Shown: one piece after another, positions 1 to 64,000 of the stretch | Layout: the number at the start of each line of letters is the position of its first letter | Numbering within the stretch: the first letter of the stretch is position 1 | Source of the DNA: Candidatus Nanohaloarchaea archaeon | GTDB taxonomy: Archaea; Nanohalarchaeota; Nanosalinia; Nanosalinales; Nanosalinaceae | Length of the DNA: 64,000 nucleotides | Assembly: GCA_013343275.1 (NCBI GenBank) | Contig: CP046106.1 | Coordinates: forward strand, 682,001 to 746,000 | Direction of reading: 5' to 3' | Position numbers and translations under genes: made by a program | The notes under the pieces: generated by a model | Database searches by the model: none | What the model saw: the letters and a program-made list of their open reading frames with translations, nothing else | What the model was told of the DNA's origin: nothing

Positions 1-58
1 TCAGGCCTCCTCTCCCTTTCCCTTTTCCTTATTAATTCTGCTTTCTCAATGATTTACC

Positions 59-976
59 ATGAGCGATACCTTAACCTGTGAAGAATGTGGCCGAGAATTT
101 GATTCTGAAAGAGCTCTACATATACACCAGAGCCGGGCGCATAAAGAAGAGGAAGACTCAGACAACAGCTCTGAGGAAGAAGATACTGGAGAAGAAGAGG
201 GCCGGATGAAGGCAGTTTTCCAGTTCAACTCGAAGAAAACTCTATACGCAAGCTTTCTGATAGGTGTTCTCGTAGGAGGATTCCTTATCGGAGGTCTCAA
301 CGCATTGAACTCACAGGATATAGGCCTTCCTTCAGATAATAATGATTCAGGCTCTGATAGAATCCAGTTCTCTCCCAGCAACTTCTCCAACGACCCTACT
401 CTAGGCTCCGCAGACGCTCCGGTTAGAGTGGTCATGGTTACAGACTACGGATGTCCATGGTGCGCAGAATGGATGGGAGTCAACGCAATCCCAAGCAGAA
501 ATATCGATCAGACACAGACCTACCAGAGAATCAAAAACAACTACATAGACACCGGCAAAGTCAAGATGACGGTACTTGATTATCCTGCACATCCAAACGC
601 CTTAAAGATGCATAAAGCCGCAAACTGCGTATATGAACAGGATAAAAGCCTTTACGGGGATTTCAGCATAAAGCTATATGAGAGAAGGGAAGATTGGCTT
701 GGAGGAAGATCCGGCGCCGACAGACCTGTAGAAACGATTAGATCAATTTCACAGAATGTAGGGATCAACACTACTAGCGTACTGCAGTGTGTCAACAATA
801 CAGGAACTACAGAAATCCAGAACGATGTACAGCTAGTGTCCAGCAAGGTCAGTAAGATTGGAACACCGCTCTTCTTCATCGGAAACGAGGAGAACGGGTA
901 CGTTAAGATTAGCGGTGCGCAGACGTACAGTACCTTCAGCAAAATTATCGATCAGGAGCTTCAGAACTCAAACTGA
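59..976 (+). CDS. Membrane-anchored DsbA-like thiol oxidoreductase with N-terminal C2H2 zinc finger
   Basis: 305 aa in three parts. Residues 7-28 form a classic C2H2 zinc finger (C7-x2-C10-x12-H23-x4-H28). An acidic linker leads to one membrane helix at about 61-80. A thioredoxin/DsbA fold follows, with the redox motif CPWC at 132-135 preceded by VTDYG. The single helix places the zinc finger in the cytoplasm and the redox domain outside, where it would make or shuffle disulfides in exported proteins. The ATG at 59 is kept because it includes the complete finger; a shorter start (MKAVF, residue 50) would lose it. The next gene begins 2 bases after the stop, so they are probably co-transcribed. 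The DsbA family is clear; the role of the finger is unknown. Confidence 0.85.
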   Translation: MSDTLTCEECGREFDSERALHIHQSRAHKEEEDSDNSSEEEDTGEEEGRMKAVFQFNSKKTLYASFLIGVLVGGFLIGGLNALNSQDIGLPSDNNDSGSDRIQFSPSNFSNDPTLGSADAPVRVVMVTDYGCPWCAEWMGVNAIPSRNIDQTQTYQRIKNNYIDTGKVKMTVLDYPAHPNALKMHKAANCVYEQDKSLYGDFSIKLYERREDWLGGRSGADRPVETIRSISQNVGINTTSVLQCVNNTGTTEIQNDVQLVSSKVSKIGTPLFFIGNEENGYVKISGAQTYSTFSKIIDQELQNSN

Positions 977-977
977 G

Positions 978-1508
978 ATGACAGACGTAGCAGAACAACT
1001 GGAAAAGCTAGCGGGTATACTGAAAAGGCCCAGATATTTTTCCTTCTCTATTCTAATATCTCTCACAGCACTCACCGTCTACAGCCTTCTGAACAATTTC
1101 AGCGTTTTAAGCAGATACATTCTGGACGGAGATTTCTCCCTGGTGTTCGCACTAATACCTGCAATATCTATCAGGTACTTTGAAACACTTCCCAGCGCCG
1201 AAATACTGCTGGTAGTAACGATCTCTGCACTGGTGGGCCTCAACATTACACTCGCTATATTCCGGCTTCTTGAACTATCGGAGTTCGGTAGAGAAAACGC
1301 CACCTCTCTAACCGGGGCGGGAATCGCAACGCTGGCACCGGCATGTACTGCATGCGCTGGAGCAGTTGTAGGCCTGACAGGAATTTCCAGTGCTGTAGCT
1401 CTTATTCCGTTCTCAGGCTACATAATCAGAATACTGGCCATAATACTGCTCGCTGGCTCAACAGTCTATACTCTGAACCAGATCGGTCTAAAGGCCTGTA
1501 AAATCTAG
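978..1508 (+). CDS. Polytopic membrane protein with PACTACAG cysteine motif
   Basis: 176 aa. The frame is open further upstream, but the ATG at 978 lies 2 bases after the DsbA-like gene and avoids overlapping it, so it is preferred. There are about four or five hydrophobic segments after a short charged N-terminus. Near residue 115-125 the sequence PACTACAG gives a CxxC pair at the edge of a membrane helix. I do not recognise the family. Operon placement with a DsbA-like protein suggests it passes electrons to or from that protein, as VKOR or CcdA proteins do elsewhere, but no VKOR motif is evident. Its TAG stop shares a CTAG with the stop of the opposing map gene. Confidence 0.7.
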   Translation: MTDVAEQLEKLAGILKRPRYFSFSILISLTALTVYSLLNNFSVLSRYILDGDFSLVFALIPAISIRYFETLPSAEILLVVTISALVGLNITLAIFRLLELSEFGRENATSLTGAGIATLAPACTACAGAVVGLTGISSAVALIPFSGYIIRILAIILLAGSTVYTLNQIGLKACKI

Positions 1509-2398
1509 TTTCTGGTAGTGACGATATTCTCGCCGTCCTCGCCAGCACCTACGAGAACAGTGTGCTCGGCCTGTACAACAGTTCCTCCTTCAACCTCTTT
1601 CAGGACAGGATAGGAATGCACTATATCGGCCTGTACTAGCTTGTTCAGCGCCATCTTCTGTCGGGCCCCGAAATCATCGAACCACCGCGGGCTGAACGGT
1701 AGGCCCTGGAACTCCTTGATCTCTCCAAGAAGTTTTCTCTCATGACGACCTCTAACATTCCGATCAGTCTCCAGCTTGTAGATATTCCCTTGTTTTCCGT
1801 TCTTGATCTTTCCGGAGCCGTCGGTCAGGAAAGGCTCTATCGCAACAGCATCTCCTTCCTGGATAACATGGTCTGACCCGTTGTCCACGTTCGGGATAGA
1901 TACACCGGCGTGCTGAGTGTACTTGCCAAGGTAATGGCCTGTCAAGTTTCTGATAGCAGAGTACTCATCCGGAATCTGTCTCTGAACAAAAGCACCGAAC
2001 TCTCCAACAGTAACACCCGGCTCCAAGAATTCAAGGGCCTCTTCCAGAACCTCTTCAACTACTTCAATCATTTCCTCCTCGCTACCAGAAGGATTTACAG
2101 TAAGAGCAGTATCTGCGATGTATCCTTCAGAATGTGCGCCTATATCGATCTTCAATACATCGTTCTCCTTCAACTCTCTGTCCTCAGAGATGCCCGGAGA
2201 GTAGTGCGCGGCCTCTTCACCGATAGACAGGTTTACAGGAAATGCTGGTTCAAGGCCTTCATCTCTGATAAGTCCTTCAATCTCATCTGCAATAGTCTTG
2301 AGATTTGTTCCCGGGGTTGCTACTTCTCTTGCATGTTTCCTGGCCTTCTGGATTACTTCTCCAGCTCGGACATAGTTTTCGCGTTCTTCCTGATTCAT
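1505..2398 (-). CDS. map: Methionine aminopeptidase, type II
   Basis: 297 aa, the usual length of archaeal type II enzymes. It removes the initiator methionine from new proteins. The five metal ligands are visible: the two Asp of DIGAHSEGYIADTALTV, His in HAGVSIPN, Glu in AIEPFLTDG and Glu in VVQAEHTVLV near the C-terminus. The pita-bread fold accounts for nearly the whole length. It is followed on the same strand by nothing and converges on the upstream membrane-protein gene, sharing its stop region. The malic enzyme gene lies upstream on the same strand, 32 bases away, so the two may form an operon. Confidence 0.95.
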   Translation of the reverse strand: MNQEERENYVRAGEVIQKARKHAREVATPGTNLKTIADEIEGLIRDEGLEPAFPVNLSIGEEAAHYSPGISEDRELKENDVLKIDIGAHSEGYIADTALTVNPSGSEEEMIEVVEEVLEEALEFLEPGVTVGEFGAFVQRQIPDEYSAIRNLTGHYLGKYTQHAGVSIPNVDNGSDHVIQEGDAVAIEPFLTDGSGKIKNGKQGNIYKLETDRNVRGRHERKLLGEIKEFQGLPFSPRWFDDFGARQKMALNKLVQADIVHSYPVLKEVEGGTVVQAEHTVLVGAGEDGENIVTTRN

Positions 2399-2430
2399 AG
2401 AAATAGAAAAGGTAGAGAAAAGTGAAAAAC

Positions 2431-3588
2431 CTATTCTCTGGCAACCCCTGAGTTCTTCGCCGCCTCCGCAACTCGGTCAGCGATCTCCATAGCCAGCTCC
2501 TTGTCCAGAGTCTCCGGCACAATATTGTCCTTCTCCGGCTCGATAAACCCTCTTATAGCTTCAGAGGCCGCAATCTTCATCTCCTCATTTATATCCGAGG
2601 CCCGAACATCGAGCGCGCCCCTGAAAACCCCTGGGAAAGCCAGTGAGTTATTTACCTGATTCTCGAAGTCGGATCTGCCGGTAGCAGTAATGTAGGCACC
2701 GGCCTCTTTTGCCTTTCCAGGCTTGATCTCCGGCTCGGGATTGGCAAGTGCAAAGACGATCGGATCCTCAGCCATGGACTCAACCATCTCTTTTGATACA
2801 ATCCCTGGTGCTGAAAGGCCTATAAGCACGTCAGCGTCTTTCATAGCGTCTTCAAGATCTCCTTCCTCTTCAGAGGCCAGAGTTCTCTCCGCAAGATCGG
2901 CCTTGTAGCTGTTTTCGTCGTCCGTTCTCAGAATACCTGATGAGTCTACCGGCACGATCTTTCGGGCGCCGGCGTCGAGAAGGAAGTTCGCTACTGCAAT
3001 ACCTGAGGCTCCTGCCCCGCTGATAACTATCCTGGAGTTCTCCAGATCTCTCTCCGCCAGTTCCAGTGCATTCCGAAGAGCTGCACCTACTACTATAGCG
3101 GTTCCGTGCTGGTCATCGTGGAATACAGGAATATCCAGCGACTTCTTCAGGGCCTCCTCTACCTTGAAGCATCTCGGTGCCTTGATATCCTCAAGATTTA
3201 TCGCGCCGTAGGTAGGTTCGATGCGCTCAACGTGCTCAATTATCTCTTCGGCAGTATCAGTATCGATACATTCCGGAAACCCATCTACATCTCCAAACTT
3301 CTTCATCAAGTTAGCTTTACCCTCCATTACCGGCATCGCAGCCTCCGCACCTATATCGCCGAGACCCAGAACAGCTGAACCATCACTTACAACCGCAACT
3401 AGATTGCCTTTACTGGTATATTCGTAGGCCTTTTCCACCTCTTCCTCTATTTCCTTGCATGGCTCCGCAACTCCGGGAGTATATACCAGGCTGAGATCTT
3501 CCTTGCCTTCGATCTCTACAGAAGGTTCTACAGAAATTTTTCCAGGGTTCTTGCTGTGAAGTTCAAGAGCTTCTTTTCGATCAACCAT
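2431..3588 (-). CDS. Malic enzyme (malate to pyruvate, NAD(P)-dependent)
   Basis: 385 aa, the short bacterial/archaeal form without a phosphotransacetylase domain. It decarboxylates malate to pyruvate and CO2 with reduction of NAD(P). The N-terminal catalytic domain has SLVYTPGVAEPC and FHDDQHGTA; the NAD domain follows with GAGASGIAVANFL and GLSAPG. The start MVDRKEALELHSKNPGKI matches family N-termini. The product pyruvate is the substrate of the dehydrogenase encoded at 9.3-14.3 kb, so both may serve one fermentative route. Cofactor preference cannot be read with certainty. Confidence 0.93.
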   Translation of the reverse strand: MVDRKEALELHSKNPGKISVEPSVEIEGKEDLSLVYTPGVAEPCKEIEEEVEKAYEYTSKGNLVAVVSDGSAVLGLGDIGAEAAMPVMEGKANLMKKFGDVDGFPECIDTDTAEEIIEHVERIEPTYGAINLEDIKAPRCFKVEEALKKSLDIPVFHDDQHGTAIVVGAALRNALELAERDLENSRIVISGAGASGIAVANFLLDAGARKIVPVDSSGILRTDDENSYKADLAERTLASEEEGDLEDAMKDADVLIGLSAPGIVSKEMVESMAEDPIVFALANPEPEIKPGKAKEAGAYITATGRSDFENQVNNSLAFPGVFRGALDVRASDINEEMKIAASEAIRGFIEPEKDNIVPETLDKELAMEIADRVAEAAKNSGVARE

Positions 3589-3675
3589 GTAGATTACTTG
3601 GCAGTCAAATGACTAAAACAGTTTTCACTACTCCCCGCCATTAATCTTTAGAGATTCCTTCCTACAGAAATTCCT

Positions 3676-4446
3676 ATGGAAGACAAAAACAAGGAAGAAT
3701 CCACTAAAGAACATTTCAGAGAGGGTAAGAAACATCTGGAGAAGGGAACTCAGAAGGTAATGCAGGCCGGAATAGAGAAAGGGCGGGAGCAGACCAAGAA
3801 ACTTGACTATTACCGGCAGAACAGATCTGAGTTTATTGAAAACGTATCTCGGAGAATGGGCAACCCGAAAAAGCCGGCGGTATCCGGCCTTATCGTGGTT
3901 CTTCCCGTAGCAGTCGTTCTTCTTTTGGTCAACTGGCTTTTCAACAAGATCGGCCAGATTCCCGGCAACCAGTACTTCAATATCTCGAATATCTACTACC
4001 TCAATCAGACCTTCAAGCTGGCTATACTGCTGACTGTTGCAGCAGTTGTAGTAACCGGTGTAGGACGCCTAGTAAGGACGGAAAGAGGTTTTCAACTTGA
4101 GAAAATTCTAGACGAAATGTTCGACATGATACCTTTCATAGGCAGCGTATACAACATGACAAAAGTCACAACAGAGACTGTGATGGGCGGCGCCGAAGAC
4201 TTCTCAAGGCCTGTCAAAGTAGAGCACAGCGGATTCCGTCTGACAGGATTCAAAACCGGCAACCAGACCAAAGATGGTCGCGAAATAGTATTCATGCCTA
4301 CCGCGCCAAACATAACTTCAGGCCTTGTACTTGAGCTAGACGAAGAAAAAATAGAGGACGCCGATGAAACAGCCGAAGAGGCCTTAACAAGAATTCTATC
4401 AGCAGGTTTTGGAGAAGGAGGAAACTCCAGCTCGGAGGAGGAATAG
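3676..4446 (+). CDS. DUF502 family membrane protein
   Basis: 256 aa. A charged, probably helical N-terminus (1-70) precedes two membrane helices at about 72-95 and 112-132, then a conserved cytoplasmic or peripheral domain. Hallmarks of DUF502 are visible: the Gly/Pro-rich first helix, the IPFIGSVYNMTK segment after helix two, and REIVFMPTAPNITSGLVL. The C-terminus is acidic and serine-rich. The biochemical function of DUF502 is not known. The gene is divergent from malic enzyme across 87 bases. Confidence 0.85.
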   Translation: MEDKNKEESTKEHFREGKKHLEKGTQKVMQAGIEKGREQTKKLDYYRQNRSEFIENVSRRMGNPKKPAVSGLIVVLPVAVVLLLVNWLFNKIGQIPGNQYFNISNIYYLNQTFKLAILLTVAAVVVTGVGRLVRTERGFQLEKILDEMFDMIPFIGSVYNMTKVTTETVMGGAEDFSRPVKVEHSGFRLTGFKTGNQTKDGREIVFMPTAPNITSGLVLELDEEKIEDADETAEEALTRILSAGFGEGGNSSSEEE

Positions 4447-4561
4447 AAAACAGAATTAAACAAGTTAAAGCCTTTAAACACAGAAAGAGTAATTTAAATT
4501 GCCTCAGCTTAACGATTGTTAATAGACCAGTTTAAAACCTTCAGCAAGTTATTGAAGAAAC

Positions 4562-5401
4562 ATGAGAAAATACCTTGCACTGCTACTTGCCTTAACCCTG
4601 ACAACAGGAATAGCCTCAGCGCAACCCAGCGACACTGGAGCCGCACAGAGCAATATTTCTGCAGGCCTTACCCCTGCCAGTCCTCTCTACGGCATTGAGA
4701 TGTTTGCTGAGAACCTGGAGGTCAAGCTAGCAGGCCTGATAGGCGGCAGTGATATGAAGGCAAAAGCCATGGCAAACAATGCCGAGGAAAGGCTTGCTGA
4801 AGCTCAAGAGCTTATTGAGAAAAACAGAAGTAGTAAAGCTACACAGCTGATAGAGAGGTACTCACACACAATCAATGAATCAATTGAAATAGCTAGCAGA
4901 GGGCAAAATGAAGGACTTAAGCAGAGGATAAACAACATTTCCAGCAGAAACGTAGAGATGCTGAAGAAGGTTAAAGAGAAAGTACCTGCCCAGGCACAGG
5001 ATGCGATCCAGAAGGCTATAGAGCAATCTGAAGAACGGGCAAAAGCTGCAAGAAACCGGACAGGTAAACCTGAAGGAATAACCGGCAGAAATAGCTCAGT
5101 TCAGCCCCCTGAAGCGCCAGGCGAAGGCAAAGCTCCTAAAGTAAGTAGAAAAACTAAAAACCGATCCATAGATGAAATCCTGGGCGGAGAGAGCACCAGC
5201 AACAAATCCAGAAAACCCCCTCAGCCATCAGCTAATGAAAGCTCCGTAGATAAAATCGTGCCTAACCAGAATAGCAGCACCTCCGAACGCTCGAACACTA
5301 CCAGAGAAAATGCTGGCGACACCTCGCCAACAGAGAGCCTGAAAAATAATACGGAGCTCAACAAATCATCAGATACTAATTCTCTGAATGAGTTGAAGTA
5401 A
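4562..5401 (+). CDS. Exported DUF5667-like protein with low-complexity C-terminus
   Basis: 279 aa. A cleavable signal peptide ends near ASAQ at residue 20-21. The mature N-terminus has LTPASPLYGIEMFAENLEVKLAG, followed by helical AEERLAEAQELI-type sequence. This matches DUF5667, a helical domain of exported proteins in archaea and Actinobacteria. Residues after about 160 are rich in Ser, Asn, Pro, Lys and Glu and look disordered or wall-associated. It sits 2 bases before a membrane-anchored winged-helix gene. The function is unknown; a cell-surface role is inferred. Confidence 0.75.
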   Translation: MRKYLALLLALTLTTGIASAQPSDTGAAQSNISAGLTPASPLYGIEMFAENLEVKLAGLIGGSDMKAKAMANNAEERLAEAQELIEKNRSSKATQLIERYSHTINESIEIASRGQNEGLKQRINNISSRNVEMLKKVKEKVPAQAQDAIQKAIEQSEERAKAARNRTGKPEGITGRNSSVQPPEAPGEGKAPKVSRKTKNRSIDEILGGESTSNKSRKPPQPSANESSVDKIVPNQNSSTSERSNTTRENAGDTSPTESLKNNTELNKSSDTNSLNELK

Positions 5402-5403
5402 TT

Positions 5404-5790
5404 ATGGCCGTTCCATTCCCTGAAGCAGAGCTGGAAATACTAATATACATGCTTCTCGGAGCCTTTATCGCACTTACATTTGCCTCAGGCCTATACATCT
5501 GGAAACTGAGACAAGTCTTGGTCTCAGCCCAGGGAGATTCCTCTGAAGAAGAGGAAGATCTCCGTATCGATAATATAGGCCTCTCGCGCAGAGCTGAAGA
5601 AGTTCTTGACATGGTGATGGATGACCCAACCCTTCAGAGCGATCTCCCTGACGAAGTCGATGTCTCGAAGGCCACGATAAGTAATGCAGTATCTGAACTT
5701 TTCGAGAGAGATCTTGTTATCAAGAAGAAAAAGGCCAATACCTACCTGATTGAACCTAATTTTGAGGAGATCAGGAAACAGCAGCGTTAA
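5404..5790 (+). CDS. Membrane-anchored winged-helix DNA-binding protein
   Basis: 128 aa. One membrane helix at about 12-34 is followed by an acidic linker and a C-terminal winged-helix domain (about 60-125) containing DEVDVSKATISNAVSELFERDLV, a typical recognition-helix and wing layout. This architecture is common in archaeal regulators that sense membrane or envelope state. It starts 2 bases after the exported DUF5667-like gene, so it may regulate or respond to that protein. No ligand domain is present. Confidence 0.75.
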   Translation: MAVPFPEAELEILIYMLLGAFIALTFASGLYIWKLRQVLVSAQGDSSEEEEDLRIDNIGLSRRAEEVLDMVMDDPTLQSDLPDEVDVSKATISNAVSELFERDLVIKKKKANTYLIEPNFEEIRKQQR

Positions 5791-5798
5791 ACAATACT

Positions 5799-5861
5799 GA
5801 ACAGGTTTTCTCAATCATTAAACGGATTTAAACGGTTGCTGAACGGGTTTAAACCGCTGTT
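5799..5861. repeat. Three tandem 21-bp repeats upstream of a surface-protein gene
   Basis: Copies begin at 5799 (GAACAGGTTT), 5820 (AAACGGATTT) and 5841 (GAACGGGTTT), exactly 21 bases apart, about two helical turns. The second and third contain the palindromic core CGGNTTTAAACNG. They lie between the membrane-anchored winged-helix gene and the exported protein at 5915, with a possible TATA at 5873-5879. An array of regulator sites is the simplest reading. Confidence 0.55.
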
Positions 5862-5914
5862 TCTGGATACGCCATTTAAGGGTGGACCGAGTATGTCAGC
5901 TTGGTGAAAACAGA

Positions 5915-6769
5915 ATGAATTACTCAAACAAGTTTACCGCGCTCTTCCTGATCGCAGGAATGGCGCTCGGATTTGCTGCACCAGCAGCAGCACAGCCTTC
6001 ACAGGCCCAGTCCAGTTCAAATGTAGAAACAGATGCGCAAGCATCTGCACAGATAGGTATTACGCAGGCTATTTCCAACCTGCGAGACCAGGTCCAGGAA
6101 CTCACACAGCAGATAAATCAGCTGCAGCAGAGAGTTAATACCCTGGAAGCAAAAGTTAATGCTTCCGCAGAAGCTGCCGGACAGACAACAGCAACCGGCG
6201 AAGTAAACGCCAACGGCCATAGAGGTCCTCCAGAGCACGCACAGAACAACCAGAAAGACAACCTCGGAGCAAAGGTTTCAGCCGAGGCCCGTGCAGGAGA
6301 CCAGGCAGGAATCTTCGCAGCCATCAGCTCGTTCCTCTCAGACAGAGGCAACGATCAGGCTGCAGAATCTGTAGGAAACAACTCCTCAGATGACAGCAAA
6401 CAGCAGGAGGAAACAGAATCGACATCAGAGATTGAAGTCAATGTATCCGGAGAGATCGAAGCCGGAAACAACGTAACTGTAAAAGCAATGCAGGAAGGAG
6501 AGGCCGTAGCTAACGCAACAGTCAAAGTTAACGGCGAAGTAGCTGGCCAGACCAACGCAGATGGAGAAATCGTTGTAACAGTCCCAGAGGCCGACGAATT
6601 CGAAGTTGAAGTTGAGTCAGGCGACAGCGAAGGAGATTTTACATCAGAAATTACCGCGAGCGCTGAAGCAGGCGCAGAGACTGAAACAGAAACCAGCACT
6701 TCAGGAGGAAGTGCAGAGGCTTCAGCAGATGCAGAGATCTCAGGCGAAACCACCGTAGGCCTTAACTAA
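5915..6769 (+). CDS. Exported coiled-coil surface protein
   Basis: 284 aa. The ATG at 5915 starts a textbook signal peptide (MNYSNKFTALFLIAGMALGF) cleaved near AAAQ; an in-frame GTG at 5882 would add 11 residues and spoil it. Residues 40-80 form a heptad-like Gln-rich coiled coil. An Ala/Glu-rich region follows, and at about 180-230 a beta-sandwich-like segment with GEVAGQTNADGEIVVTVP, reminiscent of carboxypeptidase-regulatory-like or Big-type domains. The C-terminus is Glu/Thr/Ser/Ala-rich with no sorting signal or terminal helix. It is probably a secreted or cell-surface protein of unknown function. Confidence 0.75.
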   Translation: MNYSNKFTALFLIAGMALGFAAPAAAQPSQAQSSSNVETDAQASAQIGITQAISNLRDQVQELTQQINQLQQRVNTLEAKVNASAEAAGQTTATGEVNANGHRGPPEHAQNNQKDNLGAKVSAEARAGDQAGIFAAISSFLSDRGNDQAAESVGNNSSDDSKQQEETESTSEIEVNVSGEIEAGNNVTVKAMQEGEAVANATVKVNGEVAGQTNADGEIVVTVPEADEFEVEVESGDSEGDFTSEITASAEAGAETETETSTSGGSAEASADAEISGETTVGLN

Positions 6770-6800
6770 GGCCTCTTTCTTCCTTTAATTCTCTTTTTTC
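6758..6800 (+). terminator. Hairpin over the stop codon followed by a T-rich tract
   Basis: GGCCTTA at 6758-6764 and TAAGGCC at 6767-6773 are inverted repeats that include the stop codon. The bases that follow are T-rich (TCTTTCTTCC, then a run of six T at about 6795). This resembles an archaeal T-tract terminator; the hairpin contribution is uncertain. Confidence 0.45.
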
Positions 6801-6846
6801 CAGCTTTCTACCAAAGAAGATTTAGGCTTTAACCACGAAATATAGA

Positions 6847-7152
6847 ATGATGGAAGAAGAAAACCTGGAAGAAGAGATAAACGAGTTCTTCAACGAAAAC
6901 AATGATGGCCGTTACAGAGCCAGCGTAGATGTAGATTACAGTCAGCCGGAGGCTAGAATATATGTGGCCTTCGAAGATGGCTCCGAAAAACCAGGTATTG
7001 GCTCGTTTGTTGACGAAATCTTTGAAGATCTTGGTATCTCCAACCCAAGAATGGAGGCTGACTGGCATCCTGAAGAGAACAGATACGACATTACTCTGAA
7101 AGAAGATGTCGACGGACCTCTACAGAGCCAGACTCCGAAAACTTCAGTCTAA
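6847..7152 (+). CDS. Small acidic protein of unknown function
   Basis: 101 aa, very acidic (starts MMEEENLEEEINEFF), with alternating beta-like stretches such as YRASVDVDYSQPEARIYVAF. No membrane helix, cysteine or recognised motif is present. The ATG follows a TATA-like TTTAGGCTTTAA region by about 25 bases. It converges on the acyl-CoA synthetase gene with three bases between the stop codons. I do not recognise the family. Confidence 0.6.
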   Translation: MMEEENLEEEINEFFNENNDGRYRASVDVDYSQPEARIYVAFEDGSEKPGIGSFVDEIFEDLGISNPRMEADWHPEENRYDITLKEDVDGPLQSQTPKTSV

Positions 7153-7155
7153 AGT

Positions 7156-9198
7156 TTATTCTTCCAGTTCTAGCTCTATATCAGAGACGAAGGCCTCATC
7201 TTTCTTCAGGATCAAAGGGTTGACATCTATCTCGGAGATTTCCTCATGGTTTAATGCCAGTTCTCCCAGTCTGATAATCGCGTCTTTCACGGGCTCCATT
7301 GAGTGATCTTCTCCACGAACCCCTTTGAACAGGTCGCTGCTCTGAAGCTCCTCTATCATCTGTTCGGCTTCTTCCTCGCTAATAGGTGCGATTCCGAACG
7401 AGATATCATGCAGGGCCTCGATGTAGATGCCTCCGAGGCCTACGAGAATCATCGGGCCGAACTGTGGATCTCTCTTCATTCCCAGAGCAACTTCGAGACC
7501 GTTCAGTTCCTCCTGTATGACTATTCCATTGATCGGTACCTCTCCGTTCTTCGCGTGGTGAACGTTTTCAATTATTTCTCTAAAGCTTTCCTGAACATCT
7601 TCCCTGTTCTCAACACCGGTTTTAACACCGCCCACATCGGTCTTATGCGATATTTCCGGCGAATCAATCTTCATAACCAGAGGGTAGCCGATACTGGAGG
7701 CTGCATCCTCCGCATTGCCAGGGGCGCTCTCGACCTCGGTAAGAGGAAGATCAAAACCGTAGGCCTCAAATAGTTGATGGCCTTCCTCATAGCCAGAATA
7801 ATCCTGAAGAGCATTCTCCGCCTTCGTCCTGTCAAAGTCTATATCCTGATATGTTCTGTCGGTTTCAAGGAATTCACGGTAGCTATGCATTGATTTCAGA
7901 GTCTTTATCGCATCTACAGGATCCTCGAACTCAGGAATCCTGTTATCTTCCAGTATCTCCTTGCCTGAAGCAACATCTTCCTCTCCCATGAAAGAGGCAA
8001 AAACCGGTTTCTCCGAATTCTGATCTGCCTCAACTATCGCTTTCGCGGTTTTATCGATCTCTGTATTGGCCTGCGGCGTCAGTAACACTACAACAGCATC
8101 AACATTCCTGTCATCAAGCACCGAATCAAGAGCCTGTCTGTACCTGTGGTGGCCTGCGTCGCCTATAACATCAAGCGGGTTGTGAAGAGTTGATTCATCC
8201 GGCATTACCTCCTCAAGCCCGGCCTTTGTTTCCTCAGAAAACTCCGCAAGCTCCATCCCTCTCTGAGATATCTCATCAGTGGTAATAACTCCAGGCCCTC
8301 CTGCATTAGTAACTATTGCAATTCTCTTGCCTTCAGGAGGTTTCTGGTAGGAGAAAGCGCGGCCGAAATCCAGCAGTTCTCTGTTGGACTCGGCCTCTAT
8401 AATACCTGCCTTTCGGAAGGCTGCCTGATAGGCCTGATAGCTGCCAGCAATACTTCCAGTATGTGACGATGCTGCAGATCCTCCTTTATCTGTACGACCG
8501 GATTTAATCATTACAATCGGTTTCTCACGGGAAGTCTTCTCCGCCTCATTCATGAACTCGCGGCCGTTATCAATCCCCTCGGTATAGGCGATAATTGATT
8601 CAGTATCGTCTTCGCGCCATTTCTTCAGAAGATCAACCTCGTTAAGCTGAGCCTTGTTACCTAGAGACACGAAGTGGCGGAAACCGATATGCTCCGCCTT
8701 CGAGTAATCCAGTATCGCCGTGCAGAAAGCTCCGGACTGGCTCATGAAGGATATATCTCCTTCCTCCGGCATTTTGGATGCAAAGGACGCATTCATCGAG
8801 TTCTCGGTATTGATAAGGCCGAGGACGTTAGGCCCCAGGAGCGCGATATCGTTCTCATTCGCAATATCCAGAACTTCCTGCTCCCTCTGCTCATTGCCTG
8901 TCTCAGAGAATCCTGCGGACACAATAATCGCGGCCTCTACTCCTTTGCTCGCGGCATCCTGCATAACATCAGCAACAATTTTTGAAGGAACCGCTATAAC
9001 TGCAAGATCTGTTCCTTCCGGTATCTCATCGAAGGCCTTTTTTCCTTCCACTTTGTCAGCTTTAGGGTTGACAGGATAGATCTCTCCCTCAAATCCATGA
9101 GCCAGGTTGTCGAAGATTTCATGGCCTGTCTTGCCTTCATGGCGTGAAGCCCCTACTACAGCAATATCTTCTGGTTTGAAGAGTTTATCGAGTTTCAT
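7156..9198 (-). CDS. acd: ADP-forming acetyl/acyl-CoA synthetase, fused alpha-beta
   Basis: 680 aa. It converts acetyl-CoA, ADP and phosphate to acetate, ATP and CoA, the main substrate-level phosphorylation step of acetate-forming archaea. An N-terminal CoA-binding domain (MKLDKLFKPEDIAVVGASR) is followed by a ligase domain with SQSGAFCTAIL and the phosphohistidine region SHTGSIAG. A C-terminal ATP-grasp (beta) domain contains YPLVMKIDSPEISHKTDVGG and EIDVNPLIL. The start at 9198 matches family N-termini; a longer frame to 9294 would run over the opposite PDH promoter. It is divergent from PDH E1alpha, whose pathway makes its substrate. Confidence 0.93.
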   Translation of the reverse strand: MKLDKLFKPEDIAVVGASRHEGKTGHEIFDNLAHGFEGEIYPVNPKADKVEGKKAFDEIPEGTDLAVIAVPSKIVADVMQDAASKGVEAAIIVSAGFSETGNEQREQEVLDIANENDIALLGPNVLGLINTENSMNASFASKMPEEGDISFMSQSGAFCTAILDYSKAEHIGFRHFVSLGNKAQLNEVDLLKKWREDDTESIIAYTEGIDNGREFMNEAEKTSREKPIVMIKSGRTDKGGSAASSHTGSIAGSYQAYQAAFRKAGIIEAESNRELLDFGRAFSYQKPPEGKRIAIVTNAGGPGVITTDEISQRGMELAEFSEETKAGLEEVMPDESTLHNPLDVIGDAGHHRYRQALDSVLDDRNVDAVVVLLTPQANTEIDKTAKAIVEADQNSEKPVFASFMGEEDVASGKEILEDNRIPEFEDPVDAIKTLKSMHSYREFLETDRTYQDIDFDRTKAENALQDYSGYEEGHQLFEAYGFDLPLTEVESAPGNAEDAASSIGYPLVMKIDSPEISHKTDVGGVKTGVENREDVQESFREIIENVHHAKNGEVPINGIVIQEELNGLEVALGMKRDPQFGPMILVGLGGIYIEALHDISFGIAPISEEEAEQMIEELQSSDLFKGVRGEDHSMEPVKDAIIRLGELALNHEEISEIDVNPLILKKDEAFVSDIELELEE

Positions 9199-9260
9199 GT
9201 TTTTGAATGGTCTAAGCTCGTTATTTAGGTTGTTGAATTCACCGAGAGGTCGCAAACGAT

Positions 9261-9270
9261 TTTTTATATA
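9261..9270 (+). promoter_or_regulatory. TATA box of the pyruvate dehydrogenase operon
   Basis: TTTTTATATA is centred about 29 bases before the ATG at 9296, the spacing expected if transcription begins at or next to the start codon. The operon mRNA would therefore be leaderless. No Shine-Dalgarno sequence precedes that ATG, which agrees. Confidence 0.7.
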
Positions 9271-9295
9271 CAGCCGGAGGCCTGTTTCAATCATA

Positions 9296-10351
9296 ATGCG
9301 GGAAGAAGTATATTCTGGTTCTGTTGAGCGTATTGAAGTAATGGGGACTGAAGACGAAGAGGACTTCCCCTGGATCGAAGAAGATGAGTACAGAGAGCTC
9401 TACAGAAAAATGATGATTGCAAGAAAATTTGATGAAAAGGCCTTCTCACTGCAGAGAAGAGGCGAAATATCCACTTACGCGCCGCATAAAGGACAGGAGG
9501 CCGCTCAGATCGGAGCAGTTTTTGCACTGGACGAGGATGACTGGATTGTGCCTTCTTTCCGCGAATCAGCGGCATTCATACAGAGAGGCGCACCTCTAGA
9601 CAAGATCTTTCAGAGATGGATGGGCGATGCCAACGGCCAGAAAGATCTCTCCGAACTGAATACATTACCTGTAGCAATTCCTGTAGGAACGCAGAATCTG
9701 CATACCGCGGGCCTTGGGATGGCTATGGAGAAGAAAGGAGACGAAAACGCAGTACTTGGGTTCACAGGCGATGGATCGACTTCTGAAGGAGATTTCCACG
9801 AGGCCCTGAATTTTTCAGGAGTCTTCAGCGGCCACTCAGTATTCTTCGTACAGAACAACCAGTACGCGATCTCTATGCCCAGGGAGAAGCAGACCAGGTC
9901 CGAGACGATCGCACAGAAAGCTATCGCATACGGGATCGACGGCATACAGGTCGATGGCAACGATCTGCTGGCTGTGATCAAGGCGGTAGAAGAAGCGCTG
10001 GAAAAGGCCCGTAAAGGAGAGCCAGTCCTCGTAGAGGCCATAACTTACAGGCTGGAGGATCACACTACTTCCGACGATTCGACACGTTACAGAGATGAGG
10101 AGGAAGTAGAAGAATGGAAGGAGAAAGACCCCTTAAAACGCTTCAGAGAATACCTGAAAGAACACGATATCTGGGACGACGAAATGGAAAGCTTCGAGGA
10201 AGAGGCCGAGGAAAAAGTAGATAAAGCTGCCCAGAAGGCGATAGAAGCAGACGACCCAAGCTTCGACGAACTGTTCGACTATGTATACGAGGAGATGCCC
10301 GAGCTGTTACAGGAGGAAAAAGAACAGCTCAGAGAAGAGGTGAAGGAATGA
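9296..10351 (+). CDS. pdhA: Pyruvate dehydrogenase E1 component, alpha subunit
   Basis: 351 aa, a normal E1alpha length. With E1beta it performs the thiamine-diphosphate-dependent decarboxylation of pyruvate (or a branched 2-oxo acid) and acetylates the E2 lipoyl group. The ThDP motif begins GDGSTSEGDFHEALNFSGVF and ends about 30 residues later at NNQYAIS. EDHTTSDDSTRYR near residue 285-300 is the conserved phosphorylation-loop region. The start at 9296 is set by a TATA box at 9261-9270; upstream in-frame codons would lie before the predicted transcription start. First gene of a four-gene operon. Substrate choice between pyruvate and branched acids cannot be settled, but the neighbouring acetate-forming enzyme favours pyruvate. 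Confidence 0.93.
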   Translation: MREEVYSGSVERIEVMGTEDEEDFPWIEEDEYRELYRKMMIARKFDEKAFSLQRRGEISTYAPHKGQEAAQIGAVFALDEDDWIVPSFRESAAFIQRGAPLDKIFQRWMGDANGQKDLSELNTLPVAIPVGTQNLHTAGLGMAMEKKGDENAVLGFTGDGSTSEGDFHEALNFSGVFSGHSVFFVQNNQYAISMPREKQTRSETIAQKAIAYGIDGIQVDGNDLLAVIKAVEEALEKARKGEPVLVEAITYRLEDHTTSDDSTRYRDEEEVEEWKEKDPLKRFREYLKEHDIWDDEMESFEEEAEEKVDKAAQKAIEADDPSFDELFDYVYEEMPELLQEEKEQLREEVKE

Positions 10352-10401
10352 TGAAGATCGCAGATCTTCGCAGAGACGAAAACAGAGGTGTTTTCGAATA
10401 A
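10348..10401 (+). CDS. Candidate 17-codon mini-cistron linking E1alpha and E1beta
   Basis: ATG at 10348 overlaps the E1alpha stop (ATGA). Seventeen codons run to a TAA at 10399-10401 that overlaps the E1beta ATG (TAATG). The frame passes through two perfect hairpins: 10353-10359 with 10363-10369 (loop GCA) and 10377-10383 with 10390-10396 (loop AGAGGT). The second loop exposes the E1beta ribosome site. The peptide, MMKIADLRRDENRGVFE, resembles no family I know. Its likely role is translational coupling, not a functional product. Confidence 0.4.
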   Translation: MMKIADLRRDENRGVFE

Positions 10402-11369
10402 TGGGAGAAAAAATGAATATTGTTGAGGCCGTTAATCAGGCGCTTCACGACGAAATGGACGAAGATGAAAATGTAATTGCATACGGAGAGGATGTAGGAG
10501 AGGACGGTGGAGTTTTCCGTGCGACCGAAGGCCTCCAGGACGAGTTCGGAGAGGATCGCTGTTTTTCGAGTCCTCTGGCCGAGTCAGGGATTGCCGGAAC
10601 TGCTATCGGGATGAGCCTGTACGGTTTCCGGCCGGTAGTTGAGATGCAGTTCTCCGGGTTCTCGTACCTGGCGTTCTACCAGATCAAAGAACACGCATCC
10701 AGGATGAGAATCAGATCCCGTGGCGACTACAACGTGCCGCTTACAGTTCGTGCACCGTACGGAGGAGGAATTTCAGCACTGGAACACCACCAGGAATCGC
10801 CAGAGACGTTCTTCGCCCATTCACAGGGCCTGCATGTTGTAATCCCAAGTACACCGCAGGACACCTACTCTCTGCTCCGTAAATCAATTCAGATGGATGA
10901 CCCTGTAGTCTTCCTTGAACCGAAGAAAATCTACAGAGCCTTCAAAGAGGAAGTCGATACAGAGAAAGAAGTAGATCTAGAACAAGCCCGTATAGTACAG
11001 GAAGGAGAGGACGTAACCCTGATTGCATGGGGCGCAATGGTTCCTGTAGCAGAGGACGCAGCCGAAGAGATCGATGCCGATGTCGAGATAATCGATCCCC
11101 GCACAATTTACCCCGCGGACTTCGATACGATATACGAATCAGTGGAGAAAACCGGGCGCGCAATGGTACTACACGAGGCCCCAAAGAGTGTCGGTTTTGG
11201 AGCAGAGATCGCTACACGCATACAGGAAAACGAAATCTTGAAGATGGAGGCTCCTGTAGAAAGAGTTACAGCACCAGATACTCCTTACCCACTTTACACT
11301 CTTGAAGACTTCTACATGCCGAACAAGGAAAGAGCTGTGAAAGGCCTTGAGAGAGTACTCAACTTCTAG
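10401..11369 (+). CDS. pdhB: Pyruvate dehydrogenase E1 component, beta subunit
   Basis: 322 aa, the normal length of E1beta. It forms the alpha2beta2 E1 with the product of the gene before it. The N-terminus MNIVEAVNQALHDEM and the segment GEDVGEDGGVFRATEGLQ are family signatures, as are SPLAESGIAGTAIGMSLYGF and the C-terminal transketolase domain with GFGAEIATRI. ATG at 10401 or 10413 are both possible; 10401 is favoured because GAGGTG at 10385-10390 is well placed. That site lies in a hairpin loop, which may regulate initiation. Confidence 0.93.
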   Translation: MGEKMNIVEAVNQALHDEMDEDENVIAYGEDVGEDGGVFRATEGLQDEFGEDRCFSSPLAESGIAGTAIGMSLYGFRPVVEMQFSGFSYLAFYQIKEHASRMRIRSRGDYNVPLTVRAPYGGGISALEHHQESPETFFAHSQGLHVVIPSTPQDTYSLLRKSIQMDDPVVFLEPKKIYRAFKEEVDTEKEVDLEQARIVQEGEDVTLIAWGAMVPVAEDAAEEIDADVEIIDPRTIYPADFDTIYESVEKTGRAMVLHEAPKSVGFGAEIATRIQENEILKMEAPVERVTAPDTPYPLYTLEDFYMPNKERAVKGLERVLNF

Positions 11370-11379
11370 GTGATTAAAA

Positions 11380-11442
11380 ATGAAAAATAAAATCAAGAAT
11401 CGAAAGCCGGTTTATCCGGCTTCACATGATCGAACTCTGTAG
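11380..11442 (+). CDS. Candidate 20-codon mini-cistron linking E1beta and E2
   Basis: An ATG at 11380 is preceded by a good ribosome site (AGGTGA, 11368-11373). Twenty codons run to TAG at 11440-11442, directly abutting the GTG start of E2 at 11443. The frame crosses one perfect hairpin (11403-11409 with 11415-11421, loop TTTAT) and ends in a second (11430-11437 with 11445-11452, loop TGTAGGT). The encoded peptide begins MKNKIKNRKP and is basic, unlike the proteome. Ribosomes finishing it would melt the hairpins and could restart at E2. Confidence 0.45.
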   Translation: MKNKIKNRKPVYPASHDRTL

Positions 11443-11452
11443 GTGAGTTCGA
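11403..11452 (+). promoter_or_regulatory. Tandem hairpins covering the E2 start
   Basis: Hairpin one is AAGCCGG/CCGGCTT with a five-base loop. Hairpin two is TCGAACTC/GAGTTCGA with a seven-base loop, and the E2 GTG (11443-11445) straddles its loop and 3' arm. Both stems are perfect. Folding would hide the start codon unless an upstream ribosome opens it. Confidence 0.55.
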
Positions 11453-12900
11453 TTAAATTCGAGTTCCCTGATACCGGCGAAGGAGTAACTGAAGGAAAGT
11501 TCCTGGAATGGAAGATAGATGTAGGTGACAAAGTAGAGGAAGATCAGGTAGTAGGAGAGGCCGAGACAGACAAGGCCGTAGTTGAAATTCCTGCACCTGC
11601 TGATGGAACAGTTAAAGAGCTTATGGCCTCGCCTGGCGACCGTGTAGAGGTCGGCGATGCAATCATGGAGCTTGATACCAGAGGAAGTAACGAAAGCTCC
11701 TCAGAAGAAAGTAATAACTCCCCGGAGGAACAGAGCGAGGCCAAGGAAACAGAAGAAAAAGACACCGAAAACGAAGAGTCAGAAGAACCAGAAGAGGACG
11801 AGAAGGCCTCCGATAACGAAAGTTCTGAAGGCGATATACTTGCACTGCCGAAGGTCAGAAAGCTGGCTGAGGAAAAAGGGGTAGAACTGGCCTCTATCAA
11901 GACAGGTGAGAGAATTACCGAAGAAGAGGTCTTGCAGGCAGCCAGCGGAGAAGGGAGCCAGGAAACAGAGGTGTCCGGAGAGACAGTTTCCGAAGCTGGT
12001 ACAGAGGAGGTAAATGCATCGCCGTCTGTCCGGCAGTTAGCCCGCGAAAAAGAGGTTGATATACAGTCAGTTGAAGGTAGCGGTCGCGGAGGTAAAGTTA
12101 CCCGGCAGGACGTGCTGGATGCTACAGAAACAGAAGAAACATCTGAAGAAGAGGCCTCTACGAGAGAAGAACCGCCTACCGGTCAGAGCAGTGGAGAAGA
12201 TTACTCTGGAGAGGTAGAGCGTGTGGAGATGTCTGGCATAAGGAAAAGTATTGCCAGCAAGATGGAGAAGTCGCGTTTCACAGCACCGCACGTCACCCAT
12301 GTAGAGAAAGCAGATATAACGGAGCTAGCCGAGTTAAGAGACAAAGTCAAGAACGAAGTCGATGCACACCTCACATACCTTCCTTTCGTGATGAAGGCCT
12401 GTACCAAGGCCCTTCAGGACTATCCATCGCTGAACTCGGAACTGGACGAAGAAAATGATACAGTTGTACAGAAAAAGTACTACGATTTCAATATCGCTGT
12501 TGATACCGATGATGGCCTTCTAGTGCCGCGTATTGATTCTGTTAAGGAGAATAACATGGTTGAACTTGCGCAGGATATTGTTGAGAAGGCAGAGGCCGCT
12601 CGTGCCGGGGAGCTGAGCCAGGAAGAGATGAAGCCCGGCACCTTCTCAATCACAAACCTCGGTGTTATCGGCGGAGAGGAGTTCACACCAATTATTAACT
12701 ATCCTCAGGTAGCTATACTGGGGATCGGGAAGATTGGAGAGACTGCAGAAGTGGTTGATGGCGAGGTAAAGCCAAGGACTACTGTCAAGCTGTCATTAAG
12801 CTATGACCACAGAGTTGTCGACGGAGCAACCGCTGCCAAGTTCATGAACGATGTAGTGGAAAATCTGGAGAAGCCTGAAGAGTTGATGGTGAATCTGTAA
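11443..12900 (+). CDS. pdhC: Dihydrolipoamide acyltransferase E2, with two peripheral-subunit-binding domains
   Basis: 485 aa. The lipoyl domain spans 1-80, with the lipoylated lysine K44 in ETDKAVVE. A long acidic linker follows. Then come two peripheral-subunit-binding-like segments, at about 132-167 (ALPKVRKLAEEKGVELASI) and 191-228 (ASPSVRQLAREKEVDIQSV, with GSGRGGKVTRQDV). The catalytic acyltransferase domain spans about 258-485, with the active-site SYDHRVVDG (H455, D459). It transfers the acetyl group to CoA and scaffolds the complex. Most bacterial and archaeal E2 proteins carry one binding domain. GTG start is used; an ATT at 11452 is the only near alternative. It overlaps nothing and is one base from E3. 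Confidence 0.93.
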   Translation: MSSIKFEFPDTGEGVTEGKFLEWKIDVGDKVEEDQVVGEAETDKAVVEIPAPADGTVKELMASPGDRVEVGDAIMELDTRGSNESSSEESNNSPEEQSEAKETEEKDTENEESEEPEEDEKASDNESSEGDILALPKVRKLAEEKGVELASIKTGERITEEEVLQAASGEGSQETEVSGETVSEAGTEEVNASPSVRQLAREKEVDIQSVEGSGRGGKVTRQDVLDATETEETSEEEASTREEPPTGQSSGEDYSGEVERVEMSGIRKSIASKMEKSRFTAPHVTHVEKADITELAELRDKVKNEVDAHLTYLPFVMKACTKALQDYPSLNSELDEENDTVVQKKYYDFNIAVDTDDGLLVPRIDSVKENNMVELAQDIVEKAEAARAGELSQEEMKPGTFSITNLGVIGGEEFTPIINYPQVAILGIGKIGETAEVVDGEVKPRTTVKLSLSYDHRVVDGATAAKFMNDVVENLEKPEELMVNL

Positions 12901-12901
12901 A

Positions 12902-14311
12902 ATGGTCGTAGGAGATATAGCAACAGGAACAGATCTTGTAGTTATAGGAGCAGGGCCTGGAGGGTATTCGGCAGCAATAAGAGCCGCACAGGAAGGCCTC
13001 GACGTCATGCTTGTGGATAAGGAGAAGATTGGGGGAACATGTTTGAACCGGGGATGTATTCCTGCAAAGGCCTTTATCCATGCCTCGAAGTTCCACGAGG
13101 ATATCCAGCACTGGAACGAGATAGGTATCAAGGCAGAATGCGAACACATCAAGTTCGAGGATATCGCAGAATGGAAGGATGAAATAGTGGAGAAGCTGGA
13201 CAGAGGTGTTGAGCAAATCCTTGATCACGAAAACGTGGAGTACAAGCAGGGGGAGGCCAAGTTCATTGATTCTAACACTGTCAGAATTGAGGAAGAGCAC
13301 CGTACCGACAAGATAGAGTTCGATAACGCAATAATTGCAACCGGCAGCTCCCCGATAGAGATTCCGGGCCTCGAGTTCGATAAAGACAAGGTGATCTCCT
13401 CCCGCGAACTCCTGAACCTGAAAGAAGTACCTGATGAGATAGTAGTCGTTGGCGGAGGATACATTGGTATGGAGGCCGTAACCAAGTTCTGCAAGTTCGG
13501 CGCCACTGTCAAAGTCGTTGAGGCCCGGGATAGAGTCCTGGCGAACTTCGATGAGGAAATAGTCAACCATCTCCAGGAAGTTACAGACGAGTACAGCGAC
13601 GAAATCTATACCTCTGCAGAGGCACAGGAAGTGAGATATGAAGACGACAAGGCCGTACTGGTGGCAGAACAGGATGGAGAACAGCTAGAGATTGAGGGAG
13701 ACTACATACTGGTGGCCGCAGGCAGAACAGCAGAACCAAACCTCGAAAGCCTTGAACTTGACAAAACAGATGTCGAAGTTGAAGAAGGATTTATACAGGC
13801 CGACAAACAGATGAAGACCGGTGACAGCAATATTTTCGCAGTAGGAGATGCTGTAGGACAGCCGATGCTCGCACACAAGGCCTACAGAGAAGGTAAAGTT
13901 GCTGCAGAAGTAGCTGCAGGCAAGAAATCTGCCTTCGACAACCAGTACATACCAAAGGCCATGTACACCGACCCAGAAGTCGCAACAGTAGGCCTTACAC
14001 CTGAAGAGGCCGAAGAAAAATACGGCGAAGTGACGACCGGAAAATTTCCATTCACAGCATCCGGTAGGGCATTGACCACGACAAAGACTGACGGCTTTGT
14101 ACGTGTAGTTGCGAGAGAAGACGGAAAGATGGCGGGAGTGCAGATAGTAGGTGCGCGGGCGTCCGACATGATCGCAGAAGCTACGCTGGCCCTAGAAATG
14201 CAGGCCTATTTAAGCGACGTAGCAAATACAATACATGCACACCCCACCTTCCCTGAAGCATTGGGAGAGGCCTGTGAGGATGCACTGGATAAATCAATAC
14301 ACAAAGCCTGA
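12902..14311 (+). CDS. lpdA: Dihydrolipoamide dehydrogenase (E3)
   Basis: 469 aa, the standard length. It reoxidises the E2 dihydrolipoyl group and reduces NAD+. The FAD-binding GAGPGGYSAAIRAAQ, the redox disulfide GGTCLNRGCIPAKA, the NAD-binding VVGGGYIGMEAVTKF, the second FAD motif IFAVGDA and the C-terminal dimer-interface HAHPTFPEAL (with the His-Glu catalytic pair) are all present. ATG at 12902 starts one base after the E2 stop. It completes the PDH complex. Confidence 0.96.
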   Translation: MVVGDIATGTDLVVIGAGPGGYSAAIRAAQEGLDVMLVDKEKIGGTCLNRGCIPAKAFIHASKFHEDIQHWNEIGIKAECEHIKFEDIAEWKDEIVEKLDRGVEQILDHENVEYKQGEAKFIDSNTVRIEEEHRTDKIEFDNAIIATGSSPIEIPGLEFDKDKVISSRELLNLKEVPDEIVVVGGGYIGMEAVTKFCKFGATVKVVEARDRVLANFDEEIVNHLQEVTDEYSDEIYTSAEAQEVRYEDDKAVLVAEQDGEQLEIEGDYILVAAGRTAEPNLESLELDKTDVEVEEGFIQADKQMKTGDSNIFAVGDAVGQPMLAHKAYREGKVAAEVAAGKKSAFDNQYIPKAMYTDPEVATVGLTPEEAEEKYGEVTTGKFPFTASGRALTTTKTDGFVRVVAREDGKMAGVQIVGARASDMIAEATLALEMQAYLSDVANTIHAHPTFPEALGEACEDALDKSIHKA

Positions 14312-14331
14312 AAAATTACTGAAGAATATTT

Positions 14332-17019
14332 ATGACGAACTGGCACAGCAAAAAACTGGATGAAGTTGTACAGAAGCTCGATACCAGCACAGAGGAAGGC
14401 CTTGCTTCTGAAGAAGCAGAAAAAAGGCTTGAAGAGGAAGGAGCTAACGAGATCGAGAAGGGGGAGGAAGTTCATCCTCTTGAAATATTTCTGGGCCAGT
14501 TCAAGGACTTCCTGATCTACCTGCTTTTCTTCGCAGCCATAGTATCTATTGCAATAGGTTTCTTCCCAGGCCACGAGCCCGAATATGTAAATGCTGCGCT
14601 CATACTGATTATTGTTTTCCTGACCGGGATCTTCGGGTTCTTCCAGGATTACAAGGCCGAGAAATCTATAGAGGCCTTGAAGGAGCTTTCGAAGCCCGAT
14701 ATTACTGTTTTGAGAGATGGAAAGAAGATCGAGGTAAGTTCCTCAGACATTGTTCCCGGCGATGTAATAATACTGAATCAGGGCGACTCTATACCTGCGG
14801 ACGCACGTCTGGTTGAGTCAGAGAGTCTTTACACAGATGAGTCGGCGTTGACCGGTGAGAGCGAGAACGTCTCCAAGTCACCTGGAGAAGTTGAAGAGGA
14901 TTCAACGGTAGCTGAGCGCTCCAACATGGTTTTCAAGAATACTTCTGTTGTCAAAGGTCGTGGAAAAGCCGTGGTTGTCGAGACAGGAATGAATACAGAG
15001 GTAGGAGATATTGCAGAGCAGCTGCAGGGATCAGAAGATGAGAAAACAGATTTCCAGAAGGAAGTCGACGAGATGGGGCGGAAGATAGGTTACGGAATTG
15101 TCGCGGTAATACTGATGGTGGCCGTAGTCGAGTTCTCATTTACTTCCGCCTCTATTGTCACTATATTCCTCATGGCTGTAAGCCTGGCCGTTGCAGCAGT
15201 GCCAGTAAGTTTACCAGCTGTAGTTACTCTTACACTAGCCCTAGGCTCACGTAAAATGCTGGAAAAAGATGCCCTGGTGCGCAGACTATCAGTTGTAGAA
15301 AGTCTAGGCTCTATAGATACTATTGTAACCGACAAAACCGGTACTCTGACCGAAGACCTGATGACTGTGGAAAAACTCTACTTCGGCAGCGAAGAGTTCG
15401 AAGTCACCGGTAGCGGAACAAGTATAGACGGCGAGTTCCACAAAGACGGTCACGGCACAGATGTAGACTACCTAACCCCTCTACTCAGGTGCGGCCTGGT
15501 ATGCAACAACGCAGAGAAAGCACCTGAAGAAGAGGAGAAAGACTACTATGGAGAACCGACTGAGATAGCACTACTCGTATCAGGACTGAAAGCAGGCCTG
15601 AACCCTGATGTAGAGAGGGAAAGAGAGATTCCTTTCTCATCTGATAGGAAGAGGATGACAGTAGTAACCGGCGAAAACGAGGCCTACATGAAGGGGGCTC
15701 CGGAAACTGTCCTGGAGAGATGCGACAGGTTCTGGGACGGAGAGAAAGAAGTCGAGATGACTGACGATTTAAGACAGGAGATAAAGGATAAGAACAATGA
15801 AATGGCCTCCAGCGCTTTGAGAGTTCTCGGATTCGCAAAGAAAGATGTCCAAGATGTAGACGCGGACAGCGAAGAAGTGGAATCCAACATGGTCTTCCTC
15901 GGCCTTCAGGGTATGATCGATCCTCCACGGCAGGAAGTTGGAGAGGCCGTTCAGGACTGTAGAGAGGCAGGCATCCATGTTACCATGGCTACCGGTGATC
16001 GCGCGGAGACTGCACAGGCTATCGGAGAAGAGATAGGATTTAACGCAGACAGAGTGGTAACAGGTCAGGAGATAGAGGAGATGAGCGATGAGGAACTCCA
16101 GGAAGAAGTGAAGGAGACCGAGATATTCGCACGGGTTGAACCCCGACACAAGGTAATGATACTCGAAGCGCTAGAAGATAATGGCCGGAAAGTCGCAATG
16201 ACCGGAGATGGAGTAAATGACGCACCGGCACTGAAGAAATCCTCTGTAGGAATCGCAATGGGTAAGAGAGGAACCGATGTCGCCAAGCAATCATCCGACA
16301 TGGTTTTACAGGACGACAACTTTGTAACTATACGAGATGCTATCGCAGAGGGTCGCGGAATATTCGATAACATCAGAAAGTTCGTGAACTACCTGCTCTC
16401 AGCTAACGCAGGAGAAGTGCTGACAGTTTTCTTTGGAATACTGCTAGGAGCAATGTTCTTCCCTTCACTATTCCAGAACACCACCGAGGCCGTTATAATG
16501 ACACCTATCATGCTTATATGGTTCAACTTTGTTACTGATGGCCTTCCAGCTCTTGCTATAGGCTCTGACGATAAGTCAGAAGGTATAATGAACCGAAAGC
16601 CTAGAGGTACTGATGAACCAGTTATCAACAAAAGAATGGTAGCCTCTATGGTAGGGATAGGTATAATCATGGCAGCCACAGGCCTTACACTGTTCTTCTC
16701 CAGAATTGAGGCCGGATACAGCCTGGCAGGAGCGCAGACTATGCTCTTCACATTCTTCGTAATGATCGAGCTTGTGAGAATTCAGACTATCAGACAGCGC
16801 TACGAGCAGTCCTTCCTCTCCAACAGATGGCTGGTTGCTGCTATCGGATCATCTATCCTGCTACAGCTGATGGTAATCTACACTCCTCTGCACAAGTACT
16901 TCGAAGTTACACCGCTCGGAGTTCCTGAGTGGGCTGCAATTGGCGGAGCAGTTACCGCCTTCGTAGTCTTCACCCTAGGCATGATCAATCTGTACGACCG
17001 GGTCTTCCCCGAAGAGTAA
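14332..17019 (+). CDS. P-type cation-transporting ATPase with mixed P2A/P3A features
   Basis: 895 aa. It has the full layout: N-terminal cation-ATPase domain, A-domain TGES (in DESALTGES), phosphorylation motif DKTGTLT at D334, nucleotide domain with KGAPE, hinge GDGVNDAPALK, and about ten membrane helices. M5/M6 resemble Ca2+ pumps (N692 and E695 in NAGEVL; N732, T735, D736 in NFVTDGLPA). In M4, however, the Ca2+-pump PEGLP is replaced by PVSLP at 291-295, like plasma-membrane H+ pumps. The transported ion is therefore uncertain (Ca2+, H+ or another cation). It starts 20 bases after E3 and may be read with the PDH operon. Confidence 0.9.
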   Translation: MTNWHSKKLDEVVQKLDTSTEEGLASEEAEKRLEEEGANEIEKGEEVHPLEIFLGQFKDFLIYLLFFAAIVSIAIGFFPGHEPEYVNAALILIIVFLTGIFGFFQDYKAEKSIEALKELSKPDITVLRDGKKIEVSSSDIVPGDVIILNQGDSIPADARLVESESLYTDESALTGESENVSKSPGEVEEDSTVAERSNMVFKNTSVVKGRGKAVVVETGMNTEVGDIAEQLQGSEDEKTDFQKEVDEMGRKIGYGIVAVILMVAVVEFSFTSASIVTIFLMAVSLAVAAVPVSLPAVVTLTLALGSRKMLEKDALVRRLSVVESLGSIDTIVTDKTGTLTEDLMTVEKLYFGSEEFEVTGSGTSIDGEFHKDGHGTDVDYLTPLLRCGLVCNNAEKAPEEEEKDYYGEPTEIALLVSGLKAGLNPDVEREREIPFSSDRKRMTVVTGENEAYMKGAPETVLERCDRFWDGEKEVEMTDDLRQEIKDKNNEMASSALRVLGFAKKDVQDVDADSEEVESNMVFLGLQGMIDPPRQEVGEAVQDCREAGIHVTMATGDRAETAQAIGEEIGFNADRVVTGQEIEEMSDEELQEEVKETEIFARVEPRHKVMILEALEDNGRKVAMTGDGVNDAPALKKSSVGIAMGKRGTDVAKQSSDMVLQDDNFVTIRDAIAEGRGIFDNIRKFVNYLLSANAGEVLTVFFGILLGAMFFPSLFQNTTEAVIMTPIMLIWFNFVTDGLPALAIGSDDKSEGIMNRKPRGTDEPVINKRMVASMVGIGIIMAATGLTLFFSRIEAGYSLAGAQTMLFTFFVMIELVRIQTIRQRYEQSFLSNRWLVAAIGSSILLQLMVIYTPLHKYFEVTPLGVPEWAAIGGAVTAFVVFTLGMINLYDRVFPEE

Positions 17020-17073
17020 CATAGATCCACTTCTTTAGTAGGGTTTAAAACCGAGCGTTTCAAAGCTACAGTT

Positions 17074-17241
17074 ATGTCTCTGCTAGGAAGTTCAGAGGAA
17101 GAATGTTATGTCTGTGGCAAGGAATTAGGAGATGACGCCATAGAGGAAGACGGGAAGAAGTTCTGTTGTGAGGACTGCAAACAGCAGTACGAGGACGAGG
17201 AAAAATCCGATGATAAAGAAGAAATCTGTCAGTTCTGCTGA
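17074..17241 (+). CDS. 55-aa TRASH-like zinc microprotein
   Basis: The gene starts at ATG 17074 and stops at TGA 17239-17241. Two CxxC-type pairs fit a TRASH/YHS-like treble-clef metal site: EECYVCGKEL and KKFCCEDCKQQY. An acidic tail ends in ICQFC. TRASH domains often bind copper or other soft metals in proteins beside P-type ATPases. Here the gene follows a P-type ATPase and starts 3 bases before a His/Cys-rich envelope protein, so a metal-carrier role is a reasonable inference. A TATA-like GGTTTAAAA at 17042-17050 sits at the right distance for an own promoter. Confidence 0.75.
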   Translation: MSLLGSSEEECYVCGKELGDDAIEEDGKKFCCEDCKQQYEDEEKSDDKEEICQFC

Positions 17242-17244
17242 AAG

Positions 17245-18135
17245 ATGAACGTCCTCAGGAGAACACTTTACTCATTCCCGGTAGCTTTTGTCCTTACAGC
17301 AGCAGCTATAAAGTATTATCCGGAAACCAGCTTCACAGCATACTCTACCAAACTTATAGGCCTTGGTTTTATCGCCACACTGGCCCTCGGATCGATAGCT
17401 TTCTACAGAGAAGACGATTTGACTATGCACGACAAGAACGTGCTGATGAATGCTTTTCTTGTAGCAATACTTGTTCCAAGCCTCTATACAGCGGGAGCGT
17501 TCCTGCATGAAAGCCAGACATCCTGGAGTGGCGGAGAGATCCATTATCACGCAGACTACGAGGTAATAGTCAATACCAGCGGGAACCTACATACTCTTGA
17601 CCTTGTAGATCCTACAAACTACTGCAGTAGCGCAACCACACAGTCAACTCTTATGTGCAAGCTGAACGACAGAACAGGAATTACAAAGTACCACGAGCAC
17701 AACGATAACCGTATACACCTGGAAGGGATATTCAAAGAAAGAGAGGATGCTACACTGGCCGCTTACTTCGAAACATTCCACGGAGAGCTCTCAAACACAC
17801 GAATGGTATATCCAACCAACAACAGAACGGTAGAAGTAACTGAGAACGCAGATAAGAACCTGAAAATAATAGTAAACAGAGGAACAGGCGGGAGCAGGCA
17901 CTGGTGTATAGTAGGAGATCAGGCCTCCAAAGAAAACACCTGTGTAAATCCTTACACCGGAGAACTTGCAACATCTCCTTCAGAATACATAATTTCACCG
18001 CACAAGAAAGGGCCTAGCCTGGACGATATATTCATTATCTACGATTCCAGTACCTCTGAACAGGCACTGGAAGACCTCCAGGAAGATGGAAAATACCAGA
18101 GTATAGGCCTGAGCAAGGAGGGTGAAGGTTTCTAA
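17245..18135 (+). CDS. Membrane-anchored His/Cys-rich extracytoplasmic protein
   Basis: 296 aa. Three hydrophobic segments lie within the first 95 residues. An extracytoplasmic domain follows, beginning GGEIHYHADYEVIV and containing YHEHNDNRIHLEG, a repeated H-x-H pattern that suggests metal binding. Two cysteine pairs (YC..MC around residues 127-139, and WCIVGD..TC around 219-232) could form disulfides. Similar H-x-H-x-D / H-x-H...IH-x-EG proteins occur in archaea beside redox and metal genes, though I cannot name the family. The stop overlaps the CcdA start (TAATG), so the two are coupled. Confidence 0.7.
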   Translation: MNVLRRTLYSFPVAFVLTAAAIKYYPETSFTAYSTKLIGLGFIATLALGSIAFYREDDLTMHDKNVLMNAFLVAILVPSLYTAGAFLHESQTSWSGGEIHYHADYEVIVNTSGNLHTLDLVDPTNYCSSATTQSTLMCKLNDRTGITKYHEHNDNRIHLEGIFKEREDATLAAYFETFHGELSNTRMVYPTNNRTVEVTENADKNLKIIVNRGTGGSRHWCIVGDQASKENTCVNPYTGELATSPSEYIISPHKKGPSLDDIFIIYDSSTSEQALEDLQEDGKYQSIGLSKEGEGF

Positions 18136-18899
18136 TGGTAACGGCAACACTTCCAACGCTGGGCGCAGTAATAGTTACTGCAGCAGTAGACTCGATAAAC
18201 CCATGTGCTATTGGAGTAGCTCTTCTACTTGTAGCCACTCTCGTCAAACAGGACAGGAGAAGCGAAATACTGAAAGTTGGCGCTATCTACATAACATTTG
18301 TATACCTGACATACCTGTTCGCAGGTCTCGGCATACTTTTCGGGCTAACCAGCGTTTCAACACAGGTAGCTAACTATATAACCGTGTTTGTATCGCTGAT
18401 AGTTATCACGGGAGGCATACTGGAGATTAAGGACTTCTTCTGGTACGGAGAAGGCAGCTCGCTAATGATACCAGAGCAGTACTCGGAGAAGATCGCCGAC
18501 AAGATGGAGAACATCACTACCCCAGCAGCAATCCTCCTGGGAATCTTTGTTGCCGCAGTAGAGCTTCCCTGCACAGGAGGCCCTTACCTCGCGATCCTGA
18601 CAGTTATCCATCAGACAATCGTGGCGCCTGCAACGGCCTCGACAGCAATGATGATCAATATCTTCGGATTCCACGTTCCACTGATTGCACTGGGATTGAT
18701 GGCGCTGTACAACCTGATCTTCGTAATGCCGTTAATCGTAATAGTGGTAATGTCCTACCTCGGAAGCTACAAGGTCAGCGAGATGAAAGAATGGAAACAC
18801 ATGAACAAAGCACGGATGAGAATGGCAGCAGGCCTTCTCATGGTATTCCTAGGCTGGATCCTGCTGCTTCTGGCAACAGGAACGGTCAGATTCGGATAA
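18135..18899 (+). CDS. ccdA: CcdA/DsbD-type transmembrane electron transporter
   Basis: 254 aa with six or more membrane helices. The two membrane cysteines typical of CcdA are present in DSINPCAIGVALLL (helix 1) and VELPCTGGPYLAIL (helix 4). The family passes electrons from cytoplasmic thioredoxin to extracytoplasmic thiol proteins. A likely client is the Cys-rich envelope protein whose stop overlaps this start; the DsbA-like protein at the start of the window is another possibility. A short soluble tail links the halves. Confidence 0.88.
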   Translation: MVTATLPTLGAVIVTAAVDSINPCAIGVALLLVATLVKQDRRSEILKVGAIYITFVYLTYLFAGLGILFGLTSVSTQVANYITVFVSLIVITGGILEIKDFFWYGEGSSLMIPEQYSEKIADKMENITTPAAILLGIFVAAVELPCTGGPYLAILTVIHQTIVAPATASTAMMINIFGFHVPLIALGLMALYNLIFVMPLIVIVVMSYLGSYKVSEMKEWKHMNKARMRMAAGLLMVFLGWILLLLATGTVRFG

Positions 18900-18912
18900 G
18901 AGGCTGATAAAA

Positions 18913-19188
18913 ATGATCAAAGTCGCAAAAAGAGACGGAACGAAAGAAGAACTGGATGAAGGCAAGCTGTGGAACTCCCTGTACAATCCGGCGAAGGAGA
19001 ACCACTACCAGAAAGAAGAAGCCGTTGAACTGGCGGACGAGGCCAAGGAAAGACTGATGACGTGGATTACCGAGCATGAGGATAATGTAGTTACCACGAA
19101 AGAGTTAGCGGAGAAGGTAGAGGAAGTGCTGGCTAAGCTCGATGAAGACGTGGCCCTTATGTACGATAAACACCTGGATATCAACTAG
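18913..19188 (+). CDS. Stand-alone ATP-cone-like protein
   Basis: 91 aa. MIKVAKRDGTKEELDEGKLW opens like the ATP-cone of ribonucleotide reductases and NrdR (K-x-x-K-R-D-G...F/L-D..K). The rest is a helical ATP-cone-like body ending KLDEDVALMYDKHLDI. There is no zinc ribbon or catalytic domain, so it is neither NrdR nor a reductase. Nucleotide sensing is inferred from the family. It starts 13 bases after CcdA and may be in the same transcript. Confidence 0.7.
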   Translation: MIKVAKRDGTKEELDEGKLWNSLYNPAKENHYQKEEAVELADEAKERLMTWITEHEDNVVTTKELAEKVEEVLAKLDEDVALMYDKHLDIN

Positions 19189-19190
19189 CC

Positions 19191-19403
19191 TTAATTTTTC
19201 AATCTGTAATGTTTCTTTACACTGAGATAGATTCCTGCCACTGATATTGCTGCGCCTGTAGCAACAGCGGAAAGAATCCATGTATCAGCTGACACTCCGC
19301 TTAAAATACCGGAGGAGTGGCTTTCATGGGCGGAGTGTGCTGCAGCCGTCCCCGCCAGGTATAGACTGGAGAGGCCTGCGGAAAAGTTCTTCCTGTAGTT
19401 CAT
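19191..19403 (-). CDS. Small membrane protein
   Basis: 70 aa. A signal-like N-terminus (FSAGLSSLYLAGTAAAHSAH) is followed by a short His/Ser-rich stretch and one membrane helix near 45-62, ending in basic KKHYRLKN. It looks like a small envelope protein with an outside loop. No family is recognised. It converges on the ATP-cone gene with a two-base gap. Confidence 0.55.
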   Translation of the reverse strand: MNYRKNFSAGLSSLYLAGTAAAHSAHESHSSGILSGVSADTWILSAVATGAAISVAGIYLSVKKHYRLKN

Positions 19404-19451
19404 AGGTCTTCTATAGTAAGTTTCTTTACAGTAGTTAAAAAATCAGGTGAG

Positions 19452-21869
19452 TTAGCTGAACCTGTCAAGGCCGCTCTGCTTGCCTTTCCCTTTCAGCTGG
19501 TCTTCTGTGTATCCGAACACCTTAAGAACACGTAGTGCAACAGGCAGGACCTGGTTGTCGACGTAGTACTCCGAGTCGTAGCTGTCCGCGTACTTCAGAA
19601 GTCTTGCGCGAGAGGAGATGCTTCCTCCTCCAGAGGTTATAACATAGGTGATGGTTGTCTCTGGCGGGATTTCGTCACCTCTCTTCTTGGCTTTCTTGGC
19701 AGCTTCTACGTGAGGAGCAGTCGAGCCGTACTCTTCGGGGGGCTTGGTTAGAGTAGTATAGATCTTCAGTTTCTCGATCGGCACTTCCCCGTCCTGAAGC
19801 CTGTCAATAGTGTCTTCCACTATCTCCACTGCTTTATCGACGTCATTCTCCAGTACTGCGCGGAGAACCTTCTTCTGAGTATCCTTGGCGATAGGACTCC
19901 AGTCCCGTCGAACCTGCTCGAAGCCTGTAATCTTCATACTGCCGTCTTCATCGATCAGTGCATACTTCTTCTTGGCGCCCTCTCCCGATTCTGTTGAGGT
20001 AAACAGGCCTCTACTGAAGAAACCTTCGAACTCCAGCTCCATGAACTCCGGCAGGTCATCGTTCACCTCATCCAGGAAGCCATCCATCCTTTCACGGATA
20101 TCCTCCCCCTTGAGGAATACCGAGTCAGTATCTCCATATACGACCTCTAAACCGAGTTCTTCGGCAGTATCGATGGTATCTTCGATATACTTCCGACCCA
20201 TAAACGTCGTGGCCTCCGCAGACTCTCTTGAATACCAGCGGGCGCCGTTATATCCTAGATAACCGTAGAAGGAGTTCGCCAGGATTTTCTCGGCCTGCTG
20301 CCGGTTGTAAAGGCTCTGGTACTCCGCGGTTCCTTCATCTTTCTCCTTCATCTCGCTCTTCAACTCGTACCGCTCTTCTACAAGGCCTTCGATCAGCTCG
20401 GGGAAGAAACCTTGTTCGTCCTGGCAGAAGTCGTAGTCAAACTCCTCCAGCGTAAATCTCTCACTGCATTCGTCGAGATTCAGTGTATCCGGAGAGATAT
20501 TGTGAGCTACCATCACCGTAGGGTACAGCGATCGGAAGTCGAACAACGCGATATTTTCATGCAGGCCCGACTCCGGCGTGTAAACAAATCCTCCTGCGTA
20601 GGCCCCTTCCTGTCTCCTGTCCTGTCTTTTCTGCTGTGAAGGCCTGTTAGGTGCAAGTATTTCTCTGCTGTATGCTTCTCTGAGCAGGAAGTTTTCTGTG
20701 AGCTGGCCGTAGGTAAGTCTGCAGGTGTCGAAAGGTATTGTACCAACCAGTTTTGAAAGCTCCATGATCTGTGGCACGATCTCGTCAGAGAGCTTCAGTG
20801 CGAGTTCAGAGTCTTTGAGGCAGTAGTCGGCGAACTTCTCGAGGTCTTCCTGGTTCTTCCATGAGTCTTTCATCTCCTCCCATGTCATCTCGTCCTTCTT
20901 CTCTCCAAGGAGCTCCTCCGCCACCGAATCCAGATCGAGATTCTCTGCATCCATTCCCGGAGAAAGCACATGGTCGACAAAAGGATACAGATCCAGGTGC
21001 GCCCTGCCTTTCAGACGGGCTGCTGAGAACCGGCCTCTCCTGTTAAACTTCATACGCTCGCCGTCTCTACCCAGGGCCAGAGTTACATTGTTCCTCTCCG
21101 CTGCATCTCTCAGCATGGAGAAATCGAACTCATCAGTGTTGTATCCAGTAAGTATATCTACGTCTTCCTCTCTTATTATCTCTACAAACCTGTTTAACAG
21201 CTCTTCTTCATCCTCTACATGTTCAACGAAAGACCTGTCAACCTCTGAAAGAGAAAGCACTTTCTGAAAGCCTTCTGACTTCATTGAGGTCATTATAATT
21301 CTCTCCTGATATACTTCGAGGTCGAAGGCCATGGTACTGTACTCCTGATCTCTTTCCTCTACCTCTGTGTCTACTTCATCAATATTGAGAGCCCTGTCGA
21401 ATTCTTCGGCCTCGACTTCCTCTCCTTCGAGTCTTACTGTTTTACCTGGCCGGATTCCTTCATCAATCAGGTATCTGCGGTAGAAAGGTATGTCGAACTC
21501 TCTGCATCTCTCTGTTTCCGGCAGGTCCCAGACCTGGTTCTTCAGTTTAGGTACGTTCGCCGGCACCGTAGTGTATATCTTTACGGCCTTTCTCTGCTCC
21601 TGACCTACTTCCCGCTCAACTATCTCAGTCTCCTCTACCGGAAGATAATCGCCATCATCTTCCCCGTCTTCCTTAAACTCCTGGCCTTCTATCTCATCCT
21701 CCAGTTCCTCGGCGTCCGCCTCCTCGGATGGGAGCGCATAGAAGTAAGGTCTGAAATCCCTGTCGTAACCTATAACATTGCTGTCGCCGGATTTGCAGAA
21801 CAGCCGGAGGTAGACTTCGTCGTTCTCCGTCCTGTAATCAATATCCAGTACCTGGGTTTCAATTTCCAT
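19452..21869 (-). CDS. polB: DNA polymerase family B
   Basis: 805 aa. Replicative or repair DNA polymerase with 3'-5' proofreading. Exonuclease motif I is FDLEVY (D183, E185), motif II is in TGYNTDEFD (241-249), and motif III is YCLKDS (349-354). Polymerase motif A is DFRSLYPT (444-451), motif B is KILANSFYGYLGY (528-540) and motif C is YGDTDS (578-583). No intein is inserted at any of these common sites. The N-terminal domain has an acidic insertion near 50-80, in keeping with halophily. A second polymerase (PolD) is encoded at 48.4-53.6 kb. Confidence 0.97.
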   Translation of the reverse strand: MEIETQVLDIDYRTENDEVYLRLFCKSGDSNVIGYDRDFRPYFYALPSEEADAEELEDEIEGQEFKEDGEDDGDYLPVEETEIVEREVGQEQRKAVKIYTTVPANVPKLKNQVWDLPETERCREFDIPFYRRYLIDEGIRPGKTVRLEGEEVEAEEFDRALNIDEVDTEVEERDQEYSTMAFDLEVYQERIIMTSMKSEGFQKVLSLSEVDRSFVEHVEDEEELLNRFVEIIREEDVDILTGYNTDEFDFSMLRDAAERNNVTLALGRDGERMKFNRRGRFSAARLKGRAHLDLYPFVDHVLSPGMDAENLDLDSVAEELLGEKKDEMTWEEMKDSWKNQEDLEKFADYCLKDSELALKLSDEIVPQIMELSKLVGTIPFDTCRLTYGQLTENFLLREAYSREILAPNRPSQQKRQDRRQEGAYAGGFVYTPESGLHENIALFDFRSLYPTVMVAHNISPDTLNLDECSERFTLEEFDYDFCQDEQGFFPELIEGLVEERYELKSEMKEKDEGTAEYQSLYNRQQAEKILANSFYGYLGYNGARWYSRESAEATTFMGRKYIEDTIDTAEELGLEVVYGDTDSVFLKGEDIRERMDGFLDEVNDDLPEFMELEFEGFFSRGLFTSTESGEGAKKKYALIDEDGSMKITGFEQVRRDWSPIAKDTQKKVLRAVLENDVDKAVEIVEDTIDRLQDGEVPIEKLKIYTTLTKPPEEYGSTAPHVEAAKKAKKRGDEIPPETTITYVITSGGGSISSRARLLKYADSYDSEYYVDNQVLPVALRVLKVFGYTEDQLKGKGKQSGLDRFS

Positions 21870-21894
21870 ATACTGGTCTGCGGATCGAAAAATT

Positions 21895-22012
21895 AAGTAC
21901 CTGTCCAGCAGCAGCCTCTGAAAGAGGGATGTGTAATATCTCGTGAACAGGTTATCCTGGTTTTCGGGCCTGAAAATCAGGGTAGTTGTTGTTGCATAGG
22001 TAACTGCTGCCT
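21895..22012 (+). ncRNA. Candidate structured RNA between polB and a histone gene
   Basis: The 307-base gap 21870-22176 holds no gene but has strong secondary structure. 21899-21904 (ACCTGT) pairs with 21947-21952 (ACAGGT). Inside lies CCTCT-GAA-AGAGG (21915-21927). 21956-21965 pairs with 21972-21981 over ten positions with one G-U. 21981-21991 pairs with 22001-22011 with wobbles and one mismatch. On the minus strand the same stems would sit in the polB leader. I do not recognise a known RNA family; strand and ends are uncertain. Confidence 0.35.
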
Positions 22013-22106
22013 GATTTCAATCAAGGTGCCGGATGTAAACCTCTAGTTCTAATGCAGGCTTTTCTAAGCTTTGAAACACAGAATAAGGCCCGCATTAATC
22101 CTAAGG

Positions 22107-22114
22107 TTTTTATA
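22107..22114 (+). promoter_or_regulatory. TATA box of the first histone gene
   Basis: TTTTTATA lies about 65 bases before the histone ATG, implying a leader near 40 bases. That leader carries a strong ribosome site (AAGGAGGTGA, 22159-22168), in contrast with the leaderless genes around it. Confidence 0.6.
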
Positions 22115-22176
22115 GGGATTCAAACAATAACTATCATAGAAGATATAGTTTTTTCCAAAAGGAGGTGACAATTACC

Positions 22177-22374
22177 ATGGCAGAACTACCACTAGCACCT
22201 GTAAAGAGAATTATCAAACAGTCCGGAGCTTCCAGAGTTTCCGAAGATGCAGTAGAGGAACTAAGAGATGAACTGGAAGGATACGCTAGCGACCGAGCAC
22301 GAGAAGCTAAAGAGTACGCTCAGCACGCTGGCAGAAAGACTGTACAGGCCGACGACGTAAAGGCTTCACAGTAA
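22177..22374 (+). CDS. Archaeal histone A
   Basis: 65 aa single histone fold. MAELPLAPVKRIIKQSGASR is the conserved N-terminus; RKTVQADDVKAS closes the fold. It wraps and compacts DNA as dimers or larger polymers. An in-frame GTG at 22165 overlaps the ribosome site, so the ATG at 22177, nine bases after AAGGAGGTGA, is the start. The strong site and promoter suggest high expression. A second, divergent histone is at 33774. Confidence 0.96.
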   Translation: MAELPLAPVKRIIKQSGASRVSEDAVEELRDELEGYASDRAREAKEYAQHAGRKTVQADDVKASQ

Positions 22375-22380
22375 GTCCTT

Positions 22381-22425
22381 TCTCGGCCAACGAGTTTTTA
22401 CCTATTACCTTTCTTATTTTTCTTG
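22381..22425 (+). terminator. T-rich terminator after histone A
   Basis: The bases after the stop include GAGTTTTTACC and then CTTTCTTATTTTTCTTG, repeated T runs without a strong hairpin. This is the usual form of archaeal terminators. A very similar CCTATTA...TTTTTCTATTTTT tract follows the second histone gene. Confidence 0.5.
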
Positions 22426-22435
22426 AGTGAACTAG

Positions 22436-23197
22436 ATGAGGATTGAAAACAGCTTTATTCTCGCACCCGGAGTAGGAGAGAAGACTGAGAAGAAACTCTG
22501 GAAAAAAGGAATAACACACTGGGACCATATAGAGAATACTAACGAAGTAAGCAGCCGGAAACAGGAAAAAATATCCAGCTTTGTACAGAAGGCCCGGAAA
22601 AACCTTGAAGTAGAGAACTCAGTGTTCTTCCAGGAAAACCTCCCTAACAAAAGCCTCTGGAGACTTTACCGCAACTTCGAGGAAAAGGCCTGCTTCTTCG
22701 ATATCGAGACCACCGGCCTCGACAAGAAAAAGAACAAGGTTACAACCGTCAGCTTCCACCGCGACGGAGATTCACGGACCTTGATACAGGGCCAGGACCT
22801 GACAAAGGAAAGACTTGAGGAAGAGATGTTCGAATCAAAGATACTTGTATCGTTCAACGGAAAACGTTTCGACCAGCCGTTCCTCGAACAGAGCTTTGAC
22901 ATGGATATCAACGTTCCGCATATCGATCTCATGTACCTATTCAAACGTATCGGCTACTCCGGCGGCCTGAAAAAGATCGAGAAACAGCTGGATGTTGACA
23001 GAGAGCTGGAGGATATCGATGGACGAGAAGCTGTCCGGCTCTGGAAGCAGTACGAGAATAACGGCAATCAGGAGGCACTGGATAAGCTGGTCAAGTACAA
23101 CCAGTACGATGCCAGAAACCTTGAGAGCCTTCTTGAGATAGTGCATGAGCGCTTAACGGGCGAAGTGTTTGAGCCTCACAGGCCTTCCGAACGATAG
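22436..23197 (+). CDS. RNase H-fold exonuclease (YprB-like) with N-terminal helix-hairpin-helix-like region
   Basis: 253 aa. Residues 1-45 (ILAPGVGEKTEKKLWKKGIT) resemble a helix-hairpin-helix DNA-binding element. From about 80 an RNase_H_2 / DEDD-type domain begins with FFDIETTGLDKKKNKV (D and E of motif I), ILVSFNGKRFDQPFLE (motif II) and YNQYDARNLESLLEI (motif III Asp). The acidic residues fit a 3'-5' exonuclease on DNA or RNA. No helicase domain is attached. The physiological substrate is unknown. Confidence 0.82.
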   Translation: MRIENSFILAPGVGEKTEKKLWKKGITHWDHIENTNEVSSRKQEKISSFVQKARKNLEVENSVFFQENLPNKSLWRLYRNFEEKACFFDIETTGLDKKKNKVTTVSFHRDGDSRTLIQGQDLTKERLEEEMFESKILVSFNGKRFDQPFLEQSFDMDINVPHIDLMYLFKRIGYSGGLKKIEKQLDVDRELEDIDGREAVRLWKQYENNGNQEALDKLVKYNQYDARNLESLLEIVHERLTGEVFEPHRPSER

Positions 23198-23198
23198 A

Positions 23199-23206
23199 CT
23201 TAAAAA
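23199..23206 (+). promoter_or_regulatory. TATA-like element ahead of the structured RNA candidate
   Basis: CTTAAAAA overlaps the end of the exonuclease gene and stands about 30 bases before the first long stem at 23234, where an RNA 5' end would be expected. Confidence 0.4.
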
Positions 23207-23229
23207 CGACTGATCCCAACTTTCAGATG

Positions 23230-23510
23230 AAAATGGCCTTGGTACAAAATACACCGGCTCCGGAAAACATGTGGATGGATTCCGTGAGCTACTGCTATAC
23301 CCATCTGACCAGGGCCAAGGCTAAATTCTCAATTATTAACTTCCTGGCAGAGTAAAGCGGGATGAAGCCTTGGCTCCTACTGGAGTCAAGCGCCGACCGC
23401 GAATACTCAAGGCTTCTGGAAAATAGGATTCCAATTCTTCTACCTCTGTGGAACATAGGGTAGAGTTTTGGAATCGGAGGTATGCTGTGCTTGCAAGGTG
23501 CAGTGTACCT
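23230..23510 (+). ncRNA. Candidate structured RNA, about 280 nt, family unknown
   Basis: There is no convincing coding frame here, but four successive strong stems. 23234-23242 pairs with 23315-23323 (nine pairs, one G-U). 23364-23372 pairs perfectly with 23408-23416. 23428-23434 pairs with 23468-23474, extended inward by CTACC/GGTAG. 23479-23490 pairs with 23498-23509 (twelve positions with wobbles). A TATA-like element precedes it. The conserved cores of RNase P RNA and the SRP RNA S-domain were looked for and not seen. It could also be a long leader of the 37-codon gene at 23589. Confidence 0.45.
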
Positions 23511-23588
23511 CACGGTTACCTATTCAACTTACTGACTGATCAAACACAAGTCGAACCGAAAAACACAACACGCCAGGTGACAACACCA

Positions 23589-23702
23589 ATGGACGCAAAC
23601 GCGCGGCATTTCGAAGTAGAACTTCAGGCCCAGCTTGAGGAAGAGGAAACTCAGGCACAGGTACATCCTGAAGCAAACGTCGTCGCAGTTCAAACTCTCT
23701 GA
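23589..23702 (+). CDS. Candidate 37-aa acidic microprotein
   Basis: ATG at 23589 follows a ribosome site AGGTGACAA almost identical in sequence and spacing to that of histone A. The peptide starts MDANARHFEVELQAQLEEEE and is acidic like the proteome. No domain is recognised. It follows the structured RNA region, which may be its leader. Translation is supported only by the ribosome site and composition. Confidence 0.4.
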   Translation: MDANARHFEVELQAQLEEEETQAQVHPEANVVAVQTL

Positions 23703-23753
23703 GAAAGAATAATAGAGAACTTCCGCAGACCCTAGAAACCGCTCTAGCGGGAG

Positions 23754-24242
23754 CTATTCGTCTTGCTGATACGCTGCCGACTCGAATGCAGCCCAGCCAT
23801 TAGCCATAGAATCAAGTATCGAAGTAAACGAACGCGCCGGCTTCACAACCTTTCGACGGCCCTGCTTGCCCTCACGCTGGCCACGATACTCCAGGTATTC
23901 ATACTGTATAACACCAATCCTTCTCAACTTAGGCAGAATATTGTTCTTCAAGTTTGAAAGGCCTTTCTCATGACCCCATTCGCCGAAATTATTCAACTTC
24001 TCGGAGTCTATCTCTCCTTCATCCTTTAACTCGCGCAGAAATATCTTTGCGTACTTATTCCTCTTCGGAGACTGCTCCTGAGGGAAAAACAGGTCAACGA
24101 TCTTCTCCCAGTTCCATGCACGATCAGACTTCCTGTACTTCTGACTGTCGCGCGGAATAGCGATCGAGTTCTTAGTAACTATAGTAGTAGATTTACGGGC
24201 CTCTTCATCTACAAAAGGGTGCTCCTCATCATTCTCCGACAT
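23754..24242 (-). CDS. Uncharacterised basic/helical protein, possible DNA-binding
   Basis: 162 aa. The N-terminus is acidic; the middle is charged and helical (KNKYAKIFLRELKDEGEID), followed by a segment that could be a winged helix (LKNNILPKLRRIGVIQYEYLEYRGQREG, residues about 95-122, then basic RRKVVKPARS). The helix-turn-beta-hairpin pattern suggests DNA or RNA binding, but I recognise no family. Its upstream region shares TATACCTCCTTTGTTA with the region at 31804-31819. Confidence 0.6.
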   Translation of the reverse strand: MSENDEEHPFVDEEARKSTTIVTKNSIAIPRDSQKYRKSDRAWNWEKIVDLFFPQEQSPKRNKYAKIFLRELKDEGEIDSEKLNNFGEWGHEKGLSNLKNNILPKLRRIGVIQYEYLEYRGQREGKQGRRKVVKPARSFTSILDSMANGWAAFESAAYQQDE

Positions 24243-24315
24243 AACAGGTGTTTAACAAAGGAGGTATATCAAAGAACCGGAAAGTGATAAAGCAGGACAG
24301 AACAACTAATTATAC

Positions 24316-24729
24316 ATGAACCAGCGTAAAGGAATCACCCCTGTAGTGGCAGTAACACTTCTCATCAGCATAACTGTAGCCGCTACCGGAACACTCTACT
24401 ACCAGATAGAGGGCGCTCAACAGGCCGCGAGAGGAGGAACCTCTGATATATTCGAGCAGTCAAGGCTAACTATCGAGGCCTGCAACAGCAACTCTGCCAG
24501 AAGCATTCTCTACGTCAGGAACAGCAACACCATGGCAATAAACACGAGCGAACTCAGCGTGTATATAAACAGCAGGCCTGTATCAGACTCCGAATATAGC
24601 TTCACTCCGACCGTTGTGGATCCTCAGAGAGATTTCAGGCTGAGGATAGACGGCAGAAATCTGAACAGATCGCAGGTGGTGGAGATTCAGGGCCGGAACA
24701 ACCAGTTCACCTACCGCTGTCTCAACTAG
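24316..24729 (+). CDS. Archaeal type IV pilin-like protein
   Basis: 137 aa. The N-terminus MNQRKGITPVVAVTLLISIT has the class III signal found in archaeal pilins: a short basic leader, G-I-T/S-P and a hydrophobic helix. It would be cut after the Gly by a prepilin peptidase (PibD-like) and assembled into a pilus, or serve as a minor pilin. The body is beta-rich with an NSNTMAIN-type glycosylation-prone region and a cysteine pair. No assembly ATPase is in the window. Confidence 0.78.
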   Translation: MNQRKGITPVVAVTLLISITVAATGTLYYQIEGAQQAARGGTSDIFEQSRLTIEACNSNSARSILYVRNSNTMAINTSELSVYINSRPVSDSEYSFTPTVVDPQRDFRLRIDGRNLNRSQVVEIQGRNNQFTYRCLN

Positions 24730-24770
24730 GAAATTTATTTTTTGAAACTTGACCTTCCACTGATTTCACT

Positions 24771-25265
24771 ATGAGCTACGAAGAACTCTCCCGAGAAGAA
24801 CTAGTCGAGGCCCTGCAACAGGTAGAAAGAGAACTTGAAGAAGCACAGCAGGAAAGAGATGATAAAGAGGAACTGGCGAAGAAGGTCAAGGCCGACTTCG
24901 AGAACTACAAGAAAAGAGAACAGGAGAGAAAAGAACAGTGGCAGATCGAGGCCCAGCAGAAACTCGCGGAAGACCTGATCGAAGTACTTGATAACCTGGA
25001 GAGAGCTATTCTATCAGCAGATGAAGACTCTACCGTTGTACAGGGAGTGAAGATGGTTGCCGATCAGCTATACGAGACACTGGAGAAAAAAGGCCTTGAA
25101 AGAATAGATGCAGAGGGAGAGGAGTTCGATCCTGAACTGCACAAGGCCGTAGAGACCGAGGAAGGTACTCACAACAAAGTTCTGCGGCAGAAGAGAAAGG
25201 GCTATATGTTCGATGAAGAGGTACTTCGGGAGGCAGAGGTTGTAGTCGGTAAAGAAGAGGAGTAG
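24771..25265 (+). CDS. grpE: GrpE nucleotide exchange factor
   Basis: 164 aa. A long N-terminal coiled coil (VEALQQVERELEEAQQERDD) is followed by KADFENYKKREQERKEQ and the C-terminal beta domain ending GYMFDEEVLREAEVVVGKEE. It releases ADP from DnaK. The T-rich box at about 24733-24742 lies near 30 bases upstream of the ATG. It starts the grpE-dnaK-dnaJ cluster. Confidence 0.95.
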   Translation: MSYEELSREELVEALQQVERELEEAQQERDDKEELAKKVKADFENYKKREQERKEQWQIEAQQKLAEDLIEVLDNLERAILSADEDSTVVQGVKMVADQLYETLEKKGLERIDAEGEEFDPELHKAVETEEGTHNKVLRQKRKGYMFDEEVLREAEVVVGKEEE

Positions 25266-25345
25266 AGTTTTTGTGGAACTGATTTAAAAATTTTTATTCA
25301 TGTAATCAAAAAATAGTTGACAACCATTCCAGGTGAATAAATTCT

Positions 25346-27298
25346 ATGAGCGAGAACAACAAGATTATCGGCATCGATCTAGGTACGACAAGAAGCGCAA
25401 TGGCAGCAATCCAGGACGGAGAGCCAAAAATTCTGGAAAACAACGAAGGAGAGAGAATCACTCCCTCAATAGTGGCCTTTGACGATGAAGAGAGACTGGT
25501 CGGAAAACAGGCCAAGAACCAGATGGTGACGAACGAAGAAAATACTGTTAAATCCATCAAGCGCCACATGGGCGAAGATTATACTGTAGAACTTGAAGGA
25601 GAGGACTACACCCCGCAGGAAATTTCCTCAATGATCCTGCAGAAGCTGAAAACAGATGCTGAAGACAAGCTCGGCAACGATGTAGAGAAGGCCGTTATCA
25701 CTGTTCCCGCTCACTTCGACGACACCCAGAGACAGGCCACGAAGGATGCTGGAGAGATCGCAGGCCTTGAAGTTGAGAGAATTCTGAACGAGCCGACCGC
25801 TGCAGCTCTCGCGTACGGCCTTGACGATGAGAACGATCAGACTGTTCTTGTATACGATTTCGGAGGCGGAACATTCGACGTCACCGTGCTCGAGATGGGA
25901 GACGGAATCTACGAGGTCCAGTCCACTGAAGGAGACAACGATCTGGGAGGCGACGATTTCGACGAAGAGATAGTCGACTGGGTGCTGGAAAAGTTTGAGG
26001 ACGAAAACAGAATCGACCTCTCGGATAAGGACGAAGCGATGCAGAGAATCAGAGAAAAAGCCGAGGAAGCGAAAAAAGAGCTTTCCAGCCGGAAACAGGC
26101 CAAGATAAACATTCCGTTCATCCATCAGGAGGACGGCGAGACATACAATATTGACTACGAGCTGACACGCTCCAAGTTCGAGGATCTTATCGAGGATCTC
26201 GTTCAGAGGACGACAGAGCCTACCGAGACAGCCATAGAAGACGCAGGTATCGAAAAGTCAGACATTGACGAAGTTATCCTTGTCGGAGGAACCACGAGAG
26301 TTCCAGCCGTCAGAGAACATGTCCAGGCAATCACCGCCCAGGAACCAAACCAGGAGGTCAATCCTGCAGAGGCCGTAGCACAGGGCGCAGCAATTCAGGC
26401 CGGATCCATCACAGGAGAGATGGACGACATTCTTCTGCTCGATGTAGCACCTCTCAGCCTCGGAGTTGAGGTTAAAGGAGGCCTTACAGAGACACTAATT
26501 GAGAAAAACACGACAGTACCAGCCGAAGAGTCCAAGACCTTCACTACCGCGATGGACAACCAGACCGCAGTAACCATCAACGTAGTGCAGGGAGAACGCG
26601 AGATGGCAGAAGACAACAAATCTCTAGGAGAGTTCAATCTACAGGGCATCCCTCCTGCTCCAGCCGGACAGCCACAGATCGAAGTAACATTCGAGATCGA
26701 CGCAGACGGAATTCTACAGGTATCTGCAGAGGAACAGCAGAGTGGAGAAGAGGCCTCAATTTCAATTGACGATACCTCCCGGCTTGACGAAGATGAAATC
26801 GAGGAAATGAAGGAAGAGGCCGAGAAACACGAGGAACAAGACCGCAAGAAACGCGAGTTTATCGAGGCCAAGAACAAGGCCGATCAGATGATCTCCCAGG
26901 CAGAGACACAGATCGAGAACTTTGAAGACCAGGTCGACGAAGAAGTGATCGAAGAAATAGAAGAAGCAATTGAAGATGTCAGAGAGGCCCGTGAAGAAGC
27001 AGAAGAGATTGAAGATCTCGAAGAGGCCAAAGAAGAGATTGAAGAAGCGATTGAAGGCCTTGAGGAGGAGCTTCAGGAGATCGGCCAGGAAATGTACGAC
27101 GGCCAGCAAGGAGGTCCCGGCGGAATGGGAGGAGCAGGTTTCGATCCTTCCAACATGTCCGAGGAAGATCTTAAAGAAGCCGCTCAGAACATGGGCGGTG
27201 CCGGAGGACCTCAGCAAGGCGGAGATGATGTAGTCGATGCAGACTACGAAGAAGTAGAGACAGAAGAAGAATCAGGAGAAGAAGGGAAAGAGGAGTAA
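25346..27298 (+). CDS. dnaK: DnaK (Hsp70) chaperone
   Basis: 650 aa, full length. The ATPase domain begins [19 protein letters not shown], with [31 protein letters not shown] and [13 protein letters not shown] substrate-binding domain starts near [14 protein letters not shown], and a charged helical lid and Gly-rich tail end in EEVE-like acid residues. AGGTGA lies ahead of the ATG in a leader after an AT-rich promoter (GATTTAAAAATTTTT, about 25280-25294). DnaK is patchy among archaea; here the whole trio is together. Confidence 0.97.
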
Positions 27299-27306
27299 AA
27301 ACTCCT

Positions 27307-27504
27307 TTATTCCCTCTCCGTTATATCCTGATATGCGAGGACTGTGAAGATTACGGCCAGCGCAAATGAACTGAAAGCGAGAGTTGAGTTATCTGAGTAA
27401 AACTGGAGAATGCCTCCAAGATACATCATGCTCAGGCATACGGCCCAGATGATCTTCCTTTTCGATCTATCGAGCTCGAAATCAAGGTAATCAGTTAAAG
27501 ACAT
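27307..27504 (-). CDS. Small membrane protein with two helices
   Basis: 65 aa. A basic N-terminus ([16 protein letters not shown]) leads into two hydrophobic segments, [14 protein letters not shown] and [15 protein letters not shown]. It lies between dnaK and dnaJ on the other strand, with an ATG at 27504. No family is recognised; the coding case rests on the clean hydrophobic pattern and start context. Confidence 0.5.
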
Positions 27505-27536
27505 ACACAGAAAGTACAGGAGGACGAATAAAAACT

Positions 27537-28616
27537 ATGAGCAAGGAATACTACGAACTTCTAGGAGTAAGCGAAGACGCAAGTCAGGAGGAAATCAAGA
27601 AGGCCTACAGGAAGAAGGCCAAAAAATACCATCCGGACAGCAACTCTGATAGTGCTGACGAGGAGAAGTTCAAGAAGATTAACAAGGCCTACGATGTTCT
27701 CAGCGATGAGGAAAAAAGAAAGAAGTACGACAGATTTGGCAAGCAAGGTGTTGAAGGTAACGCCCGGGCAGGTCAGCAGAGGGCCTCGCAGAACTTCCAG
27801 GATATCTTCGAGCATCTGTTCGGAGGCGGAGGTCGTGGCGGTCGCCGCGGCAGAAACTCCGGGGAAAACCTGAGAATCCAGACAGCTGTAACCCTGGAAG
27901 AGGCCTATAAAGGAGTTGAGAAAAGTTTTGAGGTTGCCAGGAATAAAGAGTGTCCTGAATGTAATGGTTCTGGAGCTGAAAATGGTAATACATCTACATG
28001 TACAGAGTGTGATGGCCAGGGTAGAGTTCGACAGGTCCAGAGAACGCCTTTCGGCCGTACACAGACAGTTACAGAGTGTCCTACGTGTAATGGAACAGGC
28101 GAAGTTCCTGAAGAGAAATGCAGCGAATGCAGTGGCGAAGGAGTAACTGAGCAGGAGGAGCAGATAACAGTTGATATTCCTGCAGGAGTGAAGGACGGCC
28201 AGAGACTGAAGGTTGCCGGCAAAGGTAATGAGGCCAGAGGAAGGCCTGGCGACCTGATAATCCGTGTCAGCGTGGAGCCTCACGACTCACTTGAGCGCAG
28301 AGATAACGACTTGTTTACTACTGCAAAGGTCGGTATCGGAGACGTAGCTCTTGGAACAGAGATCACGGTACCAACTCCGGACTCGGAGATACAGGTAGAG
28401 ATCCCTGAAGGCACTCAGCCAGGGCAGGTACTCAGAGTCAGCGGGAAAGGAATGCCTTCTAGACGGGGCCGTGGCTACGGAGATCTGTTCATCAAGGTGG
28501 ATGTTGAGATACCGGAGGACTTGACCGAGGAGCAGAGAGAAACGCTGGAAGAGCTCCGACAGGAAGACGAGGAATCAAAGACTTTCTTCGAGACAGTCAA
28601 GGACTTCATCGGGTAG
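27537..28616 (+). CDS. dnaJ: DnaJ (Hsp40) co-chaperone
   Basis: 359 aa. A J domain with the HPD tripeptide (KYHPDSNSD) is followed by a Gly/Arg-rich linker. A zinc domain carries four CxxCxGxG-type repeats: [24 protein letters not shown] and CSECSGEG. Two C-terminal client-binding beta domains and a short tail complete it. It stimulates DnaK ATPase and delivers clients. All landmarks of a type I DnaJ are intact. Confidence 0.96.
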
Positions 28617-28670
28617 AAGCAATCCAGCTCAGTTAATAATTTTTTAAACTATTCTATTAATTTTTCTTTT

Positions 28671-29063
28671 ATGGAGATTGTAAGCCTTTCAGTAGACGAA
28701 GAGACACTGGAGAAAATCGAAGAAATACAGGAAGAAGGAAATTTTAACGGAAGAAGCGAACTGGTCAGAAAGGCCATCGAAAGGCTTCACCAAGAGACAA
28801 TGGAGAACCAGAAACTGGAGGGCGAACTCAATGCAGTGATCGTAGCCCGGCACCCATATCAGAAAGAGCAGGAAGTAGCCAAGATATCACACGAATTCGA
28901 TGAAGTAGTAACCACCCAGCTGCACAGCAAGCTCAGCGGAGGCCGATGCCTCAAAGTATTCCACACCAACGGCACAGCCAGCAAAGTAATAGAGTTCTAC
29001 AACGAACTTGAAGGAAGCAAACACACAGACTCAGTCAACATGCTGCCACAAGACCAAAAATGA
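28671..29063 (+). CDS. NikR-like ribbon-helix-helix regulator
   Basis: 130 aa. An N-terminal ribbon-helix-helix (VSLSVDEETLEKIEEI...GRSELVRKAI) and a C-terminal ACT-like metal domain match NikR. Of the four nickel ligands of E. coli NikR, His74, His85 and Cys93 align, but the third His is Lys87 (LHSKL in place of LHVHI). The metal, if any, may not be nickel or may be bound differently. No nickel genes are adjacent. The TTTTTAAACTA box at 28641-28651 is about 25 bases from the ATG. Confidence 0.85.
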   Translation: MEIVSLSVDEETLEKIEEIQEEGNFNGRSELVRKAIERLHQETMENQKLEGELNAVIVARHPYQKEQEVAKISHEFDEVVTTQLHSKLSGGRCLKVFHTNGTASKVIEFYNELEGSKHTDSVNMLPQDQK

Positions 29064-29262
29064 AATAACTTGGTAGCTGTCAAGTGAAACAAGAGATTCT
29101 TCCCAGCAAATTAGAGGATAATAGTTTTAGTATTCCTTCCGAGGGACAAAGGCGGTATTTGGTGTTTAATAGGTTGTTTTTGTTTTCTAAAGGTCTAATC
29201 TGTTAAAAAGCAAATTTTTTGGGAAAAAGATTTTTACTTTTGTAGTATCAAGTCCTTCCTGA

Positions 29263-30057
29263 ATGGATTTCCTGAAACAAGAATATAGGGAGAAAGAGAC
29301 ATGGATTCCCGATTCTCGTTTATTAGCTGCAGCTGTAGCTGTTGTTGTGCTTCAAGCAGTGTTCTATAAATTTGTTATCACATCTTTCCTGAGTTTAGTT
29401 CCTTTTAACTTTGTTACTGACATATTAATCGGCCTAACTGGTTTTTTAATAGAAATTTTAGTTATTAAGTATGTTTTAGATAGTTATCAGAGTATTAAGG
29501 AGGGTTTACGGTACGGCATTTCTGTAGCTTCGATTTGGTTATTACTTAACATATCTTGGGTTTTCCACGACTTAATAATAGGTGTATCATGGGCAAATAA
29601 TATCGAATCTTTACTAGCTGGCCCAGTAGTTAGTTTACTTGAAAGCACTTCCATATTTTTAGTTTATAAGAGATTTCCAACAGGTATAGATATAGAGCGA
29701 TTTAAGGAGTATACTATTTATTCTGTAATTGCAGTTATGCTATTTTTTATAACAGGTATAATCTTTAACGGGCTTTCTGACCTAAATTATGTGTTCGCTG
29801 ATGCCGGATTCTTACTGGTTCCGACTATATTGGAGATCTACTGTCTAAGAGAAATATTGCCAGAAATTTCGGAGCTAGACAGCTTAAGATTCACTTCCTA
29901 TGCTGTTCTAGCAGTATCTGCCATAATCTTAATTACTTCTATAATAGAATTTCTACTTCAGCTAAGAGTAAATATCCCTGGAGATATAAGTTTAGCCTTT
30001 ACTCTTACAGTGGTAATGCTCATTATATGGCATCAGGAGCTGCGAACTGAAAAATAA
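29263..30057 (+). CDS. AT-rich polytopic membrane protein
   Basis: 264 aa with about seven or eight hydrophobic segments (for example LLAAAVAVVVLQAVFY and VVSLLESTSIFLVY). The pattern loosely recalls PrsW/CAAX-protease-like membrane proteins, but no catalytic Glu/His set could be confirmed. Codon use is strikingly A/T-ending, unlike the flanking genes, and GGCC tetramers are almost absent. The preceding 199 bases (29064-29262) are also AT-rich and hold no other gene. It is probably a recent acquisition. Confidence 0.65.
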   Translation: MDFLKQEYREKETWIPDSRLLAAAVAVVVLQAVFYKFVITSFLSLVPFNFVTDILIGLTGFLIEILVIKYVLDSYQSIKEGLRYGISVASIWLLLNISWVFHDLIIGVSWANNIESLLAGPVVSLLESTSIFLVYKRFPTGIDIERFKEYTIYSVIAVMLFFITGIIFNGLSDLNYVFADAGFLLVPTILEIYCLREILPEISELDSLRFTSYAVLAVSAIILITSIIEFLLQLRVNIPGDISLAFTLTVVMLIIWHQELRTEK

Positions 30058-30175
30058 ATAATGATATAGGTTTACGTACGCACACATGGTTTTTCGACTA
30101 TTATGTAGAAGAGCAATTATCTCCTAGAAAAATGTAAATGTTATCGCCACGAAACAGATACATGGTGTATCAGAG

Positions 30176-30568
30176 ATGAAATTAGCGCACACAATGCTTA
30201 GAGTAGGTAACCCAGAAGAGGTAATCGAGTTCTACAAAGAGGCCTTCGACATGGAACTGAAGAGAAAGTCAGAACAAGACTCCTTCACACTTTACTTCCT
30301 CGGACACCCAGGCCAGACAGCAGAACTCGAACTCACATACAACCACGGCCAGGACGACAAATACGGGAAAGGTGAAGGATTCGGCCACATCGCAATCCAC
30401 ACACCAGAGGACATGACACTGCAGGAAGCATACGACAACGCAGTAGAGGCCGGCGGAGAAGACTACAGGCCTCCAGAAGAATGTCCCGGCGACTACGCAT
30501 TCGTCAAAGATCCTGAAGGCTACGAAGTAGAGATACTTGCAAGGCCTGCAGCCACACCGGAAGAATAA
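30176..30568 (+). CDS. Glyoxalase I-like protein (VOC superfamily)
   Basis: 130 aa, matching lactoylglutathione lyase-type proteins. Two beta-alpha-beta modules are present, with metal ligands at His (LAHTMLRVGN), Glu (AELELTYN), His (GHIAIHTPED) and Glu (YEVEILARP). It probably detoxifies methylglyoxal or a related hemithioacetal; the thiol cofactor in haloarchaea is not glutathione, so the name is by homology. Confidence 0.88.
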   Translation: MKLAHTMLRVGNPEEVIEFYKEAFDMELKRKSEQDSFTLYFLGHPGQTAELELTYNHGQDDKYGKGEGFGHIAIHTPEDMTLQEAYDNAVEAGGEDYRPPEECPGDYAFVKDPEGYEVEILARPAATPEE

Positions 30569-30616
30569 CTCCTCCAACGCTTTCTTCTTTAATTCTCCAG
30601 AACCAACTATACTCAC

Positions 30617-31132
30617 ATGAAGGAGATCGAGGCCAAAATCCTGGAAGTAGATCCTGCAGAAATCCGTCGAAAAATGCAGGAAATGAACGCTGAGAAAAAA
30701 TTCGAGGGCAAAGTACAGTCAGAGTTCTACGACTACGAAGACGGCCGTATCGAGGAAAACGGCATACTTCGGCTCCGAAGGCTAGGGTCGGAGACCATTC
30801 TCACCCGGAAAACAGATGAAGAAAATCAGGACGGAGCAAAAGTCATGGAAGAGATCGAGTTCGAGGTCGGCGATATGGATGAAGCCCGTGCACTACTCAC
30901 ATCACTCGGCCTTGAACAGATACACTCCAGTGAGAAAACCAGAGCCAAATGGCATCACGGCCGAATAGAATACGTCATCGACTGGTACCCGGACATACCA
31001 GCACTACTGGAAATCGAGGCCCCGACACAGCAGGAACTCACAGAAGCCATCGAAGACCTGGGCTACAACCCTGACGAGGCCAAAGACTGGGACAGCCACG
31101 ACCTCTACCAGCACTACGACGCAGAAAGATAA
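30617..31132 (+). CDS. CYTH domain protein (CyaB/thiamine-triphosphatase-like)
   Basis: 171 aa. The signature ExExK occurs at the N-terminus (MKEIEAKILEV), followed by a beta-barrel tunnel rich in Arg/Lys/Glu: GILRLRRLG, TILTRK, EIEFEV, RAKWHHGRIEYVIDWY and LLEIEAPTQQEL. CYTH proteins bind triphosphates with Mg2+. Archaeal members are labelled class IV adenylate cyclase, but most are likely triphosphatases. It follows the glyoxalase by 48 bases. Confidence 0.85.
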   Translation: MKEIEAKILEVDPAEIRRKMQEMNAEKKFEGKVQSEFYDYEDGRIEENGILRLRRLGSETILTRKTDEENQDGAKVMEEIEFEVGDMDEARALLTSLGLEQIHSSEKTRAKWHHGRIEYVIDWYPDIPALLEIEAPTQQELTEAIEDLGYNPDEAKDWDSHDLYQHYDAER

Positions 31133-31202
31133 CATACATTTTCACTTCCCCTCTATATTTCTCCCTCTCAGACCTCGATAATACTCACAACAAAGGCCCG
31201 AT

Positions 31203-31256
31203 TGTTCAAAATTATCGAACACCATACCACACAGCCGTGTTAATTTATAGCGAACA
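31203..31256 (+). promoter_or_regulatory. Two palindromic operators ahead of the 31297 gene
   Basis: TGTTC-N9-GAACA at 31203-31221 and the variant TGTTA-N9-GAACA at 31238-31256 are 35 bases apart centre to centre. They lie just upstream of a TATA-like TTTTTTAATA (31264-31273). The same pair, in the opposite orientation and 25 bases apart, occurs at 32657-32700. They are probably sites for one dimeric regulator. Confidence 0.6.
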
Positions 31257-31296
31257 TTCAATATTTTTTAATAGGTTTTGAGACAACTTATGAGTT

Positions 31297-31596
31297 ATGA
31301 CACAACCCTACGAGAGTTCAGACAGCATGAACACTCTCACAGAACAGGCCTATGAGCATATAGAAGAGGCGTTAGACGACCAGATAGACTACTGGGAAGA
31401 TCAGCAGGCAGCTGTTGCACTAGGCCAGTTCCTGGAAGGAGATCACGAAGGCGCCGAAGAACTCGAAAGAATAGAAGGTGAGATTTTCATGGGAGAGAGC
31501 CTGAAAACCATGTTAGAGGCCTCTGTAGGAGAACAAATTAATACCGAAAACGCCGTCCAGATGGTACAAGGATACCTTCAGGAGAACACTTACTGA
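31297..31596 (+). CDS. Small acidic helical protein under palindrome control
   Basis: 99 aa, acidic and mainly helical (LTEQAYEHIEEALDDQIDYWEDQQ). No cysteine, membrane helix or recognised domain is seen. Its ATG is about 29 bases from the TATA-like box at 31264-31273, so the mRNA is probably leaderless. Two TGTTC-type palindromes sit immediately upstream. Function unknown. Confidence 0.6.
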   Translation: MTQPYESSDSMNTLTEQAYEHIEEALDDQIDYWEDQQAAVALGQFLEGDHEGAEELERIEGEIFMGESLKTMLEASVGEQINTENAVQMVQGYLQENTY

Positions 31597-31903
31597 GTGT
31601 GCAAAAAGACCAAACACCCATTGATTTCAGGCCCATTCCAGAAAACCCTCATAATAAAGAAGGTATATCGCAACTTAGGCCGCATGTGTTTTCTGGCATC
31701 TTCTTGGTGCTTTAGCTTGGGGTCGCGCCATAGATCAGCCATATAATAAAGAAGGTATATTTTCACCTTGCTGAATGACCAGGTCCAATTCACTGGTCTC
31801 TATTATACCTCCTTTGTTATGAGCATTTCTAGAATATTGCCAGAAAATCAGGAAAGTTCGGCCGGTCTTCATACTCATTGAGAAGAAAATATGGAGAAAA
31901 AGT
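31597..31903. other. Gene-poor region with promoter-like repeats
   Basis: No convincing coding frame. A perfect 18-bp direct repeat ATAATAAAGAAGGTATAT occurs at 31651-31668 and 31743-31760. An inverted near-copy (TATACCTCCTTTGTTAT) is at 31804-31820. CCAGAAAAC (31638-31646) and GTTTTCTGG (31687-31695) form an inverted repeat, and GACCAG/CTGGTC flank a short hairpin near 31779-31799. The repeat resembles a BRE-TATA promoter, so small transcripts are possible. Confidence 0.45.
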
Positions 31904-32272
31904 TTATTCTCTGAGGCCTTCAAGTCGTTCACTCCAGTACTCGAAGGAGTTTTCCGCTGCCTGACGGCCTAGATCCCTGTTGCTCCACCTCTCCTTCAGG
32001 TATCCGCTTAGTGCAGCACCCACAGCTACAGCTGCGAACTCTTCTGGGCCTCCTCCAGACATGTAGGAGAATGTGCCTCCGCCTGCTGCTGCACCGGCTG
32101 TCGCCCCATTCAGATCATCGCGATCAGGAGATAGGTAGTCGCTGATAGTGTAGTCTCCTGTCTCAGCAGCGATCAAATCCGCAAATTCGCTATTGCCCAA
32201 GGCTCTAGCTCTTTCCTCCATTATTGGAGCAATTTCCTCGTTAATTTCTATGTACGCTTCTTCTGATTCCAT
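31904..32272 (-). CDS. Acidic protein with Gly/Ala-rich centre
   Basis: 122 aa. The ATG at 32272 follows GAGGTGG by six bases; two in-frame GTG codons just upstream overlap that site and are rejected. The first half is acidic and helical; the centre (GATAGAAAGGGTFSYMSGGG) is small-residue-rich and may insert in or contact a membrane; the C-terminus is helical. Function unknown. It ends where the AT-rich, repeat-bearing region begins. Confidence 0.6.
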   Translation of the reverse strand: MESEEAYIEINEEIAPIMEERARALGNSEFADLIAAETGDYTISDYLSPDRDDLNGATAGAAAGGGTFSYMSGGGPEEFAAVAVGAALSGYLKERWSNRDLGRQAAENSFEYWSERLEGLRE

Positions 32273-32333
32273 TTTCACCACCTCAAATAATAGTTGTTAC
32301 CCAATAGATAAAAATTTACTGGTTATAACCCTA

Positions 32334-32600
32334 TTAGGCCTTTTCTGTGTGTTCATTTAGCAATTGAAGCACAATATCTCTGTTATTCTCTGTATAAAGA
32401 ATATTCGCAGTGGCGTCTTCTGATTCAGTAACCGATATTCCTAGGCCTGTATTATCGAATACCTCCTTTAGCCTGGAGTAGAGGCCTGTTTCTCCGTGTA
32501 GAATAAACTTGCTTCCATCGTCCTGTATTTTGTAAACTCTCATAACGTATTTTTCGAGGCCATCAGTCAAAAAGAATGGGTGTTCGCATAGTTTGAACAC
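32334..32600 (-). CDS. Small protein of unknown function, palindrome-associated
   Basis: 88 aa from GTG 32600, or 69 aa from ATG 32543 (MRVYKIQDDGSKFILHGETG). The shorter form is a compact alpha-beta domain with GLYSRLKEVFDNTGLGISV. A third TGTTC-N9-GAACA site (32581-32599) lies inside the longer N-terminus, or in the leader if the ATG is used. The TATA-like TTTTAAAA at 32639-32646 on this strand fits the GTG start better. Start unresolved; no family recognised. Confidence 0.55.
   Translation of the reverse strand: MFKLCEHPFFLTDGLEKYVMRVYKIQDDGSKFILHGETGLYSRLKEVFDNTGLGISVTESEDATANILYTENNRDIVLQLLNEHTEKA
32581..32599. promoter_or_regulatory. Third TGTTC-N9-GAACA palindrome
   Basis: The half-sites TGTTC and GAACA have the same nine-base spacer as those at 31203 and 32682. 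It sits at or just before the start of the 32334 gene and could be an internal operator. Confidence 0.45.
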
Positions 32601-32656
32601 TCAACAACCATGAATTAACTCTTCAGTACAAACAACAGCTTTTAAAAGACATTGAA

Positions 32657-32700
32657 TGTTCGTCTTTCTTTAACAGTGTATTGTTCACAGAAATCGAACA
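32657..32700 (-). promoter_or_regulatory. Two palindromic operators ahead of the 32334 gene
   Basis: TGTTC-N9-TAACA at 32657-32675 and TGTTC-N9-GAACA at 32682-32700. Read on the minus strand, TGTTAA-N7-CGAACATTCAAT matches the 31238-31261 promoter exactly outside the spacer. The centre spacing is 25 bases here and 35 there, a difference of one helical turn. A TATA-like TTTTAAAA follows at 32639-32646. Confidence 0.6.
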
Positions 32701-32778
32701 CCCTGAAACGAGATGTGAGTAGAACAGGGCCTCTGAAGGAGGAAAAATTCTTCAGTACCTAGCCGAATACTGTAAGGT

Positions 32779-33423
32779 ATGAGCAACGGCCTGGTAGTTG
32801 AGGAGAATCCTGATGCAGGTCATGGCCTTCTGGTAGTGCCTGGTATCAGTAGTGGGCCTTTCGGCAGTCCTTTCGATGAAGTAGTGGATGAGATGAGTGA
32901 ATACTGCAGTGTTGTGAGGGTTGACGCATGGGATGATGCAAGAGACCTGGAGGATATGACACTGAGAGATCTACATGAGATAGTTGAAGGCGCCGTGGAG
33001 AGATTGAGAGATCTGGGCTGCGAAGGGATACATGTGCTGGGCAAGTCCTTCGGAGGCCAGCTTGCATTAACCTATCCAGAGAATGTGAGTTTTGATTCAA
33101 TGGTTCTGTGGGCTCCAGCAGTAGGCCTTGGTGAGAACAATGTGGAAAAGTGGAGATCTACTGCTCTTAGGCAGGCCTCTACAGCTACAGATATCTCCAT
33201 CGACATATCAGAGCTTGAAGGCCTTGACGTAGAGACTCTTCTGATACATGGAGAGAACGATCAGGTAGTTGAAGTAGAGAACTCAAGAAGGATAGCCGAT
33301 CAGTTGCCGGATGGCGATGTGAGAGTTATCGAAGATACCGGTCACTCCTTTGAAGGTCACGAAGGAGAGGTCGCAGAAATTACGGTAGATTTTCTCAGTC
33401 AAGCAACTTCATCAGATCGTTAA
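32779..33423 (+). CDS. Alpha/beta hydrolase
   Basis: 214 aa. The nucleophile elbow is GKSFGG (Ser in VLGKSFGGQLAL), the acid is Asp in IHGENDQVV and the base is His in EDTGHSFEGHE. The oxyanion region lies in LLVVPGISSGPFGSPF. This is a serine hydrolase of the esterase/dienelactone-hydrolase type; the substrate cannot be deduced. It overlaps the convergent regulator gene by 29 bases. Confidence 0.88.
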   Translation: MSNGLVVEENPDAGHGLLVVPGISSGPFGSPFDEVVDEMSEYCSVVRVDAWDDARDLEDMTLRDLHEIVEGAVERLRDLGCEGIHVLGKSFGGQLALTYPENVSFDSMVLWAPAVGLGENNVEKWRSTALRQASTATDISIDISELEGLDVETLLIHGENDQVVEVENSRRIADQLPDGDVRVIEDTGHSFEGHEGEVAEITVDFLSQATSSDR

Positions 33424-33664
33424 GTGCGTGGGCTACATCCTGGCCTCGTGATGTGAGTTCGATATACTTTTTCCTGCCTTTTTTCCGGGTCTCAATCAGG
33501 CCTATTTCCTCAAGCTTCTGTATTATCCTTACAGCATGGGAGTAAGTGCAGTCAATGTTGGAGGACAAGGCAGATGCATAGTTTTCTGCGGAGGGATCAG
33601 CCAGCCTCACCATCATCTTGGCGGGCTTGGTGTGCAGGAAGAACTCCTGTTCGCTTTCATCCAT
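33395..33664 (-). CDS. Winged-helix (MarR/ArsR-like) regulator
   Basis: 89 aa. A compact winged helix: ENYASALSSNIDCTYSHAVR forms the helix-turn-helix, IIQKLEEIGLIETRKKGRKK the recognition helix and wing, and SRGQDVAHALNDL the last helix. No metal-binding cluster is evident. It could regulate the alpha/beta hydrolase whose 3' end it overlaps, or the divergent histone gene upstream. Confidence 0.82.
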   Translation of the reverse strand: MDESEQEFFLHTKPAKMMVRLADPSAENYASALSSNIDCTYSHAVRIIQKLEEIGLIETRKKGRKKYIELTSRGQDVAHALNDLMKLLD

Positions 33665-33737
33665 TATATCAACTGTACATGTTTATTGTGGTTCTAAGTT
33701 AATATTCTCTTTGGTTGTGATAGAGTCCATCTTTGAC

Positions 33738-33745
33738 TTTATAAT
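33738..33745 (+). promoter_or_regulatory. TATA box of the second histone gene
   Basis: TTTATAAT is centred about 32 bases before the ATG at 33774, so the transcript would have only a few leader bases. Confidence 0.6.
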
Positions 33746-33773
33746 GGTTTTGTGCACTATTCTAAACGTGACA

Positions 33774-33971
33774 ATGGAATTCTCTACAGCTAAAATGAAG
33801 GAAATGATCAAAGGCCAAGGAGACAAAAGAGTTTCCGAGGAAAGCGCCGAAAGACTGGGAGAGATCCTGGAAACATTCGCCGGCGACGTAGCAGAGGAAG
33901 CAATCGCAGTCGCTAAGGAAGACGACCGCAAGACAGTAAGGAAAGAAGACGTCAAGAAGGCTCTTCGATAA
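33774..33971 (+). CDS. Archaeal histone B (divergent)
   Basis: 65 aa single histone fold: KMKEMIKGQGDKRVSEESAE, helix two LGEILETFAGDVAEEAIAVA, and RKTVRKEDVKKALR. It lacks the LPxAPVxRI N-terminus of histone A and so may have a special role or partner. The frame is open upstream, but the ATG at 33774 is set by the fold and the TATA box. A T-rich terminator resembling that of histone A follows. Confidence 0.93.
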   Translation: MEFSTAKMKEMIKGQGDKRVSEESAERLGEILETFAGDVAEEAIAVAKEDDRKTVRKEDVKKALR

Positions 33972-33980
33972 CTCCTGCTA

Positions 33981-34010
33981 CCTATTATTTTTCTATTTTT
34001 GAACTCTCAC
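33981..34010 (+). terminator. T-rich terminator after histone B
   Basis: CCTATTATTTTTCTATTTTTG follows the stop by about 10 bases, with two T5 runs. It is very like the tract after histone A. Confidence 0.5.
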
Positions 34011-34049
34011 ACGAAAGAGGATTTAAGATTTCCATTCACTTCTTACAGT

Positions 34050-35048
34050 ATGGACACCGAGGAAATTATAGAGAAAATAGTCGAAGAGACAGAACTCGAT
34101 GAAGACGAAGTAAAGGAAAAAGTAGAAGCTAAAATGGACGAGTTCGAAGGCCTTGTATCGGAAGAGGGCGCAGTCCACCTGGTTGCCAAGGAACACGGAG
34201 TTAACGTAGGCCAGGAAATGAGCGAAGACCTCAAAATAGAAAATATTGTACCAGACATGCGTAAAGTCAACTTCAAGGCCCGCGTAGTAAATATATCCGA
34301 CATGAATACTTTCGAGAGAGATGATGAAGAGGAAGATGGCCGTGTCCAGAACGTTGTCCTCGGTGACGACACAGGAACTATCAGAATGACCCTCTGGGAC
34401 GAACAGACAGATATAGCGGACAAGATCGACGAAGGCGACCCTATCGAGATAACCGGAGCCTACACCATGGAAGACGACCGCGGAAACGCAGAGATCCGGC
34501 TAGGCGACTCCGCAAAGGTCGCAATGGCTGACGAAGAAGACGTACCGGAAGTAGAGACCGGCGGATCAGATACAGAAGAGGCCTCGATCAGAGAAGTTAA
34601 CTCGGAGAACTCCTCTTACAGGATCAGCGGTATGCTGATGGCTGTATACACCAACAATCCTTTCTACCGTGTCGACCCTGAAACCGGCGACACAGTAAGA
34701 GAGAACGACGACGGAGAATACGTAACAGACGATGGAGATGTTGTAGAGGAACCAGGCCACCGACTGGCACTTTCAGGAGTACTGGACGACGGCACAGGCA
34801 ACATCAGAGTAGTATTCTTCGGAGAGCAGGCCCGTGATGTGCTCGGTATCGATGAAGAGACAGAGAAAGAAGGAGACCTGCAGGCCGTAGAGGATGCCGG
34901 TGAAGAAGCAGTAGGAACAGAGCTGGAAGTTGAAGGTAGGACCCGATACAACGACTACTTCGGCCGCATCGAGCTTCTTGCAAACAGTGTCGAAGAAGTA
35001 GACACAGAAGAACAGCTGGAAGATCTCCTGGAAGTAATGGAGGTCTAA
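34050..35048 (+). CDS. rpa: Replication protein A (single-stranded DNA-binding OB protein)
   Basis: 332 aa. After an acidic helical N-terminus (MDTEEIIEKIVEETELDEDE), a first OB fold spans about 70-155 (NFKARVVNISDMNTFERD ... GTIRMTLWDEQTDIADKI). A second OB-like region spans about 185-300 (YRISGMLMAVYTNNPFYRVD ... IRVVFFGEQARDVLG). The zinc finger present in some archaeal RPAs is absent. ATG 34050 is about 26 bases after TTTAAG (34023-34028), implying a leaderless mRNA. RadA follows. Confidence 0.9.
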   Translation: MDTEEIIEKIVEETELDEDEVKEKVEAKMDEFEGLVSEEGAVHLVAKEHGVNVGQEMSEDLKIENIVPDMRKVNFKARVVNISDMNTFERDDEEEDGRVQNVVLGDDTGTIRMTLWDEQTDIADKIDEGDPIEITGAYTMEDDRGNAEIRLGDSAKVAMADEEDVPEVETGGSDTEEASIREVNSENSSYRISGMLMAVYTNNPFYRVDPETGDTVRENDDGEYVTDDGDVVEEPGHRLALSGVLDDGTGNIRVVFFGEQARDVLGIDEETEKEGDLQAVEDAGEEAVGTELEVEGRTRYNDYFGRIELLANSVEEVDTEEQLEDLLEVMEV

Positions 35049-35122
35049 AAACTTATACTATGACAAGATTTCAAACAGTTAGAACGCATTCAACGAATTC
35101 AGAAACAAAGGTGAGTTACTAA

Positions 35123-36073
35123 ATGGGAAATAACACAGATCTTGAAGACCTGGACGGCGTAGGAGGAAAAACAGCAGAGAGACTGAGAGAGGAAGGCCTT
35201 ACCAACCTAATGGAGATAGCAAACATGAAGGCCGGAGAACTATCCGGAAAGGTCGACGGCATCGGAGAGTCAGCAGCAGAGAGCATAGTCAACTCTGCAA
35301 TGGACAAGGCTGATGTAGGAGGTTTCGAGACAGGAACCGACCGGTACGAGAAAAGGCAGGAGATGGAAAAGATTTCAACCAACTCCGAGAGCTTCAACGA
35401 ACTGCTTGACGGCGGAATCGAGACACAGTCCTTGACAGAGCTTTACGGAGAGTTCGGAGCAGGAAAAACTCAGATCGCACACCACCTCGCAGTAAACGTC
35501 CAGCGACCGGAAGAAGACGGCGGCCTCGGAAAAGGAGCAATCTACATCGACACAGAAGATACTTTCATACCCGAGAGAATCGAGCAGATGGCAGAGGCGC
35601 AGGGAATGGACTCTGAAGAAGTACTAGACAATATCCATGTAGCAAGGGCCCTGAACTCCGACCATCAGATGCTACTGGCAGAAGAAGCCAAACAGATATG
35701 TGAAGACGAGGAGATAGGCCTTATCGTCGTTGACTCACTGATGGCTCACTTCCGTTCAGAGTACGTAGGCAGAGGAGAGCTGGCTAAAAGACAGCAGAAA
35801 CTCAACAAGCACATGTCAACACTGCTGAAAGCAGCCAACACCTACAACGTGGCAGTCATCCTGACCAACCAGGTCATGGACAACCCAGATCAGATGTTTG
35901 GAGACCCTACAAAGGCTATCGGAGGAAACATCGTCGCACACAACTGCGCTACGATCATCTACCTCCGCAAAGGTAAGAAAGACACAAGGGTTGCAAGACT
36001 GGAAGACAGCCCTTACCTGCCGGAAGGAGAGGCCGTCTACTCAATCGAAGACGAAGGAATCATCGACGGCTAA
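35123..36073 (+). CDS. radA: RadA recombinase
   Basis: 316 aa, the usual size. An N-terminal helix-hairpin-helix domain (LEDLDGVGGKTAERLREEGL) precedes the RecA-type ATPase. Walker A is GEFGAGKTQ and Walker B is LIVVDSLMAHF; L2-region residues and VILTNQVMDNPDQMFGDP are present. It forms the strand-exchange filament in homologous recombination. A ribosome site (AGGTGAG) precedes the ATG. No intein. It sits after RPA, a functional partner. Confidence 0.97.
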   Translation: MGNNTDLEDLDGVGGKTAERLREEGLTNLMEIANMKAGELSGKVDGIGESAAESIVNSAMDKADVGGFETGTDRYEKRQEMEKISTNSESFNELLDGGIETQSLTELYGEFGAGKTQIAHHLAVNVQRPEEDGGLGKGAIYIDTEDTFIPERIEQMAEAQGMDSEEVLDNIHVARALNSDHQMLLAEEAKQICEDEEIGLIVVDSLMAHFRSEYVGRGELAKRQQKLNKHMSTLLKAANTYNVAVILTNQVMDNPDQMFGDPTKAIGGNIVAHNCATIIYLRKGKKDTRVARLEDSPYLPEGEAVYSIEDEGIIDG

Positions 36074-36198
36074 ACCATCTTCTCAAAATTTTTTATTTTA
36101 TCTAACTAATCAAAGAAAATTAGCAAATATGTTCGATCGATTGGAGAAAATCATTAATTTTCCGAAATCAATTTAAATTTTCTAAGCGAAATCAAGGT

Positions 36199-37683
36199 AT
36201 GGACGAAGAAAGAGTACTCTCCAGTCTTCGTAGAGACAACCCTTGGTGGTCTAAACAGAGTATAGATTGGGATGAGAATTATTACAAGAGGAGCCATTAC
36301 TATATGTTAAGGAGGCAGATAGAGGAAGAGGAGATTACAGGTTTACTAGGGCCAAGAAGAGTAGGTAAGACCACCATACTAAAGCAGATTGCAGAATACC
36401 TAGTTGAGGAGAAAGACGTTCCCACCGAGAGAATATTTTTTGTTCAGATGGATAATCCCTATCTAAATAGTTCTCTAGAAGATCCTCTAAAAGACATACT
36501 GGAAGTATATCAAGACTATATTTTAGAAGACAGCTTCGAGAATATCGAAGAGCCAGTCTATATATTTTTAGACGAAATTCAGGTTTTGGATAATTGGGCC
36601 GAAAAGCTGAAATATTGGTATGACCTCGATTATGAACTAGTATTTACTATTACTGGGTCCTCTAGCGCCAAAATAACCGCCGGCTCAGAGTCGCTATTAG
36701 GACGTATTATTGATAGAAACATGCTTCCTCTAAAGTTTTCAGAAACGATTAAAATGAAGAGAGAGTGTGGTGAGATGGACTTAGAGATGGAACATCAAAA
36801 AAATAAACATATAATGAAGTCTTCATTTGAGAAGGCTATTAAGGAAGATGATCCTAAGGGGCTGTATCGTGCATTCACCAAAAATACTTCTTTCCTAAGA
36901 AACGATAAATCCAAGATTAAACCCGAACTTGAGAGATACCTTAACAGAGGAGGTTATCCTCGAATTATACAGAAGGAAATTGAAGAGGGCCTAGATTTAG
37001 ATTACGCGTCTAGAAAACTAGAGAATGACGCTGAGAAAGCGATACAGAAAGATGCTTCTGAAATTTATGATGTCTCACCAGACAAACTCATGAAAATAGC
37101 TATTTTTATAGCTGACAACACTGCTCAGAAGCTAGTAAAGAGTAGCTTATCTGATTTTGTTGGAGTTTCCGGGTCCACGGCAGCAAAATATGTTGACCAC
37201 TTGGAGGAAGCCTACATCATTCACAGATCAAAACATTACTCAGGCAGTGCAGCGGCGTCAGAAAGAAAGCAGCAGAAATCCTATATTTGGGATCCGGGTT
37301 TTAGAAACGCCATTGTTGGTTCTCTAGGAGGCAACTACAACATGCCTCCCGAAGAAAAAGGTCTTGTTGTAGAATCTGTCTGCGCAGACCATATGAAGAG
37401 ATTATCCTATAGCATTGAAGGTTCCAAAGAAAACGTGTACTTCTGGGACTATCAGCAAGGAGAAGTAGACATAGTTCTTAATATATCAGATAAAACAGTT
37501 CCCATTGAGGTTAAATATCGTGATGAAGTGAAGAAATCTGACTTGAAAGGGCTAAATCGCTTTATCTACGATAACGGAATAGATTATGGAATAGTCATCA
37601 CAAAAGATAAAACAGATATTATGGAGTTAAGAGAAGGCAAAGCTGTACTTATCCCGCTTTGGAGCCTTCTAATGATGATATAA
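36199..37683 (+). CDS. AAA-type ATPase with DUF4143 / nuclease-like C-terminus
   Basis: 494 aa. Walker A is GPRRVGKTT, Walker B is VYIFLDEIQVLDNWAE, and the arginine/sensor region is TGSSSAKITAGSE. A winged-helix-like segment follows at about 305-345, then a C-terminal EVDIVL...VPIEVKYRDEVKK pattern like a PD-(D/E)xK fold. These proteins are common, mobile and AT-rich in archaea, and are often linked to defence or toxin-antitoxin settings, though the function is not established. Codon use is much more A/T-rich than in radA next to it. Confidence 0.85.
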   Translation: MDEERVLSSLRRDNPWWSKQSIDWDENYYKRSHYYMLRRQIEEEEITGLLGPRRVGKTTILKQIAEYLVEEKDVPTERIFFVQMDNPYLNSSLEDPLKDILEVYQDYILEDSFENIEEPVYIFLDEIQVLDNWAEKLKYWYDLDYELVFTITGSSSAKITAGSESLLGRIIDRNMLPLKFSETIKMKRECGEMDLEMEHQKNKHIMKSSFEKAIKEDDPKGLYRAFTKNTSFLRNDKSKIKPELERYLNRGGYPRIIQKEIEEGLDLDYASRKLENDAEKAIQKDASEIYDVSPDKLMKIAIFIADNTAQKLVKSSLSDFVGVSGSTAAKYVDHLEEAYIIHRSKHYSGSAAASERKQQKSYIWDPGFRNAIVGSLGGNYNMPPEEKGLVVESVCADHMKRLSYSIEGSKENVYFWDYQQGEVDIVLNISDKTVPIEVKYRDEVKKSDLKGLNRFIYDNGIDYGIVITKDKTDIMELREGKAVLIPLWSLLMMI

Positions 37684-37698
37684 TCACAGGACGCCATC

Positions 37699-37944
37699 TT
37701 GGCTTACGATCACGAAGGTCCTGTATTCTTCAACGAAGACGAACGCAGAGAGCTGGATAGAGACTCCAATCTACTGATAGGAGACTACGGCCAGGTCAAA
37801 GACGAAGACACCGAAAACTGGCTGAGACATCGACTCGACCACCTGAACGCATACATCACAGCAAACAGAGATGTCGTCAAGATAATCAACTTCGAAGACG
37901 AAGAACTATCAGCCAGAGTTGAAGGAGAAGAATACAGAATATAA
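37699..37944 (+). CDS. Small acidic protein of unknown function
   Basis: 81 aa. The TTG at 37699 is the best start. The sequence MAYDHEGPVFFNEDERRELD continues into charged helix. Composition is like the native genome, not like the preceding ATPase. No domain is recognised. Confidence 0.55.
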   Translation: MAYDHEGPVFFNEDERRELDRDSNLLIGDYGQVKDEDTENWLRHRLDHLNAYITANRDVVKIINFEDEELSARVEGEEYRI

Positions 37945-37978
37945 GAAAATACAGGCGATAGGCCTTTGAAGGCCCTGC

Positions 37979-38239
37979 TTAAATCATGTCATCTTCAGAG
38001 ACAATCACAAAGTCTCCGATAGACTTGACAGCGGAGAAAGGCACTAGATTACGGCCTTTCCTGTCTTCCTGAAGGCTCTGCTCCGAGATGTTCTCTGTAG
38101 TATTGGTTATCAAGATGTTCATCAGCTCTCCTGTATCAGATACAAAGGAGAGGTCATCTACTTCGCCAAATTTTTTACCATGTTCTTCTGAAACAATTGT
38201 CTTGCCTTTGATCTCGGTACCACGCGGATTGTTTGCCAT
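37979..38239 (-). CDS. PRC-barrel domain protein
   Basis: 86 aa, all one PRC barrel: IKGKTIVSEEHGKKFGEVDD, then a strand run to VPFSAVKSIGDFVIVSEDDM. PRC barrels occur in RNA metabolism and photosynthetic proteins; small archaeal ones are of unknown function. The upstream region is shared with the divergent 2',3'-cyclic phosphodiesterase gene. Confidence 0.8.
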   Translation of the reverse strand: MANNPRGTEIKGKTIVSEEHGKKFGEVDDLSFVSDTGELMNILITNTTENISEQSLQEDRKGRNLVPFSAVKSIGDFVIVSEDDMI

Positions 38240-38288
38240 TTTCAGTTCGCCTAAGTATTTATGAGCATCTCATAATTAAAAACTTTGT

Positions 38289-38828
38289 ATGCCGAGAGTA
38301 TTCTCCGCCGTAGAAATAGAAGACGAAGAAGTACTTGACAGACTGGAGGAAATACGCAACGAAGTAGACCAAGGATTCAAACCCGTACCACGGGAGAAAA
38401 TGCATATCACTCTCGAGTTCTTCAAAGACATAGACAGCCAGGAAATCCAGAGGATCAAGAAATCAATGCAAGATACCGGTATAGAGCCTTTTACGGCAGA
38501 GATCAGAGGCCTGGGCGCCTTCCCCTCCCGAGACTACATACGGGTTATCTGGGCCGGCGTAGAATCCGGAGAACTGCATGAACTGAAAGAAGATATTTCA
38601 GGCCACGAAGTCAGCAACTCAAACGAAGAAGAGTTCAGGCCTCATATAACACTACACAGGGTAGAAAACCTGGACAGCAGCGGAAAGAAAGAGATACAGC
38701 AGAAACTGGACAAGTACTCCGGCCAGAAGATTGCGGAGATAGAGGTAGACAAAGTAAAGCTGTTTGAAAGCGTTCTGGATGACGACGGCTCCCGATACAG
38801 AGAGCTGGAAGTGAAGGAGCTTGGATGA
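38289..38828 (+). CDS. thpR: RNA 2',3'-cyclic phosphodiesterase (2H family)
   Basis: 179 aa. The two catalytic HxT motifs are HITLEF (about residue 39) and HITLHR (about 119). It opens 2',3'-cyclic phosphates at RNA ends, perhaps in tRNA processing. The N-terminus MPRVFSAVEIEDEE fits the family. The stop overlaps the next start by four bases (ATGA). Confidence 0.9.
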   Translation: MPRVFSAVEIEDEEVLDRLEEIRNEVDQGFKPVPREKMHITLEFFKDIDSQEIQRIKKSMQDTGIEPFTAEIRGLGAFPSRDYIRVIWAGVESGELHELKEDISGHEVSNSNEEEFRPHITLHRVENLDSSGKKEIQQKLDKYSGQKIAEIEVDKVKLFESVLDDDGSRYRELEVKELG

Positions 38829-39163
38829 AAAAGGAAGGCCTGTACAGACTGGCTTTCCTGCTTGCTCTCGCTGGACTAACCCTTATGTACGGCGCAACAT
38901 TCCTTGAGCCTCAGAAAGTCCATGTCTCAGAACTAAAGCCTGCAATGGTTGGAGAAAAGGTCAAGATAAGCGGGACCGTACAGGAACCTTCCGGTAGCAA
39001 ACATTTCTTCTTCACACTGAAGGAAGGTAACTCCACTGTCAGAGCGGTAAAGTTCGACACCTCTCCAGGATATACCTCTGGCGCAGAGGTAACTGTAACC
39101 GGAGAGATAACGATGTACAAGGGAGAGCTGGAGATAATAGTCCAGAAGATCAGGCCTAGATAA
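38825..39163 (+). CDS. Membrane-anchored OB-fold protein
   Basis: 112 aa. An N-terminal membrane helix or signal (LAFLLALAGLTLMYGATF) precedes an OB fold of the tRNA_anti type: VGEKVKISGTVQEPSGSKHF and GAEVTVTGEITMYKGELEII. Proteins like this have been proposed to bind nucleic acid or oligosaccharide outside the membrane; the role is unknown. It overlaps thpR by four bases. Confidence 0.75.
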   Translation: MKKEGLYRLAFLLALAGLTLMYGATFLEPQKVHVSELKPAMVGEKVKISGTVQEPSGSKHFFFTLKEGNSTVRAVKFDTSPGYTSGAEVTVTGEITMYKGELEIIVQKIRPR

Positions 39164-39206
39164 CAAACTGTCGAATGTTTAAATCTGGAGGCCTCAACAT
39201 TTCTAC

Positions 39207-39587
39207 ATGCTAGGAATTCTCCTGCTACTAATGATAGCAGTGCCTTTCACAGACCTGTACATACTTCTGCAGATAGCTGGAATGATCGGCTTCTGGCAGA
39301 CACTTGCCATAGTAATAGCAACCGGTGTTATCGGGGCAGCGATAGTCCGTAGAGAAGGCCGTCACGTACTGAAAAAACTGCAGCGATCCGTCACTGCTGG
39401 AGAGGTAAGCAGGAACGTAGCAGAGGGAGCCCTCCTCGTAATCGCAGGCTTGCTACTGATAACACCCGGAATAATAACAGATGTAACCGGTTTCCTGTTA
39501 ACCTTCAGGCCTCTAAGAGAACGACTTGTAGCCCGATGGATATCAGGTAACTCCGGCAATATCGAGGTTGAAGTCTTCCGCTTCTAG
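39207..39587 (+). CDS. fxsA: FxsA family membrane protein
   Basis: 126 aa. Three hydrophobic segments and the family signature: PFTDLYILLQIAGMIGFWQT, ATGVIGAAIVRREGRHVLKK and LLITPGIITDVTGFLL. FxsA relieves phage exclusion in E. coli, but its cell function is unknown. The TAG stop shares a CTAG with the opposing gene. Confidence 0.9.
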   Translation: MLGILLLLMIAVPFTDLYILLQIAGMIGFWQTLAIVIATGVIGAAIVRREGRHVLKKLQRSVTAGEVSRNVAEGALLVIAGLLLITPGIITDVTGFLLTFRPLRERLVARWISGNSGNIEVEVFRF

Positions 39588-40264
39588 CCCATCTTTAACG
39601 AGGCGAAGACCGATACCGCGAGAACCGCAAGACCTAGTTCTGAAGGCACCGCCACACCGAACTGCGAAACACCTATCATGCACAGAACCAGCGCTCCACC
39701 TCTCTCAATATAGGCCAGATTCATGCTCTCTATATCCACAAGAGATGCCAGATAGAGAACCAGTACCGCCATCAATGCTGTTCCCATGGCCGGCACGACA
39801 TACTGTAGGCTTGGTGCAGCAGCTGAAAGGCTTTTCACAGAGACGACGAGGCCTGTTACAATTATAGCTGGTACCGGGAACTTCTCCGCAATATCGAGCT
39901 CTATAATATGTGCTGCTATCGCTATGATAGCCAGGCCTGTAGCATACTTCAGGCGTGTCATATAGAATATACTAGCGAAAACCGGCGCTATCAAGGCTAC
40001 CACAAGCGCTCCCGCTACAAGGAACGGCGCTACCTGTGATACCATTCTCCGGGCCTCTCTACCATTGCTTGCAGATGAATAAAGCACCGCCAGAGCTCCT
40101 GCACCGCTGAAAATCGTTAGAGCAATATTCACTACATCTGAAAAGGTCTGTATAGCTCCTGTAACCAGTAAAGTAGCGAAGACTCCGTCTACGAGCGGGA
40201 GACAGAGAACGAGCAAAAGCCTTTGGGCGCCGTCGTCTAGAAAGTCCAGAACCATGCAGAACAC
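39584..40264 (-). CDS. Polytopic membrane protein of haloarchaeal type
   Basis: 226 aa with about seven membrane helices. The opening LDFLDDGAQRLLLVLCLPLVDG and the spacing of helices resemble DUF5794-type proteins of haloarchaea, though I name that only by memory of the pattern. An ATG four codons in (40255) is an alternative start. No catalytic residues stand out. GGAACCA/TGGTTCC (40281-40287 and 40309-40315) forms an inverted repeat in its upstream region. Confidence 0.65.
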   Translation of the reverse strand: MFCMVLDFLDDGAQRLLLVLCLPLVDGVFATLLVTGAIQTFSDVVNIALTIFSGAGALAVLYSSASNGREARRMVSQVAPFLVAGALVVALIAPVFASIFYMTRLKYATGLAIIAIAAHIIELDIAEKFPVPAIIVTGLVVSVKSLSAAAPSLQYVVPAMGTALMAVLVLYLASLVDIESMNLAYIERGGALVLCMIGVSQFGVAVPSELGLAVLAVSVFASLKMG

Positions 40265-40459
40265 CGGAGAAAGCAGGTCTGGAACCAGTTACCACATAAA
40301 CTTGGACTTGGTTCCCTTGAAAGCCTTGAAATTAAAGAAATTAGATAGCATAGTCTCTGACATAATACTCATCTGTACAGCGCCAGAGCATGCTGAAACA
40401 TTCATTCGTAGACAGTAATTATGGCCCGGACAGTTAAAAACATTTTTGCTGTAGAGAAA

Positions 40460-41278
40460 TCAGCGGCCTGCAAGCTTCTTCGAAACCTCATCAAGCAGAC
40501 CAGAAATATCCTCAACATGATCCTGGAGCTCGTCGAAATCGTCCTGAGCAGGCACAGGCTCGATATCCTCCTGAACCTCCTCCTTCGCGTCCTCAATCTC
40601 AGTCTTCAAGTCAGACTCAATCCGGCGGCCTTCCTCCTGCATTCTCTCAATCTTGTCACGCAGAGAACCAATCTTATCGTGGGCCTCCGAAACATTCGAA
40701 CGCAAGGCCTCCATATTCTTCCTCACATCGTTTATCTCGGAAGTAACCTCATTATATCTGAAGTCTATCTTGTTATCTATTTCCTCTCGCTCGGACTGAA
40801 TCCGGCGATCCAGTTGACTGCTATCGACCTTCTCCTCGATCTCTATATCCTCTAGCTCCCTCTGAATAGACTCTATCCTGTCATCAGCATCGGACCTTAT
40901 ACTGTTAACCTTCTCCCGGAAGTTTTCCTCAGCAAGCCTGTTCTCAACAGCAGAGAAAACCTGTTCAAAGACTTCATCCCTGAAATCCTCCATTCTCTCC
41001 TCGAGATCGGACTTGGTAACGGCCTGCGAGATCTCCAGTTTATCGACCTCCTGCTTGAGATCGTTCTCAGTTAGATCACTGTAATCATCTTCCTCAACAA
41101 GAACTTTACCGCCGCTGTTGGCCTCCTCTAACTCCCTTACACGATCGTTCAGACGGCGGATCTCCTTCTTCAGCTCTTCCTCATCGACATCAGAACCAGA
41201 GCCAGTGCTGGCCGACTGCTTCTTGGCTTCGGAAAGCGCCTCGGACAGAGACTTCTCGATATCAGCTGAACCTACCAT
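40460..41278 (-). CDS. Long coiled-coil protein
   Basis: 272 aa, mostly heptad repeat from about residue 25 to 270 (for example VDEEELKKEIRRLNDRVREL and SEINDVRKNMEALRSNVSEA). It begins MVGSADIEKSLSEALSEAKK and ends LLDEVSKKLAGR. No ATPase head is present, so it is not SMC. A structural, cell-division or scaffold role is possible but not shown. Confidence 0.7.
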   Translation of the reverse strand: MVGSADIEKSLSEALSEAKKQSASTGSGSDVDEEELKKEIRRLNDRVRELEEANSGGKVLVEEDDYSDLTENDLKQEVDKLEISQAVTKSDLEERMEDFRDEVFEQVFSAVENRLAEENFREKVNSIRSDADDRIESIQRELEDIEIEEKVDSSQLDRRIQSEREEIDNKIDFRYNEVTSEINDVRKNMEALRSNVSEAHDKIGSLRDKIERMQEEGRRIESDLKTEIEDAKEEVQEDIEPVPAQDDFDELQDHVEDISGLLDEVSKKLAGR

Positions 41279-41344
41279 AGCGGCCTAAACACAAATTGTC
41301 GAAACCTGCTTAAAATATGAACGATAGAAAAAGAGGAAGAAAGG

Positions 41345-42301
41345 TTACTCATTCATGAAAACAGTCTCGCCCCTGTCAAGAACCTTTCTATCATCAAACC
41401 AGACAGTAGGCTTTTCACACACCGTATCCCAGTGAATATCACAGCTAACCTTTCTCTCATGGCCATCAGGCATGTAACTCGAGTTATCGCCGAACGCAAT
41501 ATGGACTGTTCCAAGCACTTTCTCATCCTGGAGAACGTTACCGATCAAAGTGGCTTTAGGATTAGTACCGAAACCGAACTCGGCCAAGTTACGGGCACCT
41601 TCAATGTTCTCAAAGGCCTCAGCAAGTCCCGAAGTCTCATCGCCGACATGCTTCACGGCAACGGCCTCGGAGTCCTCGATCTCGACCTCAGTACCCTCCG
41701 GCGCGAACGGGAAGTGGTCAGTAACCAGAGTACCGTTGACATTCAGAATCCCGCCATCGGCCTCTCCAGCAGGAAGATTACCGAAGTCTCCCGGCTCATG
41801 TATAATACCGGTATCGGTATGGAAGAGATCAATATCGATCTCGAAAGTCAGATCGGTACCTGAAGGAGTAGTAATTCTTACCTCATCAGTATCTTCAAGA
41901 AGTTCGTAGACCTTCTCGGAAATTCTCTCAACTTCGGAGTAATCGGCCTGAAGGCTGGAGTTCCAGATAGTCTTGTTGATTCCTGGCAGAGTAGCAACCC
42001 GAGAACCAGCATCACAGGCCTCTCTTCTTGCATCGGTATGGCTAAGCGACTTCTTTGTCGGTGCGATCACGACATCCGCTGCCTGCATGGCATCGGCCAC
42101 CTTCTCAGGAGGTTCCTCGCCGTGGTTCTCCGGCTCCTCGTACTCGATGTACGTCCCCTCGACGTCCCGACTATCGATCACTTCAAACAGTGCATCGATC
42201 AAATCGGAATCATTACCGTCATTTACAACGAGAACCTCCTCGCCGTCCTGAACGTTTAAACACTGGTTAACAATTGTCTCGGCACCTTCAACTAAACTCA
42301 T
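41345..42301 (-). CDS. M29-like aminopeptidase
   Basis: 318 aa. The C-terminal half carries the dimetal-site motifs of M29 aminopeptidases: GTDLTFEIDID, HTDTGIIHEPGDFGNLPAGE, HIAFGDNSSYMPDGHE and HWDTVCEKPTVWFDDRKVL. N-terminal residues match the Rossmann-like domain. It removes N-terminal residues from peptides. It could serve peptide salvage in a host-dependent cell. The gene follows the small winged-helix gene at 42344 on the same strand. Confidence 0.88.
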   Translation of the reverse strand: MSLVEGAETIVNQCLNVQDGEEVLVVNDGNDSDLIDALFEVIDSRDVEGTYIEYEEPENHGEEPPEKVADAMQAADVVIAPTKKSLSHTDARREACDAGSRVATLPGINKTIWNSSLQADYSEVERISEKVYELLEDTDEVRITTPSGTDLTFEIDIDLFHTDTGIIHEPGDFGNLPAGEADGGILNVNGTLVTDHFPFAPEGTEVEIEDSEAVAVKHVGDETSGLAEAFENIEGARNLAEFGFGTNPKATLIGNVLQDEKVLGTVHIAFGDNSSYMPDGHERKVSCDIHWDTVCEKPTVWFDDRKVLDRGETVFMNE

Positions 42302-42343
42302 AAACAGAAAAACGGCTGCAAAACTAAAACATCTTTCCCTCTA

Positions 42344-42541
42344 CTACCTGAGATCGACGTAGGTACCACGGCCCTCATCCAGGAACTCAAGCTTGTCCTC
42401 ACGAGCCAGCCAACCAATCGCCATATTCACCTTCGAACGCGGAAAATCCAGAGAGCTCGAAATCGAAGAAACAGAACACTCTCCTTCATCCTCTAAGTAT
42501 CTCCAAACATAACCTGCAACCTCACCAATCTTATCCTCCAA
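42344..42541 (-). CDS. DUF2582-like winged-helix protein
   Basis: 65 aa, one winged helix: IGEVAGYVWRYLEDEGECSV, recognition helix LDFPRSKVNMAIGWLAREDK, wing LEFLDEGRGTYVDL. It matches the DUF2582 pattern. Probable small DNA-binding protein; target unknown. It is upstream of the aminopeptidase gene by 42 bases. Confidence 0.78.
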   Translation of the reverse strand: MEDKIGEVAGYVWRYLEDEGECSVSSISSSLDFPRSKVNMAIGWLAREDKLEFLDEGRGTYVDLR

Positions 42542-42633
42542 AAACAGTTCACCTAAACAAAAAATACGCAGGCCCGTTTAAATCAACTTCTCCATATAAA
42601 AAATTCTGTAACCTACACAGAAAACACAGAAAG

Positions 42634-42784
42634 GCCTCGATGGCTCAGCCTGGCTAGAGCGGTCCCCTCGTACGCCTGCCAATGCCCAGAGCGGCACGCA
42701 TCAGACCATGCTCAGCATGGCCTACAATCAAACTTGACAGGCACAGAAAGGGACAGGTCCCGGGTTCAAATCCCGGTCGGGGCT
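42634..42784 (+). tRNA. tRNA-Thr(CGU), with intron
   Basis: The acceptor is GCCTCGA/TCGGGGC, the D arm is GCTC...GAGC, the anticodon stem is GTCCC/GGGAC, and the T arm is CCGGG-TTCAAAT-CCCGG. The loop after splicing is C-T-CGT-A-A, so the anticodon is CGU (Thr). The discriminator base is T. The intron interrupts after position 37 (42673-42748). CCA is not encoded. The T arm and acceptor pairs are complete, with one G-T pair in the acceptor. Confidence 0.93.
42673..42748 (+). other. tRNA-Thr intron (76 nt)
   Basis: Inserted at the canonical 37/38 site. GCCTG/CAGGC forms the inner helix; the three-base bulges TAC and AAA flank a weak four-pair central helix, and cuts after TA and AA give the exact mature loop. 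Within it, TGCC/GGCA and CCATGC-TCA-GCATGG add two hairpins. A splicing-endonuclease bulge-helix-bulge is therefore plausible, in relaxed form. Confidence 0.75.
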
Positions 42785-42844
42785 TCAAATTCCATAATAA
42801 ATTTTCCAGTAAGACCAGCTCTAACTTAACGTTTTAGATGCAAG

Positions 42845-43366
42845 TTGTATGGTGTGGCAGAACCTCAGGAAGAGTATGATACACTTGTTAGAGGAAGTCT
42901 TCTGAGAGGTGTTGATGAGCGCGGCGAGTATACCCAGGCCTCTTTCCAGGAGGACGGTGTTTTTGTGGATATAGTTAGAAGACCTAGAGGCTACGAGCTA
43001 AGTTTTGAAACTGATAAAGGCCTGAAAGATATTTACGAAGGTATTGTGGAGAACTATCATCCGAAAGGTCTGGTAGAGGCTATCAATTCAGAAGGAGATA
43101 GTTTTGGGCTGGATCCTGATGCCTGGAACGGTGGCAATTACGAGGATTTTGTCGAGGCCTATTTTAACTTCGGTAATTTCAGCGTTGAATGGTTTGCCAT
43201 CGATGATGAATCTGAAAGAGAGTATATGGTTGACGTTTTCAGCAACACTATTCACTTTGATACCACCGAACCAGTATCAGAGGCCGGCTGGATGATCGGC
43301 GAGGCCGTAACAGATGCGGACAGCAGTCTATTTGATGAGGTCCAGCGTTTCCTGAACGAAGATTAA
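42845..43366 (+). CDS. Uncharacterised acidic protein
   Basis: 173 aa from TTG 42845, or 170 from an in-frame GTG at 42854. Mixed alpha-beta composition: EEYDTLVRGSLLRGVDERGE, RPRGYELSFETDKGLKDIYE, NYEDFVEAYFNFGNFSVEWF. No cysteine or membrane segment is present. Family unknown. The start is uncertain because no ATG is in frame. Confidence 0.6.
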   Translation: MYGVAEPQEEYDTLVRGSLLRGVDERGEYTQASFQEDGVFVDIVRRPRGYELSFETDKGLKDIYEGIVENYHPKGLVEAINSEGDSFGLDPDAWNGGNYEDFVEAYFNFGNFSVEWFAIDDESEREYMVDVFSNTIHFDTTEPVSEAGWMIGEAVTDADSSLFDEVQRFLNED

Positions 43367-43384
43367 GAGATGGAACTACAAGAA

Positions 43385-43492
43385 CTAGAACAGGTTCGAC
43401 ATGCAGACTTCGTGTACTGGTCCTTCCGATGTCTTCATTCCTGAAGACCGGATATCTTCTCCACAGACCAGACATTCTTCAGCTACTTCCAT
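43385..43492 (-). CDS. 35-aa zinc-finger microprotein
   Basis: ATG 43492 to TAG 43385-43387. The sequence begins MEVAEECLVCGEDIRSSGMK and continues to GPVHEVCMSNLF. CxxC and HxxC supply a single zinc site, as in the small CPxCG-related finger proteins of haloarchaea. A TATA-like AATATATTA (43513-43521) lies about 25 bases upstream, so the mRNA is leaderless. It is divergent from the Lrp gene. Confidence 0.7.
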   Translation of the reverse strand: MEVAEECLVCGEDIRSSGMKTSEGPVHEVCMSNLF

Positions 43493-43512
43493 ACAGTATT
43501 ATACGTATAGCT

Positions 43513-43521
43513 AATATATTA
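43513..43521. promoter_or_regulatory. AT-rich promoter between the zinc microprotein and the Lrp gene
   Basis: AATATATTA is palindromic in character and placed to serve the minus-strand microprotein, 25 bases from its ATG. The Lrp gene on the plus strand has its own TTTTAAAAT at 43542-43550, about 25 bases from its start at 43571. Confidence 0.5.
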
Positions 43522-43570
43522 ATGTATCTCCAAACATTTGTTTTAAAATTGTTGAGTTTATACCTTTTCT

Positions 43571-44020
43571 ATGGCAGAGTTTAGTGTTGATGATAAGGAT
43601 CGGCAAATAATTGAACAGTTGTTGTCGGATGGAAGGGCCTCTCTGAGGAAAATTGCGGAGAAAATCAGCGTCTCGCCTTCCACAGCAAGCAATCGATTCA
43701 AGAAGCTTCGAGATAACGGTGTTATACAGAGTTTTGTGCCAGTGCTTGACTACGAGAAGATGGGCTACACCTTCAGTACGTTGACTCATATCAAGTCCGA
43801 GCCCGGCGAAGTAAGCCCCATTGCTCAGAAGTTGAAGGAGAAAGCCTTTATCGAGCAGTGCTTTACGATTACCGGTGATGCAGATATCATAATTCTCTCT
43901 CATTTCGAGGACCGTGAGAAGATGAACGATTCTTTACAGGATATTCAGAGTATGGAAGGGATAGAAGAGACGAAGACGAACGTGATTCTGGAGTCTTACA
44001 GGCAGCAGATGAAGCTATAG
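43571..44020 (+). CDS. Lrp/AsnC family transcription regulator
   Basis: 149 aa. An N-terminal helix-turn-helix (DRQIIEQLLSDGRASLRKIA ... STASNRFKKLRDNGVIQ) and a C-terminal RAM/ACT-like ligand domain with TGDADIIILSHFEDREKMND are present. It is likely to respond to an amino acid or other small effector. Its TAG stop and that of the convergent dnaG share CTATAG. Confidence 0.92.
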   Translation: MAEFSVDDKDRQIIEQLLSDGRASLRKIAEKISVSPSTASNRFKKLRDNGVIQSFVPVLDYEKMGYTFSTLTHIKSEPGEVSPIAQKLKEKAFIEQCFTITGDADIIILSHFEDREKMNDSLQDIQSMEGIEETKTNVILESYRQQMKL

Positions 44021-45130
44021 GTCGTCTTTCGTCATTATGAAGACTTCGCTGGATGAGACTGTCTCGTTTCGCGACTTCCCTACTATGTAATCTGCTTCAA
44101 GCTGTTCAGCTGTTTCAACAGCTTTCTCATCTACTTCTCCATCCATGACTACGGCATAACACTTCTTCTCCAGTTCTGAGATAGCAGAGACAGGCCTTTT
44201 CTCTACCACTTCTCCTTCCTCATCGAGGGTGTTTACTGCCCTGGTACCTGTTAGCTCCGAGATCTTGCCGGAGAAAGTTTCAATATCCTCATCCGCGATC
44301 TGTTGCTCTACCTCAGGCTCCTCCGTATATTTAACAGGCTCCCTGTCTCTGAGGGCTGAGTGCACTTCCCTCTTCGAGAGTTCTTCTACCTCTTTTCCTT
44401 CAGGAGCTCGGGCCACGTACTCGGGCTCGGCTTTCTCCTTCAGTTCCTTGAGTATGAGGTCTCCTCCTCTGTCGCCGTCGAGGAAAGCGGTTATCTCCTT
44501 CTCTTCTGCTATTCTCTGGATCTGTGAGGGTACTGATGTGCCGCCGATCGCCAGTGCGTTCTTCACTCCTTTCTCCAGAAGGTTGACGACGTCGGCCTTC
44601 CCCTCCACAATTACGATGCTGTCGTCCCATTCTACATCCGGGCCTGCGATAAATGAGTGGTACTCTGTAAGCTCCTCCTTCCTGACCTCCTGCTTGATAT
44701 CATTCATAAGCTCCTTTTTATCAGGCGTCTCGCGCTCTATATCCTGCAGAAGCTGTTTTGAGCGCTTGACAATGTAGTCTCTTTTCGATACTCTCAGGTC
44801 TTCAATACTGTCAACTGTTAGATCGGCATTGCTTGGGCCGATCTTTTCTATGGTTTCAAGCGAGGCCGCTAGCAGAGCAGTTTCAGTCGCGTCGAGAGAG
44901 GTTGGGAGTTCGAAGGAGGCCTCTGTGCTGCCGTCCTTCTCCTCTATCTCGACGTTCATTCTGCCGATCTTTCCTCGATCCTTGAGTTCACGTAGATCGA
45001 GCTGGTCGCCGAGAAGGCCTTCGGTCTGTCCGAAGATTGCGCCGACTATATCTGATTTCTCGACAACTCCTGCTATTTCGATTGTTGCGTTTATCATGTA
45101 CTTTGCGGATTTCTGTGATGTCTTGCCCAT
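44015..45130 (-). CDS. dnaG: DnaG-type primase/Toprim protein
   Basis: 371 aa, short like all archaeal DnaG. The Toprim domain runs from about residue 165: IVIVEGKADVVNLLEKGVKN (Glu), AITAFLDGDRGGDLILKEL (DxD). It has no zinc-binding or helicase-binding domain. Archaeal DnaG is mainly tied to the exosome and RNA, with weak primase activity. The gene begins right after the DUF167 gene. Confidence 0.93.
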   Translation of the reverse strand: MGKTSQKSAKYMINATIEIAGVVEKSDIVGAIFGQTEGLLGDQLDLRELKDRGKIGRMNVEIEEKDGSTEASFELPTSLDATETALLAASLETIEKIGPSNADLTVDSIEDLRVSKRDYIVKRSKQLLQDIERETPDKKELMNDIKQEVRKEELTEYHSFIAGPDVEWDDSIVIVEGKADVVNLLEKGVKNALAIGGTSVPSQIQRIAEEKEITAFLDGDRGGDLILKELKEKAEPEYVARAPEGKEVEELSKREVHSALRDREPVKYTEEPEVEQQIADEDIETFSGKISELTGTRAVNTLDEEGEVVEKRPVSAISELEKKCYAVVMDGEVDEKAVETAEQLEADYIVGKSRNETVSSSEVFIMTKDDL

Positions 45131-45379
45131 TTAGTATTCAGCCTCTATTTTTCGTTCAACTTTCTCTTCAGGTAGATCTACCTTCAGCTTTTTTCTCCTG
45201 CTCTGATGACCTGATATAATACCAGGTTTCTCTCCAAGTATCTCGGTCAGCTTATTTACCAGTTCCGAGTTGGCCCTGCCGTTCTCTGCCTCTGACCCGA
45301 GGTGGACTGTTGGAAATCTTCCTTCCTCAATCCTGAATTCGTTTTGATCCGGTTTAACTTTAACATAGAATTCTGTCAT
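45131..45379 (-). CDS. DUF167 (YggU-like) protein
   Basis: 82 aa from ATG 45379 (MTEFYVKVKPDQNEFRIEEG); the frame is open upstream but family length supports this start. Characteristic GRANSELVNKLTEILGEKPG is followed by the SRRKKLKV strand. Function of DUF167 is unknown. It abuts dnaG directly (stop then ATG), so they are one unit. Confidence 0.88.
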   Translation of the reverse strand: MTEFYVKVKPDQNEFRIEEGRFPTVHLGSEAENGRANSELVNKLTEILGEKPGIISGHQSRRKKLKVDLPEEKVERKIEAEY

Positions 45380-45413
45380 TTTTCTCCAGGCCTCTTGGAA
45401 AGGATAAAAGTAG

Positions 45414-45485
45414 TGTGGCTGCCCTGTAACACAGATGATCATTCCTGTAGTCCCGGAAGGTCACATCTGCTGACCGAGGGCAGCC
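45414..45485 (-). ncRNA. Probable H/ACA guide RNA
   Basis: Read on the minus strand from 45485: nine-pair lower stem GGCTGCCCT/AGGGCAGCC, an internal pocket (CGGTCAG on the 5' side, TGTTAC on the 3' side), six-pair upper stem CAGATG/CATCTG, a kink-turn with UGA on both strands (giving U-U, G-A, A-G), a terminal stem TTCC/GGAA and a nine-base loop. The triplet ACA follows the lower stem with no gap. Fifteen bases separate the upper pocket edge from the ACA, the distance set for H/ACA pseudouridylation. The other strand lacks the ACA. Confidence 0.8.
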
Positions 45486-45486
45486 G

Positions 45487-45509
45487 TGAGGAAGTGTTTA
45501 CCTTCCTCA
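45487..45509 (-). promoter_or_regulatory. Hairpin next to the H/ACA RNA
   Basis: TGAGGAAG/CTTCCTCA is a perfect eight-pair stem with a seven-base loop, one base upstream of the H/ACA hairpin on the minus strand. It may be part of a longer precursor or a processing signal. Confidence 0.45.
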
Positions 45510-45554
45510 GTAAATACTGTGAACGTTAACCTTTTACCTCTGAGAATATTCTCT

Positions 45555-46241
45555 CTACTGGAAGAAGGTTCCGTCTGTCGGCGGCGTGTACGACTCCTGC
45601 TTTGTCTTCGTCTGTACCGGTTCCTCGCCGTGGTATTTGCGAATGTAGTCGAAGTACTCTGAAAGTCTTTCACGGGCGTACTCTATATCGTACTCTATCA
45701 TCTCCTCTCCCAGCCTGTTAACAAACCATTTCTTGAACAAGCGGTTAAGAGGGTAGGCGAAGATTCTCGGCAGCCAGTCGATGCCGTCCGGAAAATCGTA
45801 CTTAACCTCGAGAGTAACCCAGTACTCGATCAGGCCGAAGTTGTTGTCGCCTGACGGCGGGCTCTGGGTAGCAGGGTTTGTTGTCAGCTTCAGCTTGCCG
45901 TGATCGCTCGGAAGGCCTTCGGAAACCTCCATTATAGACTCGAAATCTCCGCTGTCAACGTTCTCGTAGTAGAAAGTCTCCGCCGGTTTATCCAGGTCCA
46001 TGTTCTGGTTGAAGATGTACTTGTGGTCCTTGTAGATACTGACAATATTCGGGCTCTCATACCATTCAGCCTTGTTCTGTATCTCAACCCAGCCCCCCTC
46101 GAAGAGATGCTCGTGATGCCATATATCATCAGCGTGCTCAAACTTATCCTTCTCGTAATCCGAGTTATACGGCTTGCCTGGAGTATGAAGCCAGCACATG
46201 GCCTTCTGCAGGAAGTTCAGGTCTTCTTCGTCATCCGACAT
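45555..46241 (-). CDS. Paralogous cluster protein 1 (unknown)
   Basis: 228 aa. The C-terminal LFKKWFVNRLGEEMIEYDIE...YARERLSEYFDYIRK resembles the ends of the next two genes; the N-terminus is less similar. Its last residues (SYTPPTDGTFFQ) echo the YTPP tail of protein 2. Beta-rich in the middle (GLIEYWVTLEVKYDFPDG). No motif or membrane segment. A START-like or other antiparallel fold is possible; the function is unknown. Confidence 0.7.
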   Translation of the reverse strand: MSDDEEDLNFLQKAMCWLHTPGKPYNSDYEKDKFEHADDIWHHEHLFEGGWVEIQNKAEWYESPNIVSIYKDHKYIFNQNMDLDKPAETFYYENVDSGDFESIMEVSEGLPSDHGKLKLTTNPATQSPPSGDNNFGLIEYWVTLEVKYDFPDGIDWLPRIFAYPLNRLFKKWFVNRLGEEMIEYDIEYARERLSEYFDYIRKYHGEEPVQTKTKQESYTPPTDGTFFQ

Positions 46242-46247
46242 TTTTCA

Positions 46248-46865
46248 TCACTGCCATGGCGGTGTGTAGTGTGAGCTGCCGGTCCGGACGATACCGTCCT
46301 CTACACCGAACTTCTCTCTCATTAGGTTTTGAAGTCGAACAACGATCTCTGAGGCCTCCTCCTCGTACCTGTGGATTTCCTTGGAGTAAAACTTGTTGTA
46401 CCATATTCCGACAAGGATCTTGTAGAACTTGGAGCGCTGGAACTGTGTCTTCTCATCTTCAAGGCCTGTGCTACCGTAGTTGCTCTGAGGGTATTCTGTA
46501 ATAGGGTAAGGCTCCCAGATCTCCTTGTTACCGCCAGGATATACAGTAATAACCTTGCCTGTGGTCTTTACACGGACTTTTTTGATATCGTCAGGCCTGT
46601 CCTCTTTGTATATGTCTTTTGGATCCTTTACCCTCCAGCTCAGGTTGAAGTACAGGACAGTGTTCCTGGATTTCTCCTTGAATGCGTGCATACGGATCTT
46701 GTCCTTCGGCCCGGTTACGGAGAACTCGTTACGGCCTTCCTCTATCCTGTCTATATCGAACTCCTCCACAAGCAGGTCCTTGATACCTCTGTAGATCCGG
46801 GCCGGATCCTCCTTGACGAAGTAGTGATCCTGCTTGGAGAGCGCGTCCTCCTCGAACTTAACCAC
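46248..46865 (-). CDS. Paralogous cluster protein 2 (unknown)
   Basis: 205 aa. Residues 15-70 (KEDPARIYRGIKDLLVEEFD ... KDKIRMHAF) align with protein 3 (VEDPEEVYSSLRMLLEDRI), as do KKVRVKTTGKVITVYP and the C-terminal KFYSKEIHRYEEEASEIVVR. It ends with YTPPWQ. The predicted architecture is helix plus antiparallel sheet, as in START/SRPBCC-like folds, but this is not confirmed. It overlaps protein 3 by eight bases. Confidence 0.7.
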   Translation of the reverse strand: MVKFEEDALSKQDHYFVKEDPARIYRGIKDLLVEEFDIDRIEEGRNEFSVTGPKDKIRMHAFKEKSRNTVLYFNLSWRVKDPKDIYKEDRPDDIKKVRVKTTGKVITVYPGGNKEIWEPYPITEYPQSNYGSTGLEDEKTQFQRSKFYKILVGIWYNKFYSKEIHRYEEEASEIVVRLQNLMREKFGVEDGIVRTGSSHYTPPWQ

Positions 46866-47322
46866 TGTAATCAGCCTCCATATCCTCCTTGATGTAGTCC
46901 ATCAAGGTATCAACCCTTCCCTCTACAGCGTGCTCGTAGCCTTCTCTAGTCTCTCCGTAAAGAAACTTGTCGTAGAGAGATCGGTACGCGTAGTAGAGAA
47001 GAGAGTCCTGATAGTTTTTCTCCGTAGGGTAAGAAGTCACAAGCTTGGCTTTCAGCTGTATATCCATCTCGGAGGCCTCACGGTCTATATGCAGGAATAT
47101 CTCCATCCTCTCAACCGTGAGATGGTCCATTGCGTTGGTTGTTACTATCTTGGCCCTGATATCTCTGCCGTCTACATCGTTGTAGTATTTCTCTTCGTTC
47201 ACCGAGGAGAACTTGATTCTGTCCTCCAGAAGCATTCTGAGTGAGGAGTAAACCTCTTCCGGATCCTCCACTTTCAGGGTAAGTCTCCTGCGTGTTACTT
47301 CCTCGGTGATCTTCATACTCAT
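46858..47322 (-). CDS. Paralogous cluster protein 3 (unknown)
   Basis: 154 aa, the shortest of the three. It has VEDPEEVYSSLRMLLEDR, the beta segment MDIQLKAKLVTSYP and the helical tail RSLYDKFLYGETREGYEHAV. It is the first gene of the trio to be transcribed, upstream of protein 2. No catalytic motif is visible. The cluster lies between dnaG/H/ACA and the CBS genes, all on the minus strand. Confidence 0.7.
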   Translation of the reverse strand: MSMKITEEVTRRRLTLKVEDPEEVYSSLRMLLEDRIKFSSVNEEKYYNDVDGRDIRAKIVTTNAMDHLTVERMEIFLHIDREASEMDIQLKAKLVTSYPTEKNYQDSLLYYAYRSLYDKFLYGETREGYEHAVEGRVDTLMDYIKEDMEADYSG

Positions 47323-47382
47323 AGTGTATAGACTGTAATTAGAGAAAGCTGGATAAAAAAGTATTAGAAGAATGTGAGGCCG

Positions 47383-47919
47383 TTACCGGCACTCCTCACA
47401 TAGAAGCATTCCGTTGACTTCTTTGAGGTCCTCGCTGTAGTTCTCACAGCTCTCACAGACTCCTTCCCTAGATGTCTCTCTTGGAGTTGCCTCGGCCTGC
47501 ATCTCTACTTCTTCACCCATTATCTCAGCGTAACCAGGCCATGCTCTCAGAATATCGGTCTGGGTAAGGATTCCGACAAGCATCTCATCTCTTACTACTG
47601 GAACTCTTGATATATCGTTTCTTGCCATCGCCATTGCGACATCATCCAGAAGCTCGTCTTCATCAGCCACCACTAGATCAGTACTCATTATATCCTTGAC
47701 AAGAACATCTTCAGGATCCTTGTTGTCGGCTACTACCTCGTAGACAATGTCTCTGCAGACTACTACACCTACAGCATCTTCATCGTCGACAACCACAAGG
47801 CCTCTGATCTCTTCATCTTTCAGAAGCTGTGCGGCCTCTTTTACTGTTTTTTCCTGTTCGACTGCGATGACTCCTTCAGTCATCAGCTCCTTTACCTGTA
47901 CTTCACTATCTACTGCCAT
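47383..47919 (-). CDS. CBS-domain pair protein with zinc ribbon
   Basis: 178 aa. Two CBS repeats: VKELMTEGVIAVEQEKTVKE...VGVVVCRDIVYEV and VKDIMSTDLVVADEDELLDD...VGILTQTDILRA. A C-terminal zinc ribbon CESCENYSEDLKEVNGMLLC...C is added. CBS pairs bind adenine nucleotides such as AMP or ATP. It starts two bases after the related gene at 47921 and is its near-duplicate apart from the ribbon. Confidence 0.92.
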   Translation of the reverse strand: MAVDSEVQVKELMTEGVIAVEQEKTVKEAAQLLKDEEIRGLVVVDDEDAVGVVVCRDIVYEVVADNKDPEDVLVKDIMSTDLVVADEDELLDDVAMAMARNDISRVPVVRDEMLVGILTQTDILRAWPGYAEIMGEEVEMQAEATPRETSREGVCESCENYSEDLKEVNGMLLCEECR

Positions 47920-47920
47920 T

Positions 47921-48340
47921 TTATTGCTCCACCTCTTTTTCCTGCATTATTTCTGCGAATCCAGGCCATGCTCTCAGAATATCTGACTGTGTGACTATTC
48001 CGACAAGCATGTCGCCTCTGACAACCGGTACACGGGAGACGTTGTTCTTGGACATTGCCATTGCGACATCATCCAGAAGCTCATCCTCTTCGGCCACTAT
48101 CAGGTCTGTACTCATTATGTCTTTCACCTTGGTCTCTCGGGCCTCTTTTCCTTCAGCTATTATGTCGTAGGTTATATCTCTGCAGACTACTACACCTACA
48201 GCATCTTCGTCCTCTATTACGACCAGGCCTCTGATATCTTCCTGTCGAAGCTTGTTCGCTGCCTCTACTGCATTACTATTGGCGTCTACTGCGACTACGC
48301 CTTCAGTCATAACCTCCTTCAGTTTTACTTTTCCGTCCAT
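47921..48340 (-). CDS. CBS-domain pair protein
   Basis: 139 aa, two CBS repeats (LKEVMTEGVVAVDANSNAVE and VKDIMSTDLIVAEEDELLDD), very similar in sequence to the following gene but lacking the zinc ribbon. This points to a recent tandem duplication. It is likely a nucleotide-sensing regulatory subunit; the partner is not apparent. Confidence 0.92.
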   Translation of the reverse strand: MDGKVKLKEVMTEGVVAVDANSNAVEAANKLRQEDIRGLVVIEDEDAVGVVVCRDITYDIIAEGKEARETKVKDIMSTDLIVAEEDELLDDVAMAMSKNNVSRVPVVRGDMLVGIVTQSDILRAWPGFAEIMQEKEVEQ

Positions 48341-48385
48341 ATGAGAAACTGGGAGAAATGATTCTAAAGAAGCTTTTGGTTGCCT

Positions 48386-51300
48386 TCAGTTCGCGAACTG
48401 TTTCAGTCCGGTCTGGCGGTCGCTTTTACCGAAAAGGCTCTGAATTGTCTTGTTCAGTATAAGTATCTGCTGCCTGATGTAAGGAGAAACCTCGTAGTTA
48501 TCAATTATCTCCTTAGAAGGCTCAAGATACTTCTTGATAGTTCCCTCGGAGATAGTCAGCAACACCTTCCCATCACACTCCGGACACCGGGCCGTAGTCT
48601 TTCCCGTAGGCGCAATAGTCTGGTTAGTCATCGGCACCCGCCGGAACTTCTCGTTACAGTCCACACAGCGCATCTTCTGACTGGAGAACGAACGCAAGTT
48701 ACCCTTGATATCAGGAATAAAGTGCTTGTCCAGCAACAGATCAGCCACCGCATTCTCGTTAACAGCTCTAATTCTCTCACCCAGCTTCAACTGGTTATCA
48801 GTCTTCTCGCTCATCTCATCCAAAGTCACGTACTCTGACTGGTTAGGCCCATCATCGATATCCGAAGTCTCAATAGTGTAATCATGAGAATAAGGCTCAT
48901 CGCTGTGAACAATATCCTCACCAATCTCAATATCAGTCTCCAGATTCCAGGGCTCCTTGTACTCCTTCGTCTCCTCATAGAAACTACGCGGATAATCATC
49001 TACAGTCTCAACAGCCCAGGCCTCATCATCAACCTCATCAGAGTTAAGCACAGTCGATAAAATCAGCGGAGCATCCATAGTTCTAGCGCCAGTCATGTCA
49101 GGAAGGTACTTACGCGAAAAGTTCAGCAATCCATCCATCATAAGCAGTATGGCGTCCTCATCTCCGTCACAATTCCTGCGTTTAGCTGCATGCCAGTAAG
49201 GATGGGCATAAATCCCTTTAGCATCGGTAAAACCAATTATGCGGCCTACTGTGCCTCCTGATGTGTGTGGTGCGAGGCCGATAACTAGTTCTCCTACCAG
49301 ATCTTCTTTTGATTCGGCATCGTAGTATGGTTCGAGGCCGTAAAACTCTTCAAGTAGTTCGTCTATGTATTTAGCGGCTCTGAGCATGTAGTCTGAGGCT
49401 GCTAGAGTGTTGTCTCCGTCAGGGATCAGTATGTCTTGTGGTTTCAGTTCGACTACCTGTTCTTCGTTCTCGAGTGGTTCGCCGTCTTTGTCCTCTGTGT
49501 ATCCTAGCTCTCGCAGTTTTTCTACTGATACGCTGGCTTCTTTTGGTTTGAAATGTGTCATTGGGAGATCTGTGGCGTCGTATCTTACTGTTCCGTCCTT
49601 GTTGACGTAGAGGTCGTGCTTCTTTCTCAGAAGGCCTTTTTCGATTGGTTCTACGATCTTGGTCTTGGATGTCATTCCTCTGAAAGATTTGAGGAGTTCC
49701 GGAGGCCTGTTCATTCCAAGGTTGTCGAGAGCTTTGTCCATGATTTCGCGGACGTTGATATCGGTGTTCTGATATCTGTTGATGTATTCATTGCCGCAGC
49801 TGCCACAGACTTCTGTCTCCTCTTTGAACTCTTTGCCACAGTCGCTGCACACCCACAGAGGTTCTGTAGGGTTGCCGCAGTCCTGGCAGTATGAGAAGTG
49901 TGATTTATCTCCGCATTCAGGGCAGTAGTTCTGCACAATCTGTTCGTTTACTATTCCTTTTTCGCTGTGCATCGTGTTGTTGTATGCAGCAGTAAGATTT
50001 CTCATGCGGCCTCCTTCCTGTTTTCCACATGGGAAGAGCAGCTGTGGCTTCCCGTTCAGAGTTCTTCTCTCTGCTTTCTCCGGTCGGCCCATCCTGGCGC
50101 CCAGGTAGTGAGGTGCAGGATCACCCATCTCTACACCTGAAATCTCTTCAACTGCCTCAACTATCTCCGAGCTGCTGTCGACAGACTCAACTATCTCTTT
50201 ATTATCTTCTTCAGGTTTCAGCAGTAGCTTCAGGGCCTTGAGGTCTTCTTCCCTGACTTTTATCTGGTTGCCGTCTTTCTCGTGCTGTACCAGCAGTTCT
50301 TCAAGCGCGGCCTTTGTTTTCTCTCCGCTTAGCTCTCCTTCCTGCATAGATTCATAGAGAGCCTGGAATTTCTCTGGCGAGGTGTCTTCCCAGTGGTATG
50401 TCCATTTTGGATGCAGCTTTATTCCGAGCTTCTCGCTTATCTTGAATGCCTCCTGCGGGTTAGGGTCGCGTTCCGAGAAATCACGGCCTAACGCTACATT
50501 CTGCTCTTCGAGAGCATGTTCCAGGTCTTTCTCCCACCATTCCGGTACGTAAGGTGATGGCAGTAGTTTCTTGCCGTTCTCCACGAACTCTCCGTAAGTT
50601 ACAAGCATGTCGCCCAGGAAAAGTATTTCCTCTACATCATTCTCTATCTCTCGGGCCTCTTCCCGGCTCTCAACTTTCTTCACGTCGCCATTCTTGAGCT
50701 TAACTACCGGCGGATGTACGCTGTCGCAGGGCGTTGCTACAGTTCCTTTCATAGGGTACTCGGTTTTCAGCTGGGTTCCTATCGCGATAAACCTCTGGGA
50801 TATCTCCAAGGTTGCCGGATGCATCGATACTGCTGCAAGGCCGTTGGTCCTTGAGTGGCCGTATCTAAGTCTGAACCCTCCTTTCTCTCCGGGATGGGAG
50901 AATATAGGCCTTCCTGCAGTGATTGATCCCAGGAACTTGTCGGAAGGAGTATAATCTGCTTCTTCCTTGTCCTCTCCTTCCTCTTCATCGTCGTCGCTGC
51001 CTGAGGAGTGGATCTCTTTCTGTAGGTCCAGGTAGTCTTTCACCCATTCCCAGTGCTCGAGGCCGAAGTCCTTACCCCATTTCTCTATCCTTTTCTTGAT
51101 CTTCGGGGCCTTCAGCGGTAGGCCATCCAGGTACACGAGGCACATTCCTCCTCTGATCTGGTTAGTATCTATACGATCGAGGTCCTTGTAGTTCGAGACC
51201 TCTATCTGTTCTGTAGGCGACCCGGTGACTTCGACCGGAACATTCTCCGCGATCATAGATGTTTCCTCGCGTTCTGGGTAGTACTGCTTTGCCGTCACAC

Positions 51301-51892
51301 GTGTGTAGTAGTCATCTACTTCGGCTGCGTAACGGTTGACAACAGTCTCTGAAGGCTTAAACCTGTCAAGGCCTACACCTATCCTGACGTAGTCCGCCAG
51401 CAGAACGCTCATCGCTGATGCTGTTCCACCTGCTGACCTGATAGGGCCTGAGTAGTACATCGCCAGGTACTCTGTTCCATCATTGTTCTCTCTGATCTTG
51501 ACATCTCCAATTCCTTCAAGAGGTGCTGTAGTGATTCCTCCTGTCATGTAGCTGACGCCTACACGGATACCTGCCTCACAGGCCCTTTCAAGATCGTCGA
51601 ACTCATGGAAATCTCCTTCTGCAATCTCTCTGGCTATAGAGAAGGAGACTCTCTCATCGTTCTTGCCGTACTCATCTTCCAGTTCACGTATTCTCTCTGC
51701 AACACCTTGATCCTCGAGTTCCGGGAACTGTGCTGCGATAACAAGACTCGAGGCCTTTTCCGCCAGGTCCTCGGCAACAGGTATATCTACTCGCTGCTCC
51801 GGATCTTTCGACTGATCACGGGCTTCTTCAGCTATATCGTACGCTTTCTCCGTCTTGTCTCTTATGCTGTCGAAGTATTTTTCAGTATCCAT
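48386..51892 (-). CDS. polC: DNA polymerase II (PolD) large subunit DP2
   Basis: 1168 aa from ATG 51892, which is preceded by GAGGATTG; the frame is open to 51961. The catalytic NCDGDED lies at 907-913, the family's essential Asp residues. Zinc-binding CxxC clusters lie at CPECGD, CQDCGN, CSDCGK and CGSCGN. PolD is the main replicative polymerase of most non-crenarchaeal archaea. No intein is inserted, though DP2 often has one. DP1 is the preceding gene. Four tandem hairpins lie between them. Confidence 0.96.
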   Translation of the reverse strand: MDTEKYFDSIRDKTEKAYDIAEEARDQSKDPEQRVDIPVAEDLAEKASSLVIAAQFPELEDQGVAERIRELEDEYGKNDERVSFSIAREIAEGDFHEFDDLERACEAGIRVGVSYMTGGITTAPLEGIGDVKIRENNDGTEYLAMYYSGPIRSAGGTASAMSVLLADYVRIGVGLDRFKPSETVVNRYAAEVDDYYTRVTAKQYYPEREETSMIAENVPVEVTGSPTEQIEVSNYKDLDRIDTNQIRGGMCLVYLDGLPLKAPKIKKRIEKWGKDFGLEHWEWVKDYLDLQKEIHSSGSDDDEEEGEDKEEADYTPSDKFLGSITAGRPIFSHPGEKGGFRLRYGHSRTNGLAAVSMHPATLEISQRFIAIGTQLKTEYPMKGTVATPCDSVHPPVVKLKNGDVKKVESREEAREIENDVEEILFLGDMLVTYGEFVENGKKLLPSPYVPEWWEKDLEHALEEQNVALGRDFSERDPNPQEAFKISEKLGIKLHPKWTYHWEDTSPEKFQALYESMQEGELSGEKTKAALEELLVQHEKDGNQIKVREEDLKALKLLLKPEEDNKEIVESVDSSSEIVEAVEEISGVEMGDPAPHYLGARMGRPEKAERRTLNGKPQLLFPCGKQEGGRMRNLTAAYNNTMHSEKGIVNEQIVQNYCPECGDKSHFSYCQDCGNPTEPLWVCSDCGKEFKEETEVCGSCGNEYINRYQNTDINVREIMDKALDNLGMNRPPELLKSFRGMTSKTKIVEPIEKGLLRKKHDLYVNKDGTVRYDATDLPMTHFKPKEASVSVEKLRELGYTEDKDGEPLENEEQVVELKPQDILIPDGDNTLAASDYMLRAAKYIDELLEEFYGLEPYYDAESKEDLVGELVIGLAPHTSGGTVGRIIGFTDAKGIYAHPYWHAAKRRNCDGDEDAILLMMDGLLNFSRKYLPDMTGARTMDAPLILSTVLNSDEVDDEAWAVETVDDYPRSFYEETKEYKEPWNLETDIEIGEDIVHSDEPYSHDYTIETSDIDDGPNQSEYVTLDEMSEKTDNQLKLGERIRAVNENAVADLLLDKHFIPDIKGNLRSFSSQKMRCVDCNEKFRRVPMTNQTIAPTGKTTARCPECDGKVLLTISEGTIKKYLEPSKEIIDNYEVSPYIRQQILILNKTIQSLFGKSDRQTGLKQFAN

Positions 51893-51914
51893 TATTGTCA
51901 ATCCTCTTTGTAAT

Positions 51915-52018
51915 CCATTCTGCGAATGGTTTTTGCGTGTGAATCTGAGCGTCGCAGACATTTTGTCTGCTCTGAACAGATTTTCTGAAATCTGTGGTAA
52001 CCAGTTCTCTTAGAACTG
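51915..52018 (-). promoter_or_regulatory. Four tandem hairpins between DP1 and DP2
   Basis: Perfect stems: CAGTTCT/AGAACTG (52002-52018, overlapping the DP1 stop), ACAGATTT/AAATCTGT (51976-51995), GCAGACA/TGTCTGC (51954-51970) and CCATTC/GAATGG (51915-51929). Loops are 3-4 bases. None is followed by a T tract on the minus strand, so they are more likely processing or translation-control elements than a terminator. Confidence 0.6.
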
Positions 52019-53584
52019 TTTTACGTCTGTGTTTCGGGTTTTGAAGTCTACAAGAGTGACTTTCCCTGGATCCGGTTCGTGGCCTACACGTTTCTGGAAA
52101 TCTGTCTGTGCCTGGAAAGTTGAAGATGCGATGACGTTTACTCCTTTGTAGCTTTCGTTGGCGTGGCTGTGGAGGTGTCCTGCGACAAATACATCCGGTT
52201 CGTGCTCTATAACCAGATTGTCTCGGCCTTCAGGCGATACCAGGTTGGAGCCGTAGGTCGGAGCTAGGTGTCTTCTCTTGAGAAGATCGATCATTACATG
52301 GCTTGGATCATCGTAGGCCTTCTCCCTCAAGGACTGTATCTGGTCGATCTGTTCGTCGAAACTGTAACCATGGTACATCAGGTTCTTGATTCCTTTACTT
52401 CTGATTGCGTGAAGCCTGACAGTCTGCGGGTTCTGTACCAGATGCACGTTGTTGAAGTCGGAGATAGTTGGGAGTGCGTCCTCCGCAATCCTTGGCTGTG
52501 GCTCAGCTAAACGTGTAATATCGTGGTTTCCTGGGCCGAGAAGAATCTGGATGTGCTCTGGAATCCTCTCCACCCATCTCTCGAACCGCTGGTACTGCTT
52601 GTATATATCTGTAACCTCGAGCTCTTCCTCCTGGCCTGGATAGGTTCCGACTCCTTCAACCACGTCGCCTGGAATCACCAGGTAGCCAACGTTCTCGGCC
52701 TGCGAAGAGTTCAACCATTCAGCAAACCTGTCAAGCCTCTTGTTCAAAGTATCCTTCGAACCCATATGGAAATCAGAGATATAGGCCGCAGAAACCTCGT
52801 CTTTAGTAGTTTTTACGCCCTGAGGTATTGGTAGGTCAGGCCTCACAATATCATCAGCATAAATTATATCGCCGCCGAGGTTTCCTCTAACACCTATTAC
52901 CTCGTCAGGAACAATTCTCTCGCCGTCTCTCTCACCTGCTAGTACCTTGAAGGTTCCTGTCTTGTCCTCGATCTCCACAATCCATTTACCAGACTGTGTT
53001 GAGTATTTGTCATTTACCAGGCCGATTGTCGTGGCCTCGTCTCCTTCGTCCCTTGATTCAAGCCTTTTGATCGAGGTTGCGGATTTCATCTCCATTCTCT
53101 GCATCAACATCTTCTTCATACGGTCGTAACGATCATTGTAGTATCCAAGGAACTCAGGTACATCTTTCTCGTCTTCAGAAATATCTATTTCGTCAAGTAT
53201 CTCGACCTTGGTCCTCATCTCGGACCTGTTGCGGTCGTCCTTAATCCTTACAGTCTTGTCCTTGCTGAACTTGGAGCTAGTCTCATCGAACTCCTCACCC
53301 AGCTCGACACTCTCCGTAGAATTATCCTCGTCGTCGGACTCTGTCTGCTCTTCCTCGAGCTTTGTCTTCTCTACCAGTTTACCCCCCTCTGTTTCATGTA
53401 CAACTTCGTCCTCAACACTGTTACTTCTTTCCCTAAGATTATTTAGCATCATCTCAGAGACATACATAGGCGTAACATCCAGGCCTTTAATCGCCTCTAC
53501 ATCTTCCTCAGTAAGGCCTTCTGCTGCATCCTTACCTATAATACATCCTTGCTGTGTTAGCTCTTTGAGTGCTTTCTCATTCAT
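52010..53584 (-). CDS. polB2: DNA polymerase II (PolD) small subunit DP1
   Basis: 524 aa from ATG 53584 (MNEKALKELTQQGCIIGKDA); a TTG upstream would add seven residues. An acidic linker leads to an OB fold (TRVDDRN..., about 190-260) and the calcineurin-like exonuclease domain: YISDFHMGSK, IPGDVVEG, LGPGNHDIT, YHGYSFDEQ and VAGHLHSHA. It proofreads and binds DP2. The symbol is a provisional one for the small subunit. Its 5' end lies just after orc1. Confidence 0.95.
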   Translation of the reverse strand: MNEKALKELTQQGCIIGKDAAEGLTEEDVEAIKGLDVTPMYVSEMMLNNLRERSNSVEDEVVHETEGGKLVEKTKLEEEQTESDDEDNSTESVELGEEFDETSSKFSKDKTVRIKDDRNRSEMRTKVEILDEIDISEDEKDVPEFLGYYNDRYDRMKKMLMQRMEMKSATSIKRLESRDEGDEATTIGLVNDKYSTQSGKWIVEIEDKTGTFKVLAGERDGERIVPDEVIGVRGNLGGDIIYADDIVRPDLPIPQGVKTTKDEVSAAYISDFHMGSKDTLNKRLDRFAEWLNSSQAENVGYLVIPGDVVEGVGTYPGQEEELEVTDIYKQYQRFERWVERIPEHIQILLGPGNHDITRLAEPQPRIAEDALPTISDFNNVHLVQNPQTVRLHAIRSKGIKNLMYHGYSFDEQIDQIQSLREKAYDDPSHVMIDLLKRRHLAPTYGSNLVSPEGRDNLVIEHEPDVFVAGHLHSHANESYKGVNVIASSTFQAQTDFQKRVGHEPDPGKVTLVDFKTRNTDVKQF

Positions 53585-53617
53585 TCCTTGCAATACCCCC
53601 TTCAATTCAAGCGCTGT

Positions 53618-54823
53618 CTAAAGGTAGAACTTCTCCTCTACCATCTCTTCCAGCTGTGAACGGATTTCCTCTGGAAGATCAACGCTGATCTGTCTTGTAC
53701 GGCCGTAACGGCCTTTACTGATTACTTTTGCATTTATCACACCGAGCATATCGAGCTCCGAGATAAGTCCAGAAACCCTTCTCTGCGTGAGTTCTGAAAC
53801 ATCTACGTCCTCACACAGCTCCTTGTACTCGCTGTATACATCCCCCGTAGCGATTTCGTCCTCGTCCTCAGTCATCTGAAGAATAGTGTAGAGAACCAGC
53901 TTCGACTGCTTAGGCTGAGAACGAACAGTCTCAACCATTCTATCGCGCTCAATCTTGTCCTGAGCACGATCAACATGCTTCTTGTAGATCTTGTCATCCT
54001 CCGATCTCTCGCACAGCTCCCCTGCAACACGCAGAAGATCAAGAGCTCTACGGGCATCGCCGTGCTCCTGGGCTGCGAGAGCCGAACACTTCGAGATAAC
54101 CCCTCCTTCCAGCTTGTCCTCAACAAAGGCCTTGTCAGTTCTCTCCTTCAAGATCTCTCTAAGCTCGAGAGCGTTGTAAGGAGGGAAGATAATCTCCTCC
54201 TCTGACAGGGAAGACTTGACTCTTGAATCCATGTACTCTGTGAAGTTAAGATCGTTGGATATACCGAGGATGGAAACCTTTGTCTCCTCTAGATCATCGT
54301 TGATACGTGTAAGATTGTAGAGGAACTCATCTCCCACTTTCTTGACGAGAGCATCGATCTCGTCCAGCGCAATAACTACTACACCCTTCTGATCTTTCAG
54401 AGCGTTAAAGAATCTATTATAAATTTCATCTGTCGGAAGGCCTGTACTAGGTACATCCTCTCCGAGCTGGCGAGCCAGTTTTGCGAGAAGTCGGTACTCT
54501 GTATCAGCTACCTTCTTCATCTTGCAGTTAATATACAGTACGTTGAGATCGATCTCCTGCTCATCAGCCACATCTTTCAGCTCTTCCGTAACATGTTTTA
54601 CAATCAAAGTCTTTCCAGTACCTACAGATCCATAAAGAAATACGTTGCTAGGATCGTTTCCTTTCAGCGCAGGCGCCAGGATAGAAGCTAGATCGTTGAT
54701 CTGCTCATCACGGTGCAGAATATTGTCTGGCTTCCAGCCAGTTGTAAGAGCATCTTTGTTTTTGAATACAGAATCCTTGTCGAGATAGTTCGAGAACATT
54801 GACTTCAGATTGCTCTGACTCAT
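53618..54823 (-). CDS. cdc6: Orc1/Cdc6 replication initiator
   Basis: 401 aa. AAA+ domain: Walker A GSVGTGKTLIVKH (about 65-77), Walker B VVIALDEIDALV, sensor 1 ILGISNDLNF, and the lid with EHGDARRALDLLRVAG. A C-terminal winged helix (YSEYKELCEDVDVSELTQRR) binds origin boxes. It defines and opens the origin and loads the helicase. It is transcribed away from the origin at 54.88-55.32 kb and is the first of an orc1-DP1-DP2 run. Confidence 0.97.
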   Translation of the reverse strand: MSQSNLKSMFSNYLDKDSVFKNKDALTTGWKPDNILHRDEQINDLASILAPALKGNDPSNVFLYGSVGTGKTLIVKHVTEELKDVADEQEIDLNVLYINCKMKKVADTEYRLLAKLARQLGEDVPSTGLPTDEIYNRFFNALKDQKGVVVIALDEIDALVKKVGDEFLYNLTRINDDLEETKVSILGISNDLNFTEYMDSRVKSSLSEEEIIFPPYNALELREILKERTDKAFVEDKLEGGVISKCSALAAQEHGDARRALDLLRVAGELCERSEDDKIYKKHVDRAQDKIERDRMVETVRSQPKQSKLVLYTILQMTEDEDEIATGDVYSEYKELCEDVDVSELTQRRVSGLISELDMLGVINAKVISKGRYGRTRQISVDLPEEIRSQLEEMVEEKFYL

Positions 54824-54941
54824 CTATCTCGCCCCCCAGAAAACAGTATTTAATCTCATTTGATCTTCGAACCCCGTATGTTTCTACGTGAAATTAAGGT
54901 TTATAATCCTTCTCCAATCGAAGCAAAGGTGGTACCCCCAC

Positions 54942-54964
54942 CCACCCCCTGATTTCGTGTGGAG
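54942..54964 (-). promoter_or_regulatory. Origin recognition box 1
   Basis: On the minus strand this reads CTCCACACGAAATCAG then GGGGTGG, matching the archaeal ORB pattern TTCCAnTnGAAAnnnnGGGGT with its G-string. It is the left boundary of the AT-rich stretch. Confidence 0.8.
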
Positions 54965-54966
54965 TT

Positions 54967-55046
54967 TTCTAATAACTACCTATACAAAGATATAACACTG
55001 TTATATTATTATGTCGGTGTTATAATTTTATTCTGCCGTTATATCC
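54967..55046. promoter_or_regulatory. AT-rich unwinding element
   Basis: Eighty bases with very little G or C outside TCGG and GCCG, with three GTTATA-type repeats (near 55000, 55019 and 55039). It lies between oppositely oriented ORBs, the expected place for first melting. Confidence 0.7.
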
Positions 55047-55069
55047 GAGTCTCGCTCTCTCGATACAGA

Positions 55070-55093
55070 TTCCACTCGAAATAGAGGGGTGTG
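55070..55093 (+). promoter_or_regulatory. Origin recognition box 2
   Basis: TTCCACTCGAAATAGAG continues into GGGTGTG, the best match to the archaeal ORB consensus in the region, G-string included. It is oriented opposite to box 1. Confidence 0.85.
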
Positions 55094-55298
55094 TGTCGTT
55101 TCTAGCTCAGATACTTCAGCTCCAATCTAGAAATTTCGGGCTCCGGATGAAGCCCAGGTCTCCTGATGAAATCAACCTTACTACTTTTCCCGGAAAATCT
55201 TCTGGCCTCAAAACAGAATCAAACACGATTGAATTCGAACTGAATCGAACAAAACTCTTAGAATCTTTCTTTTACGCCAGATTGGCCAGAAAATCCTT

Positions 55299-55323
55299 CC
55301 ACACCCCCTGATTTCATGTGGAG
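55299..55323 (-). promoter_or_regulatory. Origin recognition box 3
   Basis: On the minus strand it reads CTCCACATGAAATCAG then GGGGTGTGG, the same 16-mer family as box 1 with one base changed. It lies 230 bases beyond box 2. A weaker ORB-like sequence also occurs at about 54880-54900 (TTCTACGTGAAATTAAGG). Confidence 0.8.
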
Positions 55324-55440
55324 ATTATTTGAACAAGCCAGCTTTTAAATAAAACAGGAGTTCCTTTACTGCTCCAGAATAGTAAAATCAGAGCCTGCAG
55401 AGTTATTTCTTAAGTATTGGTTCTGAAACTTCAGATAGAA

Positions 55441-55602
55441 ATGAGCGAACATGGATCCAGCAGCAATCACCATGGACCAGGAAATCTCGAGAAAACACTG
55501 GCCAACATCTTCGCCGCAACCATTATCTCCGTGGCCCGGCTTGCGAAGTCATTCATGATGTCCGTTTTCAACTTTCTGCTCAGATTTCTACACTGGCTCT
55601 AG
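55441..55602 (+). CDS. Small single-helix membrane protein beside the origin
   Basis: 53 aa from ATG 55441. A hydrophilic MSEHGSSSNHHGPGNLEKTL is followed by a helix of about 25 hydrophobic residues (ANIFAATIISVARLAKSFMM) and SVFNFLLRFLHWL. A TTG eight codons upstream is a less likely start. No family is known. Placement next to the origin is notable but may be chance. Confidence 0.5.
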   Translation: MSEHGSSSNHHGPGNLEKTLANIFAATIISVARLAKSFMMSVFNFLLRFLHWL

Positions 55603-55663
55603 CCAGGGATTTGAACTAAATAAATGCAGCTCCAATTAACAGCCTGTGAGGTAGCAGAGAAAA

Positions 55664-56407
55664 ATGGTTGATAGAGAAGAAACAGCATTCGTGTATACGC
55701 TCAGCAGCAGGAAAGGAATGGTTCAGCAGGCACTAAGATCTATAGCTACACTCAAACAGCATGTAGATGTCGAGAAAATCAACATCTTCTACACACCACC
55801 CTACGACGAAGAAGACGAAAAGGCCTTGAAGGAGACCGGGGCTAATGTGGTAAAGAAGGAGAATCAGACAGAGGCTTTCAATGTTTCAAGAAGTCTTCCT
55901 GAAAGCCACTACGGCGAAAAAATCAATCTCTGCTCACTGGAAGAGAAAAATGTTGTCTTCCTAGATTGTGATACTATTGTAGGAAATAATATATGGGAAG
56001 TACTGGAGGGAGACTTCGAGTTCAAGGCAAGGCCTGCTCACAGATTCAACGACGATAAGGACTGGAAGAAGATGTTTGATGAGAGAGACAGGCCTTATCT
56101 CGACTGGATGCCGAATGCAGGATTCTTGGTGTTCAAAGAAGGAGCTCACAGGAAGATACAGGACGACTGGGCCAACCTGGTTTCGCAGGACCTCGAGTTC
56201 CAGATGGGTAAAGTCGATCACCACGAACAGTACGCACTGGCTCTCACAATCTCAGACCTGAAAATACATGAAATGAAGAAAAAAGAACATGTGTTTGAAT
56301 GGAAGGACGAGAAAGTAGCTGATGCATACATTTATCATGTAGCGCACTCAGCCGGAAGTTCAATAATGAACGTAGTCAAAAACTATCTAGGCAGGCTTAA
56401 ACCATGA
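55664..56407 (+). CDS. GT-A-fold glycosyltransferase (cytoplasmic)
   Basis: 247 aa. NVVFLDCDTIVGNNIWEVLE contains the metal-binding DxD (DCD, about residue 104). MPNAGFLVFKEG is typical of an acceptor loop, and YHVAH lies at the C-terminus. It resembles nucleotide-diphospho-sugar transferases. No membrane helix is present. The stop overlaps the next start by four bases, so it belongs to the glycan operon. Confidence 0.78.
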   Translation: MVDREETAFVYTLSSRKGMVQQALRSIATLKQHVDVEKINIFYTPPYDEEDEKALKETGANVVKKENQTEAFNVSRSLPESHYGEKINLCSLEEKNVVFLDCDTIVGNNIWEVLEGDFEFKARPAHRFNDDKDWKKMFDERDRPYLDWMPNAGFLVFKEGAHRKIQDDWANLVSQDLEFQMGKVDHHEQYALALTISDLKIHEMKKKEHVFEWKDEKVADAYIYHVAHSAGSSIMNVVKNYLGRLKP

Positions 56408-57228
56408 CTAAGATAATACTAGGATCTCGGCACTCTGGTCACGCTACAGCGACACCAGCAATCAAGGCCCGACTTGAAGAACAGATCGATGAAAAAATAG
56501 AGTACGTTGTAGTAACTGATCCTGAAGATGAATACGACTACAGCTTCGCCGAGAAAGTTTACAGGGTTCCAAGCTTCAGGCCTACAGGAGGAAAAGTTTA
56601 CAGGCCTTACAGTATGCTGAAAAATTTCTACAGGAGCTGGGAGATACTTAAAAAAGAAGATCCGGAGAAAGTTGTGGCCTACGGTGCGAACACCAGTTTT
56701 CCTATAGGAGTAATTGCAGGCCTGAAAGGTATAGAGGTTATAGCTGTAGAGGCTGAAAACAGGACTAATCAACCTTCTATGACTCCGAAGATGCTGTCAA
56801 GACTGTCGAATACACGTGTCTGGGTTTCCCATAACCAGATAATGGATAAATATCCTACTGAAAAGGTAGAAAACAAGCAGATTATACAGTACCGCAGTTT
56901 CGAGAATCATGAATCCGAGGATAAGGACAACAAACTACTGGTAATACCTTCGAGCAACGACCCTGAGCTACAGGAGAAATACTGGAAAGACATTTCTCAC
57001 AGCGAGTTCTTGGACCTGATGGGCCGGACTGAGATAGTGGTGACTAGGGCCGGAATGACTTCTTACGAGGCTGCTAATCTCGCGGAGAAGGTAGTGGTAA
57101 TTCCGTATGATCACAGTCATCAGGAGAACTTTGCTCACTGGCTGGCCTCGGAGTACAGGAATGTGGAAGTGGTGAAGGATAAAAGCTTCAAAGAAGTAAT
57201 CAACGAGTACGAGGCCGACGACAAATGA
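56404..57228 (+). CDS. Alg14/Alg13-like (MurG-type) fused glycosyltransferase
   Basis: 274 aa. The N-terminal half has SRHSGHATATPAIKARLEEQ and VVAYGANTSFPIGVIAGLKG, as in Alg14/PssD. The C-terminal half (VVTRAGMTSYEAANLAEKVV, VIPYDHSHQENFAHWLASEY) resembles Alg13/PssE and the UDP-sugar domain of MurG. Both halves of a normally two-protein transferase are thus in one chain. It probably adds a sugar to a lipid carrier. Overlaps both neighbours by four bases. Confidence 0.8.
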   Translation: MTKIILGSRHSGHATATPAIKARLEEQIDEKIEYVVVTDPEDEYDYSFAEKVYRVPSFRPTGGKVYRPYSMLKNFYRSWEILKKEDPEKVVAYGANTSFPIGVIAGLKGIEVIAVEAENRTNQPSMTPKMLSRLSNTRVWVSHNQIMDKYPTEKVENKQIIQYRSFENHESEDKDNKLLVIPSSNDPELQEKYWKDISHSEFLDLMGRTEIVVTRAGMTSYEAANLAEKVVVIPYDHSHQENFAHWLASEYRNVEVVKDKSFKEVINEYEADDK

Positions 57229-58058
57229 CCGAAATGCAGGACGTAAACGGAAGCAACTGGAACTACCTCATCGTGCTCGACGCATGCAGATATGACATGT
57301 TCAAAGATAACTACGAAGATTTTCTATCAGGAGAGCTCTCCAAGAAGAAATCACGTGGAGCAGCAACACCTGAATGGCTGTGGAACACATTCACCTCACG
57401 ATACAACTACAACTACGTCTCCGCAAATCCATACATCAACAGCTACGGCCTCACACTGAAAGAGATGGTAGGAGGCTGCGAACAGGACTGGGACGCAAGA
57501 AACAAGTTCCAGAACATCGTCGACGTATGGGACACCAACTGGGACGACAAACTGAACACGGTAAGACCTGAAGAAATGACAGATACAGCACTTGAAAACC
57601 TAGAATACAGCAAAACAATAATACACTATATCCAGCCACATCGCCCCTACATCTCAGGCAACGACACAGAACACAGCTGGGCCCCGAAAGCAGAGATAGA
57701 AGGCCAGGAAAAATCAGCGAAGAGAAAGTTCTTCGACAAAACCCGGCCACTATGGAGCCCGATATTCCGGAAAATGCCGTACACAATCCAGTCCAAGATC
57801 AAATCCGTATTTGGAATGGGTAACGACTTCGAAAAACTAGTCAGAGAAAAAGGTGAAGAACAGGTAATCGAATACTACCGTCAAGACCTGCGAATGGCCC
57901 TGGAAGAAGTAGCAAGGCTTGTAGAAGAACTCGACGGCAAAGTAGTAGTGACTGCCGACCACGGAGAACTCCTGGGAGAAGGAGGCTGGGGCCACTACAT
58001 CGGAGGGGAGGAAGACGAACTAAGGCATGTCCCATGGCTGGAGATAGAGGAAAAATAG
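57225..58058 (+). CDS. Alkaline-phosphatase-superfamily (sulfatase-like) enzyme 1
   Basis: 277 aa. LIVLDACRYDMF gives the first metal Asp, GAATPEWLWNTF a likely Thr nucleophile, IQPHRPYI and TADHGELLGEGG metal ligands, and RHVPWLEI a C-terminal His. No signal or membrane helix is predicted, unlike PEtN/phosphoglycerol transferases, so it probably acts in the cytoplasm. It may modify lipid-linked or nucleotide-linked glycan with phosphate or sulfate. It is a paralogue of the gene at 59748. Confidence 0.78.
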   Translation: MTEMQDVNGSNWNYLIVLDACRYDMFKDNYEDFLSGELSKKKSRGAATPEWLWNTFTSRYNYNYVSANPYINSYGLTLKEMVGGCEQDWDARNKFQNIVDVWDTNWDDKLNTVRPEEMTDTALENLEYSKTIIHYIQPHRPYISGNDTEHSWAPKAEIEGQEKSAKRKFFDKTRPLWSPIFRKMPYTIQSKIKSVFGMGNDFEKLVREKGEEQVIEYYRQDLRMALEEVARLVEELDGKVVVTADHGELLGEGGWGHYIGGEEDELRHVPWLEIEEK

Positions 58059-58198
58059 CGATCTATAGAATTATACTAGGAATAAAAAGTATTACTTCTT
58101 CTCATTCACTAGGTCTAACTAATCGAGAAAGAGAGTATAACAAAGGTTTATCTATAAATGTAAAGATTTAATTCAAGTTATTACCAAAGGAGAATAGA

Positions 58199-59215
58199 AT
58201 GAGAAAAGCAATACTTACGCAGAAAAAGTTCTTGAACAATGGCTTACAGAAATTTGAAAGTCAGATAGCTCCTTATCTACTAGAAAACGGGTTTGAACCT
58301 ATATACCACAACCACAACGATTTTGATTCATTGGATTACCCTTTCAGTCAAACAGTAGAAATCTGGAAAGCCTCAAGAAAACTGAAGAAAGAAGCAGAAA
58401 AATATGACCAAATTTTCCTACCAGCACAAAACCGCCTAACAGTTAACCCTGAAGATCTAGATGCTCAAATAGTGCCGTACATCCATGATATATACCCTTA
58501 TACAGCTCATTTATATAGAGAGAATCAAAGTACGTTTAAGTACATTGTAAGAATGGTTCAATCAGCTATTGGACAAGAATATATGGATAATTTAGTGAAA
58601 TTGGATAAGGTTATTGTGTCTTCTTATAGAACTAAAAAGGATTTAGAAAATCGTACTAGCTTTACAGGAAACATAGAGGTTGTTCATCAAGGAGTTGATG
58701 GCGGCCTTGATGAGAAACCTTCGATAGATGATAGAGATATAGATCTTCTATATGTAGGAACCTTAAGGACAAGGAAGAATCCTGAAATTATTAGAAAAGT
58801 GTTTGAGAAAGCTCACAACAAAGGCTATAATGTAGTTTCAGTCAACTATGAAGAATTAGATTTACCTGGTGAACATTATACAGATATTTCTGAGGAGAAA
58901 CTACGAGATCTTTACAGTAAAACAAGATACTATCTGCATCCAGCGTTTATTGAAGGATTTGGTAGGGGAGCAGTAGAAGCTCAGAGGCACGGAGCAGTCC
59001 CTCTAGGCCTAGATCAACCTTTAAACCATGAAATACTTGGTGAAGAAGGAGAAACATGGATTCAAATAGAAAACACAGAAGATGTAATGAATATCATTGA
59101 CGATGAAATCTCTCAAGGTACTGTAGAACAGGCCTGGGAGAACAGCAAAAGATTCACTTGGGATAAAACTCGTAAACAAATAAAACAGGCTTTAGACAAA
59201 TGGAATCAAGAGTAG
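58199..59215 (+). CDS. GT4-family glycosyltransferase
   Basis: 338 aa. GT-B fold: VPYIHDIYPYTAHLYREN near the acceptor side, then LLYVGTLRTRKNPEIIRKVF and the donor-site FIEGFGRGAVEAQRHGAVPL (E-x7-E). Retaining transferase of unknown sugar. Codon use is strongly A/T-ending from here to about 61.6 kb. The preceding 140 bases (58059-58198) are AT-rich and probably hold a promoter. Confidence 0.87.
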   Translation: MRKAILTQKKFLNNGLQKFESQIAPYLLENGFEPIYHNHNDFDSLDYPFSQTVEIWKASRKLKKEAEKYDQIFLPAQNRLTVNPEDLDAQIVPYIHDIYPYTAHLYRENQSTFKYIVRMVQSAIGQEYMDNLVKLDKVIVSSYRTKKDLENRTSFTGNIEVVHQGVDGGLDEKPSIDDRDIDLLYVGTLRTRKNPEIIRKVFEKAHNKGYNVVSVNYEELDLPGEHYTDISEEKLRDLYSKTRYYLHPAFIEGFGRGAVEAQRHGAVPLGLDQPLNHEILGEEGETWIQIENTEDVMNIIDDEISQGTVEQAWENSKRFTWDKTRKQIKQALDKWNQE

Positions 59216-59229
59216 CGAGGCTATAAAAT

Positions 59230-59751
59230 ATGAGAACTAAATACGACATTGGTTGCGGAAACGAAAAACCTGGAAAAGACTGGATAGGAGTAAACTATCC
59301 CGAAACAGAAGACGCTGATATAGTACATGACTTGGAAAAAGGCCTTCCTTTTGACCACGAATTATTTGAGGAGGATCGTGCTACAGTAATCAGGCTGCAT
59401 CATGTAATCGAGCATATTGAAAATCAAGACAAATTGTTGGAAGATATTGCAAAGTTAGCCGATGAAGATGCTGAAATAAGAATCACCGTACCCCACTATC
59501 TACATGTTAATTCCAAGGATTCGGACCATAAGAGAGATTACTCTATAATCAGTTTTGACACTTACTGCGTTGATCATGATCATCCAACTACAAAACCTCA
59601 ACTATTCAAAATGAAAGACAAAGAAGTCCATTGGGTAGAACTTAGGAAGAGCATGCGTCTGCTGAAGAAAGTTATGGGAGATGATTTTGTTAGAAATCAC
59701 TTTGCAAATACTGTAGAAGAGCTAAAGTTTGTATTAGGGGTGGCGGAATGA
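59230..59751 (+). CDS. SAM-dependent methyltransferase-like protein
   Basis: 173 aa. MRTKYDIGCGNEKPGKDWIG is the class I motif I, and IRLHHVIEHIENQDKLLEDI is the usual post-motif II helix. The fold is short but matches glycan-cluster methyltransferases. It probably methylates a sugar. It overlaps the next gene by four bases. Confidence 0.82.
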   Translation: MRTKYDIGCGNEKPGKDWIGVNYPETEDADIVHDLEKGLPFDHELFEEDRATVIRLHHVIEHIENQDKLLEDIAKLADEDAEIRITVPHYLHVNSKDSDHKRDYSIISFDTYCVDHDHPTTKPQLFKMKDKEVHWVELRKSMRLLKKVMGDDFVRNHFANTVEELKFVLGVAE

Positions 59752-60641
59752 GCCCTAGATTGGATAAAGTAGTTTACTATTTGAGGAAGTCTTTTAGGGA
59801 TCCAGAACTGATCGTTCCATTTATTAAGCAACAAATAGTAAGTAGATATCTGGATTTGAAGTGTAAAATACATAAGGAGAATCTTGACAGCCAACTTGAT
59901 TTAATCAATAATATTCGTGAAGAAGATGAATTCTTATTGATAGTATTAGATGCTTGCAGATATGATGTTCTAAATGATGTTGTGGAGGATTATTTCCCCC
60001 AAAGCAAGGCCAAACCTGTTTATAACAAAGCGAGAAACACTTTTGAATGGGGTAAAAATGTTTGGGGGAACGGGCTTTACACTTGTAAGTATATTTCGGG
60101 TGCAGTCCCCATCAACTCTAAGGAATTGGACTTTGAAGCTGATGGTTTCGAATCGCTATATGATGGTTATGTCCCTGCTGAACATCTTCTTAATTTGAGA
60201 GATGCCTGGGCCGAAGCATGGGATGAAGACCTTGGTATAGCACCTCCAGAACCTATAACAGAAATAGCTTTAGAGGAAGGCGAAGACAGGATGGTTGTTC
60301 ATTACTTCCAACCACATGCACCATATATTGGCGAAGAGCAGGAATTGGGCTATACTGAAGGTAAAGATGCATTGCCGAATAAAGGCAAGCCTGCCGATAA
60401 AATGATATGGGACAAGGTTAAAAGCGGCGAGATAAGTGATGAAAAATTGAGAGAGCTTTATAGGTTAAATCTTTACAGGGTTTTGAAATCAGTAGAAGAG
60501 TTAGTGGAAAAGGTAAACCATGATAATATAGTTATTACTGCAGATCATGGTGAGGCTCTGGGGGAATGTGGTATTTATGAACATCCAGAAAACCTAAATC
60601 ATCCTAAAGTAAGGGTTGTGCCTTGGGTTGAGGTGAATTAG
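59748..60641 (+). CDS. Alkaline-phosphatase-superfamily (sulfatase-like) enzyme 2
   Basis: 297 aa. FLLIVLDACRYDVLNDVVED is nearly identical in motif to enzyme 1, as are YFQPHAPYIGEEQELGY and ITADHGEALGEC. ARNTFEWGKNVW gives the putative nucleophile Thr. An extra N-terminal stretch of about 45 residues is present. It too lacks a signal or membrane helix. Two copies in one cluster suggest two different modification steps. Confidence 0.8.
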   Translation: MSPRLDKVVYYLRKSFRDPELIVPFIKQQIVSRYLDLKCKIHKENLDSQLDLINNIREEDEFLLIVLDACRYDVLNDVVEDYFPQSKAKPVYNKARNTFEWGKNVWGNGLYTCKYISGAVPINSKELDFEADGFESLYDGYVPAEHLLNLRDAWAEAWDEDLGIAPPEPITEIALEEGEDRMVVHYFQPHAPYIGEEQELGYTEGKDALPNKGKPADKMIWDKVKSGEISDEKLRELYRLNLYRVLKSVEELVEKVNHDNIVITADHGEALGECGIYEHPENLNHPKVRVVPWVEVN

Positions 60642-60646
60642 AAATA

Positions 60647-61642
60647 GTGAGTTCTGATAATTATAGGTTTGCGGGTTTCGAGACTAATGCGGAGAAGGGT
60701 TCTATTCCTTATGTAACTAGGGAGTTTTACAAGTCCGAATTTATTGAGGAGATAGAACTTAATGATTATAAAATGCCTTTAGGAGAGACTTTGAAAGTGT
60801 TTCATAGGCTTCCTAAGAAGGCTAACAGTTTAACTGATTTTGATGCAGTTATTTTTCCTTCTCTTCAGTATGCTGCTGCTGCGCCTTATGAAGACATATT
60901 TTCGGTTTTCTATATTCATGACTTGTATGGGTTTACAAAGGAAAAGAATATTCTTTCTACTTTAGTTCATGGCAAAGCACTTCAGAACATCTCTAATTTT
61001 GACTTGGTCATAGCTAACTCTAATCATACTAGGAATAATCTTGAAAGCATTTTACATGATGAGGTTGATATTGAGGTAGTTGAGCCGGGTATAGATAGTT
61101 TTTATCTAGAGAATTGTTCTGTTCAGAGAGACGAGGAGATGTTGCTTTATGTTGGTTCCTTTCAGGATAGAAAGAACACTGATTTCTTGTTAGATGTTCT
61201 GGATAAACTCCCTAGTAGTTATGAATTAATCTGTGCAGGCAGATATTATTCGGAATGTAAGAAAAATGATTTTCTAAATTATGCGGAGGACAAAGGAGTT
61301 AATGATAGAGTTAGTATAATAGGTGAATGCAGTAAGGAGAAGCTTAGAGAGCTTTACTCATCTGCTGGGTTTTACTTTCATCCTGCAAAGAAAGGAGGAT
61401 GGGAGATAACTCCGCTTGAAGCTTCTGCATGCGGTGCTAGAGTAATAGTTAACTCTAGTATCCCTTCAGTAGAAGCCTTAGATAGAAATCATATAGTATT
61501 CGACCAGTTTGACTCTTCTGGATTGGCTGAAAAAATAGAAGATCGGCCTGATTATGGGTTCGATAACGATGCTAGGACTTGGCATGATGCGAGAGAAGAT
61601 CTAAGTTCAAAAATTGAGAAGAAATTGAAAAAGAAACCCTAG
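60647..61642 (+). CDS. GT4-family glycosyltransferase
   Basis: 331 aa from GTG 60647. GT-B: IPYVTREFYKSEF, VFYIHDLYGFTKEKN, the donor domain LLYVGSFQDRKNTDFLLDVL and WEITPLEASACGARVIVN. Retaining type. AT-rich codons. It ends the plus-strand glycan run and faces the flippase. Confidence 0.86.
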   Translation: MSSDNYRFAGFETNAEKGSIPYVTREFYKSEFIEEIELNDYKMPLGETLKVFHRLPKKANSLTDFDAVIFPSLQYAAAAPYEDIFSVFYIHDLYGFTKEKNILSTLVHGKALQNISNFDLVIANSNHTRNNLESILHDEVDIEVVEPGIDSFYLENCSVQRDEEMLLYVGSFQDRKNTDFLLDVLDKLPSSYELICAGRYYSECKKNDFLNYAEDKGVNDRVSIIGECSKEKLRELYSSAGFYFHPAKKGGWEITPLEASACGARVIVNSSIPSVEALDRNHIVFDQFDSSGLAEKIEDRPDYGFDNDARTWHDAREDLSSKIEKKLKKKP

Positions 61643-61700
61643 TATTGAGTTTTAATCTGAGTATAATTATAGAATATTTTTACGACTTTATATGGCGTCT

Positions 61701-63248
61701 TTATTCTAATATTCTAATCAGCCTCATGACTTTAGATTTTGATCCGAGTATTTCGCCAATTCTAAGGAGTACTTCTTTCTCTTCTTTTCCTAGTCCCATA
61801 ATCTTTAGATATAGAACTATGTAAACGGCCCCATAGACCAGAGTACTTGGTATTAGGAACCAGTAAGGAGTATTTGTGAAAAGAATATCGTCGAGACTAA
61901 TTATCAGTATCAGGGGCAGAAGAGCGGTAGTTATTATTTTAGATATTTTCTGGTGAGGTATGCTGATTATGTTTTCTTTTCTCCATACTTCTGCGAACAT
62001 GAGAAGATTTCCGAGAATTATTGAAGAAGCTGTGGCGGTGGCTGCGCCTACTATTCCGTAGATAGGTATAAGTATAACATTCAGTATCAGATTGAGGGCT
62101 AGTGCGGCAATGTTGTTATAGAGAAGGTATCTGGTATAACCTTCTGCTTGGAGGTAGCTGCCGACCCGACCTACCAGTGCGTCGAAGAGGTAACCTGTTG
62201 CGAGTATAGATAGCGCCAATGAGGCTCGTGTGTATGTATCCCCCCAGAGAACCTCCAGTACCTGTTGAGAGAAAAGTAGTAAAATTAGGAATGTAGGGAA
62301 GACCAGTGAGAAAACCCATCTTGTAGCAGTCTGTAGCGAGCTTTCGATACTCTGTTCGTCCCTCTCTTTCAGTTCTGAGAAAGAGCTGAGAGCTAGGCTT
62401 CCGATTGCTTTGTGAGGCAAAAGGATTAGCATTGCGGTAGGTAATGCTGCATTGTACAGGCCTACTTGTAGGTCTGTCATGTAGTAACCAAGGAACGCTG
62501 TATCGGCCCATCCCATCATTGTTCCGATTAGGCCTGATAGGAGTAGTGGTGAGGAAAAGCGTAGCAGTTTCTTTCTGTGGTATTCTGGCGTTATATCTGA
62601 TGTTATTACCGGCCCGACTTTCTTCTCGAGGAAGTAGTATCCTAGTACCATTGCGACTAGACTTCCGGCTAGCCATCCCCAGGCCGCGCTTACTACGTTG
62701 AATCCAAATAGTAGAAGGCCTATGGTTACTCCTAGCTGGATTACGTTTTGCAGGATTCTGATTGTCCCAGTCTTATAGATTATCTTGTTGAACCCGATTG
62801 TGGTATCGAAGAATGTACGGGTCAGCGATCCTGTTATGATAGTGAAAGAGATTATCTTGATCAGCGGAATGATCGCAGTATTCTGGAAAAAAGTCGTCGC
62901 TATATATTCAGCTCCGAAAAACGTTATGGCCCAGAGAAGTACTGAGACAGGCAGTGTCAGGTGAATGGCGCTGAGAACCAGACCTTTGATACTGGCAAAG
63001 TCGTCTTTAGTTCTGAACTCAGGGATGAACTTCTGGAGGCCTTGACCCATGGCCAGATAAGCAATAGTCGAGGCGATACCGGTCACCATCAACGCCAGAG
63101 AAAGCTGTCCGTAGGCCTCTGGCCCAACGAAACGAGCGATCGAAATCCGGTAGAAGTATGTCAAGGCCTTCGATACCATCATGCCAACCGCAGTTACTCC
63201 TGCTCCTTTAGCCAGTGCGTTCAAGGCTTTTTGATCGGCATCTGTCAT
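61701..63248 (-). CDS. Wzx-type polysaccharide flippase (MOP superfamily)
   Basis: 515 aa with about 14 membrane helices. The N-terminus GAGVTAVGMMVSKALTYFYR and the Gly/Pro-rich helices are typical of oligosaccharide flippases (Wzx/RfbX). It would turn the lipid-linked glycan to the outside. Its codons are more native than those of the facing glycosyltransferases, with GGCC retained in places. It converges on the GT4 gene. Confidence 0.9.
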   Translation of the reverse strand: MTDADQKALNALAKGAGVTAVGMMVSKALTYFYRISIARFVGPEAYGQLSLALMVTGIASTIAYLAMGQGLQKFIPEFRTKDDFASIKGLVLSAIHLTLPVSVLLWAITFFGAEYIATTFFQNTAIIPLIKIISFTIITGSLTRTFFDTTIGFNKIIYKTGTIRILQNVIQLGVTIGLLLFGFNVVSAAWGWLAGSLVAMVLGYYFLEKKVGPVITSDITPEYHRKKLLRFSSPLLLSGLIGTMMGWADTAFLGYYMTDLQVGLYNAALPTAMLILLPHKAIGSLALSSFSELKERDEQSIESSLQTATRWVFSLVFPTFLILLLFSQQVLEVLWGDTYTRASLALSILATGYLFDALVGRVGSYLQAEGYTRYLLYNNIAALALNLILNVILIPIYGIVGAATATASSIILGNLLMFAEVWRKENIISIPHQKISKIITTALLPLILIISLDDILFTNTPYWFLIPSTLVYGAVYIVLYLKIMGLGKEEKEVLLRIGEILGSKSKVMRLIRILE

Positions 63249-63314
63249 ATCAAAGTTTTTGGCAGTGTAAACTGTTTAAACTTCGTCCAGGACCGAGACC
63301 TTTAAGAAGCATTT

Positions 63315-63329
63315 TGCATAAGTTATGCA
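63315..63329. promoter_or_regulatory. Palindromic operator at the ribbon-helix-helix gene start
   Basis: TGCATAAGTTATGCA is a perfect palindrome around a central base. It ends two bases before the ATG at 63332 and follows CTTTAAG (63300-63306), a TATA-like box, so it covers the expected transcription start. Autoregulation is likely. Confidence 0.6.
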
Positions 63330-63331
63330 TT

Positions 63332-63523
63332 ATGCCGAGGAAAACTATTTCCTTGCCTGAGGATCTGGCGGATTTTGTTGATGAGAATCACATTAATCTG
63401 TCCAGGTTTGTTCAGGACAAGTTGAGAGAGCTTTCTGAGTCCGAGAACAGCGATGAAGATCTATCCGATGATGAAGCGAAAGAGATCGCTCAGAAGCTTG
63501 AGGATCTAGGTTATCTAAACTAG
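63332..63523 (+). CDS. Ribbon-helix-helix regulator (CopG-like)
   Basis: 63 aa from ATG 63332. MPRKTISLPEDLADFVDENH and LSRFVQDKLRELSESENSDE give the strand-helix-helix, followed by an acidic tail. The operator at 63315-63329 lies at its start. Small RHH proteins often control their own operon or an antitoxin pair; no toxin gene is adjacent. The next gene begins 13 bases after the stop. Confidence 0.8.
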   Translation: MPRKTISLPEDLADFVDENHINLSRFVQDKLRELSESENSDEDLSDDEAKEIAQKLEDLGYLN

Positions 63524-63535
63524 GTGAAACACATA

Positions 63536-64000
63536 ATGCCAGAAGCACCTGTTACACGAGACGAAATTGAGAACGCACCAATCAAAGCCAAAATCAAAGC
63601 AGGAGAAGAAGTCGTCAAAAGAGCGCTTGAAGAGTACGATCCTTCCAAGACCGTAATCGGTTTCACAGGAGGTAAAGACTCTACAGTCACTGCGTGGCTT
63701 GTCAAGAGGGTCTGTGAGGAACATGGATTCGAGAAACCGCGTTTCATGTTCGTGGATCACGGCCAGCACTTCGACGAGCTTGAAGGATACGTAGAAAGGC
63801 TTGCAGATGACTGGGGATTCGATGTCATGGTTGCAAGAAACGATGATCTGATCGACCAGGCCGATGAGCCAGGAGACTATGTTCCAGTCGCAGAGCTCAA
63901 CGAACGCAACCAGGAAGAGGCCAAGAGAATCGACGAAGACCTCGAAGAGGTCCAGTGGTTGATGGATACGGAGTCCGGAAACCATCTTCTCAAGACAGTA
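63536..64000 (+). CDS. PP-loop protein, PAPS-reductase-like (cut by window end)
   Basis: The first 155 codons are present. The ATP-pyrophosphatase PP-loop is GFTGGKDSTVTAWL (about residue 46). MFVDHGQHFDELEGYVERLA resembles the second motif of phosphoadenosine-phosphosulfate reductase-like enzymes. The family includes PAPS/APS reductases, tRNA thiolases and phosphorothioate-modification proteins, so the exact role is open. It may be co-transcribed with the ribbon-helix-helix gene. Confidence 0.8.
   Translation, partial: MPEAPVTRDEIENAPIKAKIKAGEEVVKRALEEYDPSKTVIGFTGGKDSTVTAWLVKRVCEEHGFEKPRFMFVDHGQHFDELEGYVERLADDWGFDVMVARNDDLIDQADEPGDYVPVAELNERNQEEAKRIDEDLEEVQWLMDTESGNHLLKTV

Follow-up and report, generated by a model that had tools for sequence, protein, structure and literature searches.

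The closest described systems are of four kinds. Mycobacterial interspersed repetitive units (MIRUs; Supply et al., 1997; described in PMC12548453 and PMC2734929) are reported to insert at start codons and to carry an internal ORF coupled at -4 (PMC12548453). The synthetic bicistronic design, or nonfunctional upstream ORF, is a second (PMC5995908; PMC13255528), termination-reinitiation has been described in archaeal overlapping gene pairs (PMC6728339; PMC10666635), and REP-like palindromic repeats form a further class (PMC2817692).

Here we analyzed a PDH operon from a Candidatus Nanohaloarchaea archaeon, located in a window of 64,000 nucleotides (the whole stretch of DNA under analysis; contig CP046106.1, positions 682,001 to 746,000). 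A first-pass annotation had described a mini-ORF before the E2 gene and another of the same design before E1-beta, reading both as relay leaders without a described archaeal example; our literature search, which was not exhaustive, likewise found no archaeal description of such a relay arrangement. Our analysis indicates that the E1-beta/E2 mini-cistron is likely a sequence-diverged copy of a nanohaloarchaeal two-hairpin repeat, gained (probably by insertion) at a start codon inside the operon, which would relay ribosomes by termination-reinitiation.

Two mini-ORFs in the PDH operon

The operon contains the following features:

9296..10351, + strand: E1-alpha (Pfam PF00676)
10337..10342, + strand: SD GAGGTG of the first mini-ORF, within the end of E1-alpha (from sequence)
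10348..10401, + strand: first mini-ORF, MMKIADLRRDENRGVFE, with a -4 overlap with the E1-alpha stop and a -1 overlap (TAATG) with E1-beta
10353..10369, + strand: hairpin 1 of the first element, GAAGATC-GCA-GATCTTC (covariance models R1 and R2, covariation)
10377..10396, + strand: hairpin 2 of the first element, with the SD GAGG in its loop (SD-in-hairpin scan, family covariance model)
10401..11369, + strand: E1-beta (Pfam PF02779, PF02780)
11368..11374, + strand: SD of the E2 mini-ORF, AGGTGAT, 5 nt 5' of ATG 11380 (from sequence)
11380..11442, + strand: mini-ORF before E2, ATG 11380, 20 codons (MKNKIKNRKPVYPASHDRTL), TAG 11440-11442
11404..11422, + strand: hairpin 1, AAGCCGG-TTTAT-CCGGCTT (fold z -3.5)
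11427..11455, + strand: hairpin 2, TGATCGAACTC-TGTAGGT-GAGTTCGATTA, 11 bp (fold z -5.2)
11440..11446, + strand: second SD, TAGGTGA, a repeat of TAGGTGA at 11367-11373 (from sequence and comparison)
11443..12900, + strand: E2, 2-oxoacid dehydrogenase acyltransferase (Pfam PF00198, PF00364, PF02817), start GTG 11443 or ATT 11452
12902..14311, + strand: E3, dihydrolipoamide dehydrogenase type (Pfam PF07992, PF02852)

The SD, the 20-codon frame and the two hairpins reported earlier before E2 are all present, and the folds of both hairpins beat shuffles. The SD AGGTGAT overlaps the E1-beta stop TAG (11367-11369), and at the other end GTG 11443 directly abuts the TAG of the mini-ORF, as had been stated, with mini-ORF, TAG and E2 all in one frame. 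Hairpin 2 has a fold of -14.6 kcal/mol, matched by none of 200 shuffles, and its loop TGTAGGT contains the mini-ORF's TAG together with part of the second SD. The entire junction has a fold z of -3.8, and of 514 gene starts sampled over 464 kb of the 915,886-base genome, the E2 start has the strongest local fold (-27.5 kcal/mol); the fold at the E3 junction is unremarkable (z 0.44).

The copy before E1-beta, itself a seed, matches the family covariance models with 49.9 bits (R1) and 57.4 bits (R2). The two mini-frames, at 10348 and 11380, do share one design, and this design looks like a translational relay, in agreement with the first-pass annotation. A search of Rfam returned no family above the gathering threshold (best match 21.8 bits, cut-off 36). 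A C/D box RNA reading of the ATGATGA at 10348 was discarded, its sole support being a sub-threshold match to sR17.

A family of two-hairpin repeats with coupled mini-ORFs

A scan for hairpins carrying an SD just upstream of a start codon identified repeated junctions of one design (e.g., ATGAAAATCGCAGATTTTCGGAGTAGCAGAAAACAAGGTGTTTTCAACTAATG). A first covariance model was built from 11 seed junctions of the window's genome with N-padded rows and detected further copies both there and in other genomes of the family; a second, from 41 copies, was run over 28 genomes of the phylum. At an E-value of 0.01 (these E-values being rough), the window's genome has 21 matches and four other genomes have 13-17 each; 7 of the 19 family genomes and all five genomes of family f4 have none, and two genomes of family f5 have one or two apiece. 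Of 115 matches that we inspected, 82 carry an SD in hairpin 2 and are followed by a gene; these SD-type copies are spread over 13 nanohaloarchaeal genomes, and the other approximately 33 are SD-less.

The two-hairpin structure of the family is real. In the alignment of 41 copies, pairing holds in 99% of cells, and 12 of 14 pairs vary at both positions. The covariation score reaches 0.382, compared with 0.122 in shuffles and less than 0.08 in slid controls, for an alignment that was fitted to the structure and in which hairpin 2, and not hairpin 1, had been used for seed picking. In the seed set, four of the seven pairs of hairpin 1 covary.

Same-strand genes flank 79 of the 82 SD-type copies. 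The genes located 3' of copies include those for uL2, uL24, eS27, eS24, uL30, uS14, a KH protein (uS3), RNase PH (exosome), Spt4, GatB, uL10, RNA polymerase A'', proteasome alpha, PheT (an assignment just below the Pfam cut-off), E1-beta, and two ATP-synthase-type subunits (A and B by sequence). The SD-less repeats, CGAAANNN..NNNTTTCTG-N-CAGAAANNN..NNNTTTCGA, lie between genes in any orientation (L148-L160 in the window's genome; L196, L199-L201, L207-L210 and L218-L223 in relatives) and are a REP-like class within the two-hairpin family.

The mini-ORF stop lies at -4, -1 or 0 nt relative to the next start in 67 of the 82 copies, overlapping or abutting it as expected for termination-reinitiation. 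Shuffled sequences gave a mean of 4.0 and a maximum of 10 coupled copies (200 shuffles, preserving letters and not dinucleotides), and wider limits raise the observed number to 76 of 82. Overlaps are also found at the 5' end, where the mini-ORF ATG overlaps the upstream stop at -4 eleven times and at -1 nine times.

Some copies depart from this layout. Longer variants with extra hairpins occur at L220 (G007), L241 (G006) and L246 (G010); by eye, L220 and L241, which come on top of the 76, have 35-codon frames that run across four hairpins and stop at the next start or 1 nt short of it. A copy on the minus strand (L145; G000:C1:26722-26780) has intact hairpins, an altered SD (CAGGATTG) and TAACT in place of TAATG, with no gene start behind it, and is possibly a relic.

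To place the E2 copy, we scanned junctions between same-strand genes 35-130 nt apart in 464 of 916 kb, using gene calls from a simple script. A coupled mini-ORF with hairpin 1 and a hairpin with an SD in its loop was found at 11 of 143 junctions, E2 included, whereas 2,860 shuffled gaps yielded none. Coupled mini-ORFs without hairpins were at chance level (6 versus 8.4), and the enrichment of SDs in loops over all places was weak, the signal appearing only in combination with gene starts and the two-hairpin layout. The E2 copy has this layout in full, with a coupled mini-ORF and both hairpins between two same-strand genes; its mini-ORF stop is inside hairpin 2, whereas in the other copies the stop follows hairpin 2.

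At the sequence level, the covariance models do not recognize the E2 copy (4.8 and 2.1 bits), and a search of its own genome for DNA relatives of the insert returned only itself and one 15-nt match, so the insert is not one of several identical DNA copies. Both results would fit a mini-ORF that arose by chance or evolved independently of the repeat family. We consider such an origin unlikely, since the full layout never arises in the shuffled gaps, the other 10 of the 11 layout matches have the family design, and the hairpin arms resemble those of members by eye: GAAAGCC of the E2 hairpin is like L158, and GAACTC..GAGTTC is like GAAACTC..GAGTTTC of the uL23 copy in G007. Taking into account this layout match and by-eye likeness together with the lack of recognition by sequence, the E2 copy is a probable diverged member of the family, or at least appears built to work alike.

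Filled and empty junctions in relatives

Comparison with the congener G010 revealed clean presence or absence exactly at start codons. For uL2, G010 reads GATGTAAG-ATGGGAAGC and the window's genome GATGTAAGA-[ATGAAGAAAATCGCAG...GAGGTGTTTTCAACTA]-ATGGGAAGT; uL24, uS14 and uL30 show the same filled/empty relationship, and the E1-beta junction is also filled in the window's genome and empty in G010. At uS14, near-identical copies are present in two genera (L141 in G000 and L177 in G007), and G010 is empty, a pattern that points to precise loss, transfer or gene conversion; with the copy common to G007 while G010 is empty, loss or transfer also occurs. At uS3 of G007 and G008, the hairpins are lost and the mini-ORF with its -1 overlap is kept (MNEIKSSRRNSQMNHIAKGEVQ, MRKSEVVSVIHTQGENQ). 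This persistence of the frame beyond the hairpins suggests that selection acts on the coupled frame and less on the hairpins, whose role may lie in insertion, RNA stability or gating of the SD.

We also looked for candidate means of mobility. The Y1 transposase (PF01797) is absent from the 19 family genomes, with positive controls, which rules it out as the mobilizing enzyme; a search for a viral carrier in IMG/VR with a stringent pattern, which was not exhaustive, gave no match.

These patterns bear on the possibility that the copies are SD-less palindromic repeats, similar to REP elements, which land by chance at gene starts and whose mini-ORFs are by-products without a translational role. 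The patchy presence of copies would agree with this, and so would the roughly 33 copies that have the same hairpins but no SD, which lie between genes and show no orientation preference. Nevertheless, it is a rather improbable account, as coupled frames greatly exceed those in shuffles, SD copies are strictly oriented, and at uS3 of two genomes the coupled frame survives the loss of the hairpins. As to why coupled copies persist, we lean toward insertions that were made harmless through coupling and later co-opted, over coupling devices that were selected as such. More broadly, the data allow us to propose, tentatively and as somewhat less than an even chance, an archaeal family of mobile RNA elements that would target start codons and survive insertion into essential operons because they bring their own complete relay for ribosomes (a mini-ORF and an SD displayed by a hairpin), some copies being later kept as devices that couple subunit genes.

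The first-pass annotation had proposed that the two leaders may set subunit ratios of the PDH complex, and had suggested a comparison of PDH operons. We found E1-beta in 12 relatives of the family, 11 of which have a readable E1-beta/E2 junction. None of these 11, the congener included, has a mini-ORF at this junction, and the E1-beta stop is 0 to 16 nt from the E2 start (in G010, ...TTC TAGGTGATCCAAAA ATC CAG TTC...). The SD found at the same position in relatives serves E2 directly (TAGGTGAT followed by ATT, ATC or TTG). As G010 lacks the insert, the extra ~73 nt are specific to the window's lineage. G010 lacks the E1-alpha/E1-beta element too (GAGGTGGATCAGTAATG), and none of the other relatives displayed showed it. 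In the genome outside the 11 (L005, G006), about 800 nt of other sequence separate E1-beta from E2, unlike in all other relatives.

The E1-beta/E2 mini-frame is thus not a conserved PDH device. A pair of PDH-specific leaders that fixes the ratio of E1-beta to E2 is very unlikely: the occurrence of two copies of a single design in one operon is what such a pair would predict, but the PDH junctions of the congener and of the other readable relatives lack the element, and copies of the element also stand before ribosomal, ATPase, proteasome and other unrelated genes.

A function for the encoded peptides is highly improbable. Similar peptides do occur in some copies (MKIADFR.., MYENQRFSG..), but the mini-ORFs cross hairpin 1 in each of the three codon phases (38, 25 and 13 copies), giving three unrelated peptide types, and decayed copies retain the frame and not the peptide. 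Since peptides differ among the phases while RNA pairing and coupling persist, it is the RNA and the coupling that are kept.

The position of the E2 start was compared by aligning 12 genomes, the window included, on the motif PDTGEG. In 10 of the 12, an ATG, GTG, TTG, ATT or ATC occupies one shared start column, and in the remaining two an ATG lies two codons earlier. In four relatives (L002, L009, L011 and L013) the codon in this column is ATC or ATT, preceded by a strong SD; an in-frame stop lies 0-6 codons before it, and no ATG, GTG or TTG falls in between. E2 in these nanohaloarchaea thus appears to use non-canonical ATT/ATC initiation. In the window, ATT 11452 falls in the shared column, 6 nt past GGTG, and in 72 of 76 measured family copies a GGNG is located 7-10 nt upstream of the start. 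Given the shared column, this spacing, and the overlap of GTG 11443 with the second SD (TAGGTGA, 11440-11446), ATT 11452 is a serious candidate and may be the true start of E2 instead of GTG 11443. Therefore, of the earlier claim that the E2 GTG start is buried in a hairpin, the location of the GTG in hairpin 2 stands and its role as the start is doubtful. The spacing between mini-ORF and E2 would be the canonical 0 with GTG 11443, or a gap of 9 nt with ATT 11452. Production of an N-terminally extended E2 from ATG 11380 by readthrough of the TAG, for which the single frame across mini-ORF, TAG and E2 speaks, is barely credible, as no relative has such an extension and the mini-ORFs of other copies commonly end out of frame with the gene.

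A candidate ribosome relay and its known counterparts

In the scheme that we infer from these sequences, the element would recruit the pre-existing SD for its own mini-ORF, in most cases of 14-20 codons, and provide a new SD in the loop of hairpin 2, followed by a new start. A ribosome that finishes the upstream gene, or is recruited at the first SD, would translate the mini-ORF, opening hairpin 1 and then hairpin 2, which would free the second SD; it would then terminate on or beside the next start and re-initiate there. The mini-ORF would in this way bridge a gap of ~45-75 nt, over which reinitiation in archaea would otherwise scarcely occur. In Haloferax, reinitiation is clearly reduced when the gap is 13-14 nt and almost abolished when it is 22-23 nt (PMC10666635), and with such a short-gap requirement the 73-nt insert would cut coupling unless bridged.

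If this is true, E2 and other start annotations in nanohaloarchaea would need revision. Complete genomes with filled and empty sites, along with a cultivated consortium member that has copies (SVXNc), make two points testable, namely the passage of ribosomes between archaeal cistrons and the tolerance of insertions in essential operons.

The element resembles REP-like repeats in being short, palindromic and interspersed, with SD-less copies between genes in any orientation, but its SD-bearing copies keep an open coupled frame and the family genomes lack the REP-associated Y1 transposase. With archaeal overlapping gene pairs it shares stop/start overlaps of -4 and -1 and an association with subunits of complexes, and it differs in interposing a mini-ORF between two real genes. 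With MIRUs, the likeness extends to short (40-100 bp) interspersed repeats, a location at start codons in operons, a coupled internal ORF overlapping the next gene, and empty sites in relatives. Unlike MIRUs, the element is archaeal, has two covarying hairpins with an SD in the loop of hairpin 2, uses spacings of -4, -1 and 0, and was not seen in tandem arrays. The likeness is one of layout; as the phyla are unrelated, convergence is assumed. Finally, the synthetic bicistronic design has a first SD, a short leader ORF that itself contains a second SD, a stop that overlaps or adjoins the target start, and ribosomes that open the structure around the second site, all of which recall the arrangement proposed here; the element differs in being natural, repeated in genomes and conserved in its hairpins. 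Should the relay operate as proposed, it would represent a natural archaeal counterpart of this synthetic design, with many replicate copies at orthologous junctions.
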